From positions 1 through 64,000 of the forward strand of contig NZ_AZRN01000013.1 in NCBI RefSeq assembly GCF_002895565.1: a DNA stretch of 64,000 nucleotides. The letters run 5' to 3'. The translations under genes were made by a program, and so were the position numbers. The notes below the pieces were generated by a model. It saw only the letters and a program-made list of their open reading frames with translations, ran no database searches and had not been told where the DNA came from. The stretch is from Petrotoga mexicana DSM 14811 (lineage in GTDB: Bacteria > Thermotogota > Thermotogae > Petrotogales > Petrotogaceae). Shown here piece by piece: positions 1 to 64,000 of this stretch (position 1 is the stretch's first letter; the number at the start of each line of letters is the position of its first letter).

Positions 1-45
1 GGGAGCGGGGCAAAGGGGCGCTATAACAAGTTTTAGAATTTCTAA
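1..45 (+). repeat. GC-rich dispersed element, copy A (cut by window start)
   Basis: Contains the family core GGGAGCGGGGCAAAGGGGCG followed by CTA, then AGTTTTAG and AATTTCTAA. Three G-runs are visible; any fourth would lie outside the window. AGCG and CGCT flank the G-rich centre as a short inverted pair. It sits 34 bp upstream of the start of the metallo-beta-lactamase fold gene, on the same strand. Confidence 0.85.
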
Positions 46-78
46 TGATAAAGAAATTATATGAGAGGGGGAACAACA

Positions 79-735
79 ATGGCAGAAAATAAACAATTGA
101 AAGTTACTATTTTATACGATAATACAGTGTATGATAAAGATCTCCAAGCTAATTGGGGATTTTCTGCTTTGATTGAAGTAGAAAAAGCACCTAAGATACT
201 TTTCGATACCGGTGGAAGTGGAGAGATTTTGTTAAACAACATGAAAAAGTTAGGAGTTGATCCAACTACAATAGACGAGGTTTTTATATCTCACAACCAC
301 TATGATCATGTGGGCGGTTTGTCGGGTTTTCTCTCAAAAAACCCCGATGTAACGGTTTACGTTCCTCCATCTTTTAGGGGAGTGAAAAATGCAAAAGAAG
401 TTATTACCATAAAAGGTCTTACTGAAATACATGAAGGCATTTATTCCACTGGAGAATTAGAAGGGATAGAACAATCTCTTTGTGTAAAAACTGAAAAAGG
501 AATAATAGTAATAGCTGGATGCTCTCATCCAAAGATGGAAAATATATTGAAAACCGCTTCAACATTTGGAGATGTCTATGGAATAATTGGGGGGTTACAC
601 GGAACACCTGCAGAATCTTTGAAAGGTTTAAAACTAATTTGTGCAACACATTGTACCCAACACAAAGAAGATATTAAAAAGCTTTTTCCAGAAGCGTATA
701 TAGAAGGTGGTGCAGGAAAGGTTATTGAAATTTAA
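79..735 (+). CDS. Metallo-beta-lactamase fold hydrolase
   Basis: A 218-residue cytoplasmic protein with the MBL-fold metal motif HNHYDHVGG near residue 75, a DTGG strand near residue 44, a GCSH segment near 150 and an ATHC segment near 195. These match the group often annotated as dihydropterin ribofuranosylaminobenzene phosphate synthase-like. That name comes from archaeal relatives, and the real substrate cannot be told from sequence. The ATG at 79 is chosen because GAGGGGG lies just upstream, whereas the in-frame ATG at 61 has no SD. It follows element copy A and is monocistronic as far as can be seen. Fold assignment is firm; function is unknown. Confidence 0.8.
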   Translation: MAENKQLKVTILYDNTVYDKDLQANWGFSALIEVEKAPKILFDTGGSGEILLNNMKKLGVDPTTIDEVFISHNHYDHVGGLSGFLSKNPDVTVYVPPSFRGVKNAKEVITIKGLTEIHEGIYSTGELEGIEQSLCVKTEKGIIVIAGCSHPKMENILKTASTFGDVYGIIGGLHGTPAESLKGLKLICATHCTQHKEDIKKLFPEAYIEGGAGKVIEI

Positions 736-876
736 AAAATTTGAAAGAATTAATTAGTGGTAAGAATTATGAGTGATTTCTGGATTTTCATCAAATTAGG
801 TTTTGTTTGTTTAAATAGTTGCTAAATTTAGGAATTCCAAAGATTGTAAAAAAACGAAAATTGGAGGGATACAATT

Positions 877-1800
877 TTGAAAATAAGCATAATAGGAACG
901 GGAAGAGTGGGTTCAAGTACCGCTTTTGCTTTAATAAACGCAGCGGTTGCTGACGAGATCGTTCTTTACGACCTCAACAAAGAAATGGCTGAAGGTGAAG
1001 CATTGGATTTATTACATGCTACAACTTTTCACAAAAGAATGACCATAAGGGCTGGGGAGTATAGCGATATAGAAGGAAGCGATATAGTAATTATTACAGC
1101 AGGAGCCGCACAAAAGCCTGGCGAAACAAGGTTAGATTTGACCATAAAAAATGCTAAAATAATAAAAGGCATTTCAGAGAACATAAAAAAATATGCTCCA
1201 AATGCGTTGATAATAAATATTACTAACCCTGTTGATGTTATGAGCTATGTGGTATGGAAAGTAACTGGTTTTGAATCTAAGAGGGTAATTGGAACTGGAA
1301 CTATATTGGACACTGCAAGGCTGAGAGCCTTAATAGGTAAAAATTGTGGGGTTTCTCCAATGAGTGTTCACGCCTACATAATAGGGGAACATGGTGACTC
1401 AGAGTTAGCGGCTTGGAGTTCGGCAATGATTGGAGGTGTTCCAATTAAAGGTTTTTGCCGTAATTGCCCGTACAAAGATAACTGTAATAAAGATCTGAGT
1501 AAGATTTTTGAAGATGTAAAAAATTCTGCTTACAATATAATAAGCAAAAAAGGTGCAACCAATTATGGAATAGCTTCAGCAACAACTGCACTGGTAGAAT
1601 CGATAATTAAGAATGAAGGTAGGGTATATACCCCTTCCGTGTTGTTGGATGATATGTACATAGGGTATCCAGCGGTTATAAACAAGGACGGAGTGGAACG
1701 AACTATCGATATAACTTTGAATGATGAGGAAACAGAAAAGTTTGAAAGTTCAAAAAATATAATCAAAGAGTATCTTGAATCAATCAAAAACTTGCTTTAA
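877..1800 (+). CDS. ldh: L-lactate dehydrogenase
   Basis: NAD-dependent reduction of pyruvate to L-lactate, a cytoplasmic redox sink for fermentation. The 307-residue length is normal. The N-terminal dinucleotide loop is [16 protein letters not shown] near residue 85 has Gln at the position that discriminates lactate from malate dehydrogenase (Arg in MDH). GEHGDSE near residue 170 carries the catalytic His. The start is TTG behind TTGGAGGG. A Cys-rich loop, C194-x2-C197-x5-C203, follows the catalytic region; I recall Cys pairs in the same loop of Thermotoga LDH. The exported DUF3298 protein follows 14 bp downstream, suggesting co-transcription. Confidence 0.93.
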
Positions 1801-1814
1801 GGGGGAGAGCGACT

Positions 1815-2498
1815 ATGAAAAAGTCTTTAAGTATATTTTTGTTGCTTATACTGTTTTCTATGACTCTCTATTCAATCGAATATGTAACCCTATCGTCAGA
1901 ATTAACGGAAAACTTAAGTGGAAGGGTAAGTATTCCATTTTTTTACGGTACAAAGGATGCACCAAGTGCCTTTCTTTTAAATAGTTACTTAGCAAAAGAT
2001 GTTGAAGATTTCTTAAGTGAATATCTCGATGAGTCTTATAGCTTTAGAAATAGTACAGAGGATTCTAAAGGACCTTACGTTGAAGTGATAATAGAATCAG
2101 AAGTTGGATTTGTTTCAGATAGTTTTGTGAGCTTTTATGCGGACTATTTTTCTTTTGTTTATCTACAAGCTCATCCAATGACTACGAGAGAAACGTACAA
2201 TTATGATCTAACTCTCAGTAAATTCCTCAATCTATACGATTTCTTAGATTTATATAGTGACGACACAGGTGAATCTTTTCAAATAATCAAAGAAACCATA
2301 ATCGAAGAAATAAATTCAGACCCTAAAATTTATTTTAATGTTGATGAAACTCTAGACACGATAGGGTATGATAGAGATTATTATATTACAAATGAAGATC
2401 TGGTAATAATCTACCAGCTTTATGAAATTGCCCCATATTCATCTGGTATAAGAGAGTTCAAAATACCCCTTAAAGAATTAGGCATAGAAATTCAATAG
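1815..2498 (+). CDS. Exported DUF4163/DUF3298-type protein
   Basis: A 227-residue protein with a clear signal peptide (MKKS, then a hydrophobic stretch to about residue 20) and no lipobox Cys. The C-terminal part, with NEDLVIIYQLYEIAPYSSGI followed by FKIPL, resembles the DUF3298 module that follows DUF4163 in PdaC and RsiV proteins. Those modules sit extracytoplasmically beside cell-wall or lysozyme-binding domains. No catalytic domain is attached here. The SD is GGGGGAG, 14 bp after ldh, so translation is probably coupled. Domain match is from recall of the motif; function is unknown. Confidence 0.65.
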   Translation: MKKSLSIFLLLILFSMTLYSIEYVTLSSELTENLSGRVSIPFFYGTKDAPSAFLLNSYLAKDVEDFLSEYLDESYSFRNSTEDSKGPYVEVIIESEVGFVSDSFVSFYADYFSFVYLQAHPMTTRETYNYDLTLSKFLNLYDFLDLYSDDTGESFQIIKETIIEEINSDPKIYFNVDETLDTIGYDRDYYITNEDLVIIYQLYEIAPYSSGIREFKIPLKELGIEIQ

Positions 2499-2670
2499 GA
2501 TTTTTATAACTATTTACCAAGAAACAAGGAAACATTAGCCCCTTTTTGGTGTAACAAACCCTAAAGAATAAATGACGATAATTATTATCCTAAAGGCTAT
2601 TACAATTGCTGAACCTCACCGTTTTGGAAGGTAACCAACAAGCTCTTGGTTATAAAAGGGGAACGAGCAT

Positions 2671-4185
2671 ATGGCAAAAAAGAAAAAAGTATTTCTTACA
2701 GGTGCTACAGGGGTGATGGGTTCTTGTGGGTTAAAAGAGTTGTTGAAAGAACCGGAAAAATTTGATGTAGTTATTTTGGTAAGACCATTAGTAAAGGATA
2801 AAGAAATGCTCAAGCAGTATGTAGGATTGGGAAATTTGAAGATTGTTTGGGGTGATTTGACTAATTATGAGGATGTAAAAGTATGTGTTCAAAGTTCGGA
2901 CATAGTTTTACATGTAGGAGCTTTGGTATCTCCCGAGGCTGACTATTATCCTAAACAAACAATGAAGGTTAACTATGGTTCGACGGTTAATATCATTCGT
3001 GCAATAAAAGAAAGTCCTAATAGAAATAAGATAAAGTTAGTATATATCGGAACCGTTGCCGAATACGGTGATAGAATGCCTCCTATTCACTGGATCAGTA
3101 GGGGCGATCCCATAAAGCCTAGTATTCATGATTATTATGCTGTTTCAAAAGTGGCAGCGGAAAGAGCCGTGATCGAATCCGGATTGAAGTATTGGGTATC
3201 TTTGAGGCAAACAGGAATTTTCTCATCCCATATGGTCGAAATTAAGGATGGTATCATATTTCATAATCCCTTAAATAATGTGCTAGAATATGTTAGTGAT
3301 CAGGACTCTGGTGTTCTTCTTAAAAATGTTTGTGAGGATTTACCAGAAGATTTTTGGGGACATATTTATAATATAGGTGGTGGTGAGCGTTGTAGGCTCA
3401 GTACTTACCAGATGTTTAAAAAAATGTTTGAGATGATGGGTATAACTAAACTTGAATACGTGATTGATGCTAATTGGTTTGCAATCCGAAATTTTCATGG
3501 TGGTTATTTTCTCGATTCTGATAAGTTGGAGGAATACATGAATTTCAGGAGCCAAGGTTCAGAATACTTTTTTGATCTTTATCGAGGGGAAAACGCAAGA
3601 GCCATAAAAGTCGCAAAAATCATCACGAAAATTCCAGGTGATCAGAAACTTGTAGTTAAAATCACAAGAAAGAAGTTTGAGAAAATAGCGAGAACAGACC
3701 ATGGTCCGTTGAATTGGGTGGAAAACAATAAACTCGAGTATATTGAGCCGTTTTTCATTTCAAAGGAGCATAGAGAGGCAATATCTCCAAGCATGAAAGT
3801 CTTTAAACCTTATACAGATTATGATAGAGTGGTACACATAGACCCTGGCTATGATGAAACAAAACCCGAAAACAGTCTGGATATCACAGATATAAAAAAG
3901 GCAGCTCGGTTTCGAGGCGGTGAATGTTTGTCTCAGCATATGACTAAAGGAGACATGCAAACAAAGCTTTTATTTAAATGTGCTTTTGGTCATGTATTTG
4001 AGGCAAGTCCAAAGCTTGTCTTGGAAGGAGGGCATTGGTGTCCTCAGTGTGAGCGAGAAAGCTGGAACTATCACGAACTCGCCAAGAGAAGTGAGTTTTT
4101 TGCTCAAGTATGGTATCCACTGCACAGCAAGGATGAACCAAGTAGAATGTATCCGAAGATTGTGAATGAACTTGGTTGTGAGTGA
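2671..4185 (+). CDS. Extended SDR (NAD-dependent epimerase/dehydratase-like) with C-terminal zinc ribbon
   Basis: A 504-residue protein. Residues 8-320 look like an extended short-chain dehydrogenase: TGATGVMGSCG nucleotide loop at about 10, WGDLTN near 60 and the catalytic pair YAVSK near 156-160. Residues 330-420 match nothing I recognise. Residues 431-475 form a probable zinc ribbon with C437, H441, C457 and C460 (KCAFGHVF and WCPQCERESW). A ribbon of this type recalls those on DNA-interacting or nuclease-like proteins, so its presence on an SDR is odd. The SD is AAGGGGAACG before ATG. It is apparently monocistronic. Substrate unknown. Confidence 0.7.
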   Translation: MAKKKKVFLTGATGVMGSCGLKELLKEPEKFDVVILVRPLVKDKEMLKQYVGLGNLKIVWGDLTNYEDVKVCVQSSDIVLHVGALVSPEADYYPKQTMKVNYGSTVNIIRAIKESPNRNKIKLVYIGTVAEYGDRMPPIHWISRGDPIKPSIHDYYAVSKVAAERAVIESGLKYWVSLRQTGIFSSHMVEIKDGIIFHNPLNNVLEYVSDQDSGVLLKNVCEDLPEDFWGHIYNIGGGERCRLSTYQMFKKMFEMMGITKLEYVIDANWFAIRNFHGGYFLDSDKLEEYMNFRSQGSEYFFDLYRGENARAIKVAKIITKIPGDQKLVVKITRKKFEKIARTDHGPLNWVENNKLEYIEPFFISKEHREAISPSMKVFKPYTDYDRVVHIDPGYDETKPENSLDITDIKKAARFRGGECLSQHMTKGDMQTKLLFKCAFGHVFEASPKLVLEGGHWCPQCERESWNYHELAKRSEFFAQVWYPLHSKDEPSRMYPKIVNELGCE

Positions 4186-4360
4186 TACTTAAAAATAATT
4201 TGGAAAAGTCGTGCGACTGACTATAAAATAGTAGATATCATTGTGAAGAAAGAAGCTTTGTTAGTGAGAATATATTATTGGTATTGAATGAAGTGCCCTT
4301 TTGGGAATTATAAATATATGAGCTCAAAAATAAAATAATTAATGGAGGGAAAACAACAAC

Positions 4361-4936
4361 ATGGATGTAATAGAAATAATCAAACAAAGAAGAAGCATCA
4401 GAAAGTTCAAGCAAGATCCCATCGATGATGAAATATTGAAAGAGTTAGTAGATTGTGCAAAGTTAGCCCCTTGCGCTTCAAATAAACAACCATTAGAGTT
4501 TATAGTTGTAAAAGATAAAGAAATTTGCGATAAAGTCTTTGAAAATTTAGGTTGGGCTAGCTACATATCCCCAAAAGGGACTCCTAAAGAAGGAGAAAAG
4601 CCAACCGCATACATTTTTATTTTAGTCAACAAACATAGAGCCACGAAATGGATTGGTCACGATATAGGAGCTGCCTTTGAAAATATCTTGTTAGCTGCAT
4701 GGTCAAAAGGTATAGGTGGATGCCCTATCGTTACCATCAACAGGGAAAATGTAAGAAAAATTCTAAACGTCCCTGATGGCTATGAGATCGATACAGTAAT
4801 TCCCTTAGGTTATAAAGGGCATGAATCTTTTGCAGAGGATAACGATGAGACGGTTAAATATTATATAGACGAGAACAGCAATTTCCACGTTCCAAAACGG
4901 CCTCTTGAAAAGGTTATTCATTTTGATAAATTTTGA
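4361..4936 (+). CDS. Nitroreductase-family FMN oxidoreductase
   Basis: A 191-residue member of the FMN-dependent nitroreductase superfamily. Visible marks are the N-terminal RRSIRKFK flavin phosphate motif at residues 10-17, LAPCASNKQP near 36-45, and the GIGGCPI segment near 118. A C-terminal extension ends YYIDENSNFHVPKRPLEKV. Such enzymes reduce nitroaromatics, quinones or flavins with NAD(P)H; the physiological substrate is not predictable. The SD is ATGGAGGG. It lies just upstream of the Nfn gene, a context suggesting redox balancing, but a 155-bp gap separates them. Confidence 0.85.
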   Translation: MDVIEIIKQRRSIRKFKQDPIDDEILKELVDCAKLAPCASNKQPLEFIVVKDKEICDKVFENLGWASYISPKGTPKEGEKPTAYIFILVNKHRATKWIGHDIGAAFENILLAAWSKGIGGCPIVTINRENVRKILNVPDGYEIDTVIPLGYKGHESFAEDNDETVKYYIDENSNFHVPKRPLEKVIHFDKF

Positions 4937-4972
4937 TTATAATTATTGGTGAGGAACATAGGAGGACAACAA

Positions 4973-5026
4973 ATGGCTCAAAATAACCTTGATACTAAAA
5001 GAGTTATAAATGTCGGAGAATATTAA
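4973..5026 (+). CDS. Possible 17-residue peptide (MAQNNLDTKRVINVGEY)
   Basis: A minimal open frame with a near-perfect SD (TAGGAGG, 7 bp before ATG) ends in TAA after 17 codons, 73 bp before the nfn start. It may be a leader peptide, or the start of a gene destroyed by deletion. The frame continues after the stop for another 12 codons (T N V V R M I A R I S Q) before TAG, which slightly favours a decayed gene. No homolog is recognised. Confidence 0.35.
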   Translation: MAQNNLDTKRVINVGEY

Positions 5027-5099
5027 ACCAATGTCGTACGAATGATTGCAAGAATATCTCAATAGAAACATAGAAAAAAATTAAAAAGGGGTGGAAATT

Positions 5100-7343
5100 T
5101 TGTTCGAAATATCCGAGAAAAAGAAGTTAGCTCAAGATGTGTACAGTGTTTGGGTTGAAGCACCAAAGATAGCAGCACATGCACAACCTGGTCAGTTTGT
5201 TATAGTTATAGCAGAAGAAGAAGGAGAAAGAATTCCTCTAACTATAGTGGATAAAACTGAAGATAAGATAAGACTCATATTTCAGGTGGTTGGTAAAAGT
5301 ACGAAGAAAATGGCAACTTTTGAAAATGGAGATTCCTTTGCCCATGTTGTAGGACCTTTGGGTAACCCTTCAGAAATCGATTATTATGGGACGGTATTAT
5401 TGATTGGTGGAGGTATTGGTGTTGCTCCAATTTTACCTATTTTAAAAGCGTTGAAAGAAAAAGGCAACAGGGTAATATCGATTATGGGAGCAAGAACCGG
5501 GGATCTTTTAATTTTAGAAGATGAGTTTTCACAGCTTTCTGATAAGTTGATAGTAACCACAGATGATGGATCAAAAGGTATGAAAGGTTTGGTTACCGAT
5601 GGCATGAAAAAGGTAGTTTCAGATGGAGAAAAAATAGATAAGGCTTGGGCTATCGGACCAGTTATAATGATGAAATTTGCTACAAAGACCGCTCAAGAAC
5701 TTGGTTTCCCAATAATAGTGTCTTTGAACCCAATTATGGTAGATGGAACAGGAATGTGTGGTGGTTGTAGGGTAACAGTTGGAGATAGCGTTAAATTTGC
5801 CTGTGTGGATGGTCCTGAATTTGAAGGTGAGCTCGTTGAATGGGATGAATTGTTAAAGAGACTGGGGCAGTACAAAGTCGAGGAAAAGGAGTCTTTAGAA
5901 GAAAAAAAGAAAAAACGTCCAAAAAAGATTTTGAGGAATAAAGTTCCTGTGAAAAAACAACCTCCCGAAGAGAGAAAGCACAACTTTCAAGAGGTTGCAT
6001 ATGGTTATTGTTTAGAAGAGGCTATGATGGAAGCCGATAGATGCCTACAATGTCCTGATAGTGCATATAATTGTATAACCGGATGTCCTGTTGGTGTGGA
6101 TATAAGAGGTTTTATAAGAGAGTTGAGAGAAGGTAATCTTGCCAAATCTGCAGAAATACTGAAGAGTTACAACAATTTACCGTCTATTTGTGGAAGGGTT
6201 TGTCCGCAGGAGAATCAGTGTGAAGGTGCATGTACCTTAGGTAAATCAGGTGCTTTTGAACCAGTTGCCATAGGTAGATTAGAAAGGTTTGTGGCGGATT
6301 GGGAAAGAGTTCAAAGAAAAAGTGAAAAGAATGATATCCAAGTGTCTAAAAACAATATCAAAGGGAAGGTTGCTGTTGTAGGTGCAGGACCTTCGGGACT
6401 AACGGTGGCAGCAGATTTGGCAAAGATGGGATATTACGTAAAAATTTTTGAAGCCTTACACAAACCAGGAGGAGTTCTGACTTATGGTATCCCTGAGTTT
6501 AGGCTTCCAAAAGAGATAGTTTTTGAAGAAGTCGAATATGTTAAATCATTAGGAGTGGAAATTGAGACGGATGTTGTTGTAGGAAAGACAATTACAATAG
6601 ATGAAATGAGAGAAGAGTTCGACGCTATATTTATAGGAACAGGTGCGGGAACCCCCAGATTCTTGAATATCCCAGGAGAAAATTTGAATGGGGTTTACTC
6701 CTCAAGTGAATTCTTAACAAGGGTGAATTTGATGAAAGCCTATGAGTTCCCTTTGGTTGATACTCCCGTTAAGGTAGGCAAACATGTGGTAGTAGTTGGT
6801 GCAGGCAACGTCGCGATGGATGCTTCAAGATCGGCGTTAAGGCTTGGTGCCGAAACCGTAACAGTGGTGTATAGAAGATCGGAGGAAGAGATGCCAGCAA
6901 GAAAAGAAGAATATGAAAACGCCGTTGAAGAGGGAATCAATTTTATGTGGCTGACTAATCCAATAGAGTGTAAAGGAAACGAAAAGGGAGAATTGACAAG
7001 TGTTGTCTGTCAAAAGATGAAACTGGGAGAAGCCGATTCTTCTGGTAGAAGAAGACCAATCCCCATTGAAAATAGTTATGTTGAAATACCCGCAGATCTT
7101 TTTATAGTTGCTATAGGTCAAGAGTCAAACAAGGTATTACTCAACGCATTTCCTGAATTGAAACTGAATAAATGGGGTTATATAGAGGCAGATCCCGTTA
7201 CCGGTGCTACTTCTGTTGAAGGAGTTTGGGCAGGTGGAGATATAGTTACAGGTGCAGCAACCGTTATCGAGGCAATGGGTGCAGGTAAAAGAGCTGCTAA
7301 GGCAATAGATGAATATATTTCATCGAAGGTAGGAAAATTTTGA
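5100..7343 (+). CDS. nfnAB: Fused NfnA-NfnB: NADH-dependent reduced ferredoxin:NADP+ oxidoreductase
   Basis: A 747-residue flavin/Fe-S protein. Residues 1-265 are an NfnA/PyrK-like ferredoxin-NADP reductase module: PGQFV flavin site, IGGGIGVAPILP nucleotide site, and a [2Fe-2S] region GTGMCGGC near 215 with an upstream Asp and a later Cys. A Lys-rich linker spans about 270-290. Residues 295-747 are NfnB/GltD-like: CLQC...CPVG and ICGRVCPQENQCEGAC [4Fe-4S] motifs, GAGPSG near 425 and GAGNVAMD near 565. In characterised systems the two are separate subunits performing electron bifurcation. TTG at 5100 is preferred because AAAGGGGTGG lies 6 bp upstream; GTG at 5091 is the alternative. It overlaps pcm by 1 bp. 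Confidence 0.88.
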   Translation: MFEISEKKKLAQDVYSVWVEAPKIAAHAQPGQFVIVIAEEEGERIPLTIVDKTEDKIRLIFQVVGKSTKKMATFENGDSFAHVVGPLGNPSEIDYYGTVLLIGGGIGVAPILPILKALKEKGNRVISIMGARTGDLLILEDEFSQLSDKLIVTTDDGSKGMKGLVTDGMKKVVSDGEKIDKAWAIGPVIMMKFATKTAQELGFPIIVSLNPIMVDGTGMCGGCRVTVGDSVKFACVDGPEFEGELVEWDELLKRLGQYKVEEKESLEEKKKKRPKKILRNKVPVKKQPPEERKHNFQEVAYGYCLEEAMMEADRCLQCPDSAYNCITGCPVGVDIRGFIRELREGNLAKSAEILKSYNNLPSICGRVCPQENQCEGACTLGKSGAFEPVAIGRLERFVADWERVQRKSEKNDIQVSKNNIKGKVAVVGAGPSGLTVAADLAKMGYYVKIFEALHKPGGVLTYGIPEFRLPKEIVFEEVEYVKSLGVEIETDVVVGKTITIDEMREEFDAIFIGTGAGTPRFLNIPGENLNGVYSSSEFLTRVNLMKAYEFPLVDTPVKVGKHVVVVGAGNVAMDASRSALRLGAETVTVVYRRSEEEMPARKEEYENAVEEGINFMWLTNPIECKGNEKGELTSVVCQKMKLGEADSSGRRRPIPIENSYVEIPADLFIVAIGQESNKVLLNAFPELKLNKWGYIEADPVTGATSVEGVWAGGDIVTGAATVIEAMGAGKRAAKAIDEYISSKVGKF

Positions 7344-7984
7344 TGGATTTTGAGGAAGAAAATAGAATGATGGTTGAGTATCAGTTAAAAAGAAGAGGCA
7401 TAAGCGATGAAAAGGTTCTAAATGCTTTTTTGAAGGTTAAAAGACATTTGTTTGTTCCAAAAAATCTTGAGAGGTCTGCATATGATGATTGCCCTTTGCC
7501 TATTGGCGAAGGGCAAACTATTTCTCAGCCTTATATAATCGGCTTAATGCTTCAATTATTAGAGTTAAAAGAAAACGACGTAGTTTTAGAAATAGGTACG
7601 GGCTCTGGTTATCAAACGGTTTTACTGGTAGAGATAGCACGTTTTGTTTATACGATAGAACGGAATGAAATATTAGCTCAAAGAGCAAAAAGTAAATTTG
7701 AAGAATTAGGATATAAAAACATTGTTTTAGAGGTTGGGGATGGAACAAAAGGGTGGACAAAAGAAAAGGTTGAGTTTGACGGAATCATAGTTTCAGCGGC
7801 AGCTCCAAAAGTTCCTGATCCTTTGTTTTCTCAACTAAAAGTTGGTGGAAGAATGGTAATTCCAATTGGCTCTAGAACCTTTCAACGTTTACATAAAATA
7901 ACTAAGTTAGAGGATGGAAATATGAAGGTTGAATACTCTGATGGTTGTATGTTTGTGCCTTTAATAGGTGAATATGGTTGGTGA
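7343..7984 (+). CDS. pcm: Protein-L-isoaspartate O-methyltransferase
   Basis: SAM-dependent repair methyltransferase for isoaspartyl residues in aged proteins, cytoplasmic. The 213-residue length fits the family. Motif I is VLEIGTGSGYQT near residue 78, and the PCMT signature LPIGEGQTISQPYI lies near residue 52. Later motifs are FDGIIVSAAAP and GGRMVIPIG. The ATG at 7343 overlaps the nfn TGA by one base (TGATG), with AAGGTAGG as SD, so translation is coupled. A strong bidirectional terminator follows at once. Confidence 0.93.
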   Translation: MDFEEENRMMVEYQLKRRGISDEKVLNAFLKVKRHLFVPKNLERSAYDDCPLPIGEGQTISQPYIIGLMLQLLELKENDVVLEIGTGSGYQTVLLVEIARFVYTIERNEILAQRAKSKFEELGYKNIVLEVGDGTKGWTKEKVEFDGIIVSAAAPKVPDPLFSQLKVGGRMVIPIGSRTFQRLHKITKLEDGNMKVEYSDGCMFVPLIGEYGW

Positions 7985-8001
7985 GACTGTTTGTTAATAA
8001 T

Positions 8002-8030
8002 AAAATATCCCGCGAAAAGCGGGATATTTT
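8002..8030. terminator. Bidirectional intrinsic terminator between pcm and the BMP gene
   Basis: A perfect 12-bp stem, AAAATATCCCGC paired with GCGGGATATTTT, with a GAAAA loop and T-runs on both strands. It separates convergent genes. Confidence 0.93.
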
Positions 8031-8034
8031 ATTA

Positions 8035-9135
8035 TTAGTATGGGAAAGTTATCTCAGGAACTTCAAATGATCCAATTTGGGAAGGATCTGATGGTATTAT
8101 CAATTTGCCTTCTTTTATCAATTTTTTTAGATATTCGATTTCTACAAAGTATCTAATGGGTACCATGCTTCTTGTGTATTTCATTGGCGTTATACTTACT
8201 CCGTCTTCTTTCATGCCTAATCTAAAGACACCAGATTCAAATGTTCTAACGGACATGGAGGCTTGAATGCCCTCAAAAGCAGCTGTGTCAACCCTTTTCA
8301 TTGCACTTGTTAATACGTAACCCGGAGCCATGTAATCTTGGTCTACATCCACACCTATTGCAAAGTAGTTTTTTTCTAATTCATAGTATTTGTCGATGAT
8401 TTGCTCTAAAGGGGCGTTTTTGGGTAGATCGTATAGATTACTTCCTTTTTCTTTAGCAGCATCAATTACCCCATTACCCGTTGGCCCAGACGCATGAAAA
8501 ACAATATCTGCACCGTTTTCCATCTGTGTTAGGGCTAAACTTTTTCCTAAAGCAGGGTCGTTGAATGTGTTCGCATAACCTGATATGACTTGGACATCTT
8601 CGTTATGTAATTCATTGTATACTTTAACCCCTGCTGCGTAGCCAGCTTCGTATTTGGTGACGGCAGGAACAGGAACACCTCCTATAAACCCTACTTTTCC
8701 TGTTTTGGTCATCATTGCAGCCAAATAACCTGCCGGGAAGCTTGATTCATGCTCGTTGAAAACATAGCAAACTACGTTTGAAGGGACTATTTGTCCAGGA
8801 GATGGTTCGATATCTATCCCTACAAAATAAACATCAGGAAATTGAGGAGCTACGTTGAACAAAACATCTGTCATCATAAAGCCCACGGCTATTACAACGT
8901 CTGAATCTCTTGCAGCGTTAGATAGATTTGGTAAATAATCAGTTTGTTCAGATGATTGGATTACTGCGATTTCTACCCCTAATTCATCCCTTGCTCTTAA
9001 AACGCCTTGCCATGTTCCGTCGTTGAAAGATTTGTCTCCTAATCCTCCTACGTCGGTGACCATGGTTACTTTGAAAGCAAAAATAGTAGAAAATAAGAAC
9101 AAAACAACAAAGAAAACACTTAGGTACTTTTTCAT
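8035..9135 (-). CDS. BMP/PnrA-family substrate-binding protein
   Basis: A 366-residue exported binding protein of the basic membrane protein (BMP/PnrA/Med) family, whose characterised members bind purine nucleosides for ABC uptake. A signal peptide covers about residues 1-20 and has no lipobox Cys. Family marks are TDVGGLGDKSFNDGTWQG near residue 26, VIAVGFMMTDVL, VGFIGGVPVP near 150 and FHASGPTGNGVIDAA near 225. The SD is GGAGGCG. No permease or ATPase gene is nearby, so it is an orphan here. Ligand is inferred from the family only. Confidence 0.87.
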   Translation of the reverse strand: MKKYLSVFFVVLFLFSTIFAFKVTMVTDVGGLGDKSFNDGTWQGVLRARDELGVEIAVIQSSEQTDYLPNLSNAARDSDVVIAVGFMMTDVLFNVAPQFPDVYFVGIDIEPSPGQIVPSNVVCYVFNEHESSFPAGYLAAMMTKTGKVGFIGGVPVPAVTKYEAGYAAGVKVYNELHNEDVQVISGYANTFNDPALGKSLALTQMENGADIVFHASGPTGNGVIDAAKEKGSNLYDLPKNAPLEQIIDKYYELEKNYFAIGVDVDQDYMAPGYVLTSAMKRVDTAAFEGIQASMSVRTFESGVFRLGMKEDGVSITPMKYTRSMVPIRYFVEIEYLKKLIKEGKLIIPSDPSQIGSFEVPEITFPY

Positions 9136-9230
9136 AAAAATCGCCTCCTATGTGGTTTATAATATTATAGCATATTTATGTTTTAAAGTTTTACGAAGAG
9201 TAATTTTATGATTTAATGATATTTTGATGA

Positions 9231-9236
9231 TATAAT
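9231..9236 (+). promoter_or_regulatory. Probable -10 (TATAAT) for the MBL/lamin-tail gene
   Basis: TATAAT lies in an AT-rich stretch with only a weak -35. If used, the transcript would carry a leader of about 190 nt containing a hairpin (GGAGTTT/AAACTCC with a following T4, 9263-9293) and element copy B. Confidence 0.45.
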
Positions 9237-9302
9237 ATAAAAAAGAATTAAATAAAGGATGGGGAGTTTGAATGAAGGTTAAAAACTCCTTTTCCTTACG
9301 AA

Positions 9303-9393
9303 TGCGGAGCTGGGATGAAGAATAAAGATCCTTTATCTTCATGGGTGGGAAGCGGGGCGAAGGGGTGCTAATGCATGTTTTAAAGTTCCTAAA
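9303..9393 (+). repeat. GC-rich dispersed element, copy B (long form)
   Basis: Composite form: a first box CGGAGCTGGGATGAAG, an AT hairpin ATAAAG-ATC-CTTTAT, then the main box GGGTGGGAAGCGGGGCGAAG plus GGGTGCTAA. The tail AAAGTTCCTAAAG matches the TTTTAGAATTTCTAA end of other copies loosely. 9343-9365 has four G-runs with loops of 1, 4 and 4. It lies 42 bp upstream of the next start. Confidence 0.8.
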
Positions 9394-9434
9394 GATAGTA
9401 AAAATATAATAAGAAAAGTAGTGAGGAGATGCTT

Positions 9435-10791
9435 ATGAAAAAGGTTCTATTGATATTTTGTATATTACTTCTTCCATTTTCCCTTTCTCTATCTTTTAAT
9501 TCTCCAAGCTTTATCTGGAATTACGTTAGCAGTTATCAAACAAATGAACTAATTTATTGGAAAGTCAAATATACCAAAAATTTAATAGAGCTTATTGAAG
9601 ATTATTTGCCATTTTTAGAAAAATCAGGCATATCTTTTCCTAAAAACTTCAAATGTTGAAGTTCATTTTATTGATGTTGGCCAAGGTGATTCAGTTTATA
9701 TAAAATTACCGAATAATGTTGATATTTTAATTGACGGTGGTAATAATTGGTATGGTGACGATGTAGTTACTTACCTCAAATCCCAAGATGTTGATGATAT
9801 AGAGTATTTGATAGCTACTCATCCTGATGCAGACCATATAGGTGGGTTAGATGATGTTTTAAAAGCTTTTGAAGTTGAAAATGTGTATGCCCCGGATGTT
9901 TCCCACACCACGAAAACCTATAATGATTTTGTCTTAGAAGTGAGAAACGAAGGAACCTACATTAAAACAACTAAGGCTGGGATTACTTTAATTAACCCTG
10001 CTTTAGCGGCAGTTATAGGTTGCCCTTCATTCAGTAATGTGTATCTTCTTGGACCGGTGAAAAATTATGGAACAGATCTTAATTCTTGGAGTGCTGTTAT
10101 GAAGTTAGATTTTGGAATTTCTTCTTATCTTTTCACTGGAGATGCCGATAGAATTTCTGAAAAAGATATGATAGATAACGGTATGTTTTTAAATGCAGAT
10201 GTTCTTAAGGTTGGCCATCATGGATCCAATTCTTCGACCTCGCAAGAGTTTTTAAAAGAAGTTAATCCAAAATATGCGGTTATATCTGTTGGTAAAAATA
10301 ATAATTACGGTCACCCAGCACAGGAAATATTAGAAAGATTGGAAATGTATAAGGTAGATCTTTTTCGTACAGATTTGCAGGGACATATTATAGCTATTAG
10401 TGATGGGAATAAAATAAATTTTAACGTTGAACCAATTAACACTGTTAATTTTATGGAAGATGCTCAAGAATCAGCACCACAAAAAACTTCTATATTGATT
10501 ACGAACTTAGATGTGTCTGATGAGAAGGTCACTATTTGTAACAAGACTGACGAAGACGTTGATTTAACAGGATGGGTTTTGGTTAGCGAAGTTGGAAACC
10601 AAAAGTTTAATTTTCCAGATGGATATATACTTAAAGCTGGAAAATGTGTGAATATTTTGTCAGGCCGTAACGCAATAGATGAACCTCCAACTAATTTAAA
10701 ATGGACAGGAGCTTATATTTGGAATAACGATGGAGATATTGCAGCCCTATACGATGCAGAAGGGATACTAATAAGTAGGGTTGAATTCTAA
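9435..10791 (+). pseudogene. Exported ComEC-like MBL hydrolase with lamin-tail domain, split by a frameshift
   Basis: The first frame (start 9435, SD GAGGAG) has a signal peptide and about 74 residues, then stops at 9659. The second frame carries VEVHFIDVGQGDSVYIKL, ATHPDADHIGGLDD and KVGHHGSN, the metal-binding motifs of ComEC/Rec2-type MBL enzymes. It ends with a lamin-tail-like domain from about 10480 on (NLDVSDEKVTICN...DLTGWVL). Removing one A from the five-A run at 9642-9646 joins them as FPK-TSNVEVHFIDVGQGD. No in-frame start lies upstream of VGQGDS, and the first available is TTG at 9808. A real mutation, a +1 programmed frameshift or a sequencing error are all possible. Intact, it would be an exported nuclease- or phosphodiesterase-like protein of about 452 residues. 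Confidence 0.8.
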
Positions 10792-10854
10792 GGTTTTGTC
10801 GACTATAATAATAAAAAATAGTTGTAAATTGTGATTTTATGTTAAAAAAAATGC

Positions 10855-10883
10855 TTGAAAAAAGAGATTACTTATGTTATAAT
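10855..10883 (+). promoter_or_regulatory. Promoter of tRNA-Ala
   Basis: TTGAAA (10855-10860), a 17-bp spacer and a perfect TATAAT (10878-10883) place the start about 25 bp before the tRNA. This is the best sigma-70-type promoter in the window. Confidence 0.88.
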
Positions 10884-10914
10884 TTTTATGCTCAGATGAA
10901 GTTTTTATATTTAT

Positions 10915-10990
10915 GGGGTCGTGGCGCAGCTGGGAGCGCGCTACCATGGCACGGTAGAGGTCGTGGGTTCAAGTCCCATCGACTCCACCA
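10915..10990 (+). tRNA. tRNA-Ala (GGC anticodon)
   Basis: A 76-nt cloverleaf with encoded CCA. The acceptor stem GGGGTCG pairs with CGACTCC and contains the G3:U70 wobble that defines alanine identity. The D stem is GCGC, the anticodon stem CTACC/GGTAG with loop ATGGCAC gives anticodon GGC (codon GCC, also GCU), and the T arm is GTGGG-TTCAAGT-CCCAT with a G-T closing pair. A dedicated promoter and terminator flank it. Confidence 0.96.
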
Positions 10991-10992
10991 AT

Positions 10993-11018
10993 ATGAGGGA
11001 AATATTCCCTCATTTTTT
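10993..11018 (+). terminator. Intrinsic terminator of tRNA-Ala
   Basis: ATGAGGGA, a five-base loop AATAT and TCCCTCAT, followed by a T-run, begin two bases after the CCA end. Confidence 0.92.
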
Positions 11019-11107
11019 ATATATTAAATCTTTCATCATGGGTGGTCTGTGGGGTGAAAGAGCGCAAACCTATATAGAATAAATATTTTAAAAACTAAAT
11101 AATTTTA

Positions 11108-11157
11108 AATGGGTTACAGGGCAAGGCCCCAGCGAAGGGGCACTAACCCAATTTTTT
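11108..11157 (+). promoter_or_regulatory. guaB leader hairpin, divergent copy C of the GC-rich element
   Basis: The outer stem TGGGTTA (11110-11116) pairs with TAACCCA (11144-11150). The inner stem GCCCC (11126-11130) pairs with GGGGC (11137-11141), and T6 follows at 11152-11157. AGCGAAGGGGCACTAA within it is the family core, but the left arm has become complementary, so the copy now looks like a transcription terminator or attenuator ahead of guaB. A partial box lies upstream near 11034-11069 (GGGTGGTCTGTGGGGTGAAAG). Confidence 0.6.
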
Positions 11158-11192
11158 AAAGATAATATTCACCAGGGTAAGGAGGCAGAGAA

Positions 11193-12644
11193 ATGGAAGA
11201 GTATCTCACTTTTGATGATGTGTTGTTACTACCACAGTATAGTGAAGTTGTACCGAGTAGGGTTGATACAACATCTCGTTTAGTAAAAAATATCCATTTA
11301 AAAATCCCCTTTCTTTCTGCAGCTATGGATACTGTGAGTGAATCTCAAATGGCAAAAGCCATGGCAAGAGAAGGTGCCGTTGGGGTTATTCATAAAAATA
11401 TGTCGATTGAACAGCAAGCCTACGAGGTTTCAAAGGTAAAAAAGACAGAGAACGGGATTATATACGATCCCATTACAATTACTCCCGATACAACCGTTAA
11501 AGAAGCTGAAAAGATCATGAGAGAGTACAGAATTGGCGGATTGCCAGTTGTGGATAATGATAAAGTTCTTTTAGGAATATTGACCAATAGAGATATTAGA
11601 TTCGAGCAAAATATGGAAAAAAGTGCCAAAGAATTGATGACTCCCTACGAAAATTTAGTTGTAGCTGGTTCACATATATCTTTGGAAGAAGCAAAAGAGA
11701 TACTTCATCAGAATAAGATAGAGAAATTGCCTATTGTAGATGATAAAAGACATATAAAGGGTTTAATAACAATAAAGGATATTACTTCTGTAATCGAAAA
11801 CCCAAACGCAACTAGAGATGATAAAGGGCGTTTAGTTGTTGGAGCTGCTGTTGGTGTTTCAGATGGTTTACAAAGAACGCAAGAATTAGTGAATGCGGGG
11901 GTTGATTTTGTCGTTTTAGATTCCGCACATGGACATACAAAAAATATTATTGAAATTTTAAAAAAGATAAAAAAAAGATTTCCAGAACTCCCTGTAATTG
12001 CTGGAAATATAGCCACTGCTGAAGCTGCCAAGATGTTAATAGAAAGTGGAGCCGATGCAGTAAAAGTTGGAATTGGACCAGGTTCTATATGTACTACGAG
12101 AGTTATTTCTGGGGTTGGGGTACCACAATTAACTGCAATTATGAAGGTTTCAGAAGAAGCGAATAAATACAATATCCCTGTTATAGCTGACGGCGGAATA
12201 AGATATTCTGGTGATATCGTTAAGGCTTTAGCAGCAGGGGCTTCTACTGTGATGATGGGAAGTATTTTTGCAGGTACTGAAGAAGCACCTGGCGAAACGG
12301 TAATCTATCAAGGCAGGAAGTTTAAAACATACAGAGGGATGGGTTCAATAGCAGCAATGGAAAAAGGGAGCAAAGATAGATATTTTCAAGAAGAGACACC
12401 AAATGAGAAGCTTGTGCCAGAAGGTGTTGAAGCTATGGTAGCATACAAAGGTGAGGTAAAAGATGTTATAATACAATTAGTTGGAGGAGTCAAAGCTGGA
12501 ATGGGATATGTTGGTGCAAGTGATATCAAGGAATTACAGCAAAAGGCTAAATTTATAAAAATTACTACGGCAAGTATAACTGAAGGACATCCACATGATG
12601 TAAAAATCACACGTGAAGCTCCAAATTATTTCTTTTCATCTTAG
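11193..12644 (+). CDS. guaB: IMP dehydrogenase
   Basis: Oxidises IMP to XMP with NAD+, the committed step to GMP, in the cytoplasm. The 483-residue length is standard. The TIM barrel is interrupted by a CBS pair at about residues 95-200 (TVKEAEKIMREYRIGGLPVV and the later KIEKLPIVD). The catalytic loop GPGSICTTR near residue 298 carries the nucleophilic Cys, and the flap region is near YRGMGS. The SD AAGGAGG precedes ATG. The leader contains a terminator-like hairpin that could attenuate transcription. It lies apart from the purine operon at the other end of the window. Confidence 0.96.
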   Translation: MEEYLTFDDVLLLPQYSEVVPSRVDTTSRLVKNIHLKIPFLSAAMDTVSESQMAKAMAREGAVGVIHKNMSIEQQAYEVSKVKKTENGIIYDPITITPDTTVKEAEKIMREYRIGGLPVVDNDKVLLGILTNRDIRFEQNMEKSAKELMTPYENLVVAGSHISLEEAKEILHQNKIEKLPIVDDKRHIKGLITIKDITSVIENPNATRDDKGRLVVGAAVGVSDGLQRTQELVNAGVDFVVLDSAHGHTKNIIEILKKIKKRFPELPVIAGNIATAEAAKMLIESGADAVKVGIGPGSICTTRVISGVGVPQLTAIMKVSEEANKYNIPVIADGGIRYSGDIVKALAAGASTVMMGSIFAGTEEAPGETVIYQGRKFKTYRGMGSIAAMEKGSKDRYFQEETPNEKLVPEGVEAMVAYKGEVKDVIIQLVGGVKAGMGYVGASDIKELQQKAKFIKITTASITEGHPHDVKITREAPNYFFSS

Positions 12645-12689
12645 TTATTGATTTATGACGGATAGTAGGCTGATCTTTCACCTGCTTAA

Positions 12690-12779
12690 AGGGGCTGGCA
12701 GCGGGGTCAAGGGATAAAAATTCTTTTATCCTCACGGGTGGGGAGCGGGGCAAAGGGGCGCTAAAATAAAGTTTCTAAT
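12690..12779 (+). repeat. GC-rich dispersed element, copy D (long form)
   Basis: First box GGGGCTGGCAGCGGGGTCAA, then the perfect hairpin GGATAAAA-ATTC-TTTTATCC (12712-12731), then the main box. 12736-12758 holds GGG-T-GGGG-AGC-GGGG-CAAA-GGGG, a complete G-quadruplex pattern, followed by CGCTAA and AAGTTTCTAATG. It lies 29 bp upstream of rlmN. Confidence 0.85.
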
Positions 12780-12807
12780 GAGTATATTTTAATGGAGAGG
12801 AAGTTAT

Positions 12808-13851
12808 ATGCAAACAAAAAACATTTTAGATTTTGAATATTCAGATTTGCAAAGTTATTTGCTCAATGAATTAGGACTTGAAAAGTTCAGAACTGATCAA
12901 ATTTGTGATTGGATTTATAAGAAAAGAGTTTTTGATTTTGAATCAATGACTAATTTATCTAAAGACGATAGACAAAAACTCAGTGATAACTTTAAAATAT
13001 CTATTCCTCATATTATTAAAAAACAGGTATCAAAGATAGATGGAACTACTAAGTATCTTTTGGAGTTAGAGGATAGAAACACGGTTGAAGCGGTAATTAT
13101 TTACTATCCTTCAAGAACGATCGCATGTATTTCAACACAAGTTGGTTGTCCTTTGAAATGCTCATTTTGTTCTACAGGACAAAGCGGTTACGTTAGAAAT
13201 TTATCGACAGGTGAAATAATTGGTCAATTGTTAGCTATGGAAAAAGATAAAGAGATGGATGTAAAAAACGTTGTATACATGGGAATGGGTGAACCATTAT
13301 TGAATTTTAACAACGTTGTTCAAAGCGTTGAGATCTTAAACCATCCAAAGATGAAAAAGTTAGGAGCAAGACATATAACCATTTCAACTGCCGGAATACC
13401 TCACAAAATTGAAGAACTGGGTGATTTGAGCAAAGAGTTTCGGCTTTCTGTCTCGCTTCATGCACCAACGAATCTTCAAAGAGATCAAATAATGCCAATA
13501 AATCATAAGTATCCTGTAGAGCAGGTGATTCAGTCATGCCGAATTTATCAGGAAAAAACAAAAAAGAGGGTCACTTTTGAGTATATTTTGATAAAAGGAT
13601 TTAATGATTCAAAAGAAGATGCCTTAAAATTAGTTGAACTGTTTGGTGACCTGAAAGTGATGGTTAATTTAATTCCTGTCAATGCAAATCCAGCAGGGTT
13701 TGAAAAGCCTTCGAAAAGATTTATTCAGGCTTTTTTAGATACTCTTATAAAGAATGGAATTGATGCTGTTATACGTGCCGAGAAAGGTAGCGATATATCA
13801 GCTGCTTGTGGTCAATTAAGGACCAGAGAGTTAAAAGAAGTTAATAGGTGA
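12808..13851 (+). CDS. rlmN: 23S rRNA (A2503-C2)/tRNA (A37-C2) methyltransferase
   Basis: Radical SAM methyltransferase that modifies A2503 of 23S rRNA and A37 of some tRNAs. The 347-residue length is typical. The cluster motif CPLKCSFC sits near residue 114, and MGMGEPLLN near 157 is the SAM-binding GEP-type motif. The C-terminal AACGQLRTR contains the second catalytic Cys. The SD is GAGAGGAAG before ATG. It heads a run rlmN, PASTA gene, rsgA, rpe, rdgB with tight or overlapping junctions, an order shared with Firmicutes except for the missing kinase and phosphatase. Confidence 0.95.
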   Translation: MQTKNILDFEYSDLQSYLLNELGLEKFRTDQICDWIYKKRVFDFESMTNLSKDDRQKLSDNFKISIPHIIKKQVSKIDGTTKYLLELEDRNTVEAVIIYYPSRTIACISTQVGCPLKCSFCSTGQSGYVRNLSTGEIIGQLLAMEKDKEMDVKNVVYMGMGEPLLNFNNVVQSVEILNHPKMKKLGARHITISTAGIPHKIEELGDLSKEFRLSVSLHAPTNLQRDQIMPINHKYPVEQVIQSCRIYQEKTKKRVTFEYILIKGFNDSKEDALKLVELFGDLKVMVNLIPVNANPAGFEKPSKRFIQAFLDTLIKNGIDAVIRAEKGSDISAACGQLRTRELKEVNR

Positions 13852-13856
13852 AAATA

Positions 13857-14360
13857 ATGATTAAAATAAGGAAATTAATAAAAAATTTGATATTTTTTAT
13901 TCTAGGAATAGTTGCCGCGGGAATACTCGCCTTTTTTTTCATGACAGTTTTTGTCAATAGTTCGAATACGGTGGAGATTCCTTATTTGATTGGAGAAGAT
14001 AAAAAAGTAGCAGTTTCTTCTTTAGAGGAATTAAATTTAATTCCAAACGTAGTAGGTAACGGAGAAAAAGTTTTGTATACCGATCCTGAACCTGGTACAA
14101 AGGTAAAAGAGGGTCATCATGTAATAGTTCAACTTAGAGAGATGAATACTCTGAAGATTCCTGATCTGATTGGAATACCGTCTGGAGTAGCACAACAGTT
14201 TCTAAGTGAATACAACATAACTTTTGAAATTAGAAATCAATTAACTTATAAACCTGAAGATAATGATGTAGTACTGAACATGTCTCCAACACCAGGAAAT
14301 AATTATAATGGAGAAAAGGTGATTCTCTATATTGGTGAATATGAAGGGAGTAATCAATGA
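13857..14360 (+). CDS. Membrane-anchored two-PASTA protein without kinase domain
   Basis: A 167-residue protein with an N-terminal membrane segment (about residues 9-31, LIFFILGIVAAGILAFFFMT) and two PASTA-like repeats (about 40-97 and 98-163, each starting with IPYLIG or IPDLIG and ending with P-x-PG). PASTA domains bind peptidoglycan fragments outside the cell, usually on PrkC-type Ser/Thr kinases or PBPs. In Firmicutes the slot between rlmN and rsgA holds prpC and prkC; here only the extracellular part exists. ATG at 13857 has AGGTG upstream; the GTG at 13848 is an alternative. The rsgA ATG overlaps its TGA. Confidence 0.8.
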   Translation: MIKIRKLIKNLIFFILGIVAAGILAFFFMTVFVNSSNTVEIPYLIGEDKKVAVSSLEELNLIPNVVGNGEKVLYTDPEPGTKVKEGHHVIVQLREMNTLKIPDLIGIPSGVAQQFLSEYNITFEIRNQLTYKPEDNDVVLNMSPTPGNNYNGEKVILYIGEYEGSNQ

Positions 14361-15259
14361 GTTGGAGAAGGGGTATAGTTGTTAGATTTCATTCGGATAT
14401 GGTATCCGTTCAAGATTTGGAAACTAATCAAAAAGTTAACTGTTTCCTACCTGGCAGATTTAAATTACAGAAGATTCGACCAATTGTTGGCGATTATGTA
14501 GAGTATTCTAAGGACCAAAATTATAGTTATGGAAGAATTGAAAACATTTTAGAGAGAAAAAATGAATTGTACAGGCCCAGGGTTGCTAACTTGGATCAGC
14601 TTGTTTTAGTTACGTCAATTAAAGAACCTAAAGTAGATTTGATAGTAATCGATAAAATCATAGTTCTCGCTGAAAAAGAAAATCTGGATATAGTCATAGT
14701 GTTAAACAAAACAGATTTGCTTGTCAACGAAGAAGAAAAAAAAGAAATGGAAAGATTTATAGAAATATATGGTAAAATTTATCCTGTAATTCCCACATCG
14801 AAAATAACGAAAAATAATTTAGATAGATTAAAGTCCTATTTAAAAAACAAAGTATCGACCTTCGCAGGCCCTTCTGGAGTTGGAAAGTCTAGTTTATTGA
14901 ATGTTTTAGACCCAAAATTGAAACTTCGAGAAGGAGAAATCTCCAAAAAATTAGGTAGAGGTAAACATACTACAACGTATGCTGAACTTCTTTATTTTGA
15001 TTTTGGAGGATATATAGTTGATACACCTGGTTTTTCGAGTTTAGAGTTAAGGGGAATAAAAAAAGATGAAGTAAGGCGTTATTTCAAAGAGTTTTTGGAA
15101 TTCGACGGTTTTTGCCAGTTTTCTAACTGTTCTCATACGGTTGAACCTGGTTGTGCAGTTAAAGAGGCTGTGGAAAAGGGACAAATTTCATTTAGCAGGT
15201 ATACCAATTATTGTCAAATATACGAAGAAATAGAAGATAGTTCACTAAAATTACAATAG
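14357..15259 (+). CDS. rsgA: Ribosome small-subunit-dependent GTPase A
   Basis: Circularly permuted GTPase that checks late 30S ribosome assembly. The 300-residue protein has an N-terminal OB fold, then the permuted motif order: G4 NKTD near residue 116, G1 GPSGVGKSS near 173, G3 DTPGF near 220. A C-terminal zinc site follows, with Cys and His in FCQFSNCSHTVEPGC near 255. It overlaps the upstream PASTA gene by ATGA and precedes rpe by 12 bp. Confidence 0.96.
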   Translation: MSWRRGIVVRFHSDMVSVQDLETNQKVNCFLPGRFKLQKIRPIVGDYVEYSKDQNYSYGRIENILERKNELYRPRVANLDQLVLVTSIKEPKVDLIVIDKIIVLAEKENLDIVIVLNKTDLLVNEEEKKEMERFIEIYGKIYPVIPTSKITKNNLDRLKSYLKNKVSTFAGPSGVGKSSLLNVLDPKLKLREGEISKKLGRGKHTTTYAELLYFDFGGYIVDTPGFSSLELRGIKKDEVRRYFKEFLEFDGFCQFSNCSHTVEPGCAVKEAVEKGQISFSRYTNYCQIYEEIEDSSLKLQ

Positions 15260-15271
15260 AGGTGTTTCAGT

Positions 15272-15931
15272 TTGATAAAAATATATCCTTCCATTTTAGC
15301 TGCTGATTTTTTGAATTTAGCTCAAGAGATAGAGAAAGTTTCTAAAAAAGCTGATGGAATACATCTTGATATTATGGATGGAGTGTTTGTTCCAAATATT
15401 ACTTTTGGTTTTCCAATCGTGGAATCGATTAGAAAAAAATTTAAAGATATATATTTGGATGCTCATTTGATGATCGTTGAACCAGATAAATATTTAGAAG
15501 AATTTTCTAAGTATGTGAATAGCATAACGGTACATTATGAAGCGGTGGTACATCTACATAGAACCATATTAAGGATCAAAGAGTTGGGGTGCGACGCGGG
15601 TGTAACTTTAAATCCGCATACTCCCGTGTCACTTTTGGAAGAAATTCTTCCGTATGTCGATAAAGTATTGATTATGTCTGTTAATCCAGGATTTACTGGG
15701 CAACATTTTATAGAAAGCACTTACAAAAAAGTAAGAAAATTAAGAAAAATTTCAGATGAAAAGGGACTGAATGTTGAAATAATGGTTGACGGAGGAGTGA
15801 ATAAACAGAACATTGGGTTACTTCACCAAAGTGGTGTTAACACTTTCATCATTGGTGCGAGTGTGTTTTATTCCGAAAATCCTTCACAAGAGATAATCGA
15901 ACTAAAAAAGGTGGCTGGAGATTTTGAGTGA
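15272..15931 (+). CDS. rpe: Ribulose-phosphate 3-epimerase
   Basis: Interconverts ribulose 5-phosphate and xylulose 5-phosphate in the pentose phosphate pathway. The 219-residue TIM barrel has SILAADFLNL at the N terminus, HLDIMDGVFVPNITFG near residue 32 (metal-binding His and Asp), DAHLMI near 63, SVNPGFTGQ near 137 and VDGGVN near 171. The start is TTG behind GAGGTG. It works with the transketolase encoded at 50645. It overlaps rdgB by 8 bp. Confidence 0.95.
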   Translation: MIKIYPSILAADFLNLAQEIEKVSKKADGIHLDIMDGVFVPNITFGFPIVESIRKKFKDIYLDAHLMIVEPDKYLEEFSKYVNSITVHYEAVVHLHRTILRIKELGCDAGVTLNPHTPVSLLEEILPYVDKVLIMSVNPGFTGQHFIESTYKKVRKLRKISDEKGLNVEIMVDGGVNKQNIGLLHQSGVNTFIIGASVFYSENPSQEIIELKKVAGDFE

Positions 15932-16547
15932 GGTGTATTTGGCTACATCAAATAGAAACAAGGTAAGAGAAATCAATGAAATCCTTCAAAATATTGATAT
16001 AAATGGAAGTATCACTGTTAAATATATATTTGATGAGATAAAAGAAGATGATTTTGAAGTAGAAGAATATGGTGAAACTTATGTAGAAAATTCTGTCATT
16101 AAAGCTTGGGCTTATTCAAAATTAATAAAAAAACCAGTTTTTTCGGATGATTCTGGTTTGTCTATAATCTCTCTTGGAGGATTCCCCGGCGTAAACTCTG
16201 CAAGGTTCATGGAAAATGAGCCTTATGAGCAGAAGATGAAGGAATTGTTATCAATGCTGGAAAATAAAAAAGATAGAACCGCTTATTTTGCCTGTGCGGC
16301 GACGTATTTTGATCCACAGAAAAATTTTTTAGTAACTTGTCAAGAAGAAGTTTATGGTAAAATAGCATTTGAGATAAGGGGTAAGAATGGTTTTGGCTAT
16401 GATCCCATTTTTATTCCTGATGGATACAATTATACTTTTGGAGAATTAAGCAAAGATGTAAAAAATAGGATAAGTCATAGGGCAAAAGCCATAAAAAAGT
16501 TGCTTATTTTTTTAAAAAGTGCTAAAATATTAGGCAATAAGGAATAA
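15924..16547 (+). CDS. rdgB: Non-canonical purine NTP pyrophosphatase (RdgB/HAM1)
   Basis: Hydrolyses XTP, ITP and dITP to monophosphates, keeping deaminated purines out of nucleic acids. The 207-residue protein has the N-terminal ATSNRNKVREI phosphate-binding signature, FSDDSGLSI near residue 73, GGFPGVNSARF near 84, and GKNGFGYDPIF near 152. The C-terminal SHRAKA motif is present. The TTG start at 15924 lies inside the end of rpe, with GGTGGCTGGAG upstream. It is the last gene of the rlmN run. Confidence 0.93.
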   Translation: MSEVYLATSNRNKVREINEILQNIDINGSITVKYIFDEIKEDDFEVEEYGETYVENSVIKAWAYSKLIKKPVFSDDSGLSIISLGGFPGVNSARFMENEPYEQKMKELLSMLENKKDRTAYFACAATYFDPQKNFLVTCQEEVYGKIAFEIRGKNGFGYDPIFIPDGYNYTFGELSKDVKNRISHRAKAIKKLLIFLKSAKILGNKE

Positions 16548-16591
16548 TTTTTTATTGTGTAGATTCAAAAGTGGATATTTTTTTGGTTTTA

Positions 16592-16600
16592 TGGTATAAT
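16592..16600 (+). promoter_or_regulatory. Extended -10 promoter of hup
   Basis: TGGTATAAT is an extended -10 with no good -35, 62 bp before the hup start. Confidence 0.65.
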
Positions 16601-16661
16601 TGCGTTGAAGTTCTGTAGAATGATGATTTAAGAATCTTTATTTGTGAAAGGGGGAATGTTT

Positions 16662-16934
16662 GTGAATAAGAAGGATTTAGTTGATGCTTTCGCAAAGAAA
16701 GCTAACGTAACAAAGAAAGATGCAGAAAGTTATATTGATGCTTTTGTTGATGTAGTGTCTGAGGCTTTAAGTAAGGGTGAAGAGGTTAAGTTAGTTGGTT
16801 TTGGAACTTTCAAAGTTCAGAAAAGAGCAGCGAGAAAAGGTGTTAACCCACAAACTGGAAAAGCTATTAAGATTCCAGAAAAGATGGTTCCAAAATTTGT
16901 TCCCGGTAAAGAATTAAAAGATATGGTGAAGTAA
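16662..16934 (+). CDS. hup: DNA-binding protein HU
   Basis: A 90-residue histone-like protein that binds and bends DNA as a dimer. The sequence MNKKDLVDAFAKKANVTKKD, the GFGTF turn near residue 46 and the arm AARKGVNPQTGKAIKIP match HU throughout. GTG at 16662 is chosen because AAAGGGGGAA lies 8 bp upstream and the protein then begins like other HUs; the in-frame ATG at 16656 is too close to the SD. It has its own promoter and a strong terminator. Confidence 0.95.
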   Translation: MNKKDLVDAFAKKANVTKKDAESYIDAFVDVVSEALSKGEEVKLVGFGTFKVQKRAARKGVNPQTGKAIKIPEKMVPKFVPGKELKDMVK

Positions 16935-16940
16935 ATTCCA

Positions 16941-16970
16941 AAAAATGGGCAGGCTTCCTGCCCATTTTTT
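16941..16970 (+). terminator. Intrinsic terminator of hup
   Basis: The stem AAAAATGGGCAGG pairs with CCTGCCCATTTTT across a CTT loop and ends in a T-run. Confidence 0.94.
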
Positions 16971-16984
16971 TATGATAAAGACGT

Positions 16985-17011
16985 GATCACATGGGAGGGT
17001 TTCAAGTGATC
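16985..17011 (+). promoter_or_regulatory. Inverted repeat enclosing the SD of the PPP phosphatase
   Basis: GATCAC (16985-16990) can pair with GTGATC (17006-17011). The loop holds the SD GGGAGGG, and the right arm begins with the GTG start codon. It could lower translation; the stem is only 6 bp. Confidence 0.4.
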
Positions 17012-17677
17012 TGGGCAATTTCGGATATCCACGGTATGTACGATACTTTAATTTCGCTTTTAAAACAAACACAGATCAAAGATTCTGACACGATGATTTT
17101 TCTTGGTGATTATGTGGATAGAGGGCCTGATTCAAAAAAAGTATTGGATCTTTTGATTACTTTAAGCAAACAGAGGAATCGTATCTTTCTAAAAGGAAAT
17201 CATGACGATATGATGGTCGACTATTACCAAAAAACTCATGAGTATGGTGAAGGTGTCTGGTTTTACAATGGTGCCTTATCGACAATAAGAAGTTTCAATA
17301 ACAATATTGAGGAAGAGTACATAAACTTTTTAAAAGAGCTACCTTTGTATTGTGAGATAGAAGTAAGAGATGAGAAATATTTATTTGTACATGCCGGAGT
17401 AAATCCAGAAAAACCACTTTCCAAACAAGATAAATGGGATTTGTTATGGATAAGAGATGAATTTTTAAGTATGTCTGAAAGGTATTATAATTACACCGTT
17501 ATTCATGGACACACTCCAACATTGTATCTAACAGGTGAAGATAAAATCTTTGTGAAGCGAGATAATAATAAGAAAATAATAAGTGTAGATATAGATACGG
17601 GATGTGTGTACGGTGGGAAGTTGACGGCGTTTGGAATCACCGAGGATAATAAACATGTAGTTTTACAGTCTTTTTGA
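17006..17677 (+). CDS. PPP-family metallophosphoesterase (Ser/Thr phosphatase or ApaH-like)
   Basis: A 223-residue cytoplasmic phosphoesterase with every PPP metal motif: DIHG near residue 8, GDYVDRGP near 35, GNHD near 66, VHAG near 130 and HGHTP near 168. Bacterial relatives (PrpA/PphA, PrpE, ApaH) dephosphorylate proteins or cleave dinucleoside polyphosphates; length alone does not decide. The GTG at 17006 has GGGAGGG 6 bp upstream; the longer ATG at 16991 has no SD. No protein kinase gene is visible in the window. Confidence 0.85.
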   Translation: MIWAISDIHGMYDTLISLLKQTQIKDSDTMIFLGDYVDRGPDSKKVLDLLITLSKQRNRIFLKGNHDDMMVDYYQKTHEYGEGVWFYNGALSTIRSFNNNIEEEYINFLKELPLYCEIEVRDEKYLFVHAGVNPEKPLSKQDKWDLLWIRDEFLSMSERYYNYTVIHGHTPTLYLTGEDKIFVKRDNNKKIISVDIDTGCVYGGKLTAFGITEDNKHVVLQSF

Positions 17678-17694
17678 AAAATTGATTTAAACTT

Positions 17695-17730
17695 CTTTAA
17701 TCGCCTTTAATTGTCTTTAAATCCTTCTAA
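17695..17730 (+). repeat. Four 10-bp phased repeats upstream of gcvT
   Basis: CTTTAA begins at 17695, 17705 and 17715, with TTCTAA at 17725, so the period is exactly 10 bp, one helical turn. They end 40 bp upstream of the -10. They may be a response-regulator binding array or phased bends. Three similar 10-bp units precede pstS. Confidence 0.55.
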
Positions 17731-17766
17731 TTGAAAATACTTCGACTTTCTAACTTTTTCAAAGAG

Positions 17767-17775
17767 TGATATAAT
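17767..17775 (+). promoter_or_regulatory. Extended -10 promoter of the gcv operon
   Basis: TGATATAAT, an extended -10, lies 41 bp before the DUF2007-gcvT start. The 138-bp gap is too short for, and lacks, a glycine riboswitch. Confidence 0.6.
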
Positions 17776-17815
17776 TAAAGCTGAATATTATCTTTCCTCT
17801 GAGAGGTGTGAGACA

Positions 17816-19141
17816 ATGCTGAAAAAAATAAAAGATTATTGCAATTATTCCCAAAGCCAGATTTTGAAGCAAATTTTGGAAGATAATGGTATACAAGTAT
17901 TCTTAAAATCTCCCATAGGAATAGGGGGAGAGTACTTCGGTGAGGGAGCAATTTATGATTTGTATGTTGAAGATAAGGATTTTAGCACAGCAAAAGTTAT
18001 AATTAGAGAACTTGAGAAAGGAGGAAACACTTTGTCAGAACTTAAAAAGACGCCGCTTTATGAAAGACATATAGAACTTGGAGCCAAGATGGGAGAATTT
18101 GTAGGGTGGGAGCTTCCGTTATGGTATTCTTCTATTATTGATGAGCATAACGCCGTAAGAAATTGTATTGGAGTTTTTGATGTATCTCATATGGGTGAAT
18201 TATTTGTGCAAGGGAAAGATGCTCAAAAATTTGTAAATTACTTGATTACAAATAATGTGGAAAGGGTACCCAATGGCAAAATAGTGTACTCCCCTATGTG
18301 TAACGAGGATGGTGGTATTTTAGATGATCTTCTCGCTTATAAATTCAACGAAGAAAAGATCTTGTTGGTAGTCAACGCTTCTAATACTCAAAAAGATTTT
18401 GAATGGGTAAAAACACAAGCTTCCTCTTTTAATGTTGATATTATTAACAAGAGTGATGAGTATTGTCAAATAGCTTTTCAAGGTCCAAAATCTCAGGATC
18501 AACTACAAAAATATCTTAAAGATATTGATCTGGATAGTATAGAATATTATTCTTTTGAAGTTATACAACTAGAAGGAGAAGAAATAATCTTATCAAGGAC
18601 AGGATACACAGGTGAAGATGGTTTTGAATTATATCTATCTCCAACAATCGTTGTTAAAGTTTGGGATAAACTTATACAACTTGCTAAAGAGGTTGATGGG
18701 AAACCATGTGGTTTGGGAAGCAGGGACACTTTAAGGTTCGAGCCTAAAATGCTCCTTTATGGCAACGATATGGATGAAAATACTACACCGTTGGAGGCAG
18801 GCTTAAGATGGACTGTCGATTTTAATAAAGAATTTATTGGTAAGGAAGCTTTACTGAAACAAAAAGAAGAAGGAATCAAAAGAAAATTAGTTGGTATGGA
18901 AATACACGACAAGATGCCAGTTAGGCATGGGTATGAAATTTACAAAGACAATGAAAAGATAGGGTTTGTGACAAGTGGTGTAAAGTCTCCTACTTTAGGG
19001 AAGAATTTAGCCTTAGGCTATGTAAGTAAAGAATTTTCGAAATCTGGGACCATGGTTAGTATAAAGGCAAGAAACAAATTATTAGAAGCTGAGGTTGTAA
19101 AAACTCCGTTTTATAAAGGAAGTGTAAAAAGCACAAAATAA
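17816..19141 (+). CDS. gcvT: Aminomethyltransferase (glycine cleavage T protein) with N-terminal DUF2007 extension
   Basis: One 441-residue frame. Residues 1-70 resemble DUF2007 (YCNYSQSQILKQILEDNGI...DLYVEDKDFSTAKVII), a small putative signalling domain. Residues 73-441 are a full GcvT of 369 residues, close to the family's usual length: RHIELGAKMGEFVGWELP, the FDVSHMGEL segment near 120 and RTGYTGEDGFEL near 260. GcvT passes the aminomethyl lipoyl intermediate to tetrahydrofolate, making methylene-THF and ammonia. An internal SD (AAAGGAGG) and TTG at 18032 mean GcvT alone is probably also made, or is the only true GcvT product. gcvPA and gcvPB follow; gcvH is not in the window. Confidence 0.88.
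   Translation: MLKKIKDYCNYSQSQILKQILEDNGIQVFLKSPIGIGGEYFGEGAIYDLYVEDKDFSTAKVIIRELEKGGNTLSELKKTPLYERHIELGAKMGEFVGWELPLWYSSIIDEHNAVRNCIGVFDVSHMGELFVQGKDAQKFVNYLITNNVERVPNGKIVYSPMCNEDGGILDDLLAYKFNEEKILLVVNASNTQKDFEWVKTQASSFNVDIINKSDEYCQIAFQGPKSQDQLQKYLKDIDLDSIEYYSFEVIQLEGEEIILSRTGYTGEDGFELYLSPTIVVKVWDKLIQLAKEVDGKPCGLGSRDTLRFEPKMLLYGNDMDENTTPLEAGLRWTVDFNKEFIGKEALLKQKEEGIKRKLVGMEIHDKMPVRHGYEIYKDNEKIGFVTSGVKSPTLGKNLALGYVSKEFSKSGTMVSIKARNKLLEAEVVKTPFYKGSVKSTK
18018..18034 (+). promoter_or_regulatory. Internal SD and TTG start of GcvT proper
   Basis: AAAGGAGG followed 7 bp later by TTG (18032-18034) in frame with the longer ORF. This is the strongest SD in the region and sits exactly where the GcvT fold begins. 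Confidence 0.75.
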
Positions 19142-19144
19142 AAA

Positions 19145-19178
19145 TGGGGACGAAGGGGCGCTATATAAACTTTTATAA
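19145..19178 (+). repeat. GC-rich dispersed element, copy E (short)
   Basis: GGGGACGAAGGGGCGCTATA followed by an AT tail (AACTTTTATAAGAATAA) fills the gap between gcvT and gcvPA, 3 bp after the gcvT stop. Only two G-runs remain. Confidence 0.8.
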
Positions 19179-19206
19179 GAATAATAAAAAGAGGTGAGAT
19201 ATTATA

Positions 19207-20553
19207 ATGAATGATTTTCCATATTTACCCCATACCCAAAAAGACATAGAAGAAATGTTTGCTTTTTTGGGAATAAAAGATATCGACGAACTTTATCAAG
19301 ATATTCCAGCACTGTTCAAAGGTGAGTTGAATATCCCTTCGGGTTTGAGCGAAATAGAAGTTAAAGAAAGGTTAACCGATTTATCGCAAATGAATAAAAA
19401 TATAGAAGAATACGGTATTTTTAGAGGTGCGGGCATTTACAATCATTATATTCCTTCTGTAATATATCCTTTAGCGTCAAACAGGAATTTTTTAACCGCT
19501 TATACGCCTTACCAAGCCGAAGTTTCTCAAGGTACCCTCCAAATACTCTATGAGTATCAAACTCAGATCTGCAATCTTACAGGGATGGAAGTTTCTAATT
19601 CATCTATGTATGATGGTGCTTCTGCTTTAGGTGAGGCTATTTTAATGGCAAAAAGAATTAATGGCAAAAACCATGTTTTAATGTCAAAATTGGTTCATCC
19701 CGAGTATCAAGAAGTGTCAAAAACCTATGTTGAAGTGCAAGGGATGAATATAGAGCAAATCGATTACTTATCTGAAACGGGTCAATTAGATCTAGCTGAT
19801 TTAACTTCTAAAATCACCGAAGAAACATCTTGTGTTGTAGTTTCATATCCAAACTTTTTAGGTGTAATAGAAGATTTAAAAGCGATAAGAGAAAAGGTTC
19901 CTAGCGATGTTGTTTTCATTGTAGTCACCTATCCAATCTCTTTAGGGTTGTTAGAAGCTCCTGGGAAATTTGGGGTGGATATAGTAGTAGGAGAAGGTCA
20001 ATCTTTAGGGAATACACCTTCATTTGGGGGACCGGGTTTAGGAATCTTTGCTTCCAAAAAAAATTATATCCGAAAGATGCCTGGCAGAATCATTGGAGAA
20101 ACCGTAGATCAAGACGGTAAAAGAGGATTTTGCATGGTTTTGCAGACAAGAGAACAACATATAAGAAGGGAAAAATCTACTTCCAATATATGTTCAAATC
20201 ATGCATTCAACGCTCTTTTGGCTTCTTTGTACTTGAATGTGATGGGGAAGCAAGGGATAAGAGAAGTTTCTCTTCAGAATTATCATAAGGCCCATTATTT
20301 AGCAAAAAAATTGCTAGAGACTGAAAAATTTAAACCTGTATTTGATGGCCCTTTTTTTAACGAGTTTGTATTAGAAAGTAAAATAGATCCTGAACTTCTC
20401 AACGAAAAACTGTTGGAGCAACATTATTTTGGACCTTTGATACTGAAGAACTTTTATGAAGAAATGGGGAATAATGTGCTGTTTTGCGCGACAGAACTGA
20501 CTAAAAAAAGAGATATCGACTTTTTATGTTCTTTCTTGGAGGGATTGTCATGA
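19207..20553 (+). CDS. gcvPA: Glycine dehydrogenase (decarboxylating) subunit 1
   Basis: N-terminal half of the split P protein, which decarboxylates glycine with PLP and loads the aminomethyl group onto lipoylated GcvH. The 448-residue length is standard. It starts [17 protein letters not shown], has [15 protein letters not shown] near residue 80, [21 protein letters not shown] near 98, and [10 protein letters not shown] near 275. The PLP lysine lies in the partner subunit, as expected. The SD is AGAGGTGAG, behind element copy E. gcvPB overlaps by ATGA. Confidence 0.96.
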
Positions 20554-21986
20554 AATTGATATTTGAAAAATCAGTTAGCGGGAGAAAGTCATTTTCACTT
20601 CCCAAATTGGATGTCAAAGAATCTCAGATAGATATTCCAGAACATTTAGTTAGAAATGAAGCTCCGAATCTACCAGAACTTTACGAAGTTGATATAGTTA
20701 GGCACTACAATCAATTAGCCAGTCTAAACCATTCGGTTGATAGAGGTTTTTATCCTTTGGGTTCTTGTACAATGAAATACAATCCTTTTTTGAATGAAGA
20801 GGTTGCAGCCTTGAATGGATTCAAATACCTTCATCCCTATCAAGAGGAAAGGACCGTACAAGGTGCGTTGGAATTGATGTATGAATTACAAGAATTTCTC
20901 AAAGAGATAACAGGGATGGATCATGTTACCCTACAGCCTGCTGCTGGTGCCCATGGGGAGCTCACAGGAATGCTTGTTATCAAAAAATATCTACAAGAAA
21001 ATAATTTAGGTCATAAAAATGAGGTTATCATCCCAGATTCCGCCCACGGTACGAATCCGGCATCTGCAGTAATGGCAGGATTTGAAGTAATTAAAGTTAA
21101 TTCGAATAATGAAGGAAGAGTTGATTTAGATCATTTGAAATCTTTAGTGAATGAAAATACTGCTGCAATTATGCTCACAAACCCAAATACTTTGGGATTG
21201 TTTGAAAAAGATATTCTAAAGATATCTGATTTGATGCATAAAAACAACGCCTTGTTGTACTACGATGGAGCGAATTTAAATGCAATAATGGGTAAAGTAA
21301 GACCTGGGGATAATGGTTTTGATGTTGTCCATCTAAATCTCCACAAAACATTTTCTACCCCTCATGGAATGGGGGGACCTGGGAGTGGGCCAATAGCGGT
21401 AAAATCTTTTTTAAAAGAGTATTTGCCGAAACCTGTTGTGGGTATGAAAGAAAGTGGAGAATATTATTTTGATTACGATATTCCTAAAAGTATTGGAAAA
21501 GTACGTAGCTTTTACGGTAATTTCTCGGTACTAGTAAAAGCATATACTTATATATTATCAATGGGCAAAGAAGGTTTAAAGAAGGCAAGTGAGCTAGCCA
21601 CTTTAAATGCGAATTATTTGAAAGAGAAGTTATCAAAATTTTTAGACGTTGCTTATCCAGATGTCTGTAAGCATGAGTTTGTAATAAAAGGTACTTCGTT
21701 GAAAGATTATGGTGTAAGCACATTGGATTTTGCAAAAAGACTTTTAGATTATGGCATGCATCCTCCAACAGTTTATTTTCCTTTGATAGTTGATGAAGCA
21801 ATGATGATTGAACCAACCGAAACCGAAAGCAAAGAAACATTGGATGAAGTTGCTGCTATATACGAGAAAATCTTAGAAGAAGCCAGAAAGGATTCAGATA
21901 AGTTAAAGAAAGCTCCATTGACTTTACCTATCAAAAGATTAGACGAAGTAAAAGCAAACAAAGAACTCAACGTGAAATTTGATTAA
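20550..21986 (+). CDS. gcvPB: Glycine dehydrogenase (decarboxylating) subunit 2
   Basis: C-terminal half of split P protein, 478 residues, a fold-type I PLP enzyme. GSCTMKYNP lies near residue 73, [10 protein letters not shown] near 168, and the PLP lysine is in [20 protein letters not shown] near 265. The ATG at 20550 is chosen because TTGGAGGG precedes it and it overlaps the gcvPA TGA by four bases; the upstream in-frame ATG at 20526 lacks an SD. It ends the operon before a bidirectional terminator. Confidence 0.96.
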
Positions 21987-22032
21987 ATTTTGATAAGTTA
22001 AACATATTTATTTTATTTAATATTAGAAAACA

Positions 22033-22066
22033 GTGAGGCAGAAACACCGATTTACGCCTCACTCTT
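22033..22066. terminator. Bidirectional terminator between gcvPB and the Fur-family gene
   Basis: GTGAGGC pairs with GCCTCAC (22033-22039 and 22056-22062) across a 16-nt loop, with T-rich tails on both strands. It includes the last codons of the minus-strand gene. Confidence 0.75.
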
Positions 22067-22526
22067 TTTCTTCCTTTAAACATTCTCCACAAATTCCAAA
22101 GAAATTAATTTCAACAGAGTCGATCTTATTGTCTTTTAATTCTTCTTCAGTAAAAGTTTTAAAATTAATTAATTCCTTTTCATCTAAGAAATTTAGTTTA
22201 TCTAACTCAATATCCTGCACTTTTCCACAATTTTTGCAAATAAAATGAGCATGAGGGGTGATGTTAGAATCGTAATGGATTTTATTTTCAATTAAAATTT
22301 CTTTTACTAGTCCAGCGCTTTCAAATAATTTTACAATGTTATACACTGAAGTAAAAGAAATCTGAGTTTCATTACTTTTTACTAACTTTTGATGCAATTC
22401 ATCAACTGATGGATGTTCGTCAGAGTTAAAAAGCTCAAAGGCCACTTTAAATCTATTTGGAGTAACTTTGATTTTTTTATCTTTTAATATTTTAATTATT
22501 CTGTTTTTATCATACTTAATTTCCAA
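22059..22526 (-). CDS. Fur-family metal- or peroxide-responsive repressor
   Basis: A 155-residue Fur/PerR/Zur-type regulator. An N-terminal winged helix (KKIKVTPNRFKVAFELF, then TSVYNIVKLFESAGLVKEI near residue 60) is followed by HAHFICKNCGKV near 95 and a C-terminal CGEC pair. Together these give the two CxxC structural zinc sites. Whether it senses iron, zinc, manganese or peroxide is not decidable. TTG at 22526 with AAGGTGG 5 bp upstream is preferred; GTG at 22535 is the alternative. It faces gcvPB convergently and diverges from pfkA. Confidence 0.87.
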   Translation of the reverse strand: MEIKYDKNRIIKILKDKKIKVTPNRFKVAFELFNSDEHPSVDELHQKLVKSNETQISFTSVYNIVKLFESAGLVKEILIENKIHYDSNITPHAHFICKNCGKVQDIELDKLNFLDEKELINFKTFTEEELKDNKIDSVEINFFGICGECLKEEKE

Positions 22527-22653
22527 CTCTACCACCTTAGTTTAAAGATTCTATTTTTTAATTATAACACAAGATTTTAAAGAAATATATGAATTATAGT
22601 GAAATTAACAATAGTGTCAAAAAACAAGTGATATAATAAAAAGGTAGTTTAAA

Positions 22654-22740
22654 GGGTTGGGAGCGAAGGGTAATGACCTCATATCCTAAGGGGTGCGGAG
22701 CGGGGCGAAGGGGCACTAAAGAAAGTTTTAGAATTTCTAA
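22654..22740 (+). repeat. GC-rich dispersed element, copy F (long form)
   Basis: First box GGGTTGGGAGCGAAGGG, an AT spacer, main box GGGGTGCGGAGCGGGGCGAA and GGGGCACTAA, then AGTTTTAGAATTTCTAA identical to copy A. A -10 (TATAAT, 22632-22637) lies just upstream, so the element should be in the pfkA leader. The first loop is 8 nt, slightly outside the usual G-quadruplex rule. Confidence 0.85.
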
Positions 22741-22781
22741 AGGAAGTATAAATAATAAAAGTTTTTTTTAGGAGGGATATA

Positions 22782-23750
22782 GTGAGTGAGGTAAAAAGAA
22801 TTGGTTTAATTACCAGTGGTGGAGATGCCCCCGGAATGAACGCTGTTATTAGGGCTGTTACCAGAAGCGCAGTTGTGGAAAATATTGAAGTGTATGGGTT
22901 TTTGAGAGGATTCGCTGGAATATTGGATAAAGATTATAAAAAATTTACATATGCAGATGTTGGTGGAATAATGGAAAGAGGGGGAACCGTCTTAAGGACA
23001 GCAAGGGTACCAGAATTTAAAGTTCCCGAGGTTAGAAAAAAAGCTGCGGACATATTGAAAGACTTAGGTATAGATGTGTTGGTTATAATTGGAGGAAATG
23101 GGAGTCTTACCGGGGGAAAGTTGCTATCAGAAGAACAAGGGATATCTGTCATAGGTGTACCAGCTTCTATAGATAACGATATCGCTTATACAGATATGAG
23201 TATTGGTGTTGACACCTGTCTTAACACAGTGGTTGATGCCATGCAAAAGCTAAAAGATACCGCATCTTCCCACGAAAGAGCATTTATTGTTGAAGTTATG
23301 GGGAGAACATCTGGATACATAGCGTTGATGTCAGGTCTTGCTATAGGTGCGGAAGCCATAATAATACCAGAAGTTCCCACGGATTACGATGCTTTAGCAG
23401 AAAAAATGTGGGATGAAAGAAAAAGGGGTAAGATTAATTCAATAGTCGTTGTTGCGGAAGGATCTGCCAGCGCTTATACAGTTGCCAGACATTTAGAAAA
23501 TAGAATTGGTTTCGAAACGCGTATAACAATTTTAGGTCATATTCAAAGAGGGGGTTCCCCCACGGCATTCGATAGAATTTTGGCTTCAAGAATGGGAAAC
23601 GAAGTAGTAAAAGCAATTAAAGACGGAGATTTTGACGTGATGGTGGGCTTGAGTAAAAATGCTTTAATTAGAACACCTCTTGAAAAAGTACTTTCAGAAA
23701 ATAATACTTTGGATATGGAGATTGTGAAGTTGGCGGGGGTTTTATCATAG
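22782..23750 (+). CDS. pfkA: ATP-dependent 6-phosphofructokinase
   Basis: Phosphorylates fructose 6-phosphate in glycolysis. The 322-residue group A PFK has [11 protein letters not shown] near residue 10, VIGGNGSL near 100, PASIDND with GVDTC near 125, and [12 protein letters not shown] near 168. The residue after GGNG is Ser rather than the Asp of PPi-dependent enzymes, which supports ATP use. The start is GTG behind GGAGGG. pyk follows after 107 bp, so lower glycolysis genes are probably co-expressed. Confidence 0.95.
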
Positions 23751-23754
23751 GGTA

Positions 23755-23776
23755 TTCAAGGGGTAAACCCCTTGAA
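23755..23776 (+). other. Hairpin between pfkA and pyk
   Basis: A perfect 9-bp stem, TTCAAGGGG-TAAA-CCCCTTGAA, begins 5 bp after the pfkA stop. No U-run follows, so mRNA processing or 3'-end protection is likelier than termination. A smaller stem, TTTGGG/CCCAAA, follows near 23811. Confidence 0.6.
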
Positions 23777-23857
23777 AATTCCTAAGGCATGGAATCTAAA
23801 AAAGATGTAATTTGGGAAGAAACACCCAAAAGTTCCGCATTTTTTAGGAGGATGGTT

Positions 23858-25294
23858 ATGAACGAAAAAATAGAAAATAAAAAGACGAGAATCGTTTGTA
23901 CAATTGGTCCAGCTACAGAAGATGAAACAATGATTAAAAAATTAATAAACGCTGGAATGAATGTAGCCAGATTGAATACTTCTCACGATACCATTGTTGA
24001 TCATGGGAAAAGGGTAAATCTAATAAAGAAGATACGAAAAGAGATGAATATACCTTTTGCTATTTTACTTGATTTAGAAGGTCCTAAGATTCGAACGGGT
24101 AGATTTGAGACAGATGAAGTAGTCTTGGAAGAAGATCAAAAATTTATTTTGACAACCGAGGAGATCGTTGGCAATAAAGAAAAGGTGAGTATAAATTATA
24201 AAGAATTACCTAAAGAAGTTAAAAAAGGAGATTTTATTCTTCTTGATGATGGAAAGATTCGACTTGTAGTCATTAGCAGCAATGAAAAAGAGATTGTAAC
24301 AAAGGTTGTAACCGGTGGCGCTATCACCCACAGAAGAGGGATAAACGTTCCTGGAATAGATATCAGCCTACCACCTTTAACAGAAAAAGATATGGAGTAT
24401 CTGAACAAGGCTGTAGAGTGGAACGTAGATTATATTGCTCAATCTTTTGTTAGGAAAGCTGAAGATATCACTCGAACGAGGAGAATTTTAACCGAATTGG
24501 GTATGCCCGATCTCCCTATAATTGCTAAAATTGAGACATTACAAGCTCTAGACAACCTTGAATCGATCATAGAAGAAGCTGATGGAGTGATGGTTGCAAG
24601 AGGAGATTTGGGTGTTGAAGCACCTGTCGAGCAAATACCTTTGCTTCAAAAGAGAATTATAGAGATTGCAAACACAATGGCCAAGCCCGCTATAACTGCA
24701 ACTCAAATGCTTGAAAGTATGGTTAATAATCCGTTCCCTACAAGAGCAGAGGCGACTGATATTGCTAATGCTATATTAGATGGAACGGATGCAGTTATGT
24801 TGTCTGAAGAAACATCGATTGGGAAATACCCTGAGCAAGCCGTCAAAGTTATGTCCAATGTGGCAAAGGAAACTGAAAAAATGTTAGAAGAGTACTATTA
24901 CAAATTCGATTATTCAACATATGGAGGAGGAGATCCTGCTACCAATTCGATAACAATGTCCGCAATAAAAATTGCTGAGCAACTGGGTATCGAAGTTATC
25001 GTTGCAACAACTTATAGCGGTTATACGGCAAGAGCTCTTTCCAGATTCAGAAGAAATATGAAAATAGTTGCTGCATCCCCAAGGATAACTACTTATCATC
25101 GATTGGCGTTGGTATGGGGAGTCACTCCTGTTATTATGCAAAAGTTTACTGACACGGATAATATGTTGGAGAGCGTTAGCAACATCGTAAAATCTCTAGA
25201 TTTTGCTGTATCAGGAGAAAATATCATAGTAACGGCTGGAATTCCCTATGGTTTCTCTAGTAAAACTAATCTTTTAAAGGTTCATGAGGTATGA
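23858..25294 (+). CDS. pyk: Pyruvate kinase
   Basis: Converts phosphoenolpyruvate and ADP to pyruvate and ATP, the last step of glycolysis. The 478-residue core enzyme has TRIVCTIGPATED at the start, ARLNTSH near residue 38, IAKIETLQALDN near 220, VMVARGDLGVE near 240, and TQMLESM near 278. The extra C-terminal phosphotransfer-like domain of Bacillus PK is absent. ATG at 23858 has TTAGGAGG 6 bp upstream; the longer in-frame ATG at 23789 has none. Confidence 0.96.
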   Translation: MNEKIENKKTRIVCTIGPATEDETMIKKLINAGMNVARLNTSHDTIVDHGKRVNLIKKIRKEMNIPFAILLDLEGPKIRTGRFETDEVVLEEDQKFILTTEEIVGNKEKVSINYKELPKEVKKGDFILLDDGKIRLVVISSNEKEIVTKVVTGGAITHRRGINVPGIDISLPPLTEKDMEYLNKAVEWNVDYIAQSFVRKAEDITRTRRILTELGMPDLPIIAKIETLQALDNLESIIEEADGVMVARGDLGVEAPVEQIPLLQKRIIEIANTMAKPAITATQMLESMVNNPFPTRAEATDIANAILDGTDAVMLSEETSIGKYPEQAVKVMSNVAKETEKMLEEYYYKFDYSTYGGGDPATNSITMSAIKIAEQLGIEVIVATTYSGYTARALSRFRRNMKIVAASPRITTYHRLALVWGVTPVIMQKFTDTDNMLESVSNIVKSLDFAVSGENIIVTAGIPYGFSSKTNLLKVHEV

Positions 25295-25338
25295 TATAAT
25301 TGATGTATTGGTAAAAATTTATTTTTGAGGTGATTTTT

Positions 25339-26751
25339 ATGAATAGAGCAGATGAATTAACTCCTAAAAAAGTTGTAGAAAAATTGGATAATTATATAAT
25401 CGGTCAGAAGGAAGCAAAGAAACAGGTTGCTATTGCTTTGAGAAACAGGATTAGACGATTGGCGCTACAAGAAGATGTCAGAAAAGATGTAATACCAAAA
25501 AATATTCTGATGATAGGATCTACCGGTGTTGGAAAGACTGAGATTGCTAGAAGGTTAGCAGAAGTTGCTAATGCGCCATTTGTGAAGGTGGAAGCTACAA
25601 GGTTTACCGAAGTTGGATATGTTGGGAAGAATGTGGAAAGTATGGTTAGAGAATTGGTTGATTCGTCAGTTAACATGGTAAAGAAGGAAATGATGGAAGA
25701 AGTTAGAGATAAAGCTCAAAGGCTTGTAGAAGAAAGAATAGTAGAAGCACTTGTGCCTTCAAAGAAAAAAACAAAGGCTCAACCTTCATTTATGGACATG
25801 ATGCAACTTTTCAATCAAAGTGCTGAATATTCTCAAAATAAGGGATATGATGAAAAGGAAGACGAAAATATTCGAAGAAGAAGAGAGGAATTGTTAGAAA
25901 AGTTAAGAAATGGTGAATTAGAAGATGTTGAGATAGAAATAGAAGTCGAAGAACAATCCACCCCAATGTTTGCTGGATTAGGACCTGAATTAGAAGATAT
26001 GGGTATACAGTTTGGGGAGATGTTTCAAAATCTTATGCCCAAAAAGAAAAAAAGAAGACGAATGAAGATTTCTGAAGCGAGAAAGGTTTTGGAACCTATT
26101 GAATCTGAAAAGTTAATCGATCAAGATAAATTGATACAGGAAGGAATAAGTAGAGCCGAAAATAGTGGCATAATTTTTATTGATGAAATCGATAAGGTTA
26201 CATCCATGGGAGGGTCCGCGTCTGGGCCAGATGTATCTAGAGAAGGTGTTCAGAGAGATTTGTTACCAATAGTTGAAGGAACAACTGTTGTAACAAAGTA
26301 TGGTTCCATTAGTACTGATTATATATTGTTTATAGCTGCTGGTGCGTTTAGTGAGGCTAAACCTTCGGATCTAATTCCTGAGCTTCAAGGTAGATTCCCA
26401 ATTAGAGCAGAATTATCAGATTTGACAAAGGAAGACTTTATTAGAATACTTACCCAGCCAAAAAATGCAATACTGAAACAGTATCAGTACTTACTTCAAA
26501 CCGATGGGGTGAAAATTGAGTTCACTGAAGATGGCGTTGAAAGAATGGCAGATATTGCCTTTGAGCTTAATGAAAAAGTTGAAAATATTGGAGCAAGAAG
26601 ACTTTATACCGTAGTCGAAAAAGTTCTTGAAGAGGTTTCTTTTGAAGCACCTGCATCAGGAGAGTGGGAATTGAAAATAGATAGCAATTATGTAGACCTA
26701 CGGTTGGGTAAGGTATATGGTGATGAAGATCTCAGAGAATATATTCTTTGA
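25339..26751 (+). CDS. hslU: ATP-dependent protease ATPase subunit HslU
   Basis: AAA+ unfoldase that feeds substrates to the HslV peptidase. The 470-residue protein has LTPKKVVEKLDNYIIGQKEAK at the start, Walker A GSTGVGKTEIARRL near residue 58, the GYVGKNVESM pore loop near 95, a charged I domain of about 110-240, and Walker B IIFIDEIDK near 280. hslV is not adjacent, although it normally lies immediately upstream of hslU. The ATG at 25339 follows TGAGGTG. Confidence 0.95.
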   Translation: MNRADELTPKKVVEKLDNYIIGQKEAKKQVAIALRNRIRRLALQEDVRKDVIPKNILMIGSTGVGKTEIARRLAEVANAPFVKVEATRFTEVGYVGKNVESMVRELVDSSVNMVKKEMMEEVRDKAQRLVEERIVEALVPSKKKTKAQPSFMDMMQLFNQSAEYSQNKGYDEKEDENIRRRREELLEKLRNGELEDVEIEIEVEEQSTPMFAGLGPELEDMGIQFGEMFQNLMPKKKKRRRMKISEARKVLEPIESEKLIDQDKLIQEGISRAENSGIIFIDEIDKVTSMGGSASGPDVSREGVQRDLLPIVEGTTVVTKYGSISTDYILFIAAGAFSEAKPSDLIPELQGRFPIRAELSDLTKEDFIRILTQPKNAILKQYQYLLQTDGVKIEFTEDGVERMADIAFELNEKVENIGARRLYTVVEKVLEEVSFEAPASGEWELKIDSNYVDLRLGKVYGDEDLREYIL

Positions 26752-26811
26752 TGGACAGTATTGAGCTAATAAATTGTATATTTCATTAATATTTTTCGGA
26801 AGTGAGGACAT

Positions 26812-27246
26812 ATGCGATTAAATGGTTCCAAACTTATAATTATAATAGGTTGTGGAAGGTTGGGTTCCGAGTTAGCTTTGAAATTAAGTAAATCTTACAA
26901 TGTAGTAGTTCTTGATAAAGAAGAATCGTCTTTTGAAAGATTATCTAAAAGGAATTTTACAGGTTTCACAAGAGTTATTGATACAAGCGATATGGCTGCA
27001 TTAAAAGATGTGAATATCGAAAAAGCTCACATGGTTTATATTGTAACCCCCGATGACAATTTAAATTTTATGCTGGCCTATGGGATTAAAAAGTTGAATT
27101 CGGGAGTAAGAATAGCCGCGAGGGTGAATGATCCTTTAAAAAAATCAATTTTTATAAAGGCTGGATTGAATTTATTTTGCCCTATTGAAGATTCCGTGAT
27201 GGATTTGGTTGAGGAATTGGAAAAGGAAGTAGTTAAATATGAATAG
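26812..27246 (+). CDS. K+ uptake regulatory protein, RCK-N domain only (TrkA part 1)
   Basis: A 144-residue cytoplasmic protein with a single RCK N-terminal Rossmann domain: IIIIGCGRLGSELA near residue 10 and the acidic end of strand 2, VVLDKE. It lacks an RCK-C domain. It gates a TrkH/KtrB-type channel on binding NAD(H) or ATP/ADP. It overlaps the second TrkA-like gene by 8 bp, and trkH follows. I recall the same split arrangement in Thermotoga (TM1088A/B). Confidence 0.85.
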   Translation: MRLNGSKLIIIIGCGRLGSELALKLSKSYNVVVLDKEESSFERLSKRNFTGFTRVIDTSDMAALKDVNIEKAHMVYIVTPDDNLNFMLAYGIKKLNSGVRIAARVNDPLKKSIFIKAGLNLFCPIEDSVMDLVEELEKEVVKYE

Positions 27247-27919
27247 AATTTTTTATATCATAGAGGGAAAGATATTAGCCTATTCTTTAGCCAAAAAATT
27301 ACTCTTATTGGGTAATCAAGTTTACTATGTCAGCAAAAATAACGAAAATCTGGAGATTTTAGATGGATTGAAGGTAAATTTTCCTGCTCTTGAACTTGTT
27401 AAGCAAGATCCTACCGATATCAAATGGATAGAAAATTTAGATCTAAACAAAAAAGTAGAAGCCTTAATAATAATCTCTGAGGATGATGCATTGAATTTTG
27501 TTGTATCTTGGTTGTTGAGAGAATATTATGAAGATATAAAGATAATCTCTTTAGTCAATGCAACAGAAAACGAAACTATTTTTAAGGGAATAAATGTCGA
27601 AACACTTGTTCCAATTTCTTGGATGCAAAAAATAATAGAATCTTCTTTGATTCATGAAGATATTACTGATTTCTTTAACCCCTATGTGGACAAGTTATCT
27701 ATTTTGGAACTTACTATACTTGAAGATGATAAAGCTGTAAATAAAAAACTGAAGGAATTAAAAATACCTGAGAATTCAATAATCGGAGTATTGATAAGAG
27801 AAGACGGAGATATAATGGTTCCTCAAGGTGAAACAACCATTTATAAGGGGGATAGGTTGATCGTTTTGGCGCTAAAAGAACAAGTGGACGAAGTGAAAGA
27901 AACGTTAAAATCGAGGTGA
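27239..27919 (+). CDS. TrkA-like K+ uptake protein with degenerate RCK-N and an RCK-C domain (part 2)
   Basis: A 226-residue protein. The N-terminal half is Rossmann-like, but the glycine loop is lost (YIIEGKILAYSLAKKL), so it may not bind nucleotide. The C-terminal half, about residues 145-226 (LSILELTILEDDKAVNKKLKEL...IVPQGETTIYKGDRLIVLAL-type), is an RCK-C/TrkA-C domain. With the 144-residue partner it makes a complete regulatory pair. It ends 4 bp before trkH. Confidence 0.83.
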   Translation: MNRIFYIIEGKILAYSLAKKLLLLGNQVYYVSKNNENLEILDGLKVNFPALELVKQDPTDIKWIENLDLNKKVEALIIISEDDALNFVVSWLLREYYEDIKIISLVNATENETIFKGINVETLVPISWMQKIIESSLIHEDITDFFNPYVDKLSILELTILEDDKAVNKKLKELKIPENSIIGVLIREDGDIMVPQGETTIYKGDRLIVLALKEQVDEVKETLKSR

Positions 27920-27923
27920 TCTA

Positions 27924-29468
27924 GTGCCTTCTTACAAATATTTTTTAAAATTAAGGTATAAAACAATTTTTCGAAATACCGGAAATATCATAATAGGTCT
28001 TTCTGTCTTAATATTTATAGTGGGTTCTACTGCTCTTATTTATGATTCTTTCAAAAATTTTCTACCATTTTTGATTACAGGGATATTATCCTTTCTTACC
28101 GGGGAAATATTTAGGTGTATTGGAAGAGGAGAAAAAAGAAAAGAATTAAATACACAGGACGCTGTCGTCACGGTTTTTTTTGTTTGGACGGTAGCGATTT
28201 TTCTATCTTCTTTCCCTTTTGTTTTTTCCGGAGAATTAAATTTTTCACAGGCGGTATTTGAATCGACAAGTGGATGGACAACGACAGGGCTTACGATGTT
28301 TTCTGATGTGGAAGTACTACCCCGTTCTATCTTAATATGGAGATCGGTGATGCAATTTATTGGTGGGGCTGGTTTTGCTATAATTACTGTAATCATTGCT
28401 GGTACCATGGGGGTTGGTATATATCAAGCAGAAGGAAGAAGTGACAATTTAGTTCCAAATTTGAGAGAATCGGCTAGGATAATTCTTAGAATATATTTAA
28501 GTTGGGCGGTTATAGGGGTTTTGCTTTTGATGTTTGTAGGAAAACTTTCTTTTTTTGACGCCTTCAACCATACATTAACAGGATTAGCTACAGGAGGATT
28601 TTCCACAAAAAATTTTAGCATTGGTTCTTTTGGTAGCTTGAAGGTAGAAATAATTATCATGTTGCTAATGATTATGGGCGGAACCGGGTTTGGAGTCCAT
28701 TATGCTGGTATATTAATGATTAGAAATTTTATTAGAAATCGCAGAGACTATCGGTCAAAAAAAATTTCATTACTTGAATTAAGAGAAAAAATCAAATCTG
28801 AGCCTTTTTTAAAAAACCCTGAAATTAAGACCATGTTCATAATTTTAGTTATTTCCTTTTTGCTGCTTTTTGCCTTTACAACGGTTGAAATGTACGGAGT
28901 TGGAGATGGTTTAGTTCATTCCGCGTTTCAGAGTATCTCTGCTTTAACAGGCACTGGCTTTTCAACAGTAGCTTTTTCACACTGGAATTATTTCGGATTG
29001 TTAATTGTGACAATATTGATGATCTTAGGTGGAATGATGGATTCCACATCAGGCGGTTTAAAACTATTCCGGGTTTATATCGCTTTCAAATTGATAATTA
29101 ACCAGATCAAAGAATTTTTTAAACCCTCTGGAACCACTTTTTACATAGAAGTATATAAAGGGGTATCAAGAAAGAAAATTGATCTAAACTCAATAAAAAA
29201 TGTTTTAGTGGTTTTTACAATGTATTTTATTACCTATTTTATTGGTGTTTTTATATTGTTGGCTTATGGGTATCCACTTCATAATGCTTTATTTGAGTAT
29301 GCTTCAACTTTATCTGCTGTTGGACTTTCTACAGGTATTACTTCGAGTCAAGCTCCCGTAGGAGTGATTTGGACGCAAACATTAGGAATGTACTTAGGAC
29401 GTTTGGAATTTTTCGTCATTATAAATGCAGTTATAAAATTGTTTAAAGATTTGAAAGATATTATTTAA
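27924..29468 (+). CDS. trkH: TrkH/KtrB-family potassium channel subunit
   Basis: A 514-residue membrane protein with about ten hydrophobic segments and four pore-like loops. The filters are visible as ESTSGWTTTGLTMF near residue 118, TGLATGGFSTKNF near 222, SISALTGTGFSTVAF near 340 and STLSAVGLSTGI near 460. Each has the single conserved Gly of the SKT superfamily. GTG start with CGAGGTG upstream. It forms an operon with the two RCK genes. Confidence 0.93.
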   Translation: MPSYKYFLKLRYKTIFRNTGNIIIGLSVLIFIVGSTALIYDSFKNFLPFLITGILSFLTGEIFRCIGRGEKRKELNTQDAVVTVFFVWTVAIFLSSFPFVFSGELNFSQAVFESTSGWTTTGLTMFSDVEVLPRSILIWRSVMQFIGGAGFAIITVIIAGTMGVGIYQAEGRSDNLVPNLRESARIILRIYLSWAVIGVLLLMFVGKLSFFDAFNHTLTGLATGGFSTKNFSIGSFGSLKVEIIIMLLMIMGGTGFGVHYAGILMIRNFIRNRRDYRSKKISLLELREKIKSEPFLKNPEIKTMFIILVISFLLLFAFTTVEMYGVGDGLVHSAFQSISALTGTGFSTVAFSHWNYFGLLIVTILMILGGMMDSTSGGLKLFRVYIAFKLIINQIKEFFKPSGTTFYIEVYKGVSRKKIDLNSIKNVLVVFTMYFITYFIGVFILLAYGYPLHNALFEYASTLSAVGLSTGITSSQAPVGVIWTQTLGMYLGRLEFFVIINAVIKLFKDLKDII

Positions 29469-29481
29469 AAAAAATAATCTT

Positions 29482-29523
29482 TAATACTTGAACGACCCTT
29501 TGTTTTTCATACTAAAAAACAAA
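29482..29523. repeat. 14-bp direct repeat plus hairpin, left copy
   Basis: TAATACTTGAACGA is followed 3 bp later by a 9-bp stem, TTTGTTTTT/AAAAACAAA. The identical 14-mer with a similar hairpin lies at 34063-34105, so the two copies bracket the sugar ABC/ROK block. On the plus strand it could also end the trkH transcript. Confidence 0.7.
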
Positions 29524-29538
29524 TTTAGGAAAGTAAAA

Positions 29539-29567
29539 AAACCCGCCATCGATAATTAGGCGGGTTT
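29539..29567 (-). terminator. Intrinsic terminator of the sugar ABC operon
   Basis: AAACCCGCC pairs with GGCGGGTTT around an 11-nt loop, followed on the minus strand by a T-run (A-run on the plus strand). It begins 4 bp past the last permease stop. Confidence 0.9.
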
Positions 29568-29570
29568 ATA

Positions 29571-30401
29571 TTATCCTTTAACAGAACCGGCAAGTAAACC
29601 TCTAACAAAATACCTTCCCAATATGATGTAGACAATGAGTGTGGGAAGGGCAGCTATTAAAGCTCCTGCCATTTGAACGTTCCATTGAACGACTTGACTG
29701 CCAGCTAAATTAACTAAAGCTACCGTTATTGGTTGTTTCGTTGGATCACTGGTTATCGTTACTGCAAACAAAAACTCGTTCCATATGTTAGTGAACTGCC
29801 ATATTATAACGACTACAAAGCCGGGGATGGATATAGGTAAAAGAATCTTTGTATAGGTTTGCCATATGTTTGCACCATCCACAGCTGATGCTTCCACTAA
29901 TTCGTTTGGAATTTCCTCATAGTAATTTTTAAACATTAAGGTGGTAATCGGTATTCCATATATAACATGTGTTATTATCAAAGCCGGTATCGTCCCATAT
30001 AAACCTATTGCTTGAAAGAACTGTATAAGTGGAAATAACACGCTCTGATAAGGTATGAACATCCCAAATAGTATGAGGGCAAAAACAGTATTTGAATATT
30101 TGAACCTTAATTTTGAAAGAGCAAAACCATTTATTGAACCAATTATTGCAGATATTAGAGTAGCCGGTATCGTAAGGTAAAAACTGTTTTTTAGATTTGG
30201 TCCTAATCTCGCAAATGCCTCTTTGAATCCCTCAAAAGATATTTTACTTGGAAGTTTCCACATGTTTGATATAGAAACTTCTTCAAAAGGTTTAAATGAC
30301 GTGCTTAGAGTAACATAAAAAGGCAGAACATAAAATATTGTGAATAAAGCCAGTATAATATAATAAATTGTAAGGGAAGTTTTATTTGATTTTTCTGCCA
30401 T
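29571..30401 (-). CDS. Sugar ABC transporter permease, MalG type
   Basis: A 276-residue CUT1-family permease with six predicted membrane segments. It has the EAA-type loop ELVEASAVDGANIWQTYTKILLPISIP near residue 172, where the ATPase docks. The C terminus is FVRGLLAGSVKG, as in other MalG proteins. Its ATG overlaps the stop of the upstream permease by one base (TAATG). It pairs with the MalF-type permease for a monosaccharide or disaccharide. No ATPase gene is present in the operon. Confidence 0.93.
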   Translation of the reverse strand: MAEKSNKTSLTIYYIILALFTIFYVLPFYVTLSTSFKPFEEVSISNMWKLPSKISFEGFKEAFARLGPNLKNSFYLTIPATLISAIIGSINGFALSKLRFKYSNTVFALILFGMFIPYQSVLFPLIQFFQAIGLYGTIPALIITHVIYGIPITTLMFKNYYEEIPNELVEASAVDGANIWQTYTKILLPISIPGFVVVIIWQFTNIWNEFLFAVTITSDPTKQPITVALVNLAGSQVVQWNVQMAGALIAALPTLIVYIILGRYFVRGLLAGSVKG

Positions 30402-31324
30402 TATTTTTCCCCCCTAAATGAGCTGTAAAGATAAGGAACTATAACCGCCGCTACCATTATTAGCATTATGATTGCAATGGCTGATGCGATAGCGTATCTG
30501 TTTGATCTGAACATCTGTTCAAACATATAGACAGCAGGCATATCAGTAACGTTGTTAGGTCCACTTCCAGTCATAGCGTATATTAAATCGAATATCTTCA
30601 GAGACATGTGTCCTATTACTATCATTGCACTAAGCGTTATTGGTCTTAGCATAGGCATCTTTATTCTCCAGAACAATTGAATACCTGTTGCTCCGTCTAC
30701 TTGTGCTGCTTCTATCATTTCTTCAGGTATCGCTCTAAGCCCAGCTAAATACATCGCCATTACGTATCCTGACATCTGCCAAGTAGCTGCTATTACCACA
30801 GGTATCAACGCTAGATTGAATTTTCCTATCGATTGAGTACTCGTGTACCACATCCATTGTAAGTTCGTCCATCCAAGGTTTTCAAGTAATAAATTGATTC
30901 CTTGTGGTGAGGTTGGTATGTTTCCAGGTGCGAATATCCAACCCCAAACCGTACCTGTTACAACAAAAGAAATCGCCATTGGGAATAAAAACAAATTTTG
31001 AAAAAAACTCGATCCCTTCAATTGCTTGTCTATAATATTGGCTAAAAATATACCGAGTATTATGCATCCTGCAAGAAAAAATAGGGTAAAAAATAATGTA
31101 TTCCATAAATCTGTTTGAAATCTGGGGTCCATGAACAACCTTTGATAATTTCTAAATCCTACAAATTTGTATTCTCCACTCAATAATGAGGAGAAACTAT
31201 TCCAGTTGGAGGTCGAGGTTCTTATCGTTAGAAAAATGAAATAGTAAACAAATATCCCTATGAAAGCTAAAGATGGTAGGATTATAAAAAATCCTGCTCT
31301 TGCCTTTTTCTTTTGAACCGACAT
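30401..31324 (-). CDS. Sugar ABC transporter permease, MalF type
   Basis: A 307-residue CUT1-family permease. It has six membrane segments and the EAA loop EEMIEAAQVDGATGIQLFWRIKMPMLRP near residue 215. The SD AAGGAGAG precedes ATG. An 80-bp gap with a strong hairpin separates it from the binding protein gene, which would allow more binding protein than permease. It is co-transcribed with the MalG-type partner. Confidence 0.93.
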   Translation of the reverse strand: MSVQKKKARAGFFIILPSLAFIGIFVYYFIFLTIRTSTSNWNSFSSLLSGEYKFVGFRNYQRLFMDPRFQTDLWNTLFFTLFFLAGCIILGIFLANIIDKQLKGSSFFQNLFLFPMAISFVVTGTVWGWIFAPGNIPTSPQGINLLLENLGWTNLQWMWYTSTQSIGKFNLALIPVVIAATWQMSGYVMAMYLAGLRAIPEEMIEAAQVDGATGIQLFWRIKMPMLRPITLSAMIVIGHMSLKIFDLIYAMTGSGPNNVTDMPAVYMFEQMFRSNRYAIASAIAIIMLIMVAAVIVPYLYSSFRGEK

Positions 31325-31362
31325 ACATATCTCTCCTTATCGATTGGGTAGGGTATATCGAA

Positions 31363-31389
31363 AATCTCGGCCCTTACTGGGCCGAGATT
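31363..31389 (-). terminator. Intra-operon hairpin between binding protein and permease genes
   Basis: An 11-bp GC-rich stem, AATCTCGGCCC/GGGCCGAGATT, with a 5-nt loop. On the minus strand it is followed only by TTTCG, so partial termination or 3' protection of the binding-protein mRNA is likely. Confidence 0.75.
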
Positions 31390-31404
31390 AAGTTATTTTA
31401 GGTG

Positions 31405-32652
31405 TTAATCTGTGAGTAGATTTACATCTTCAGCAGCCCATAATATCATTTGTTTTGCTTGGTTAACGTTTTTAGTAGTTACTAAGTTGTTAACGGCATC
31501 GTTGAATGACGTGACGAACGCTTCAGGTGCTGCAGAACCGTGAACGATAGATGGTGAAATGATGAGGGTTCTGAAATCCTCTGCTGTTTCTATCAAGTAT
31601 GGATCGTTTCCTGGATCTGCGTCAATTCTTGCTGGGATAGAACCTTTAATTGGATTAAACACTGATTGAGCCCTTGTAGAAGCCAAGTATTCCAAAAAGA
31701 TGAGTGCATTTTCTCTATGTGGGGCATTCTTTGGTAACCCGAAGGTATCGGATACTAATACGAACACAGCTTGTGTGCCAGGTAACTCGAACCATCCAAA
31801 GTCTTCTCCTGGCGTCCAACCTAAGGTTTTGAAGTATCCTTCTGCCCAGTCACCCATTAAATTGAAAACGGCTTTGTCTTCATATAACAATCTTGCAGCA
31901 TCTTGCCATGCTAAAGCTGCATGATCTACGTTAACGTAATCCATAAGTTGTACCATTTTTTCTAAAGAACTGTCAAGCCTTTCATCGTTGAACGATAGTT
32001 CGCCGTTAAATAAGGCGTTGTAATTTTTAGCTCCAAATTCAGCTACCATAAGATTCTCAACAAGTTGGCCTGCAGGCCATTTGTTTTTATCTCCTAAAGC
32101 AAGTGGAGTGTAACCAGCGGCTTTTACTTTTTCTAATGCGTTTATGAATTCATTCCATGTCTCGGGTTCTTTAGTCAAACCTATTTCGTTAAATAACTTC
32201 TTGTTGTAGAACACAACGTTGCTTCTATGGACCGTCAGAGGAATGGAATAAACTTCACCTTGATAACTTACTATATCTATTAGACCTTCTGGAAATTTGT
32301 CGTATACTCCCCACGCTTTTAGATAGTCTGTTAAAGGTTCCATGAGTCCTGGTATTACGTATGTATCTGTTAATTCCCAACCAGCGTGTACTTGGAATGT
32401 ATCGGGTGGGTTTCCACCAAGCATTCTTGTTTTTAATACTGCTTTGGCGTTTGTCCCAGCACCTCCGGCAACCGTTGCGTTGATTACTTCAATATCTGGA
32501 TATAACTCGTTGAAATCTTCAAGAGTTGCTAGCAAAGCTTCTTCTTCTCCTCCACCTGTCCACCAACTGAATATTTCTACTTGCCCACTTTGGGCGAAAA
32601 TCATGGTGAAACTTAATACACTTAGAAGTACTATACCTACTAACTTTCTCAT
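31405..32652 (-). CDS. Sugar ABC substrate-binding protein (glucose/galactose type)
   Basis: A 415-residue exported CUT1 binding protein with a signal peptide of about 20 residues and no lipobox Cys. VEIFSWWTGGGEEEALLATL, NATVAGGAGTNAKAVLKTRM followed by LGGNPPDTFQVHAG, and VHRSNVVFYNKKLF strongly recall the Thermus glucose/galactose-binding protein, so glucose is the likeliest ligand (inference). The SD GGAGGTAG precedes ATG. A 15-bp palindrome lies upstream. The ROK gene is upstream in the same direction. Confidence 0.9.
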   Translation of the reverse strand: MRKLVGIVLLSVLSFTMIFAQSGQVEIFSWWTGGGEEEALLATLEDFNELYPDIEVINATVAGGAGTNAKAVLKTRMLGGNPPDTFQVHAGWELTDTYVIPGLMEPLTDYLKAWGVYDKFPEGLIDIVSYQGEVYSIPLTVHRSNVVFYNKKLFNEIGLTKEPETWNEFINALEKVKAAGYTPLALGDKNKWPAGQLVENLMVAEFGAKNYNALFNGELSFNDERLDSSLEKMVQLMDYVNVDHAALAWQDAARLLYEDKAVFNLMGDWAEGYFKTLGWTPGEDFGWFELPGTQAVFVLVSDTFGLPKNAPHRENALIFLEYLASTRAQSVFNPIKGSIPARIDADPGNDPYLIETAEDFRTLIISPSIVHGSAAPEAFVTSFNDAVNNLVTTKNVNQAKQMILWAAEDVNLLTD

Positions 32653-32687
32653 ACTACGCTACCTCCTTTTTGAGAATTCACAATATC

Positions 32688-32702
32688 TTTGGAAACTCCA
32701 AA
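32688..32702. promoter_or_regulatory. Palindrome upstream of the sugar-binding protein gene
   Basis: TTTGGA-AAC-TCCAAA, a perfect inverted repeat 35 bp upstream of the start, is a candidate operator for the neighbouring ROK repressor. Confidence 0.45.
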
Positions 32703-32712
32703 ACTTTCTTTT

Positions 32713-33879
32713 TCATTTTTGGTTGTTATAAGAGATGCTTTTCTCTTTGTTTAGCAAAAACTGATAGGGAGAAGATACTATGTGTTCGATTGCAATTGAG
32801 GCTGCTCCTGACAAAATAGCATCTTCTTTCTTTGAAGCAACTAAAATTTGTGGGATTTCATCGGAAAAGGTATATTGATCGACTATTTTTTTTATTTCTT
32901 TAATTACAGAGTTTCCTGCTTTTAAAATTCTTCCACCTACAATTACCGCTTCTGGGTCAATCGTATTTACAAGGTTCACTATTCCTAAGGCTAAAAATTT
33001 GCTGATTTCTTCCAAAGCCTTTTTAGTTTCGTCAGACTTTTTTGCTTCATTTAAAATTATCTCCAATGGTAAGTTAAATTCATCGGCCAACCTTGATAAA
33101 CCTCCAAAACTTTCCAAAGGAATTAAATCTCCAGTTATGACTGTGTGACCTATTTCACCGGCGGAATTAAAAGTTCCTGGATATAATTTTCCGTTTATAA
33201 TAATTCCTGCGCCAATTCCCGAATCTCCAACAACAAATACATAATTGTTAAATTTTTTTCCATGTCCAAACCACTTTTCACCTAAAACAGCACCGTTTGC
33301 ATCATTTTCTAGCCATATTGTTTTTTCATAGTGTTCTTCTAACTGTTCAACGAGGGGGTAATCTTTGAGTAATGGAAAAGGATGAACTGATCGTAAAATT
33401 CTTTTTTGACTATCTATCAGCCCAGGCATAGCAATACCAATACCCTTAATTTTGTTGAAATCTACTCTGGAGTTATTGATCAATTCATCAATTATTAAAA
33501 TTAGGTTTTTTAAAACATCAGTCGGTCTTCCATATGAATTTATTTCTTTTTCAATACTCTTAATTTTTTTGCCCTTAAAATTAAATATTCCTGTACGTAC
33601 TATATTTACCCCAAATTCAATGCCTATAACATAAAAAGCGTTTTCTTTGATTTTTATTAGTTTTCGCTTTCTTCCTAATTTACCATCAACGGTACCAACT
33701 TCTTCTACTAAATCCTTGGACATTAATTCGTTTACAATATTTGTTATAGTAGCGTTAGTTAGACCCGTTATTTCTGATATTTCTGATCTTGTGCTTGTTC
33801 CTTTAGAATTCAATAATTCTAAAACTACTGTCCTATTACGTTCTTTAACTAATTCAATATTGTATGTTTTATTTGCCAT
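32713..33879 (-). CDS. ROK-family transcriptional repressor
   Basis: A 388-residue NagC/XylR-type regulator. The N-terminal winged helix (STRSEISEITGLTNATITNIV near residue 30) is followed by an ATPase-fold ROK domain with GIEFGVNIVRTGIF near 88, GIGIAMPGLID near 150, WLENDANGAVLGE near 195, and GDSGIGAGIIINGKL near 218. The usual ROK zinc motif (CxCGxxGCxE after GEIGH) is missing: GEIGHTVITGDLIPLESFGG has no Cys, so sugar sensing may differ. It probably controls the adjacent glucose-type ABC genes. The SD AAAGGGG is followed by ATG. Confidence 0.9.
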   Translation of the reverse strand: MANKTYNIELVKERNRTVVLELLNSKGTSTRSEISEITGLTNATITNIVNELMSKDLVEEVGTVDGKLGRKRKLIKIKENAFYVIGIEFGVNIVRTGIFNFKGKKIKSIEKEINSYGRPTDVLKNLILIIDELINNSRVDFNKIKGIGIAMPGLIDSQKRILRSVHPFPLLKDYPLVEQLEEHYEKTIWLENDANGAVLGEKWFGHGKKFNNYVFVVGDSGIGAGIIINGKLYPGTFNSAGEIGHTVITGDLIPLESFGGLSRLADEFNLPLEIILNEAKKSDETKKALEEISKFLALGIVNLVNTIDPEAVIVGGRILKAGNSVIKEIKKIVDQYTFSDEIPQILVASKKEDAILSGAASIAIEHIVSSPYQFLLNKEKSISYNNQK

Positions 33880-34204
33880 CAGTAAACCCCTTTGTATTTT
33901 ATTTCTACTCTACTTTCAATTTAAATACTTTTTATTAGAAATGTCAAGTCTAATTATGGCTGATTATAGTTAATTATCAGCATTTAAAAGCGATTATTTG
34001 AGAATATCTAAAGAAATCATACTTTTTTTATTTAAAAAAATTTTATCTATATATTTATAGTATAATACTTGAACGAAGTTGATGTTTTTCATATAAAAAC
34101 ATCAAGAAATACTATTCAGATAACAATAATATAAGGTTTAAACTTTAAAAAATGTGAATTAACAAATTCTTTGAAGATATTTGTGTGGAAATTAGGAGGG
34201 AAAG
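33880..34204. other. 325-bp intergenic region upstream of the ROK gene
   Basis: No gene is seen. On the minus strand TTGACA (33942-33947) with a weak TTAAAT -10 is a likely ROK promoter. CTGATTATAGTTAATTATCAG-like dyad symmetry (33960-33980, 7 of 10 positions paired) lies 12 bp upstream of that -35. The right-hand TAATACTTGAACGA/hairpin repeat lies at 34063-34105, with a plus-strand TATAAT at 34061. The rest is AT-rich without further signal. Confidence 0.6.
34063..34105. repeat. 14-bp direct repeat plus hairpin, right copy
   Basis: TAATACTTGAACGA, identical to 29482-29495, precedes an 11-bp stem TTGATGTTTTT/AAAAACATCAA with a 5-nt loop. Same orientation and spacing as the left copy. Confidence 0.7.
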
Positions 34205-35176
34205 TTACTTGTAGAAAAAGACTTTAAAGGTAGTACCAACCATCCATTTTGATTCAAATTCTATTTTGTAATTTGCTAGTTCGCATAAATATTTAACCAC
34301 CGCTAGGCCTAAGCCTGATCCTTTGGCGTAATTATTTGCTTCAGCACCACGATAGAATCTTTCAAAAATTCTTTTTTGTTCTTCTTCTCTTATACCTATA
34401 CCTTCATCTTTTATTATGAGTTGGTCGCTTAGGAAATCGATGTATATGTCAGAATTTTCGTAAGAATATTTAATTGCATTGGAGAGCAAATTTCTAAAGA
34501 TAGTGTACAATACAAACTTGTCACTTTTAATGGATTGAATTTGACAATTGAAGTGTAGCTTTACAGATTTTTCTTGTATTTTTTCATAAAGATCTTTTAC
34601 TATTTCGTTGTATAGGGTAGTTGTATTTATCAATTCTTTTTTTAATTCATATTCTCCGAATTCTGCTTTTGAAAGAAGGGTTAATTGAGAAATAATATTT
34701 TCTATTCTGTCGAGAGATTCTTCGATTTTAGTAAGTTGTTTGGTAAATTGATTGTCTTTCATAAAGTCTTTGAGTATTTGAGTATTTCCTTTAGCTATGG
34801 TGAGAGGTGTTCTGAGTTCGTGGGATACTGAGGTTATGAAATCTTCTTTTACTTTTTTTAATAATTCAAATTCAGTTTTATCTTGCAATATCAAGAGTTG
34901 ATATTCTTTTTTAAAGGTGAGCTTGCAAAACTTACTGTATCCTGCAAAGAAGTATATATTTGTTTCTATTTCGAAGTCTTCGTTATTCAAGATATGCTTT
35001 GCAAGTTGATCGATTTCATTGAAACTTATGGTGTTCAATAATTCTTTATTTTTCACAAAACCCCAAGCTTTGGCAGTTGCATTTACATTAAGAATATTTG
35101 TTTTATTTTCTAATTGCAATACAGCATCTTCTAAAGAATCAAATATGTTAAAGTCAAATGAATTAGTATTTTTCAT
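34205..35176 (-). CDS. phoR: PhoR-like sensor histidine kinase, soluble
   Basis: A 323-residue histidine kinase at the end of the pst-pho operon. Residues 1-110 resemble a PAS domain. The H box is FITSVSHELRTPL near residue 117. The ATPase domain has N box NLLSNAIKYS, G1 DEGIGI, F box FERFYRG and G2 GSGLGLAVV. No membrane segment is visible, whereas PhoR proteins are usually membrane-anchored, so phosphate status is probably read through PstB/PhoU contact. The ATG follows GGTGAG, 2 bp after phoB. Confidence 0.88.
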   Translation of the reverse strand: MKNTNSFDFNIFDSLEDAVLQLENKTNILNVNATAKAWGFVKNKELLNTISFNEIDQLAKHILNNEDFEIETNIYFFAGYSKFCKLTFKKEYQLLILQDKTEFELLKKVKEDFITSVSHELRTPLTIAKGNTQILKDFMKDNQFTKQLTKIEESLDRIENIISQLTLLSKAEFGEYELKKELINTTTLYNEIVKDLYEKIQEKSVKLHFNCQIQSIKSDKFVLYTIFRNLLSNAIKYSYENSDIYIDFLSDQLIIKDEGIGIREEEQKRIFERFYRGAEANNYAKGSGLGLAVVKYLCELANYKIEFESKWMVGTTFKVFFYK

Positions 35177-35178
35177 CT

Positions 35179-35871
35179 TTATTTCTCACCGTTGTTATCT
35201 ACCGTATAAGCGTTTTTGTTAAATTTGTATCCTACGTTTCTAATAGTTTTAATCCAATTTTTTCCTATTTTTGATCTGATCATGCTTATATGTACATCTA
35301 TCACCCTATCTGTAATAAATTCGTCTCCAAACCAAATTTTATCTATAATCTCTTCTCTTGTGTAGACTTTTTCTGAATTTCTAGCTAATAGATCGAGTAT
35401 TTCGAACTCTTTTGAAGTCAATTCAATATTTTTACCTTTATAAGTTACTAAATAATTGCTTGAGTATATTTCCATGGGTCCAAAAACCATTTTACTTTCA
35501 GATTTTTTGAGTCTTTTTAATAAAGCTCTAACCCTTGCTGTAACTTCTCTAGGATTGAAAGGCTTTGTAATATAATCGTCTGCCCCTGATTCAATTCCTA
35601 AGATTTTTTCTCCATCTGTATTTTTTGCAGAAATTATTATTATACCTATTTCTTTATTCAAAGCTCGAATTTTTGGTAATTCATCAACGGCGTTGCCATC
35701 AGGCAACATCAAATCTAGTAAGATTATATCAATGTTTGATTCTTTGTTCAAAACATTTCTCATTTGTGATAAAGTACCAGCTTCTAAGATTTCTAAGTCT
35801 TCTAATCGAAGATAAGTTTTTAATATATCTCGTATATCTTCATCGTCTTCAACAATTAAAACTTTTGGCAT
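35179..35871 (-). CDS. phoB: PhoB-like response regulator
   Basis: A 230-residue OmpR-family regulator. The receiver domain has the acidic pair VEDDED near residue 8, phosphorylation site LLDLMLPDG near 52, and KPF near 103. The winged-helix output domain (LTSKEFEILDLLARNSEKVYTREEI) covers about residues 128-225. The operon context of pstSCAB and phoU shows it is the phosphate-starvation regulator. It probably binds the tandem 10-bp repeats upstream of pstS. SD GGAGG. Confidence 0.92.
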   Translation of the reverse strand: MPKVLIVEDDEDIRDILKTYLRLEDLEILEAGTLSQMRNVLNKESNIDIILLDLMLPDGNAVDELPKIRALNKEIGIIIISAKNTDGEKILGIESGADDYITKPFNPREVTARVRALLKRLKKSESKMVFGPMEIYSSNYLVTYKGKNIELTSKEFEILDLLARNSEKVYTREEIIDKIWFGDEFITDRVIDVHISMIRSKIGKNWIKTIRNVGYKFNKNAYTVDNNGEK

Positions 35872-35885
35872 GAGAAAACCTCCAT

Positions 35886-36548
35886 TTACAGATAGTCTTC
35901 GATTTCTTTGCCCGTTTCTATATAAACTATTTCTTCACAAAGATTTGTGGCATGATCAGCGATTCTTTCAATATCTCTTGCCAATAACACATAGGGAATA
36001 ACAAGTTCTTTGTTAAAAGTTTCATCTTGTAATTTTTTCACAGCAATTTGTCTAAGTTGGTTTTCTAGCTCGTCTACTTCATCATCTCTTTTCCATATTT
36101 TTACAGCTTCTTCGATACTTCTCTCTCCGAATGCTTTATAGGAGTCTTTTATCATCTCTAGGGATATACCGAACATTTTTTTAATTTCTTTAGTATTTAC
36201 TATATCCTTCAGATCAATATGCGCATAGATTTTAGTTTTTTCGGCAATATTGCAGGAAAGATCACCTATTCTTTCAAGATTGTTTGCGAATTTTATCATT
36301 GTTACTGCGTATCGTAGTTCTTTGGCTAAAGGACGAAATCTTGCTACGATTTGATAGACTGACTCTTCAATTTGGCGGTTTAAATCATCAATTTGATCAT
36401 CTGCTTTTAAGACTTTTTCAGCTAATTCAAGGTTTTTATCTTCTAAAGCTTTAATAGAATTTTCAAAGGATCTTAAAACGACGGTTAAAAGCTTAGATAT
36501 TTCACTTGTTAATCGTGTCATTTCAGTTTCAAAATGTGTGTAATCCAT
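35886..36548 (-). CDS. phoU: Phosphate transport system accessory protein PhoU
   Basis: A 220-residue helical protein with two PhoU repeats: ALEDKNLELAEKVLKADDQIDDL near residue 33 and ERSIEEAVKIWKRDDEVDELENQL near 133, each carrying the E/D-xxxD metal-binding pattern. It links Pst transport activity to PhoR and keeps the system off when phosphate is plentiful. The SD GGGGAGTG precedes ATG. Its place between pstB and phoB is standard. Confidence 0.95.
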   Translation of the reverse strand: MDYTHFETEMTRLTSEISKLLTVVLRSFENSIKALEDKNLELAEKVLKADDQIDDLNRQIEESVYQIVARFRPLAKELRYAVTMIKFANNLERIGDLSCNIAEKTKIYAHIDLKDIVNTKEIKKMFGISLEMIKDSYKAFGERSIEEAVKIWKRDDEVDELENQLRQIAVKKLQDETFNKELVIPYVLLARDIERIADHATNLCEEIVYIETGKEIEDYL

Positions 36549-36605
36549 CTATTCCACTCCCCATTTTCTTGTATAATTTCTATTGTTTTTTTAACTATTC
36601 AATTT

Positions 36606-37373
36606 TTAGCTAATTCTACCATTTAAATAATCTTCTGTCAATTGTTCTTTGGGACTTTTTATAATGTCTTCTGTTTTTCCGGATTCGATTAGTTCTCCTT
36701 GAAACATAAAGTACATATAATCTGAAATTCTTATAGCTTGGGCTAGGTTATGAGTTACAATAATTATAGTATAATTTTCTGATAGGTGTTCAATTAGATT
36801 CTCAATTTTTTGTGTTGCTATAGGATCTAGAGCGGATGTAGGCTCATCTAATAGAATTATTTCGGGATCAATGGCGATAGCCCTAGCAATACACAAACGT
36901 TGTTGTTGTCCACCAGAAAGTGAGCTTGCTGGTTTGTCGAGATCGTCTTTTACTTCATCCCATAAAGCTGCTCTTTTTAATGCCGTTTCAATGATTTCAT
37001 CCATTTTTCTGCCGTTTCTTGCTGTATGTAATTTTATACCGAAGGCAATGTTTTCATAAATAGACATGGGAAAAGGTACAGGTTTTTGAAAAACCATTCC
37101 TATTTTTTTTCGCAACAATGATAAATCAATATTATTTTCGTATATATTTTTCCCCTCAAATATTATTTCTCCACTTGTTCTATAACCAGGAATTTCATCG
37201 TTGATTCTATTTATACTTCTCAACAACGTGGATTTTCCACAACCCGAAGGTCCTATTATGGCACTGACTTTTTTCTTTTTAATTTCCATATTTATGTCTT
37301 TTAAAGCTTGTTTTTGATCGTACCAACCGTTAAAATTTTTTATTTCTATTGTGATTTCTTTTTCTACACTCAA
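36606..37373 (-). CDS. pstB: Phosphate ABC transporter ATP-binding protein
   Basis: A 255-residue ABC ATPase: Walker A GPSGCGKST near residue 40, signature LSGGQQQRL near 150, Walker B IILLDEPTSALDP near 170 and switch His VTHN near 205. FQKPVPFPMSIYENI near the Q loop is typical of PstB. TTG at 37373 overlaps the pstA stop by four bases, with GAGGAGG about 12 bp upstream. It energises phosphate uptake through PstA and PstC. Confidence 0.96.
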   Translation of the reverse strand: MSVEKEITIEIKNFNGWYDQKQALKDINMEIKKKKVSAIIGPSGCGKSTLLRSINRINDEIPGYRTSGEIIFEGKNIYENNIDLSLLRKKIGMVFQKPVPFPMSIYENIAFGIKLHTARNGRKMDEIIETALKRAALWDEVKDDLDKPASSLSGGQQQRLCIARAIAIDPEIILLDEPTSALDPIATQKIENLIEHLSENYTIIIVTHNLAQAIRISDYMYFMFQGELIESGKTEDIIKSPKEQLTEDYLNGRIS

Positions 37374-38209
37374 CTTTTTTGTTTTCCTCCTCTTATTTTA
37401 AATGCTATCGAATATATGACTAAAATAAGTATTATTAAGAATGCGGATGTTGCTTTCGCCATCCATTGTGCATTTTCTCCATATGCCATGGTTATAAAAT
37501 ATATGTGAGTTGGAAGAGTCATAACAGGATCGAGTAGAGAGTTTGGTAACTGAGTTGAATAAAAGACTGCACCAGTCAATAAGACAGGGGCGGTTTCTCC
37601 AATAACCCTTCCAGCGCCAATTAATATTGCGGTTATTATTCTGGTTTTTGCTGCTGGAAATAGTATTTTGTAAATAGTTTCCGTTTTTTTTGCTCCTAAA
37701 GCATAGGCTGATTCCCTTAATTCTCTTGGTAGAGATGCAAGGGCTTCTTTTACTGATGAGGATATTACAGGTAAAGTCATTATCGCTAAAGTTAAACTTC
37801 CACTTAGAAGCGATGTTCCAAATCCAAGAGTTATTGAGAAAAGAGCTAATCCAAATAGTCCGTAGACAACCGATGGAACACCAGATAAAGAGGTAACGGA
37901 TATGTCAATTATTCTTCCTAATCTTGATTTTGATCCATATTCTGAAAGGAAGGTACCAGTGAGAACTCCTATTGGAATGGAAAATAATAAGATGAAAAAT
38001 ATCATCAACAGACTTCCCAATATGGCTGGTCCTATCCCACCGGCTGTCATTCCTTGACTGGGATATTCTACAAAAAAAGAAGGAGTAAAATATCTAGCAC
38101 CATCTACTATAACTATTACAATTATTGACAATATTATACCAAAGGCAATATAACTGATGATTCTAAAGATTAATGATATAATAGAATCTATTCCCGTTTG
38201 TTTTTTCAT
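37370..38209 (-). CDS. pstA: Phosphate ABC transporter permease PstA
   Basis: A 279-residue inner-membrane permease with six hydrophobic segments and the family motif SLPRELRESAYALGAKKTETI near residue 185, the ATPase-docking EAA-like loop. SVTSLSGVPSVVYGLFGLALF is typical of PstA. ATG at 38209 has AGGAG 9 bp upstream. A longer in-frame TTG at 38218 overlaps pstC but sits too close to the SD. Works with PstC. Confidence 0.94.
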   Translation of the reverse strand: MKKQTGIDSIISLIFRIISYIAFGIILSIIVIVIVDGARYFTPSFFVEYPSQGMTAGGIGPAILGSLLMIFFILLFSIPIGVLTGTFLSEYGSKSRLGRIIDISVTSLSGVPSVVYGLFGLALFSITLGFGTSLLSGSLTLAIMTLPVISSSVKEALASLPRELRESAYALGAKKTETIYKILFPAAKTRIITAILIGAGRVIGETAPVLLTGAVFYSTQLPNSLLDPVMTLPTHIYFITMAYGENAQWMAKATSAFLIILILVIYSIAFKIRGGKQKS

Positions 38210-38214
38210 CTTTT

Positions 38215-39072
38215 TCAACTCCTCGTTACTCTTCTAGATATCATTGTTAGAATAAAAGATATCGTTAACAAAATTAAACCCGCAACGAATAAAGCAGAGT
38301 AATGAATACTTCCAATAGGCACTTCTCCCATCTCGCTTGCTATAGCAGCGGTTAAAGGCCTAACTGGATCCCATATTGATTTGGGAATTATGGCAGCTCC
38401 GCCAGCAACCATTAATACAACAATAGTTTCCCCTATAATTCTATTTATTGTTAGAATTATTGAATTTAAAATTCCTGATAGTGCCGCTTTGCTTACTATT
38501 CTAAATCCGGCGATGAACCTGCTTGCTCCCAATGCTAAAGCACTTTCCTTTAGACTGATATCAACTGATGATAATGCTTCCTGCATGAGAGATGCGGCGT
38601 ATGGTAGTGATAAAATAGATAGCCCAATTGCTGCTAATAGCAGATTACCTGTGGACCAAGCCCCAAAATTCATTAAGATAGGTGAAATATAAATGAATAA
38701 GAAAGACCCTATAATAACAGTTGGGATTCCAGATAGCAAATCTATTGCTGATTTTATAATTCTTTGTTCAGTGTTTGTGGCATAATCATACAAGAAAAAT
38801 GCAATTATATACCCTATGGGTATAACTATAATAGAAGCGAAACCAGTTAAGATAAAAGAACCAGCAATCATTGCTAACATGCCATATTCGGGTGGATCAT
38901 ATGTTGGATACCAATACTTACTTGTAAAAATTTCAGCCCCAACTTCTGTCAGGGCTGGAATAGCATCTCTGATGATAAAAATGAATAGACCAATTAATGC
39001 TAAGATTCCCACCATTGCGACAACTGTGATTATACTTTGATTTACGATATTTTTTAAATCTCGTCTATTCAC
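38215..39072 (-). CDS. pstC: Phosphate ABC transporter permease PstC
   Basis: A 285-residue permease with six hydrophobic segments. It has AIDLLSGIPTVIIGSFLFIY near residue 108 and the docking loop ISLKESALALGASRFIAGFRIV near 170. GTG start behind AGGAGTG, 31 bp after pstS. It forms the membrane channel with PstA. Confidence 0.94.
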   Translation of the reverse strand: MNRRDLKNIVNQSIITVVAMVGILALIGLFIFIIRDAIPALTEVGAEIFTSKYWYPTYDPPEYGMLAMIAGSFILTGFASIIVIPIGYIIAFFLYDYATNTEQRIIKSAIDLLSGIPTVIIGSFLFIYISPILMNFGAWSTGNLLLAAIGLSILSLPYAASLMQEALSSVDISLKESALALGASRFIAGFRIVSKAALSGILNSIILTINRIIGETIVVLMVAGGAAIIPKSIWDPVRPLTAAIASEMGEVPIGSIHYSALFVAGLILLTISFILTMISRRVTRS

Positions 39073-39103
39073 AAATAAAACACTCCTTTTAAAAGATAAT
39101 CTT

Positions 39104-39928
39104 TTAAAATCCGTATGCTGCTACATATCCTGCTTGTTCAACTAATTCTTGACCTCGTTTTGATAACCCAAATGTCAAATATTGTTTAACTGGTCCAGTT
39201 TGAGGATAACCATTTGTTGCATCGATAAACATATACAATGGTCTTGAAATTGGATAAACAGAATTTAAAATATTCAGTTTTGTTGGTTGTACACCTTCGA
39301 CTGATAAAACCTTTACGTCTTCAGTCACATAACCTACGCCTGTATAAGCTATGGCATATAAGTTCTGAGCAACCGCTTGTACTTCTGCGTGGGTTGATTC
39401 TAACATCTGAACTGTTGGTGCCATTCTTTTACCCTCTAAAACTTTTTCTACGAATGTTTCGTAAGTCCCTGAGGCTGTATTTCTTGAATATACAACAATT
39501 CTTTGGTTTGGTAAATTTGGGTCCAATTGGTTCCATCTAGTGATATCGCCAGAGTAAATACTTGCCAATTCTTCTATGGTGATATTGTCTATTCCAAGAT
39601 TAGGATTAACTATAACGGCTATTCCATCGTATCCTAAAACAACGGGAATGAAATACTTACCTTCTTCATGCATCTGCTCTAATTCCGATTCTTTAAGCCA
39701 TCTGCTTGAGTTTGCTATGTCTGTAGTTCCGTTGAATAAAGCTGCGATACCAGTTGAAGAACCCGCACCTTCCAAAGTAATTGTTAGATCGGGATACATA
39801 TCTTTTAACTCTTCAATCCAAAGTTGAGCTACTGGAAAGATCGTGTTTGAACCTTTTAGAACGAGTGTTTCTGCAAAACTGAAAAGAGCTATACCTACTA
39901 AAACTAATGTTAATAATACTTTCTTCAC
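39104..39928 (-). CDS. pstS: Phosphate ABC transporter substrate-binding protein
   Basis: A 274-residue exported phosphate-binding protein with a signal peptide to about residue 19 and no lipobox. The phosphate site is visible in LKGSNTIFPVAQ near 24, GAGSSTGIAALFNGTTDIANSSR near 55 and RNTASGTYETF near 150. GTG start behind AAGGAGGG. It is the first gene of pstSCAB-phoU-phoB-phoR and is preceded by a TATAAT at 39963-39968 and tandem 10-bp repeats. Confidence 0.95.
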   Translation of the reverse strand: MKKVLLTLVLVGIALFSFAETLVLKGSNTIFPVAQLWIEELKDMYPDLTITLEGAGSSTGIAALFNGTTDIANSSRWLKESELEQMHEEGKYFIPVVLGYDGIAVIVNPNLGIDNITIEELASIYSGDITRWNQLDPNLPNQRIVVYSRNTASGTYETFVEKVLEGKRMAPTVQMLESTHAEVQAVAQNLYAIAYTGVGYVTEDVKVLSVEGVQPTKLNILNSVYPISRPLYMFIDATNGYPQTGPVKQYLTFGLSKRGQELVEQAGYVAAYGF

Positions 39929-39962
39929 AATATTTCCCTCCTTAATTTAAATTTTCAATGTA

Positions 39963-39968
39963 ATTATA
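39963..39968 (-). promoter_or_regulatory. pstS -10 element
   Basis: Minus-strand TATAAT 35 bp before the pstS start, with no good -35 at 17 bp. The repeats at 39986-40015 take the place of a -35, as expected for an activator-dependent promoter. Confidence 0.65.
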
Positions 39969-39985
39969 ACAATCTTTTTTTTGGA

Positions 39986-40015
39986 TAAAATCAAGTGATG
40001 TTAAGAAATATTAAG
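39986..40015 (-). promoter_or_regulatory. Three 10-bp direct repeats upstream of pstS, candidate PhoB boxes
   Basis: Read on the minus strand: CTTAATATTT, CTTAACATCA, CTTGATTTTA in tandem, ending 17 bp before the -10. The TTAANA core resembles the Bacillus PhoP half-site TTAACA, though the period here is 10 rather than 11 bp. Confidence 0.6.
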
Positions 40016-40106
40016 GAGGTACTCTTATTCATATTTAATCATACTTGATGGATCTAAAAAATAAAATTGTTATTACATTTTCATAAATTTTTTAGACTTT
40101 AATCTT

Positions 40107-40135
40107 TTCAAAATTTCAGAAATTTGTGCTATAAT
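40107..40135 (+). promoter_or_regulatory. Promoter of the rel gene
   Basis: TTCAAA, a 17-bp spacer and TGCTATAAT (extended -10, TATAAT at 40130-40135), 64 bp before the start. Confidence 0.75.
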
Positions 40136-40199
40136 TTAATTGTACCGTCTTTACAAGAAACAAGTGATTTTATTAAGAAGCGTTAAGAGGTGTCTGATT

Positions 40200-42338
40200 A
40201 TGTTGATTGAATCGAAAAGTTATGAGAAAGAGGTTGAAAAATTATTAAATCTTAGGCTTACCAAGAGAGAGAAAGAATTAATAAGAGCAGCTTATGATTT
40301 GGCGGAAACTGCTCATAGCGGTCAATTTAGAGATTCTGGTGAGGAATTTTTTGAGCATCCAAAAAGCGTTGGACTGATACTTGCTAGTTTAAAAATGGAT
40401 GTAGACACTATCATAGCAGGTCTTTTGCACGATGTAGTTGAAGATTGTGGAGTCTCAATAGATAAAATAAAAGATCTTTTTGGGGTCGATGTTGCTAATA
40501 TAGTTTCAGGTGTCACCAAGATTAGTAATTTAAAGCTCAACGAACGACTAAACGAAAATGACATGAAATCTTTAGAAAAAGTTGAAACTATAAGAAAGAT
40601 GCTTTTTGCTATGTCTGAAGATATAAGAGTCATAATCGTTAAATTAGCTGATAGATTGCATAATATGAGAACTTTACAATTCGTCGACAGAAAAAAACAG
40701 ATAGCCAAATCCGATGAAACTTTAAAAATATATGCCCCTATTGCCCATAGATTGGGTATTTATAAGATGAAGGAAGAGTTAGAAGATTTATCTTTTCGGT
40801 ATTTGTATCCCGAGACATATTTTGATTTAAAGGCAAAAATTGAAGAAAAAATAAGGCTTGGACAAAATCGATTGAACGAATACGCGCAGATTATTAAACA
40901 AGAGCTAGATAATCAGAAAATAAAAGCAACCGTTGAAGGACGCTCTAAACATTTATATAGTATTTGGGATAAGATGATTCGAAAAGGAAAAACTTTAGAT
41001 GAAATATATGACTATATTGCTCTTAGAATAATTACTGAGGATCAGAATAAATGTTACGCTGCTTTGGGAATAATTCATTCTATTTGGTCCCCTATTCCAG
41101 GAAGAATAAAAGATTATATTGCAACACCTAAATTCAATGGTTATAAATCACTGCATACAACTGTGATAACACATAAAGGTGATCCATTAGAAATACAAAT
41201 TCGAGATTGGAAAATGCATGAAGAAGCCGAATACGGTTTAGCTGCTCATTGGGTTTATAAAGAGGGTGTTAGTCCGGAAAAATTAAAATTTCTTAATGAT
41301 TTGATGGAGTTACATAAATATATAGCCCAAAATGCTTTTGAATTAAAAGACATCGAAACAAACCTTCTTTCAAAAGAAATTTTTGTATTTACACCCAAAG
41401 GAGAAATAATTCATTTGCCCAGAGGAGCAACACCTATTGATTTTGCTTTTGCTATTCATACTGAGGTTGGTAATCATTTTTCAGGAGCAAAAGTCAATGG
41501 TAAATTAGTTCCCATTTCATACAAATTGCAGACGGGTGATATAGTAGAGATACTGATCAATAGAAATTTTCAAGGACCTAGCATTGATTGGTTAAAATAT
41601 GCTCATTCTCCTAAGACTATATCGAAGATAAAAAAATATTACCGACAAAAAAATGAAGTCGAGTTAATTGAAAAAGGTAAGGACAAGTTTAGAGAGCTGT
41701 CGAAAAAACTTAATTTTTCTATGGATGAAATCCTTGAGAAATTAAAAGAAATAGGATTTTACATTAAATATAACATAAAAAGTGACGATGAATTTTTTAT
41801 TAAACTATCGTTAGAAGATATTAGTATTAATACTATTAGAAATATTTTTACCCTAAACGAAAAAGAAGAAGAAACAATCCCTACCGTCGAAAAATCTATT
41901 TCAAATAGAAAAGGGATCTCCGTTCTTGTTGATGGTGAAGAAGGTGTTGAGAGCTATTTCGCAAAATGTTGTATGCCTGTTCCGGGAGATGAAATTATAG
42001 GTGTGATAACTCGAAGAGGAATTGGTATACATAGAAAAGATTGTAAAAATATTCAAGATATTGATGAAAGTAAAAAGGTAACTGCTGAGTGGAACGAATA
42101 CAATCAAAATAAATTTTCTACCGTATTAATGATTGATGTAGAGAGCAAAAATGTTTTAAATAACGTTAGAAATGTTATAAATAATGAAGGTGGACATATA
42201 GAAAAGTTTGAAATGACAGATAATTCTAATTACCTTAACATTAGGATATATCTAGCCGTCCAGAATTTAAAACATCTGAGCCTTTTAAGTAATAAATTGA
42301 AAAATTCTAAGGGTGTTTATTCTGTTAGGAGGGTATAA
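40200..42338 (+). CDS. rel: Bifunctional (p)ppGpp synthetase/hydrolase
   Basis: A 712-residue RelA/SpoT homolog. The N-terminal HD hydrolase is intact (AHSGQFRDSGEEFFEHP, then LLHDVVED near residue 82). The synthetase domain includes YDYIALRII near 272 and ATPKFNGYKSLHTTVI near 315. A TGS domain starts with EIFVFTPKGEIIHLPRGATP near 393, then a zinc-finger-like CCMPVPGDE region near 590 and a C-terminal ACT domain. The intact HD motif indicates hydrolysis as well as synthesis. ATG at 40200 follows AAGAGGTG. dtd follows at once. Confidence 0.95.
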   Translation: MLIESKSYEKEVEKLLNLRLTKREKELIRAAYDLAETAHSGQFRDSGEEFFEHPKSVGLILASLKMDVDTIIAGLLHDVVEDCGVSIDKIKDLFGVDVANIVSGVTKISNLKLNERLNENDMKSLEKVETIRKMLFAMSEDIRVIIVKLADRLHNMRTLQFVDRKKQIAKSDETLKIYAPIAHRLGIYKMKEELEDLSFRYLYPETYFDLKAKIEEKIRLGQNRLNEYAQIIKQELDNQKIKATVEGRSKHLYSIWDKMIRKGKTLDEIYDYIALRIITEDQNKCYAALGIIHSIWSPIPGRIKDYIATPKFNGYKSLHTTVITHKGDPLEIQIRDWKMHEEAEYGLAAHWVYKEGVSPEKLKFLNDLMELHKYIAQNAFELKDIETNLLSKEIFVFTPKGEIIHLPRGATPIDFAFAIHTEVGNHFSGAKVNGKLVPISYKLQTGDIVEILINRNFQGPSIDWLKYAHSPKTISKIKKYYRQKNEVELIEKGKDKFRELSKKLNFSMDEILEKLKEIGFYIKYNIKSDDEFFIKLSLEDISINTIRNIFTLNEKEEETIPTVEKSISNRKGISVLVDGEEGVESYFAKCCMPVPGDEIIGVITRRGIGIHRKDCKNIQDIDESKKVTAEWNEYNQNKFSTVLMIDVESKNVLNNVRNVINNEGGHIEKFEMTDNSNYLNIRIYLAVQNLKHLSLLSNKLKNSKGVYSVRRV

Positions 42339-42339
42339 T

Positions 42340-42792
42340 TTGAGGGCTGTAGTTCAAAGAGTTGCACAAGCATCCGTAACTATTTCTGATAATATTGTTG
42401 CGCAAATAGAAAAAGGACTTCTGGTTTTCTTGGGTATTTCAAAGAGCGATCAAGAATCAGATATTAGTTGGATGGCTGATAAGATTGTAAATCTGAGAAT
42501 TTTCGAAGACGAACAAAATAAAATGAATAAATCTTTATTAGATGTTATGGGTGATGTGCTTGTTGTTTCTCAATTTACTTTATTTGGTGACTGTAGAAAA
42601 GGGAGGAGGCCGTCCTTCACTGATTCGGCAACTCCCGAGAAGGCTAAAGTTCTTTACGATGAGTTTCTTTCATACCTTAAAGAAAAATATCCTATAAACG
42701 TTCAACAAGGTGAGTTTCAAGCTCATATGAAAGTAAATATTATCAACGATGGTCCAGTGACTTTACTTTTAGATTCACAGAAACTATTTTGA
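42340..42792 (+). CDS. dtd: D-aminoacyl-tRNA deacylase
   Basis: Removes D-amino acids mischarged onto tRNA. The 150-residue length is normal. RAVVQRVAQASVTI is at the N terminus, with the catalytic SQFTLFGDCRKGRRPSF near residue 78 and the NDGPVTLLLDS C-terminal motif. TTG at 42340 lies 1 bp after the rel stop, with TTAGGAGGG as SD. The rel-dtd pairing is common among bacteria. Confidence 0.95.
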   Translation: MRAVVQRVAQASVTISDNIVAQIEKGLLVFLGISKSDQESDISWMADKIVNLRIFEDEQNKMNKSLLDVMGDVLVVSQFTLFGDCRKGRRPSFTDSATPEKAKVLYDEFLSYLKEKYPINVQQGEFQAHMKVNIINDGPVTLLLDSQKLF

Positions 42793-42825
42793 ATAAATAA
42801 AATATCATTTGATCGGAGGGATTTT

Positions 42826-43023
42826 ATGAAAGAAATAGAAGTTACCGTTTTTGTCTACAACGAAGATCCATTTGAAGCGCATATTTCATCTGAAGGTGTT
42901 GAATCAGGAGTTAATCAATCTAATGTGCATAAAATATATTTAGGTTACGAAAAACCTCAAAAAGGTGTTGTTGTTAAATTCAAGCTACCTAACGGCGAAA
43001 AGAAATACGTTAGGGGTGAATAG
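42826..43023 (+). CDS. 65-residue conserved-looking small protein, function unknown
   Basis: An acidic-to-neutral soluble protein of 65 residues with alternating hydrophobic strands (IEVTVFVYN, KIYLGYE, VVVKFKLPNGEKKYV), suggesting a small beta-rich fold. SD CGGAGGG precedes ATG. It follows dtd by 33 bp and its last codons overlap the convergent HD-domain gene by 14 bp. I do not recognise a family. Confidence 0.7.
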   Translation: MKEIEVTVFVYNEDPFEAHISSEGVESGVNQSNVHKIYLGYEKPQKGVVVKFKLPNGEKKYVRGE

Positions 43024-44092
43024 ATAACTCTATCTCTTTTATAATCTCACTAATATCAATTGGAGAGAATTTTAATATATCCTTTTTTATAGATTTGAAG
43101 GTATTTATAAAATATTTATTTTGATTTCCTGTACTTATTTCTAGGGAACACTCTATTAGTGCAGCTATTAAATCCGATGTTTTCACATATGCTCCATAAT
43201 CATTTTCAAAAGGAGCATATATGTGTTTTTCAAATTTTATAAACTTCTCTTTAAGTATACTTTTATGGTTGTACCAATCTTTAATGAAGTCTTTTTCTAT
43301 TTCTCCAATTATTTCTTCTAATCCGCTTACTTTTCTTTTAGTTGGGCTTATCACGTCACCTGTAAATGCTTCAGGCAAATCATGTAGTATTGAAGCAATC
43401 ATAATATCGTAAATTTCTTTCATTTGTAAATTAGCTTTTAGAGCTAAAAGGTAAGAGATTAAAAAAACGAAAAAGGTATGTGAAGCTACAGAACTTTTGA
43501 TATTTCTATGATTTTTGTTCCATCTTATCATAGTTACCAGTCTGGTTGATATTTCTAATAACTCATTTGCTAATTCTTTTATTTCTTTTTTATCTTGTAT
43601 ATCCATATTTTTTATTTTTGTTTGGTTTTTTCTTTTTGGCTCTTTGTAATATTCGGGAAAGACTCTTTCATTAATACTGGCTTCTTTTTGGGCGACAAGG
43701 AGGTTTATCATCCTTACTTTCTTTTCAGTTTCTTCATCAAAAGTATAATGAATTAATAGTTTTGAGCTAATATTGCTATCAAAATTTGATTCTACTTCTT
43801 TATAGGTTTTGTTAATTACTTCATCCCAAAGTTTTTTGCCTTTTTCTTCAATTTTGCTTTTGGTAGCCAATGATATGTCTGATAATACTATTTTAGGAAT
43901 CGCTTCATATATTTTATTGTGCAATATTTTTACTAATTTTTCTTCTGATTCGTCAGAAAATACAAATAAACTTAAAAGGAGATTGTTGTATATGTTATCA
44001 GATTCGCTAAATCTTACAATTGCAGGATTGTTGTTCCATCTGTAGACTGTAAACAAATTAGAACTTTCTAAAAGAAAATTGCCAATGTTCAT
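43010..44092 (-). CDS. HD-domain phosphohydrolase (YfbR-like)
   Basis: A 360-residue soluble protein with an HD metal site in the second half: SVASHTFFVFLISYLLALK near residue 203, ASILHDLPEAFTGD near 230 and a later Asp in KTSDLIAAL. The LHDLPEAFTGDVI pattern is that of YfbR/HDDC2-type 5'-deoxynucleotidases. The N-terminal 170 residues are unrecognised. ATG behind AAGGTGAG. It is the lone minus-strand gene in this region. Substrate uncertain. Confidence 0.75.
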   Translation of the reverse strand: MNIGNFLLESSNLFTVYRWNNNPAIVRFSESDNIYNNLLLSLFVFSDESEEKLVKILHNKIYEAIPKIVLSDISLATKSKIEEKGKKLWDEVINKTYKEVESNFDSNISSKLLIHYTFDEETEKKVRMINLLVAQKEASINERVFPEYYKEPKRKNQTKIKNMDIQDKKEIKELANELLEISTRLVTMIRWNKNHRNIKSSVASHTFFVFLISYLLALKANLQMKEIYDIMIASILHDLPEAFTGDVISPTKRKVSGLEEIIGEIEKDFIKDWYNHKSILKEKFIKFEKHIYAPFENDYGAYVKTSDLIAALIECSLEISTGNQNKYFINTFKSIKKDILKFSPIDISEIIKEIELSIHP

Positions 44093-44195
44093 TCGCTCAC
44101 CTTCTTAAATTTATCAAATATTTTTTGAGATGTTTTGATTTTCGCATTTCTTAATTATTTTAACACATTTTTTAATTCATGATTATTTGAATTGA

Positions 44196-44204
44196 TGGTA
44201 TAAT
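44196..44204 (+). promoter_or_regulatory. Extended -10 promoter of dxr
   Basis: TGGTATAAT with a weak TTCATG 17 bp upstream of TATAAT, 43 bp before the dxr start. Confidence 0.6.
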
Positions 44205-44246
44205 TTATGTGTATTTTTAACAGAATAAAGAGAAAGGGGTTTGTAT

Positions 44247-45404
44247 GTGAAAAGTATTTTCATAGCTGGCATTTCTGGATCAATTGGTCAACAAGCTTTA
44301 GAAGTGTTAAATAGTGAATGGTTTAAAGGTAATTTCAAGATAGTGGGGGGTTCCGTTTATAAAAATTGGGATAAATTGAAAGAAGCAATCAACAAATATA
44401 GTTTAATTAGTGCTGGAATAGTTGAAAATAATGAAAAAATTCCTAAAGATTATAATGGATGTAGAATTTTTACTGGTGTAGATGCTGTTGAAAGGAGCAT
44501 GGAGTTTTGTAATCCTGATTATACTCTGATTGCAACTTCTGGTTTTTCTGGTGTTAAAAACACTTTAAAGGCTATCGATGTCTCTCAGCGGATATGTTTG
44601 GCAAATAAAGAATCGATTGTATGTGGTGGCAATTATATTTTGGATTATGCTAGTAATTTCAAAAAGGAGATAATTCCAGTTGATAGTGAACATAGTGCAA
44701 TATTTCAACTTTTAATGGGAGAAAGTTCGACTCCAGAAAAGATTATATTAACGGCTAGCGGTGGTGCTTTAAGAGATTACCCTGTTGAAGCCCTTGAAAA
44801 TGTTTCAGTGAAGGAAGTGTTGGACCATCCTGTTTGGTCCATGGGGAAAAGAATAACCGTTGATTCTGCATCGATGGTAAATAAGTCTCTCGAATTATTT
44901 GAAGCTTATTATTTATTTAAAATCAACAATATCGAGGTAGCTATCAATAGAAACAGTAGAATTCATTCTATGGTTCAATTTTCTGATGGGGTAATTAAGA
45001 TGCATTATGGAGTAGCCGATATGAAAATTCCAATAGCTTTTTCGATTTCTTATCCGGAACGGAATTTTGTTTTTGAAAAACCTGATTTATTTTCAGAGAA
45101 GATACGCTTCGAAAGAGTAGATTTTGATAAGTACCCCTCTTTGAAATTAGCTTATAGCATTCTGGGGAATGCCCCTTTACAGAATGCATTTAATGCTGCC
45201 GATGAGATAGCAGTGGACAGTTTTTTAAATGGTTTAATTAAATTTGGAGATATTTATCGTGTTATATACAAGACGGTAAATGAGATGCAAATTCAGTTTT
45301 CATTTTCCAATAGCTTGAGTTTTAATAATTTTGATGATATACTTAAAGTGGATAAAATCAGTAGAGATATAGCGAAAAAATATATTATGGAGGTTACCGA
45401 ATGA
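44247..45404 (+). CDS. dxr: 1-deoxy-D-xylulose 5-phosphate reductoisomerase
   Basis: Second step of the MEP isoprenoid pathway, NADPH-dependent. The 385-residue protein has GISGSIGQQAL at the N terminus (GSTGSIG-type loop), ANKESIV near residue 120, VDSEHSAIFQ near 148 (metal ligands) and HPVWSMGKRITVDSASMVNKSLE near 192. GTG at 44247 is preferred since AAAGGGG lies 8 bp upstream; the TTG at 44241 is too close. It overlaps the protease gene by ATGA and is followed by ispG. Confidence 0.95.
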   Translation: MKSIFIAGISGSIGQQALEVLNSEWFKGNFKIVGGSVYKNWDKLKEAINKYSLISAGIVENNEKIPKDYNGCRIFTGVDAVERSMEFCNPDYTLIATSGFSGVKNTLKAIDVSQRICLANKESIVCGGNYILDYASNFKKEIIPVDSEHSAIFQLLMGESSTPEKIILTASGGALRDYPVEALENVSVKEVLDHPVWSMGKRITVDSASMVNKSLELFEAYYLFKINNIEVAINRNSRIHSMVQFSDGVIKMHYGVADMKIPIAFSISYPERNFVFEKPDLFSEKIRFERVDFDKYPSLKLAYSILGNAPLQNAFNAADEIAVDSFLNGLIKFGDIYRVIYKTVNEMQIQFSFSNSLSFNNFDDILKVDKISRDIAKKYIMEVTE

Positions 45405-46924
45405 CCGTTCTATTATCAATTATTTGGTTTTTGATTATCATATCCGTTATTGTGGTTGTGCATGAATTTGGGCATTTTATTTTTGCTAAAATTTTCAAGA
45501 CGAGAGTGGATGAGTTTTCTATAGGTTTTGGCCCAGCATTATTCAAGATCCCAGGTAAAGAAACTACCTTTCGATTCAATATTGTTCCTTTGGGCGGCTA
45601 TGTAAGATTGGCTGGTGAAGAGGTATTAGAAGAAGGTTATAAGGATACTGATCCTGCACTGTTTTACAATAAGAAACCTTTTCAGAAATTTTTGATAGCT
45701 TTTGCAGGTCCTTTGTTTTCTTTTCTTTTAGGTTATTTTCTTTTTGTAGGAATAGCAGGTGTCTACGGGTTCCCAGAGGTGATTGTTGAGAGAGTAGGAA
45801 GGGACAGCGTCGCCGCCCAAGCAGGTCTTGAACCTGGCGACATTATTAAAAAAGCAAACGGTGATTATGTATTTAATCCTTCGATTTTAGAGTTGGGAAT
45901 AGCTTCTGGGAAGCCATTAGAGTTAACTGTTATAAGAAACGGAGAGGAAGTTAATGTTACCTTGATTCCAGAACCTACCAATGATAGAGCAATTTTTACT
46001 TTATATGGTATTGAAAATCCCGAATCGATTAATCTGAAAAACAAAGAGATTGTTTCACTAAATGGAGAAGAAGATTTATATACGGTTATGAGTCGAATGG
46101 AAAATGGCGATCCAATAGAGATACAGTTAGAAGATGGAACTATTATTGAAGGTAAGTTATCTCAATATTCTTATTATCCACCCATGTATGAAACAGGTAT
46201 CATTTACGCTACTTTCTCAAATGTTGTTGCAAATGGTAACAATGTTTTTCAAGAGGGAGATAGAATAGTTGAAATTAATGGTGTACCGATTACTAACGGT
46301 TCTGATTTGCAAAATGTAATTTATCAAATTCAGTTAAATTCAGGAGAATTAATGTTCGCTGTTTCTGGTAACGAAATTATTAATGAGTATAAGCCTTTTA
46401 AAGATAATACTCTTGAGTTGTTAGTAGAAAGAAACGGACAAACAATTAATATTAATTTATCCAAAGAAGAATTTTTAGATTTTATAGTTCAACCGGGAGT
46501 TTTAGAGGCACCATATGAAAATTGGCACCCCAAAGGTATTGAGGCACTTACAGTCCCCATTCAATGGGCAAATAATTTGATTTCTTTAACTTTCAGATCT
46601 TTTGGGCAATTATTCACAGGCCAGCTGAGCGCTGATCAGCTAGCAGGTCCGGTTGGAGCAGCTGCCATAATAGGGCAGGCAGCGATGGTAGGGTTCGATG
46701 CTATTTTAAATTTAACCGCTTTGATAACTATCAGTTTAGGAGTTTTTAATTTGATTCCAATCCCCGGTTTAGATGGTGGCAGAATCGTTTTTTCTATTTA
46801 CGAAATGATAACTAGAAAAAGGGTAAGTCCAAAAGTAGAGGCGATAGTGAATACAATAGGATTTTTATTCTTAATATTTTTGATGATCTTTGTCACTTAT
46901 AACGATATAATGAGGTTTTTTTAA
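45401..46924 (+). CDS. rseP: Site-2 intramembrane zinc metalloprotease (RseP/RasP type)
   Basis: A 507-residue membrane protease. The catalytic HEFGH is at about residue 22 in the first membrane segment. PDZ-like regions cover about 125-200 and 255-345, the second more divergent. LIPIPGLDGGRI near 450 supplies the third zinc ligand. This is longer than the one-PDZ RasP and close to the two-PDZ RseP. It cleaves membrane-embedded anti-sigma factors or signal peptides. The position between dxr and ispG is common in bacteria. Confidence 0.94.
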   Translation: MTVLLSIIWFLIIISVIVVVHEFGHFIFAKIFKTRVDEFSIGFGPALFKIPGKETTFRFNIVPLGGYVRLAGEEVLEEGYKDTDPALFYNKKPFQKFLIAFAGPLFSFLLGYFLFVGIAGVYGFPEVIVERVGRDSVAAQAGLEPGDIIKKANGDYVFNPSILELGIASGKPLELTVIRNGEEVNVTLIPEPTNDRAIFTLYGIENPESINLKNKEIVSLNGEEDLYTVMSRMENGDPIEIQLEDGTIIEGKLSQYSYYPPMYETGIIYATFSNVVANGNNVFQEGDRIVEINGVPITNGSDLQNVIYQIQLNSGELMFAVSGNEIINEYKPFKDNTLELLVERNGQTININLSKEEFLDFIVQPGVLEAPYENWHPKGIEALTVPIQWANNLISLTFRSFGQLFTGQLSADQLAGPVGAAAIIGQAAMVGFDAILNLTALITISLGVFNLIPIPGLDGGRIVFSIYEMITRKRVSPKVEAIVNTIGFLFLIFLMIFVTYNDIMRFF

Positions 46925-46937
46925 TGAGGTGTTCTAA

Positions 46938-47987
46938 ATGTTCTCACAAAAAGTAGTGAATGTTGGTGGAGTTAAAATTGGTGGGAAGCACCCCATCGTT
47001 ATTCAAAGTATGACGAATACAGATACAACAAATGTTGAGGAAACTCTGTTGCAAATTGAACGATTGAAAAACTCTGGTGCTCAGATTGTAAGGGTGTCAG
47101 TGAGAAGCAAGGATGATATTCAACCTTTTAGTGAAATTGTAAAAAAGGCTCAAGTCCCTTTAGTTGCAGATATTCATTTTGATTACAGAATAGCGATAGA
47201 ATCTATTAAAGCCGGTGCCTCGAAAGTTAGAATAAACCCAGGCAATATTGGCTCAGATGTTAAAATACGAGAAATAGTTAAAGTTGCTAAGGATTATAAC
47301 GTCCCAATAAGAGTAGGTTCGAATTCTGGCTCGATCGCTAAAGAATTTTCTAATTTACCTAGACATAAAGCATTGGCTGAAAGTGCTTTAAAAGAAGTTA
47401 GATTATTAGAAAAAGAAGGTTTTTACGATATCGTGGTTTCTGTCAAATCAGTTGATGCAAAAGAAACCTTCGTAGCCAATCAATATCTTTCTCGGTTGAT
47501 ACCTTATCCTTTTCATATAGGGGTTACTGAAGCGGGTGTTTTTGAAGACGCTGTTATATTGTCTTCAGCAGGTTTGGGTTCTTTACTTATAAACGACATA
47601 GGAGATACCATTAGAATATCCATAAGTGGGGATCCGGTCAGAGAAGTTGAATTGGCAAAAAATTTGTTAATAGCCTTAGGTTTAAGAACTGGGGTAAGAG
47701 TTATAGCCTGTCCAACTTGTGCAAGGGCAGAGATTGATGTTGAAAGGTTAGCTTACGAGGTAAAAAAAATGTTAAAAGACAAAGAGGTTAAAAAAAATAT
47801 TACCGTTGCGGTTATGGGATGTGTGGTTAACGGCCCTGGCGAAGCTAAGCATTCTGATATTGCTATAGTTGGGACCAAAAATTCATCAGCGGCTATTTTC
47901 CTTAAAGGAGAACTTTTCGGGACCTTTAAGAGAAGTGAGATAAAAGAGAAACTTTTTGAAATTATAGAAGAGGTTCAGAATTCTTAA
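46938..47987 (+). CDS. ispG: 4-hydroxy-3-methylbut-2-en-1-yl diphosphate synthase
   Basis: [4Fe-4S] enzyme of the MEP pathway, converting MEcPP to HMBPP. The 349-residue short form has VNVGGVKIGGKHPIVIQSMTNTDT-type N terminus, LVADIHFDYRIA near residue 75, and the cluster Cys residues in ACPTCARAE near 256 and MGCVVNGPGEAKHSDI near 294. SD TGAGGTG. Third member of dxr-rseP-ispG. Confidence 0.95.
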   Translation: MFSQKVVNVGGVKIGGKHPIVIQSMTNTDTTNVEETLLQIERLKNSGAQIVRVSVRSKDDIQPFSEIVKKAQVPLVADIHFDYRIAIESIKAGASKVRINPGNIGSDVKIREIVKVAKDYNVPIRVGSNSGSIAKEFSNLPRHKALAESALKEVRLLEKEGFYDIVVSVKSVDAKETFVANQYLSRLIPYPFHIGVTEAGVFEDAVILSSAGLGSLLINDIGDTIRISISGDPVREVELAKNLLIALGLRTGVRVIACPTCARAEIDVERLAYEVKKMLKDKEVKKNITVAVMGCVVNGPGEAKHSDIAIVGTKNSSAAIFLKGELFGTFKRSEIKEKLFEIIEEVQNS

Positions 47988-48004
47988 TTGAAGAAGGAAA
48001 AATT

Positions 48005-48475
48005 ATGGAGATAGATCCTATCACCCAAAAAAAAACGGATAAAGAGTTGAAAAAAAGGAAGATAAAAAAATCAAAAGATCAAGATGTTACTGCTTCTGAA
48101 GTAAAAGAAAAAGAAGGTTTTTTTGATATACTAGTTGATACGAATATAAAAATCAGCGAGAGTGAGCTAAGGAGTTTGATTGATAATATTCTTAAATTAG
48201 GAAACAACTTTGTGAAATCTCCAACTCAATCTAATCTAAGAGAGTACAGAAATTCTATCAAAGATTTCCTTAAAAGATTAGAAAAACATTGGTATGTGAT
48301 AAAAAACGATCTTGATTTTAAAAACGCAACACCTCAACTACATATGGTCGCAGAAGTAGTTGATGACAAACTAATGGAATTGACTGATATGATTTTAAAA
48401 AGAGAGAAAAATACATTATTATACGCATCAAAAATTGAAGAAATAAACGGATTGGTTTTAGATTTGTACAAATAA
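48005..48475 (+). CDS. yaaR: YaaR-like DUF327 protein
   Basis: A 156-residue soluble, highly charged, helical protein with Lys-rich N terminus (TQKKTDKELKKRKIKKSK) and the FLKRLEKHWYVIKNDL and KEEINGLVLDLY-like C-terminal segments of the DUF327/YaaR family. The function is not established. The following genes encode a DNA polymerase III delta-prime subunit and a YaaT/PSP1 protein, the same yaaR-holB-yaaT order as in Bacillus, which supports the call. Confidence 0.75.
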   Translation: MEIDPITQKKTDKELKKRKIKKSKDQDVTASEVKEKEGFFDILVDTNIKISESELRSLIDNILKLGNNFVKSPTQSNLREYRNSIKDFLKRLEKHWYVIKNDLDFKNATPQLHMVAEVVDDKLMELTDMILKREKNTLLYASKIEEINGLVLDLYK

Positions 48476-48499
48476 TAAGTAGTATAGAAGGTGCTTCTT

Positions 48500-49540
48500 T
48501 TGCATAATTCATTCTTTTATGATACAATAGAGAAAATTCAATCAAAAATAGATGATATAAAAGCCAGTTCCTTGTGTTTTGTTTGTGAAGATAATTTCAT
48601 TTTAAATAATTTTAGAGATGATCTATTAAATTCGGTTTTGGATTTCAATAAGTTGGATACCTTAATTATAAAACCTAGTGGTGGAAATATTAAGATAGAG
48701 CAAATTAGGGATGTGGAAGAGTTTTTAATGTATAAACCTAACTATGCAAAGGTGAAGGTTGTTTTTTTTGAGGATATTGATAGATTGAATATAGAAGCAG
48801 CAAATGCTGCGCTCAAATTAATTGAAGAACCTCCTGAATACGCTTTGGTATTTGGAACAACTACGAGATGGAATTATTTGTTACCTACCATAAAAAGTCG
48901 TTTTATAAGGTTTGACCTTTCTATTCCTTTAGTTTTAATCGAGGATATCAATACCAAATATAAGGAAACTGCAATTTATTTCAATTTTTTTCGACATTAT
49001 GATTCAGGGGTTCTATTGTTTTTGAATGATGAAAATACTGATATATCTCGGATTAAAGATGAGGTAGATCGGATAGTCAATTTTTCAGTTAACGATGTTG
49101 ATGAATTATTAAATAATTTCAAATTGCCACTTGATTTGCCAGAGAACAAACTGAAATTTGCTCTTTCTTATTATAAATTGTGGAATATATTAATAAATTT
49201 AAATGATAAAGAGTTCTTTTATCTAATAAAAGATATTTCCCAAATAAAAAATGATGTAGAAAATTTAACTTTTTTACGTAATATATCCACCTTAGGTACG
49301 ATTCTTTTGAGAGATGCGATGGTTTTTTTGAATTCTTCCAAGTGGAAATTTTTTTGGAATAATTCACTTGTTTATTTCTTTGGATTAAACGAACATATCC
49401 TTAATCTAGAGCAACTTAAAGACACTGTCTCATATCTGAATAGGATGTCTACGATGAGATTAGCTAACTTTAATTTTGAAATGGAAATATTTACTCATTT
49501 TTTTAGAATTAAGAGATGCTTTATTAAAACAATTAAATAA
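48500..49540 (+). CDS. holB: DNA polymerase III delta-prime subunit-like protein
   Basis: A 346-residue clamp-loader-type protein. Residues 70-140 show IEQIRDVEEFLMYKPNYAKVKVVFFEDIDRL, AANAALKLIEEPP and TTTRWNYLLPTIKSR, the characteristic delta-prime/RuvB-like core. The N-terminal P-loop is lost (SSLCFVCEDNFILNNF), as in delta-prime proteins that do not bind ATP. The rest is divergent. TTG at 48500 has AGAAGGTG 7 bp upstream. The context is yaaR-holB-yaaT. Confidence 0.85.
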   Translation: MHNSFFYDTIEKIQSKIDDIKASSLCFVCEDNFILNNFRDDLLNSVLDFNKLDTLIIKPSGGNIKIEQIRDVEEFLMYKPNYAKVKVVFFEDIDRLNIEAANAALKLIEEPPEYALVFGTTTRWNYLLPTIKSRFIRFDLSIPLVLIEDINTKYKETAIYFNFFRHYDSGVLLFLNDENTDISRIKDEVDRIVNFSVNDVDELLNNFKLPLDLPENKLKFALSYYKLWNILINLNDKEFFYLIKDISQIKNDVENLTFLRNISTLGTILLRDAMVFLNSSKWKFFWNNSLVYFFGLNEHILNLEQLKDTVSYLNRMSTMRLANFNFEMEIFTHFFRIKRCFIKTIK

Positions 49541-49561
49541 CAACAATGGGAGTGAAACCTT

Positions 49562-50398
49562 TTGATAGATCTAAAAGCTGAAGTTTATGGGGTAGAGTTG
49601 GAAAAATTAGGCCCCATTCACTATTATAATTATTTAGGAATTGAAAAAATTAATATATTTGATTATGTATTGGTTCAAACAGAAAACGGAATAGAAGTTG
49701 GAAGAGTTGTAATCGGGCCTGTTACTATGAGGTTTGAAGAAATTGGTTATGAACCTAACTCAATAATTAGAAAGGTTTCAGACGAAGACAAAAAGCAAGT
49801 AGAAGAAAACGTTCAAAAAGCTGAAGAAGTTGCACAATATGCAAAACAAATGGTTAAGGAATTAGGGTTAAAAATGAGAATTCTTAATGCTGATTTTACT
49901 TTTGATAGATCAAAATTAGTAATTTACTTTGGTTCCGATGTCAGAATAGATTTTAGAGAATTGGTAAAGATATTAGCTAAAAGGTACAAAACAAGAATCG
50001 AACTTAAACAGGTAGGAGCTAGAGATGAAGTAAAGATGATAGGATCAATTGGTTTATGTGGGCAAGAAGCTTGTTGTAGTAGATTTTTAAGAGATTTTTC
50101 TTCTATAAAGATGGAGCTAGCTAAAACCCAACAAATGATGATCAACACCGCAAAAATCTCAGGCAGATGCGGAAAACTACTTTGCTGTTTGAAATATGAG
50201 AATGATTTTTACAAAGAAGTCCTTAAAAATGTTCCCAATGAGAATACTACAATAGAATACGATGGAAAGCCAGCCAGAGTTGTAACGGTCAACGTGTTCT
50301 TAAAGGAAGTTTCACTACAAGTAATAGAAGAAAATCAACCAATCTTAATCAAAGTTCCTTTTTCCTATTTCAACAATAGTAACTCTCAAAATGAGTGA
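49562..50398 (+). CDS. yaaT: PSP1/YaaT (RicT-like) protein
   Basis: A 278-residue soluble protein of the PSP1 family. It has DYVLVQTENGIEVGRVV near residue 35, RIDFRELVKILAKRYKTRIELKQVGARDE near 130, and a Cys-rich stretch GLCGQEACCSRFL...GRCGKLLCCLKYE near 165-215. In Bacillus RicT and partners carry [4Fe-4S] clusters and affect RNase Y; the same Cys pattern is seen here. TTG start behind GGGAGTG. It overlaps the DUF2905 gene. Confidence 0.9.
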   Translation: MIDLKAEVYGVELEKLGPIHYYNYLGIEKINIFDYVLVQTENGIEVGRVVIGPVTMRFEEIGYEPNSIIRKVSDEDKKQVEENVQKAEEVAQYAKQMVKELGLKMRILNADFTFDRSKLVIYFGSDVRIDFRELVKILAKRYKTRIELKQVGARDEVKMIGSIGLCGQEACCSRFLRDFSSIKMELAKTQQMMINTAKISGRCGKLLCCLKYENDFYKEVLKNVPNENTTIEYDGKPARVVTVNVFLKEVSLQVIEENQPILIKVPFSYFNNSNSQNE

Positions 50399-50612
50399 TC
50401 ATATGAGAACACTAGCGGCTATATTCATAACAATAGGCATTTTGTTTGTAATAATAGGGTTGATGTTTGCGTTTAATATAAAAATTGGAAGACTCCCCGG
50501 AGATATAATAATAAAAAGAGAAAATTTTGTTTTATATATTCCTATTACAACCATGCTTATTGTAAGTGGGTTAGTTACATTGTTATCAATTATCATTCGA
50601 AGATTTTTCTAA
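50391..50612 (+). CDS. Small membrane protein, DUF2905 family
   Basis: A 73-residue protein with two membrane helices (LAAIFITIGILFVIIGLMFA and YIPITTMLIVSGLVTLLSII) separated by the conserved loop KIGRLPGDIIIKREN, typical of DUF2905. ATG at 50391 overlaps the yaaT stop; ATG at 50403 is an equally possible start. Function unknown. Confidence 0.85.
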   Translation: MSDHMRTLAAIFITIGILFVIIGLMFAFNIKIGRLPGDIIIKRENFVLYIPITTMLIVSGLVTLLSIIIRRFF

Positions 50613-50644
50613 TACTAGTTCTAAATTCTTTGGAGGTGGATTCA

Positions 50645-52540
50645 TTGAAAAAAAGTTTAAAAGAGCTAAAAAGCTTGTCATCAGTCGCCAGAGGAGATAT
50701 ATTGAAGATGACTACTGTGGCTAATTCTGGTCATCCCGCAGGATCTATGTCTTCAATTGACATGTTTTTATCGGTATTGAATAGGGCAAATATATTTCCG
50801 GAAGATCCTTTCAATCCAGATAGAGATAGGATTGTGGTTAGTCATGGTCACACTTCCCCTGGTTTTTATGTGGCTTTAGCAAGGATGGGCTTTATTGACA
50901 TTGAAGAAGTTATTTCAGGATTCAGATATGCTGGCAGTATATTTGAAGGGCATGTTACCCGTGGGATACCAGGTGTCGAGTGGTCAACAGGGAATTTAGG
51001 TCAAGGTTTATCAGCTGGGATAGGAATGGCTTTGGCAGCAAAGAAGAGGAAAAAAGACTATAGAGTTTACGTTTTTAGTAGTGATGGAGAAAGTTCAAAA
51101 GGTCAAATTGCTGAAGCTAGAAGAACTGCGATAAAAGAAGGCCTAAATAACCTAATTGTATTACTTGATTACAACGATATTCAAATATCTGGAAGAGCTA
51201 GAGATATATTATCCGTAAATATAGTTGGAGAATATGAAGCAGCTGGTTGGAATGTAATAGAAATTGATGGTCACAATTTCGAGCAGATCAATAAGGCATT
51301 AGAAGTAGCTGAAAATGAGCCGCTAAGGCCAACTGTGATTGTAGCAAAAACGATTATAGGAAAAGGGGTTTCTTTTATGGAAAACACCCCAACCTATCAC
51401 GGTAAAGCACTCACTAAAGAACAGTTAAATAAGGCTTTAGAAGAATTAGGTTTAGAAAACGATGTGGAAAAGTACATTGAAAAAAGAAAAAATATGGCTT
51501 TATCTAGGGAAAAAATAAATTATCCAAATATTGAATTGAAGGTTGAAACCGGACAACCCATAGTGTATGAGAAGGGAGAAAAGGTGGCTAATCGTAACGC
51601 CTTTGGGAATGCTATTGCTCATCTCGCAAAACTGAATATGGCTAACTTTCCAGTAGTTGCGATCGATTGTGATTTGAAACCATCCGTTAAATTGGAAAAA
51701 TTTGAAAAAGTCAATCCTGAGGGTTACATTCAAATTGGTATTGAGGAACATAACGCTGCTACCATTGGGGGTGCGTTATCTGTTAATGGAGTCTTGACTT
51801 TTTTTTCTGATTTTGGGGTTTTTGGTTTAGACGAGACATTTAATCAACAAAGATTAAACGATATTAATCACACTAATTTGAAAACCGTTGTCACCCACTG
51901 TGGTATCGATGTTGGAGAAGATGGTAAGACCCATCATGAAGTCAATTATATTGGGATAGTCAGAAGTTTATACCATACTAAACTGATCGTACCTTGTGAT
52001 GCCAATCAAACTGATAAAACGATTAGATATGCTGCAAAAGTTCCTGGTAACTTTGTAATTGCTATGGGAAGATCTAGCTTGCCAATCTTGTTAGATGAAG
52101 AGGGTAACGTTTATTACGATAACGATTATAACTTTGAGTATGGGAAGTTGGATGTTTTTAGAAAAGGTAAAGATCTAACAGTATTCACGTACGGAAGTTT
52201 TGCTCATTTGGCGGTGGAAGCAGCTGATAAGCTGAAAGAAGAAGGTATTCATATTACAGTTATTGGTGTACCAACTCCTTTAGATTTCGATATTACTGAT
52301 GTTAAAGAATATGTAGACAATAATATTGTATTAACTTTAGAAGATCACAACGTAGAAAATGGTTTGTCAAATGAACTGTCAAAAGCTATGATCAGAAATT
52401 CTTTGAAACCTTCTTATTTTGAACCTATGGGATTAAAAGAATATGCTCCGTCTGGAACGATTAAAGATTTGCTAAAAGTTCTTGGATTTGACGTAGAGTC
52501 ATTGGTAAAAAAGATGAAAGGATTAATTGAAAACAAATGA
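50645..52540 (+). CDS. tkt: Transketolase
   Basis: Thiamine diphosphate enzyme of the pentose phosphate pathway. The 631-residue protein has NSGHPAGSMSSID near residue 30, the ThDP/Mg motif FSSDGES near 145 with the downstream Asn, LDYNDIQISG near 175, and the C-terminal-half GIEEHNAATIGGAL near 370. TTG at 50645 has TTGGAGGTG 6 bp upstream; the TTG at 50630 has no SD. It overlaps rnc by four bases (ATGA). Confidence 0.93.
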   Translation: MKKSLKELKSLSSVARGDILKMTTVANSGHPAGSMSSIDMFLSVLNRANIFPEDPFNPDRDRIVVSHGHTSPGFYVALARMGFIDIEEVISGFRYAGSIFEGHVTRGIPGVEWSTGNLGQGLSAGIGMALAAKKRKKDYRVYVFSSDGESSKGQIAEARRTAIKEGLNNLIVLLDYNDIQISGRARDILSVNIVGEYEAAGWNVIEIDGHNFEQINKALEVAENEPLRPTVIVAKTIIGKGVSFMENTPTYHGKALTKEQLNKALEELGLENDVEKYIEKRKNMALSREKINYPNIELKVETGQPIVYEKGEKVANRNAFGNAIAHLAKLNMANFPVVAIDCDLKPSVKLEKFEKVNPEGYIQIGIEEHNAATIGGALSVNGVLTFFSDFGVFGLDETFNQQRLNDINHTNLKTVVTHCGIDVGEDGKTHHEVNYIGIVRSLYHTKLIVPCDANQTDKTIRYAAKVPGNFVIAMGRSSLPILLDEEGNVYYDNDYNFEYGKLDVFRKGKDLTVFTYGSFAHLAVEAADKLKEEGIHITVIGVPTPLDFDITDVKEYVDNNIVLTLEDHNVENGLSNELSKAMIRNSLKPSYFEPMGLKEYAPSGTIKDLLKVLGFDVESLVKKMKGLIENK

Positions 52541-53298
52541 AGTATGAGGGTAATTTAAAATTGACTTTGCAAGAGGAACAAACAGTAAAAAAAGCAAAAA
52601 AGGAGCTCCTACTGCCACCATGTGTGAAAGAAAGCTTATTGTTTGAAGCGTTGTGCCATAAATCATACGTTTTCGATAGCGAAAATATTCAAAGAAAACT
52701 TGATTCTAATGAAAGATTAGAATTTCTCGGAGATGCTGTTTTGGAGTTAGTTATCTCCGAGTTTCTTTACAATAATTATTACCTTTCCGAAGGAGAAATG
52801 TCAAAGGCGAGGGCTATTATAGGAAGCGAGATTATTTTAGCAGAAGTTGCTTTGAAGTTGGGATTAGATGATTTTATTTTTTTAAGTAAAGGTGAAGACA
52901 AACAAGGTGGGCGAAGAAAAAAGTCAATTTTATCTGACGCTATGGAAGCACTATTTGCCGGTATATATATTAGCTGTGGTTATGAAAAGGTGAAAAAGTA
53001 TATTATAAAAAACATGAAAGAATACATTGAGAACGCTGTTGAAGGGAATATTTTTCTCGATTATAAAACGAAGTTACAAGAACTAACTCAAGAAAAAACA
53101 AAAAAATTGCCTGAATATGTGTTATTAAGTGCTTCTGGACCATCACATATGAAAAGATACAAGGTGGCAGTTAAATTAGATGATGAGATACTTGGAATAG
53201 GTGAAGGCTTTTCAAAAAAATTTGCCGAACAATTAGCAGCAAAAATCGCGTGTGAGAAGTTTTTGAACTCTACTGGCGGGAATGACAGAGTTGATTAA
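52537..53298 (+). CDS. rnc: Ribonuclease III
   Basis: Double-strand-specific RNase for rRNA and mRNA processing. The 253-residue protein has the signature NERLEFLGDAVLEL near residue 63, the second metal-binding segment SDAMEALFAGIY near 136, and a dsRNA-binding domain from about 175 (DYKTKLQELTQEKTKKLPEYV). ATG overlaps the tkt stop, and its end overlaps the next radical SAM gene by 17 bp. Confidence 0.95.
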   Translation: MKYEGNLKLTLQEEQTVKKAKKELLLPPCVKESLLFEALCHKSYVFDSENIQRKLDSNERLEFLGDAVLELVISEFLYNNYYLSEGEMSKARAIIGSEIILAEVALKLGLDDFIFLSKGEDKQGGRRKKSILSDAMEALFAGIYISCGYEKVKKYIIKNMKEYIENAVEGNIFLDYKTKLQELTQEKTKKLPEYVLLSASGPSHMKRYKVAVKLDDEILGIGEGFSKKFAEQLAAKIACEKFLNSTGGNDRVD

Positions 53299-54160
53299 AG
53301 ACATTGAATTTGTTATATTAAAGAACACCTCTTCAGTATCATTAACGGGAAATTATTGTTATCTGAACTGTAAACATTGTGGTGGCCATTATCTAAATAA
53401 TATGGCCCGAGTAAAGGATATTGAAAATTTAGTAAAAAAAGGGTTCACTTCTTTTTTAATTAGTGGTGGATTATTGGCTGATAGAAAGGTTCCACTTACT
53501 ATTTTTGCGGATACACTATATACTCTAAAAACCAAATACAATTTGAAATACAACGTACATACAGGCTACGTGGATGAAAAAGATATCCATGTTTTAAAAG
53601 ATATCGCGGATACCGTATCTTTTGACCTAGTTGGAGATCAGCAAACTGTTAGAGAGGTTTATGGGAAATTTGATTATGATAAGATGTGGGCTTCTTTCGA
53701 ATTACTCGTAAATAATGATTTTGTCGTTAAACCACATATTACCATAGGCTTGAATAAAGGAGAATTCTCTCATGAACAAAAAGCAATTGAAAAATTAAAG
53801 AAATTCGGAGATCGAATAGATGAAATAATATTTTTAGTTTTTATACCCACCGTTGGAACTGAATTTTATTCTTATCAACCTCCAAAAGTCACTGACGTTG
53901 TTTCTTTTCTTTCAAAAGCAAGAAAGGATTTTCCTTATAAAAAGTTAACGCTAGGTTGTATGCATCCTAAAGGGAAATATAGAGAAGAGCTACAAACCAG
54001 GCTTTTGGGTATTGTAAATAAAATTGTTCAACCTATTGGCAAAGTTATCGAAAAAGCCGAAAGAGAAAATTACCAGATTAGCTATAGTTACGAATGCTGT
54101 GCGTTCTCTTCAAACTGTGGGGTAGGGAGCGGGGCGGAGGGGCGCTATATAAAGTTTTAG
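53282..54160 (+). CDS. Uncharacterised radical SAM protein with repeat-derived C terminus
   Basis: A 292-residue radical SAM enzyme: CYLNCKHC near residue 26 is the CxxxCxxC cluster motif, followed by the SAM loop region ISGGLLADRK near 60. Conserved later Cys residues are in LGCMHPKGKYR and YECCAFSSNCG. The overall look is BioB/LipA-like, but no function can be assigned. The last residues (GVGSGAEGRYIKF) and the TAG stop come from element copy G, so the native C terminus seems to have been replaced. ATG at 53282 lies inside rnc. Confidence 0.82.
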   Translation: MTELIKDIEFVILKNTSSVSLTGNYCYLNCKHCGGHYLNNMARVKDIENLVKKGFTSFLISGGLLADRKVPLTIFADTLYTLKTKYNLKYNVHTGYVDEKDIHVLKDIADTVSFDLVGDQQTVREVYGKFDYDKMWASFELLVNNDFVVKPHITIGLNKGEFSHEQKAIEKLKKFGDRIDEIIFLVFIPTVGTEFYSYQPPKVTDVVSFLSKARKDFPYKKLTLGCMHPKGKYREELQTRLLGIVNKIVQPIGKVIEKAERENYQISYSYECCAFSSNCGVGSGAEGRYIKF

Positions 54161-54169
54161 ATTTTCTAA
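54119..54169 (+). repeat. GC-rich dispersed element, copy G (overlaps a CDS end)
   Basis: GGGG-TA-GGG-AGC-GGGG-CGGA-GGGG (54119-54142) is a full G-quadruplex pattern, followed by CGCTA and AAGTTTTAGATTTTCTAAA. Its first 42 bp are translated as the end of the radical SAM gene, whose stop codon is the TAG in GTTTTAG. The next start is 33 bp downstream. Confidence 0.87.
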
Positions 54170-54202
54170 AAGACTGCATGATGAGTGGAGGTATATTATA
54201 AA

Positions 54203-55165
54203 ATGGAGATTCTACCTTCGTACATGAAGTTATATGAATCAGGTGAACTTCATAAAAGACGTGATTATTTGATCAAACGCTTAGAAGAATGTGATCTGTG
54301 CCCTCGTCAGTGTAAAGTAAATAGGCTAAAAAATGTGGGATCTTGTAGGGTAGGGAATGAAATAAAAATTTCCGAATATGTTCTTTATCCGGGAGAAGAG
54401 CCCGTATTGAAAGGAGAAAATGGTGCAGGTGGTGTTTTCTTTAGCAATTGCACGATGAGATGTGTGTACTGTCAAAATTTCAATTTCAGTCAATTGGGCT
54501 TCGGAAAGAAGATTTCTACTGAAGAGTTAGGAAAAATTTTCTTAAAATTGCAGAATGAAATGAAGGCCGCTAATTTAGATTTGGTAACTGCAACTCCATA
54601 CTTACCGTTTATTTTTGATGCTTTAATATATGCAATAGAACGAGGATTTCGATTACCCATAGTGTGGAATACTTCTTCTTATGAAAGTATAGAAACTTTA
54701 AAGTTAATGGAAGATGTCGTTGATATATATTTGGCTGATATAAGGTATACTAGTAATATCGTTGGTAAAAGGTATTCGGGAGTAAAGGATTACTGGAGTA
54801 ATGCCCAAATAGCTATTAAAGAGATGTATCGTCAAGTTGGTGAAACTTTTCTATTAGATGAAAAGTCTAATATTTTGAAAAGAGGAATAATAATTCGTAT
54901 TCTCGTTTTACCAAATTTAATAAATCAGGCGAAAGAAGCCTTAAAATTCTTAAAGTATGAAATTTCCAAAAAGATACATGTCAGTTTAATGGACCAGTAC
55001 GTCCCAGTTTATAAGGCTAAAAATTATGAAAAGTTATCAAGATATTTATACAAATCGGAATATCAGGAAGTAGTCGACTATTTGTATGAATTAGGGTTTG
55101 AGAATGGTTGGATTCAGACTCACAAGTTAAAAGAAGATAATGAAGTTTACTCAAGTTTGAAATAA
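54203..55165 (+). CDS. Radical SAM protein, PflA-like (COG1313 type)
   Basis: A 320-residue radical SAM enzyme resembling pyruvate-formate-lyase-activating-enzyme-like PflX proteins. An N-terminal Cys region DLCPRQCKVNRLKNVGSCRVG (about residues 32-52) precedes the cluster motif CTMRCVYCQN near 90. No glycyl-radical enzyme gene is visible nearby, so the target is unknown. ATG at 54203 has GGAGG 12 bp upstream, a long spacing. It sits directly behind element copy G. Confidence 0.85.
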   Translation: MEILPSYMKLYESGELHKRRDYLIKRLEECDLCPRQCKVNRLKNVGSCRVGNEIKISEYVLYPGEEPVLKGENGAGGVFFSNCTMRCVYCQNFNFSQLGFGKKISTEELGKIFLKLQNEMKAANLDLVTATPYLPFIFDALIYAIERGFRLPIVWNTSSYESIETLKLMEDVVDIYLADIRYTSNIVGKRYSGVKDYWSNAQIAIKEMYRQVGETFLLDEKSNILKRGIIIRILVLPNLINQAKEALKFLKYEISKKIHVSLMDQYVPVYKAKNYEKLSRYLYKSEYQEVVDYLYELGFENGWIQTHKLKEDNEVYSSLK

Positions 55166-55194
55166 ACATTTGCACCTAGCAGAGGGGTGATTTT

Positions 55195-56832
55195 ATGAAA
55201 GAAATGGAACTGATGAGGTACGTTCTTGATCAGTCACAAGACGGAGTGATGATAATAGATGAAAGGGAAAGGATTCTTTACATAAACGACTCGGCCTGTA
55301 GAATTTTAGGGGTTGATAAAGAAAAAATAATTGGGCAAAATGTAGTTGAAAATGTCCCAAATACAAGATTACATATTGTTTTAAGAACCGGGGAACCAGA
55401 ATACGACAAATTGCAAAGTTTAGGGGATAAAGTTATTTTAACTTCCCGTATCCCTATAAAAAATGATAACAATGAAACTATCGCAGTTGCGGCTGTTTTT
55501 AGAGATATTACTACATTACAAAAGTTAGCCGAAGAGATCACTAATTTAAGAGAAATGGAAGCCCTCTTAAGTTCCATAATTGATTCTACTTCCGATGCCA
55601 TTTCTGTAGCTGATCAAGAAGGTCGTGTGACTATGGTCAACAGAGCTTATACAAAAATCACTGGACTAACACCGAGAGAGGTTATTGGTAAACCTGCTAC
55701 TATAGATTTGGCAGAAGGTGAAAGTTTACACATTCAATGTGCAAAAGAGAAAAAGCCTATATACAATGTAAAAAAAAGGTTAGCTACGAACAAAAAAGAA
55801 ATCGTAGCAAGCGTCACCCCACTTTTTGTTAAGAATGAATTCAAGGGAAGTGTCGCCGTTATTCACGATATTTCCGAGATTCAAAGATTGATAAACGAAC
55901 TTGAAGCTACAAAAAGGATGTTAAAAAAAGAGAGTGCTACACACACCTTCGATGATTTGGTGGTTAAATCTGAAATTATGAAAGATGTAGTAGCTCAAGC
56001 AAGTAAAATAGCGTCAGTAGACGTGAACCTTTTATTAATAGGCGAATTCGGAGTAGGGAAAGAGGTACTAGCACAAGCTATTCATAACGCAAGTGCGAGG
56101 AAAGAGGGACCGTATCTCAAATTAAACTTTTCTTTGATCCCAAGAGAAAGACAAGAAGAGTACCTTTTTGGGGAAAATAGTTATCTGGTACAGGCGAATA
56201 AAGGGACCCTTTTTTTAGAAAATATAGATCTGATGGATATTGAAATGCAGAGAAAACTTTTAGCCTTTCTTAAAGACAATGTTTTCGATACGAATTATTA
56301 CGATTTTATTCCCGATGTTAGGTTCATCTTTTCTACAACCGAAGATTTAAAGGTTCTTTCTAGTTTGGGGAAATTTTCTAAAGAGCTTTTATACAAAATT
56401 TCAGTAGTAAATATCGAAGTTCCACCATTAAGAGAAAGAAAGGAAGACATACCTGAGCTGGCTCTGCAGTTACTACATAGTTTAAATAGAAAGTATGGAA
56501 GAATAGTTTATGGATTTACTGAGGATGCCTTGAATAAATTGATGAATTATTCGTGGCCAGGGAACATAAGAGAATTGGAGAATGTAATTGACCGGGCCAT
56601 GTTGGCAATGGATAACAGTGATTCCTTAGTTACTTCTACACACATTCCCGATTTGGTAGAAAAGGTAGAGGAAGTTACAGGAACGCTTAAAGAGATGACT
56701 GAAGATTTTGAGAAGAAGGTAATTATGGAAGTACTGGAAGCAAGCCACGGTAATAAAACAGAAGTTGCCCGAAAATTAGGCTTAACCGTTAGGAACCTTT
56801 ATTATAAGCTGGATAGATACGGTATCAAGTGA
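55195..56832 (+). CDS. NtrC-like PAS-PAS-AAA+-Fis regulator lacking GAFTGA
   Basis: A 545-residue regulator. Two PAS domains cover about residues 8-105 and 125-225. The AAA+ domain covers about 260-480, with Walker A GEFGVGKE near 283, an altered Walker B GTLFLENID near 337 (family GTLFLDEIG), and PPLRERKEDIPELALQLL plus SWPGNIRELENV later. A Fis-type HTH is at 505-545 (GNKTEVARKLGLTVRNLYYKL). The sigma-54 contact loop is deleted: LFGENSYLVQANKGTLF replaces LFGHEKGAFTGA and the following stretch. It therefore probably acts with sigma-70-type polymerase, as TyrR does. SD GAGGGGTG. Confidence 0.9.
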   Translation: MKEMELMRYVLDQSQDGVMIIDERERILYINDSACRILGVDKEKIIGQNVVENVPNTRLHIVLRTGEPEYDKLQSLGDKVILTSRIPIKNDNNETIAVAAVFRDITTLQKLAEEITNLREMEALLSSIIDSTSDAISVADQEGRVTMVNRAYTKITGLTPREVIGKPATIDLAEGESLHIQCAKEKKPIYNVKKRLATNKKEIVASVTPLFVKNEFKGSVAVIHDISEIQRLINELEATKRMLKKESATHTFDDLVVKSEIMKDVVAQASKIASVDVNLLLIGEFGVGKEVLAQAIHNASARKEGPYLKLNFSLIPRERQEEYLFGENSYLVQANKGTLFLENIDLMDIEMQRKLLAFLKDNVFDTNYYDFIPDVRFIFSTTEDLKVLSSLGKFSKELLYKISVVNIEVPPLRERKEDIPELALQLLHSLNRKYGRIVYGFTEDALNKLMNYSWPGNIRELENVIDRAMLAMDNSDSLVTSTHIPDLVEKVEEVTGTLKEMTEDFEKKVIMEVLEASHGNKTEVARKLGLTVRNLYYKLDRYGIK

Positions 56833-56860
56833 GGTTTTAATGTGAATAGGGGGATGAACA

Positions 56861-57313
56861 TTGAAATTTGAATTTCGGCTAGAGCGATTGAAAGATCTAA
56901 AAAAAATTTTAGAAGATAATGCAAGAATAGAATTGGGTAAAAAAAGCAAACAAAGGCAGTTAGTTGAAGACGAAATTAATCAGATTAGTAATAAGATCGA
57001 TACCTTTTCAACAGAATTTATAAAAGAGGTAAAAGATACTATCTCAATTACTAAACTTTCAAATATGATAGAGTATAAAAATTATTTAAATGAACAATTA
57101 TCACATCTACACTCTGTACTACAAGAGAAGTTACAAGAAGAAGAAATTGCAAGGCAGAATTATTTAAAGGCCAAAAACGAAAAAGATATTCTTCAAAAAC
57201 TTAAAGATAAAAGATTTGACGATTTTAAAATTCAGGAAAAGAGGACCGATATAAAAGAATTAGATGAAATTGCCAGATTAAGCCATCATCCAGGGGAGGA
57301 GAATTATGAATAA
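56861..57313 (+). CDS. FliJ-like coiled-coil protein
   Basis: A 150-residue, highly charged, almost wholly helical protein starting MKFEFRLERLKDLKKILEDNARIELGKK, which resembles FliJ, the flagellar export chaperone/stalk protein. No other flagellar genes are near, so the call rests on the N-terminal pattern and coiled-coil content. TTG start behind GGGGGATG. It overlaps the next gene by 8 bp. Confidence 0.6.
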   Translation: MKFEFRLERLKDLKKILEDNARIELGKKSKQRQLVEDEINQISNKIDTFSTEFIKEVKDTISITKLSNMIEYKNYLNEQLSHLHSVLQEKLQEEEIARQNYLKAKNEKDILQKLKDKRFDDFKIQEKRTDIKELDEIARLSHHPGEENYE

Positions 57314-57758
57314 AATCAAAGTTTTGTTCTTGTGTTCGAGAAATTCTGCAAGAAGTCAGATGGCACAGGCGTTTTTGAAGAAATACGGAGATGATAAGTT
57401 TGAGGCTTTCAGCGCTGGATTAGAAGCAAGTGAAATTCATCCTTTGACTATAAAAGTCATGGAAGAAAAAGGAATATCTATGTCCGAGCAATACTCAAAA
57501 AGTTTGGATATATACTTGAACGATAGATTTGGTTTTTTAATAACTGTCTGCTCCAAAGCAGAAAAAGAATGTCCTTTTTTCCCTGGCGTTAGTATAAGAT
57601 TATATTGGCCTTTTGATGATCCAGCTGCTGTCCAAGGTTCTGAAGAAGAACAATTAGAAGTATTCCGAAAAGTAAGAGATCAAATAGAAAAAAAAGTAAG
57701 CGATTTCGTGGAAAATACTGATAAATACTCCAATATAAAAGATAATTTTCGAGTGTAA
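57306..57758 (+). CDS. arsC: Arsenate reductase-like low-molecular-weight phosphatase fold protein (thioredoxin-linked type)
   Basis: A 150-residue protein with the CX5R phosphate loop LCSRNSARSQMAQ near residue 10 and the redox pair C-x6-C in VCSKAEKECPFFPG near 80, the three Cys used by thioredoxin-coupled ArsC. YWPFDDPA near 100 is also typical. It could reduce arsenate or act as a tyrosine phosphatase; the intact pair favours reductase. No ars operon is nearby. SD GGGGAGG overlaps the FliJ-like gene. Confidence 0.87.
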   Translation: MNKIKVLFLCSRNSARSQMAQAFLKKYGDDKFEAFSAGLEASEIHPLTIKVMEEKGISMSEQYSKSLDIYLNDRFGFLITVCSKAEKECPFFPGVSIRLYWPFDDPAAVQGSEEEQLEVFRKVRDQIEKKVSDFVENTDKYSNIKDNFRV

Positions 57759-57818
57759 ATACTTTATTATATTTACTTTATTTTTCACAGAATTAACCTT
57801 CAGCTAAAGTTTGTTTGT

Positions 57819-57824
57819 TATAAT
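57819..57824 (+). promoter_or_regulatory. Probable -10 of the purine operon
   Basis: TATAAT 31 bp before the riboswitch aptamer, preceded by TTTGTTTG. No convincing -35 at the ideal spacing. Confidence 0.6.
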
Positions 57825-57854
57825 GAATTCATAAAAAAATTAATAAAGAAGAAA

Positions 57855-57933
57855 CCTCTTTCTGTATAATGCCGATAATATGGTTCGGCAGTTTCTACCG
57901 AACAGCCGTAAACTGTTTGACTACAGTAAGAGG
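57855..57933 (+). ncRNA. Guanine (purine) riboswitch aptamer controlling the pur operon
   Basis: P1 CCTCTT...AAGAGG encloses the conserved purine aptamer core: ATAATATGG near 57877, the P2/L2 arm ending TTTCTACC, then GCCGTAAACTG and TTGACTAC. The specificity base is C (GACTAC) rather than the U of adenine riboswitches, so guanine or hypoxanthine is the expected ligand. The 3' strand of P1 (CTACAGTAAGAGG) can alternatively pair with CCTCTCTGCTGTAG in the terminator, making the antiterminator. Expected outcome: guanine stops transcription before purE. Confidence 0.94.
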
Positions 57934-57955
57934 GGTTAGAGATTTTTATATCAAT

Positions 57956-57996
57956 ATCCTACCTCTCTGCTGTAGAAGAGGTAGGATTTTTTATTT
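57956..57996 (+). terminator. Riboswitch-controlled terminator before purE
   Basis: ATCCTACCTCT (57956-57966) pairs perfectly with AGAGGTAGGAT (57977-57987), followed by a T-rich tail. Its left arm and loop compete with P1 of the aptamer. Confidence 0.93.
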
Positions 57997-58022
57997 TGAT
58001 ATTAAAAAAAGGAGAGATAACT

Positions 58023-58442
58023 TTGAGTAAGAAAGTCCTTTTGATATCTGGAAGTCAATCAGATGAGATTTTTGTAAAAACTGCCATTGACCTCTTTGAA
58101 GAATGGAAAATGAGTTACGATTACAAAGTGTTTAGTGCTCACAGGAATTTAAAAGAGTTAACCAAATTTATTGAAGAACTTCCCACTAACGAGTATAGTG
58201 TCATAATAGCTGTCGCCGGTCTTTCTGCTGCCTTACCTGGTGTAATCGCTTCATTAACCAACCTCCCCGTTATTGGTGTTCCCAGAGATGTAGGTCCTTT
58301 AAATGGAATAGATGCACTACTTTCCATGGTACAGATGCCTAGTGGGGTGCCTGTTGCAACCATGGGAATTGGAAGTAGTGGAATGAAAAATGCAGCATAC
58401 TTTGCAAAAAGGTTGATAGAAGGTGAAAAAGATGGAAGATAA
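58023..58442 (+). CDS. purE: N5-carboxyaminoimidazole ribonucleotide mutase
   Basis: Class I PurE, converting N5-CAIR to CAIR in purine synthesis. The 139-residue protein is short for the family (about 160). It has the N-terminal SGSQSDE, SAHRN near residue 38, VAGLSAALPGVIASLTNLPVIGVP near 63, and MPSGVPVATMGIG near 105. TTG at 58023 is chosen because GGAGAG lies 6 bp upstream and the conserved strand follows directly. No purK is in the window, so AIR carboxylation may depend on another gene. It overlaps purC by 11 bp. Confidence 0.93.
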   Translation: MSKKVLLISGSQSDEIFVKTAIDLFEEWKMSYDYKVFSAHRNLKELTKFIEELPTNEYSVIIAVAGLSAALPGVIASLTNLPVIGVPRDVGPLNGIDALLSMVQMPSGVPVATMGIGSSGMKNAAYFAKRLIEGEKDGR

Positions 58443-59148
58443 GAAAAATTTTGAGCTTTTATACGAAGGGAAAGCCAAAAAAGTATACAAGTTCGATGAG
58501 AAGAAATTGTTGATAAAATTCAAAGACGATGTCACAGCGTTCAACGGATTAAAAAAAGATCAAATCCTTAACAAAGGTAAAATTAACAAAAAGATTTCCA
58601 AGTTCTTTTTTGAAATGCTGAATAATCAAGGTATAAATACCCATTACATAAACGATTATGATGAAACCTCTTTCGTCGCAAAATGGACGGATTTAATTCC
58701 ACTTGAAGTTATAATTAGAAATTACACCGCGGGCAGTTTTTGTAAAAGATATGGTGTGAAAAAAGGATTGATACTTGATTATCCTTTAGTTGAATTTTCT
58801 TTGAAAAATGACGAGTTAGGAGATCCCATGATCACAAAAGATGCTGTCCTTCTTTTGAAAATTACCAAAGAACACGTCTTAGATCAAATTATTTCCATTT
58901 CTAAAAAAGTCAACGATATTTTGAGTGATTATTTAAAATCTAAAGGAATTATTTTGGTGGATTTTAAATTAGAGTTCGGAATCAGTAAAAACGATAATAA
59001 AGTTACGTTGATAGATGAGATTTCACCTGATACATGCCGTTTTTGGGACGCAAATACTATGGAATCTCTTGACAAAGATGTGTATAGGGAAGAAAAGGGA
59101 GATCTACTAAACGCCTACGAAGTATTGCTTGGGAGGTTAGATATATGA
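58432..59148 (+). CDS. purC: SAICAR synthetase
   Basis: Ligates aspartate to CAIR using ATP. The 238-residue protein has LYEGKAKKVYKF near residue 9, FKDDVTAFNG near 29, VIIRNYTAGSF near 90 and LVDFKLEFG near 172, followed by DEISPDTCRFWD. ATG at 58432 follows AGAAGGTG. It overlaps purS by four bases. Confidence 0.96.
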   Translation: MEDKKNFELLYEGKAKKVYKFDEKKLLIKFKDDVTAFNGLKKDQILNKGKINKKISKFFFEMLNNQGINTHYINDYDETSFVAKWTDLIPLEVIIRNYTAGSFCKRYGVKKGLILDYPLVEFSLKNDELGDPMITKDAVLLLKITKEHVLDQIISISKKVNDILSDYLKSKGIILVDFKLEFGISKNDNKVTLIDEISPDTCRFWDANTMESLDKDVYREEKGDLLNAYEVLLGRLDI

Positions 59149-59414
59149 TTAAGGAGGAGCAGAAAACTTTCCGATTTGAAGTAAAAGTAAAGTTAAGAGA
59201 AGGAATTTTAGACCCACAGGGAGCTGCTACTTTCAAGGTTTTAAGAAGGTTGAATTACAACGTTGAAAGTGTAAGATTTGGAAAAAGTATAGAATTAGAC
59301 ATAAAAGAAGATAGCTATGAAACAGCCAAAGATAAAGCTAAAGAAATAGCGTATAAAATTTTAACCAATCCTGTTTTAGAGGATTTTGAAATCATCGATT
59401 TGAATAGGAAGTGA
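59145..59414 (+). CDS. purS: Phosphoribosylformylglycinamidine synthase subunit PurS
   Basis: An 89-residue small subunit that bridges PurL and PurQ in the three-part FGAM synthase. KVKLREGILDPQGAATFKVLRRLN near residue 14 and the ferredoxin-like beta-alpha repeats match the family. Translation is coupled to purC by ATGA. Its presence shows that purL is of the small type. Confidence 0.94.
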   Translation: MIKEEQKTFRFEVKVKLREGILDPQGAATFKVLRRLNYNVESVRFGKSIELDIKEDSYETAKDKAKEIAYKILTNPVLEDFEIIDLNRK

Positions 59415-59419
59415 ACAGT

Positions 59420-60106
59420 ATGAAGAATGAGAATTCGTTAAAGGCTGGAATTATAGTTTTCCCTGGTTCAAATTGTGATAGAGATGCAAATTTTGCTTTG
59501 ACGATTAACGGTTTTGATACGAAATATATATGGCATGATTTTAATCAATTATTGGATTTTGATTTAGTTTTTATTCCAGGAGGATTTTCCTATGGAGATT
59601 ATTTAAGAGTGGGGGCATTAGCAAGATTTTCTCCAGTAATGAACTCTGTTGAGAAGTATATATTAAACAAAAGAGGATTGGTTTTAGGGGTTTGTAATGG
59701 TTTTCAGATATTAACAGAAGCAGGGATATTACCTGGAGTATTAACTGTCAACACGTCTCATAGATTCATATGTAAGGATGTTGAAGTTGAGGTCATAAAT
59801 TATGATACGCCGTTTATTAATAACGTTCAAAAAAAGATTTTAACTTTACCTATAGCCCACAAGGAAGGCCGTTATATTATTAAAGATAACAAACTTAATC
59901 CTAAAAATATTGTATTAAAGTATAAAGAGAATCCCAACGGTTCATTTGATGATGTAGCAGGCATAATAAATGAAGAATACAATGTCTTTGGTTTAATGCC
60001 TCACCCAGAAAGAGCTTGTCATAGCGTATTAGGTAATGAGGACGGTAATTACATTTTTCAATCTATCAGGAGGTATTTGACTAGTGCAGAATCAATTAAC
60101 AATTAA
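59420..60106 (+). CDS. purQ: Phosphoribosylformylglycinamidine synthase subunit PurQ (glutaminase)
   Basis: Class I glutamine amidotransferase supplying ammonia to PurL. The 228-residue protein has IIVFPGSNCDRD near residue 12, PGGFSYGDYLRVGALA near 52, the catalytic Cys in LGVCNGFQIL near 90 and a His-Glu pair in MPHPERA near 196. ATG at 59420 with AGGAAGTG upstream is preferred over GTG at 59411. purL starts inside its last 23 bp. Confidence 0.95.
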   Translation: MKNENSLKAGIIVFPGSNCDRDANFALTINGFDTKYIWHDFNQLLDFDLVFIPGGFSYGDYLRVGALARFSPVMNSVEKYILNKRGLVLGVCNGFQILTEAGILPGVLTVNTSHRFICKDVEVEVINYDTPFINNVQKKILTLPIAHKEGRYIIKDNKLNPKNIVLKYKENPNGSFDDVAGIINEEYNVFGLMPHPERACHSVLGNEDGNYIFQSIRRYLTSAESINN

Positions 60107-62267
60107 AGAGATAGCGTTGGAATTAGGTATTTCAGGTGAAGAATTTGATCTTATCGAAGAAAAGTTGGGGAGATTACCCAACGAATTTGAAACATACCTT
60201 TTTTCTGCCCAATGGTCTGAACATTGTGGTTACAAACATTCTAAACATTATCTAAAAAAAATTAATGAATCTTATGAAAGCGAAAATGCGGGATACGTTC
60301 AAATTGGAGGAAAATCTGTTGTTTTTAAGGTCGAAAGTCACAACCATCCCTCTGCTGTAGAACCTTATCAAGGGGCAGCCACTGGTATTGGTGGGATAGT
60401 TAGAGACATATTGGCTATGGGAGCAAGGCCCATAGCACTTTTAGATTCGCTGAAATTTGGTAATATTTCTGATCCAAAGGTGAAGAACATTTTCGAAGGT
60501 GTTGTTTCAGGTATAAGTGACTATGGAAATTCTATTGGTGTCCCAACGGTAGGTGGAGAGACTTCATTCAATGAAATATATTCAACAAACCCTTTGGTAA
60601 ACGTGATGTGTATCGGTGTCGCTAACAAAAATCATTTGGCATCTTCCCACGCTGATGGACCTGATAAACTTCTTGTATATGTAGGATCTAAAACTGGACG
60701 TGATGGAATCCATGGGGCCTCTTTTGCATCAAAAAAATTGAGTGGAAAAGATGACAGACCTTCAGTCCAAGTTGGAGATCCCTTTACAGAAAAGAACCTA
60801 ATCGAAGCGACACTTGAGATACTGAAAATAAAAGGGGTAAGGGCTTGTCAAGATATGGGAGCTGCCGGTGTTCTTAGCTCTACTTCTGAAATGGCTTATA
60901 AGGGTGGAGTTGGTTGTGAACTTTATTTAGATAATATACCGAAAAGGCAAGAGGATATAGAACCTTGGGAAATAATGCTTTCTGAATCTCAAGAGAGGAT
61001 GCTTTTTTTGGTTAATCCTGGTACAGAGAAAAAAGTAGAAGACGTCTGTAATAAATACTTAATCGATTTTGCAATTATCGGAAGGACAATTTCTACCCCT
61101 CATTACGTTGTGAGAGAAAATAGTGAAGGCAAGGTTCTTGCTGATCTTCCAATAGAGATCTTAGTTAACGCCCCTGAATATTATAGAAACAATACCACTC
61201 CTTCAACTTATATATTGAACAAAGCAAAAAAATACCCAAAAACAAAGATAAAAGATATAGATAAAATATTAAAAATATTGTTATCAAACCACAATATATC
61301 TAGTAAAAAATGGATATATCAACAGTATGATTTTAAAGTTGGAACAAATACAATATTGATACCAGAACAAGCCGATAGTGCGGTACTATGGTTAAAAAAC
61401 ACTCATAAGGCGATGGCTGTAACGATTGATAGCAACGAACTTTACACCTATTTAGATCCATTTGAGGGTACCAAGAACGTTGTATACGAAGCCGCTAGAA
61501 ATCTGATCTCTGTGGGTGCAAAACCTTTAGCTATCACGGACAACCTTAATTTTGGTGATCCTGATGATCCCGAAGTATCCTGGCAATTTGAAAAAAGTAT
61601 TGAAGGTTTAATTGAAGCTTCAAAAGAACTTTCTACCCCAGTGGTTAGTGGTAATGTTAGTTTTTACAATTCGTATTATGAAACATCAATTTTTCCTACG
61701 CCTGTGATCGGTATGATTGGGGAAATTAAAGATATAAAAAAAATAGTTAATTTAAAATTCAAGGATTGTGGTGATTTAGTATATTTAATTGGAAAAACAG
61801 ATATCAATATTGATAAGATAGGTGGAAGTCTTTATTTAAAAGTTCTTGAAGGTTTTGTAGGTGGAGAAATCGACTTTGTAAACCCAATGTATGAAAGATA
61901 TTTGCAAAACTTTATATTGGATCTAATAGAAAAAGGTATTTTAAAAAGTGTGCATGATGTTTCAAAAGGAGGTTTGCTCACTGCTTTGGCGGTGTCCTGT
62001 ATATTGAGTAATCGTGGTTTTAAAGGTATTTTAGATACTTCCATAGAAGATCTTCTCGGAGAGAATCAAGGTAGGTTCATTGTATCTGTTAGTAGAAAAG
62101 ATTCCTATACTTTTGAAGATATTGCTAAATCATCTAACATCAACGTTAAAAAATTGGGAGAGATAAAATCCAGTGATGACGGAATTGATATCGGCAGCGT
62201 TTGTTTTGATTTAAAAGAGCTTAGAAACATCTATTTTGGTAGTATTTCAAAAAGTGTGGAGGAATAA
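60084..62267 (+). CDS. purL: Phosphoribosylformylglycinamidine synthase subunit PurL
   Basis: ATP-dependent FGAR-to-FGAM ligase, 727 residues, the small PurL that works with PurS and PurQ. It has SEHCGYKHS near residue 45, VFKVESHNHPSAVEPYQGAATG near 80, GARPIALLDSLKFG near 115 and the C-terminal SVHDVSKGGLLTALA near 625. GTG start behind CAGGAGG, within the end of purQ. purF follows after 4 bp. Confidence 0.96.
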   Translation: MQNQLTIKEIALELGISGEEFDLIEEKLGRLPNEFETYLFSAQWSEHCGYKHSKHYLKKINESYESENAGYVQIGGKSVVFKVESHNHPSAVEPYQGAATGIGGIVRDILAMGARPIALLDSLKFGNISDPKVKNIFEGVVSGISDYGNSIGVPTVGGETSFNEIYSTNPLVNVMCIGVANKNHLASSHADGPDKLLVYVGSKTGRDGIHGASFASKKLSGKDDRPSVQVGDPFTEKNLIEATLEILKIKGVRACQDMGAAGVLSSTSEMAYKGGVGCELYLDNIPKRQEDIEPWEIMLSESQERMLFLVNPGTEKKVEDVCNKYLIDFAIIGRTISTPHYVVRENSEGKVLADLPIEILVNAPEYYRNNTTPSTYILNKAKKYPKTKIKDIDKILKILLSNHNISSKKWIYQQYDFKVGTNTILIPEQADSAVLWLKNTHKAMAVTIDSNELYTYLDPFEGTKNVVYEAARNLISVGAKPLAITDNLNFGDPDDPEVSWQFEKSIEGLIEASKELSTPVVSGNVSFYNSYYETSIFPTPVIGMIGEIKDIKKIVNLKFKDCGDLVYLIGKTDINIDKIGGSLYLKVLEGFVGGEIDFVNPMYERYLQNFILDLIEKGILKSVHDVSKGGLLTALAVSCILSNRGFKGILDTSIEDLLGENQGRFIVSVSRKDSYTFEDIAKSSNINVKKLGEIKSSDDGIDIGSVCFDLKELRNIYFGSISKSVEE

Positions 62268-62271
62268 TTAA

Positions 62272-63636
62272 ATGTTGATGGAAAATTGTGGTTTGTTTGC
62301 CGCATATTCAAAGAGTGAAAAGTACAACGTAAGTGGCAGAATTGTTGAAGGTCTTTTGGCACTTCAACATAGAGGCCAAGAATCTGCAGGGATCTCTGTA
62401 TCAGATGGCACTAAGATTACAACTTATAAGGGTAAAGGCGTAGTCAATAGAGTTTTCGGGGGCGGTGTATCAAAAAAAATTAACGGTTATTTTGGGATCG
62501 GGCACGTAAGATATTCAACGAAAGGTCTCTCTAATTTCACAAATGCTCAACCGCTTACTATAAAATATAAAAATGAATTTTTTTCCATAGCACACAACGG
62601 TCAAATAGAAAATGGCCCTGAATTGAAAGAGAAATACGAAGAGCAAGGCTCCATATTTATGACAACTTCAGATACTGAACTTTTTCCCCATCTTTTAGTT
62701 AATAAACTAAAAGGATCTCCTTCAAGTTGGAAAAGTGAAGAAATAGGTAAGTTAATTGCTGAAAATATATCTCCTTCTTACTCTCTACTTTTCCTTTTCA
62801 AAGATAAAATTATCGCTTTTAGAGATCCTTTTGGATACAGACCTTTAAGTATTTGTGAAACAGAAAATGGAATTTATGTAGCTTCAGAAGACAGCGCTTT
62901 CAAATTTTTCCCACTTAGAAACGCTAAAATTAGAGAAATAAAGCCCGGTGAATTAATTGAAATAAAGGATGGAAAGATTAAAAGTCATGTAATATCTTCG
63001 AATAGTCCTAAGAAGTTTTGCTTTTTTGAACATGTTTACTTCGCAAGGCCCGATTCAAATATATTTGGTGATAATGTGCACTTAATGCGTGAAAAATTAG
63101 GAGAATTATGTGCAAAAGAAAATTCTATCGATGCTGATATAGTCATTCCAGTAATGGATAGTGGCTTTTCTGCTGCTCTAGGATATTCAAAAGCATCTGG
63201 TATTCCGTTAGAAATGGGCTTAATGAGAAACAAGTATGTTGGAAGAACTTTTATCGACCCCGATTTGCAAGAAAGAAAGTTGGGAGTTAGACGTAAACTT
63301 TTACCTGTTAAAGAAGTTATAGATAACAAAAGAGTTATTTTAATTGATGATTCTATCGTCAGAGGAACAACGATGAAACATATCGTGAAGATGCTAAGGG
63401 AGAATGGTGCTAAACAAGTTCATATAGGAATAGCCTCTCCAATGGTTGTTAATGCATGCCATTGGGGGGTTGATATTCCTACGAAAGAAGAATTAATCTG
63501 CGCAACTAAAACGGTTGAAGAAATTAGAGAAATTCTTAATGCAGACTCTCTTAATTTTATTACTTTGGAGAATTTACTTGCTTCTTTAGGTGAAAATGGA
63601 AAGAATTATTGTTTTCACTGTTTTATAAAAGATTAA
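62272..63636 (+). CDS. purF: Amidophosphoribosyltransferase
   Basis: First committed purine step: PRPP plus glutamine to phosphoribosylamine. The 454-residue protein has a short propeptide, so Cys6 (MENCGLF) becomes the N-terminal nucleophile after processing. HRGQESAGI near residue 35, RYSTKG near 80 and the PRPP motif VILIDDSIVRGTT near 355 are present. Four Cys (FCFFEHVYF, NACHWGVD, YCFHC) match the [4Fe-4S] ligands of Bacillus PurF. SD TGGAGGA. Confidence 0.96.
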   Translation: MLMENCGLFAAYSKSEKYNVSGRIVEGLLALQHRGQESAGISVSDGTKITTYKGKGVVNRVFGGGVSKKINGYFGIGHVRYSTKGLSNFTNAQPLTIKYKNEFFSIAHNGQIENGPELKEKYEEQGSIFMTTSDTELFPHLLVNKLKGSPSSWKSEEIGKLIAENISPSYSLLFLFKDKIIAFRDPFGYRPLSICETENGIYVASEDSAFKFFPLRNAKIREIKPGELIEIKDGKIKSHVISSNSPKKFCFFEHVYFARPDSNIFGDNVHLMREKLGELCAKENSIDADIVIPVMDSGFSAALGYSKASGIPLEMGLMRNKYVGRTFIDPDLQERKLGVRRKLLPVKEVIDNKRVILIDDSIVRGTTMKHIVKMLRENGAKQVHIGIASPMVVNACHWGVDIPTKEELICATKTVEEIREILNADSLNFITLENLLASLGENGKNYCFHCFIKD

Positions 63637-63648
63637 AATTTTTAAAAT

Positions 63649-63676
63649 GGGTGGGCAGCTGGGCGAAGGGGAGCAA
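63649..63676 (+). repeat. GC-rich dispersed element, copy H
   Basis: GGG-T-GGG-CAGCT-GGG-CGAA-GGGG (63649-63671), a complete G-quadruplex pattern, then AGCAAATTT. It fills the purF-purM gap within the purine operon, 42 bp before the purM start. Confidence 0.82.
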
Positions 63677-63717
63677 ATTTCATAGAAGACACTATAACCA
63701 AAATTGGGAGGCAATTT

Positions 63718-64000
63718 ATGTTTTATAAAAACTCTGGTGTAGATATAGACAAAGCTAACGAATCAATTAAAGAAATCCGATCGTTTATAGGTTCCAATAT
63801 AGGTGCATATGCGGGGGTATTTCCTCTTAAAGATGAAATATCCAATTATAAAAACCCTTTTTTAGTAGCTACTTCTGATGGAATAGGTACAAAGCTTCAA
63901 TTGTTAAGAAAGTATGAAAGATGGGATATAGCCGCCCAAGATTTAGTGGCCATGAATTTAAACGATTTGGTTTGCATGGGGGCAAAGCCTTTATTTTTCT
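63718..64000 (+). CDS. purM: Phosphoribosylformylglycinamidine cyclo-ligase, 5' part
   Basis: The reading frame is open from ATG 63718 to the window end (94 codons). It starts MFYKNSGVDIDKANESIKEI and continues with VATSDGIGTKLQLL and the NDLVCMGAKPLFF segment, all typical of PurM (AIR synthetase). The SD is GGGAGG. It is the last visible gene of the riboswitch-controlled operon; the rest lies outside the window. Confidence 0.94.
   Translation, partial: MFYKNSGVDIDKANESIKEIRSFIGSNIGAYAGVFPLKDEISNYKNPFLVATSDGIGTKLQLLRKYERWDIAAQDLVAMNLNDLVCMGAKPLFF

Follow-up and report, generated by a model that had tools for sequence, protein, structure and literature searches.

The gene between rlmN and rsgA in Petrotoga mexicana DSM 14811 is a functional, widely distributed form of a wall sensor that has no kinase, and not a local wreck. 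The sequence analyzed is a stretch of 64,000 nucleotides (contig NZ_AZRN01000013.1, positions 1 to 64,000; here called the window), in which the gene occupies positions 13857 to 14360 of the forward strand and encodes a PASTA-only membrane protein, as supported by its open frame, Pfam, dN/dS, and AlphaFold2. We consider that this protein is probably the kinase-free positional counterpart of PrkC, one that binds the wall outside the membrane and positions or tunes wall synthesis.

The mechanical start of the open frame is a GTG at 13848, which would give a product of 170 amino acids, while the ATG at 13857 (codon 4 of the same frame) gives 167 amino acids. The ATG looks the better start because AGGTGA is located 6 nt before it and the methionine is kept in two congeners. 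The upstream neighbor is rlmN (12808 to 13851, forward strand; Pfam RlmN_N and Radical_SAM), whose last 4 bp are shared with the PASTA gene if translation starts at the GTG. On the other side, rsgA (14357 to 15259, forward strand; Pfam RsgA_GTPase) shares 4 bp with the end of the PASTA gene and is followed by rpe (15272 to 15931, forward strand; Pfam Ribul_P_3_epim). The Pfam assignments of the neighbors, among which there is also a Ham1 family gene, confirm the rlmN-PASTA-rsgA-rpe order reported in the preliminary description. Side observations concern the domains of two further genes of the window. The GcvT gene at 17816 to 19141 has a subthreshold match to DUF2007 at residues 15 to 67 (22.7 bits, against a cut-off of 25.7), possibly a fusion, and the gene at 9808 to 10791 encodes a Metallo-beta-lactamase domain with a lamin tail domain after it.

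Pfam identified two PASTA stretches and no other domain in the protein (61.2 bits, E 9.3e-17; the curated PF03793 cut-off is 23.2 bits), with neither a Hanks-type kinase domain nor a transpeptidase domain. A short cytoplasmic tail precedes one membrane helix, predicted with approximate limits of 13887 to 13955 after a Lys/Arg-rich N terminus, and the predicted topology is N-in/C-out. PASTA domain 1 (13971 to 14135, forward strand; PF03793, 39.9 bits) belongs to the short GxG type known from PBPs, scoring 40.4 bits with a PBP model and 22.6 with a kinase model. PASTA domain 2 (14154 to 14336, forward strand; PF03793, 25.4 bits) is of a longer type and scores 21.8 bits with the kinase model and 10.8 with the PBP model; only 4 residues follow it. 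The AlphaFold2 model, computed from 22 aligned Thermotogota sequences, consists of a single long N-terminal helix (residues 2 to 37), which includes the membrane helix, and two PASTA folds (mean pLDDT, 88). The best Foldseek matches to it in the PDB are the PASTA domains of PBP1, PBP2X, PknB, and PrkC, with E values down to 6e-9. The open frame, Pfam, and the structural model thus agree with the original description of the product as an anchor and two PASTA repeats only.

The kinase and phosphatase noted earlier as missing from the locus are also missing from the rest of the genome: the P. mexicana assembly (2.13 Mb, 99.6% complete) contains no Pkinase match and no PP2C_2 match, and its only other PASTA gene encodes a transpeptidase PBP. 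The PPP-type metallophosphatase pointed out downstream is present (16991 to 17677, forward strand; Pfam Metallophos), outside the conserved unit. No such gene adjoins the locus in the congener G051 (L102) or in most other Thermotogota loci, and we ruled it out as a linked element or partner because it is not a conserved neighbor, even within the genus.

Purifying selection on the PASTA gene is strong (dN/dS of about 0.1), which marks it as a working gene. By the Nei-Gojobori method, the comparison with G048 gives a dN/dS of 0.114 and that with G051 gives 0.071, and the matching pairs of rsgA give 0.093 and 0.061, respectively; synonymous change is near saturation in the G051 pair, and the G048 value is the safer one. 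The constraint is about equal to that on the housekeeping neighbors, and therefore the gene is not a decaying remnant.

PASTA matches occur in 99 of the 103 Thermotogota genomes, although in some of these the PBP is the only match. The rlmN-PASTA-rsgA order is found in 5 of the 11 families (f1, f8, f9, f11, and part of f10), and family f5 has the order PASTA-rsgA-rpe. Families f2 and f7 possess rlmN-rsgA-rpe without the PASTA gene, which indicates that the gene is dispensable in some relatives. Divergent PASTA copies in G077 and G078 were confirmed by Pfam and fall below the detection of a single-sequence search. The RsgA tree, which is built from one gene and has long branches to the outgroups, groups the Thermotogota rows together (88/92 support), including the f5 row with long-type repeats.

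Among the matches listed, no PASTA kinase, pseudokinase, or PASTA-fused kinase remnant was found in Thermotogota. Kinases are encoded in 27 of the 103 genomes, at other loci, and every one of the ten genomes that match PP2C_2 is among these 27. The kinases examined in family f2 (L034, L035, L037, L039, L040, and L043) have no PASTA domain and share neighbors of their own; a conserved Ser/Thr kinase with an HGDLKP motif is located beside PHP-like and polyprenyl synthase-like genes in this family (names read from sequence). The f2 genomes, which have no PASTA-only gene, also have, besides the RsgA gene of rlmN-rsgA-rpe, a second one elsewhere (L055/L056, L057/L058, L059/L060, L061/L062, and L063/L064). 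The preliminary description suggested a sensor that had lost signalling. Its kinase-free state at a PrkC site holds, but a loss within the Thermotogota lineage is not borne out, as no PASTA kinase was found there among the matches listed and the PASTA-only state prevails at this site over the sampled families (30 against 4). The same description would have been contradicted by relatives in which the gene is always independent of kinases and placed in other contexts; the Thermotogota gene is always kinase-free, but its context is mostly that of rlmN and rsgA.

The site was compared across 75 outgroup genomes, one per family, in 46 of which a non-PBP PASTA gene was examined, the open reading frame being chosen by the strand and frame of the PASTA match. 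A kinase-free PASTA gene is located directly upstream of rpe in 28 of the 46 and upstream of rsgA-rpe in two more (G124 and G138), a total of 30. By comparison, a kinase-type domain with PASTA precedes rpe in three and a kinase precedes rsgA-rpe in one, a total of four. Since these genomes hold one to several thousand genes, the adjacency of PASTA and rpe across the outgroups is not due to chance. The genes def, fmt, and rsmB (labels from sequence motifs, not Pfam) are found upstream in many of the loci, and the complete arrangement in outgroup genome G153 is def-fmt-rsmB-rlmN-PP2C-kinase/PASTA-rsgA-rpe. The B. subtilis operon likewise holds prpC, prkC, cpgA (rsgA), and rpe (PMC6449344, PMC8631317). 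Together with a C-terminal domain that is common to both forms in other phyla, these loci identify the site as the PrkC site, and the link to PrkC drawn in the preliminary description was therefore right.

PASTA-only genes extend through the sample of Fusobacteriota, where PASTA matches occur in 60 of the 60 genomes, nearly all of them in open frames of PASTA-only size. A Fusobacterium contig (L166) has the PASTA-rsgA-rpe order, as in G124, and its RsgA is 72% identical to that of G124, which by this comparison is close to Fusobacterium. Read by eye, the G115 version resembles a lipoprotein (LPGC) and the G138 version a cleaved secreted protein, which suggests that a cytoplasmic part is not needed. 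We found no paper in the open-access literature that describes the rpe-PASTA linkage across phyla.

The relationship between the two forms was assessed with a profile for which only the C-terminal parts of 14 PASTA-only proteins were used. This profile detected the region in four unseen proteins (G117, G177, G106, and G121; E values of 1e-11 to 4e-9) with scores of 32 to 40 bits, compared with at most 5.9 bits for shuffled proteins, and a kinase-type domain is present in the G117, G177, and G106 proteins. Because the C-terminal ectodomain beyond the PASTA repeats is common to both forms, the PASTA-only and kinase forms of other phyla are, as judged from their sequences, versions of one gene. 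In these other phyla only, kinase activity has very probably been lost in places at the rpe site: HRD is replaced by HGH and DFG by DFS in all three genomes of the G117 phylum, and in several genomes of the G106 phylum the rpe-linked copies show NAG, HGA, or NFG where a canonical motif would stand. Within the latter phylum (L197 to L226), the rpe-linked kinase-PASTA genes mostly carry HGD and the unlinked copies mostly HRD, and several linked genes are without catalytic residues; the numbers are too small for the excess of dead kinases at linked over unlinked sites to be more than suggestive. The G148 and G121 proteins, encoded in genomic contexts other than the rpe site, begin with a region without a Pfam kinase, which by eye could be a decayed kinase, and this region is followed by three PASTA domains.

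How the kinase-free state arose in Thermotogota can be explained in several ways. An ancestral PrkC-type kinase of the phylum may have lost its kinase domain and its PP2C, leaving a wall-binding part that still works, and we regard such truncation as a serious possibility that nonetheless falls short of an even chance. The site common to kinase-PASTA genes, the degraded motifs at the rpe site in the G117 and G106 phyla, and the C-terminal domain common to both forms in other phyla are all consistent with it. The Thermotogota protein of G004 also fits shrinkage from a fuller ectodomain, as it has three repeats, the first two clearly of the long type, and a C-terminal extension. However, Thermotogota have none of the PASTA-fused kinases, pseudokinases, or remnants that would record such a loss among the matches listed, and the PASTA-only form is the commoner one at the site across the sampled families. 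The C-terminal ectodomain profile also has no match in Thermotogota, including G004 and family f11 despite their C-terminal extensions.

Alternatively, there may never have been a kinase, the PASTA-only form being ancestral at the rpe site and the kinase a later addition in Bacillota and others; this history is possible, and we put it forward with reserve. It agrees with the 30 sampled families that are PASTA-only, against four with a kinase-type domain, and with the PASTA-only form found throughout the Fusobacteriota sample and in a named Fusobacterium. However, one genome per family is no tree, and some lineages have clearly gone from a kinase to a dead kinase, which means that loss is real and could be frequent.

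An origin of the Thermotogota repeats from a PBP PASTA tail moved into the site, instead of from a PrkC-like ectodomain, is improbable. PASTA 1 favors the PBP model in 28 of the 37 Thermotogota proteins (the class models assigned 11 of 11 held-out Thermotogota PBP repeats to the PBP model), and PBP PASTA domains head the sequence matches in the PDB, although these matches are weak. Yet PASTA 2 favors the kinase model in 33 of the 37 proteins, repeats 1 and 2 of G004 are of the long type, the loss of length in one loop would mimic the PBP type, and the site itself is common to other phyla. Some members of family f10 have the PASTA gene apart from rsgA and near a histidine kinase gene and an HDOD gene (L091:4856-7095 and L093; also L087 and L089). 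A role as a sensory subunit that reads the wall state and passes the signal to a separate histidine kinase is nonetheless very unlikely, since the arrangement in genus g36, where the PASTA and PAS-HisKA-HATPase genes overlap by 4 bp and the HDOD gene comes next, is interrupted by a cation-efflux gene in genera g32 and g33 and no histidine kinase is present at the usual rlmN-rsgA site.

In the reading that we favor, of a kinase-free counterpart of PrkC, the single-pass protein would expose two PASTA domains outside the cell and have almost nothing inside; with only about a dozen cytoplasmic residues, signalling by an activity of its own is impossible. On the outer side of the membrane, the most likely ligands of the ectodomain are nascent peptidoglycan or lipid II, and/or septal synthases; wall binding is the simplest reading in view of the peptidoglycan binding by PASTA domains of PBP1 and PrkC that is described below. 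Such binding would position or tune wall synthesis without a phosphorylation output of its own, and it would involve a partner in the wall machinery. Points against this reading are that the locus lacks the gene in families f2 and f7 and that the histidine kinase neighbor in part of f10 leaves room for a sensory role. The linkage to rsgA and rpe may reflect joint expression of functions in wall growth, ribosome assembly, and pentose-phosphate flux. Studies of B. subtilis connect the prpC-prkC-cpgA-rpe operon with wall metabolism as well as carbon metabolism (PMC6449344, PMC8631317), and this may be why the association with rsgA and rpe has lasted.

More broadly, we tentatively suggest that the PASTA ectodomain encoded upstream of rpe could be an ancient bacterial wall protein whose core job is free of phosphorylation, with PrkC-type kinases as one elaborated version and with several lineages keeping or returning to the kinase-free form. 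PASTA domains have mostly been studied as kinase sensors or as PBP tails. A kinase-free form under strong selection at a kinase locus, together with pseudokinases at the corresponding site of other phyla, makes the ectodomain's own function directly testable.

Compared with known systems, the window protein resembles PASTA kinases of the PrkC/Stk1 type in its site between rlmN and rsgA-rpe, its one membrane helix, and its PASTA ectodomain. Unlike PrkC, it has no kinase domain, no PP2C partner, and no PrkC-type C-terminal ectodomain detectable with the C-terminal profile, and it has two PASTA domains where PrkC has three. For PrkC of B. subtilis, PMC5786024 reports binding of peptidoglycan fragments by the PASTA region. 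The short GxG-type first repeat is shared with the tails of class B PBPs (S. aureus PBP1 and S. pneumoniae PBP2X), which are the closest solved relatives of the protein by sequence and fold; in S. aureus, the PBP1 PASTA domains have been shown to bind peptidoglycan, and the septum does not progress without them (PMC9426605). In contrast to class B PBPs, the window protein has no transpeptidase or dimerisation domain, and the PASTA-PBP is a separate gene in the genome. Its short N-terminal anchor, PASTA repeats, and neighbors are those of the PASTA-only proteins encoded upstream of rpe elsewhere, including in Fusobacterium. The proteins of other phyla usually have three long-type repeats, and part of them carry the C-terminal domain common to the kinase forms, whereas the Thermotogota forms are shorter and have a short-type first repeat. 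With an anchor and PASTA domains only, encoded upstream of rsgA-rpe, the window protein fits a group for which we propose the name "kinase-free PASTA protein of the rpe site."
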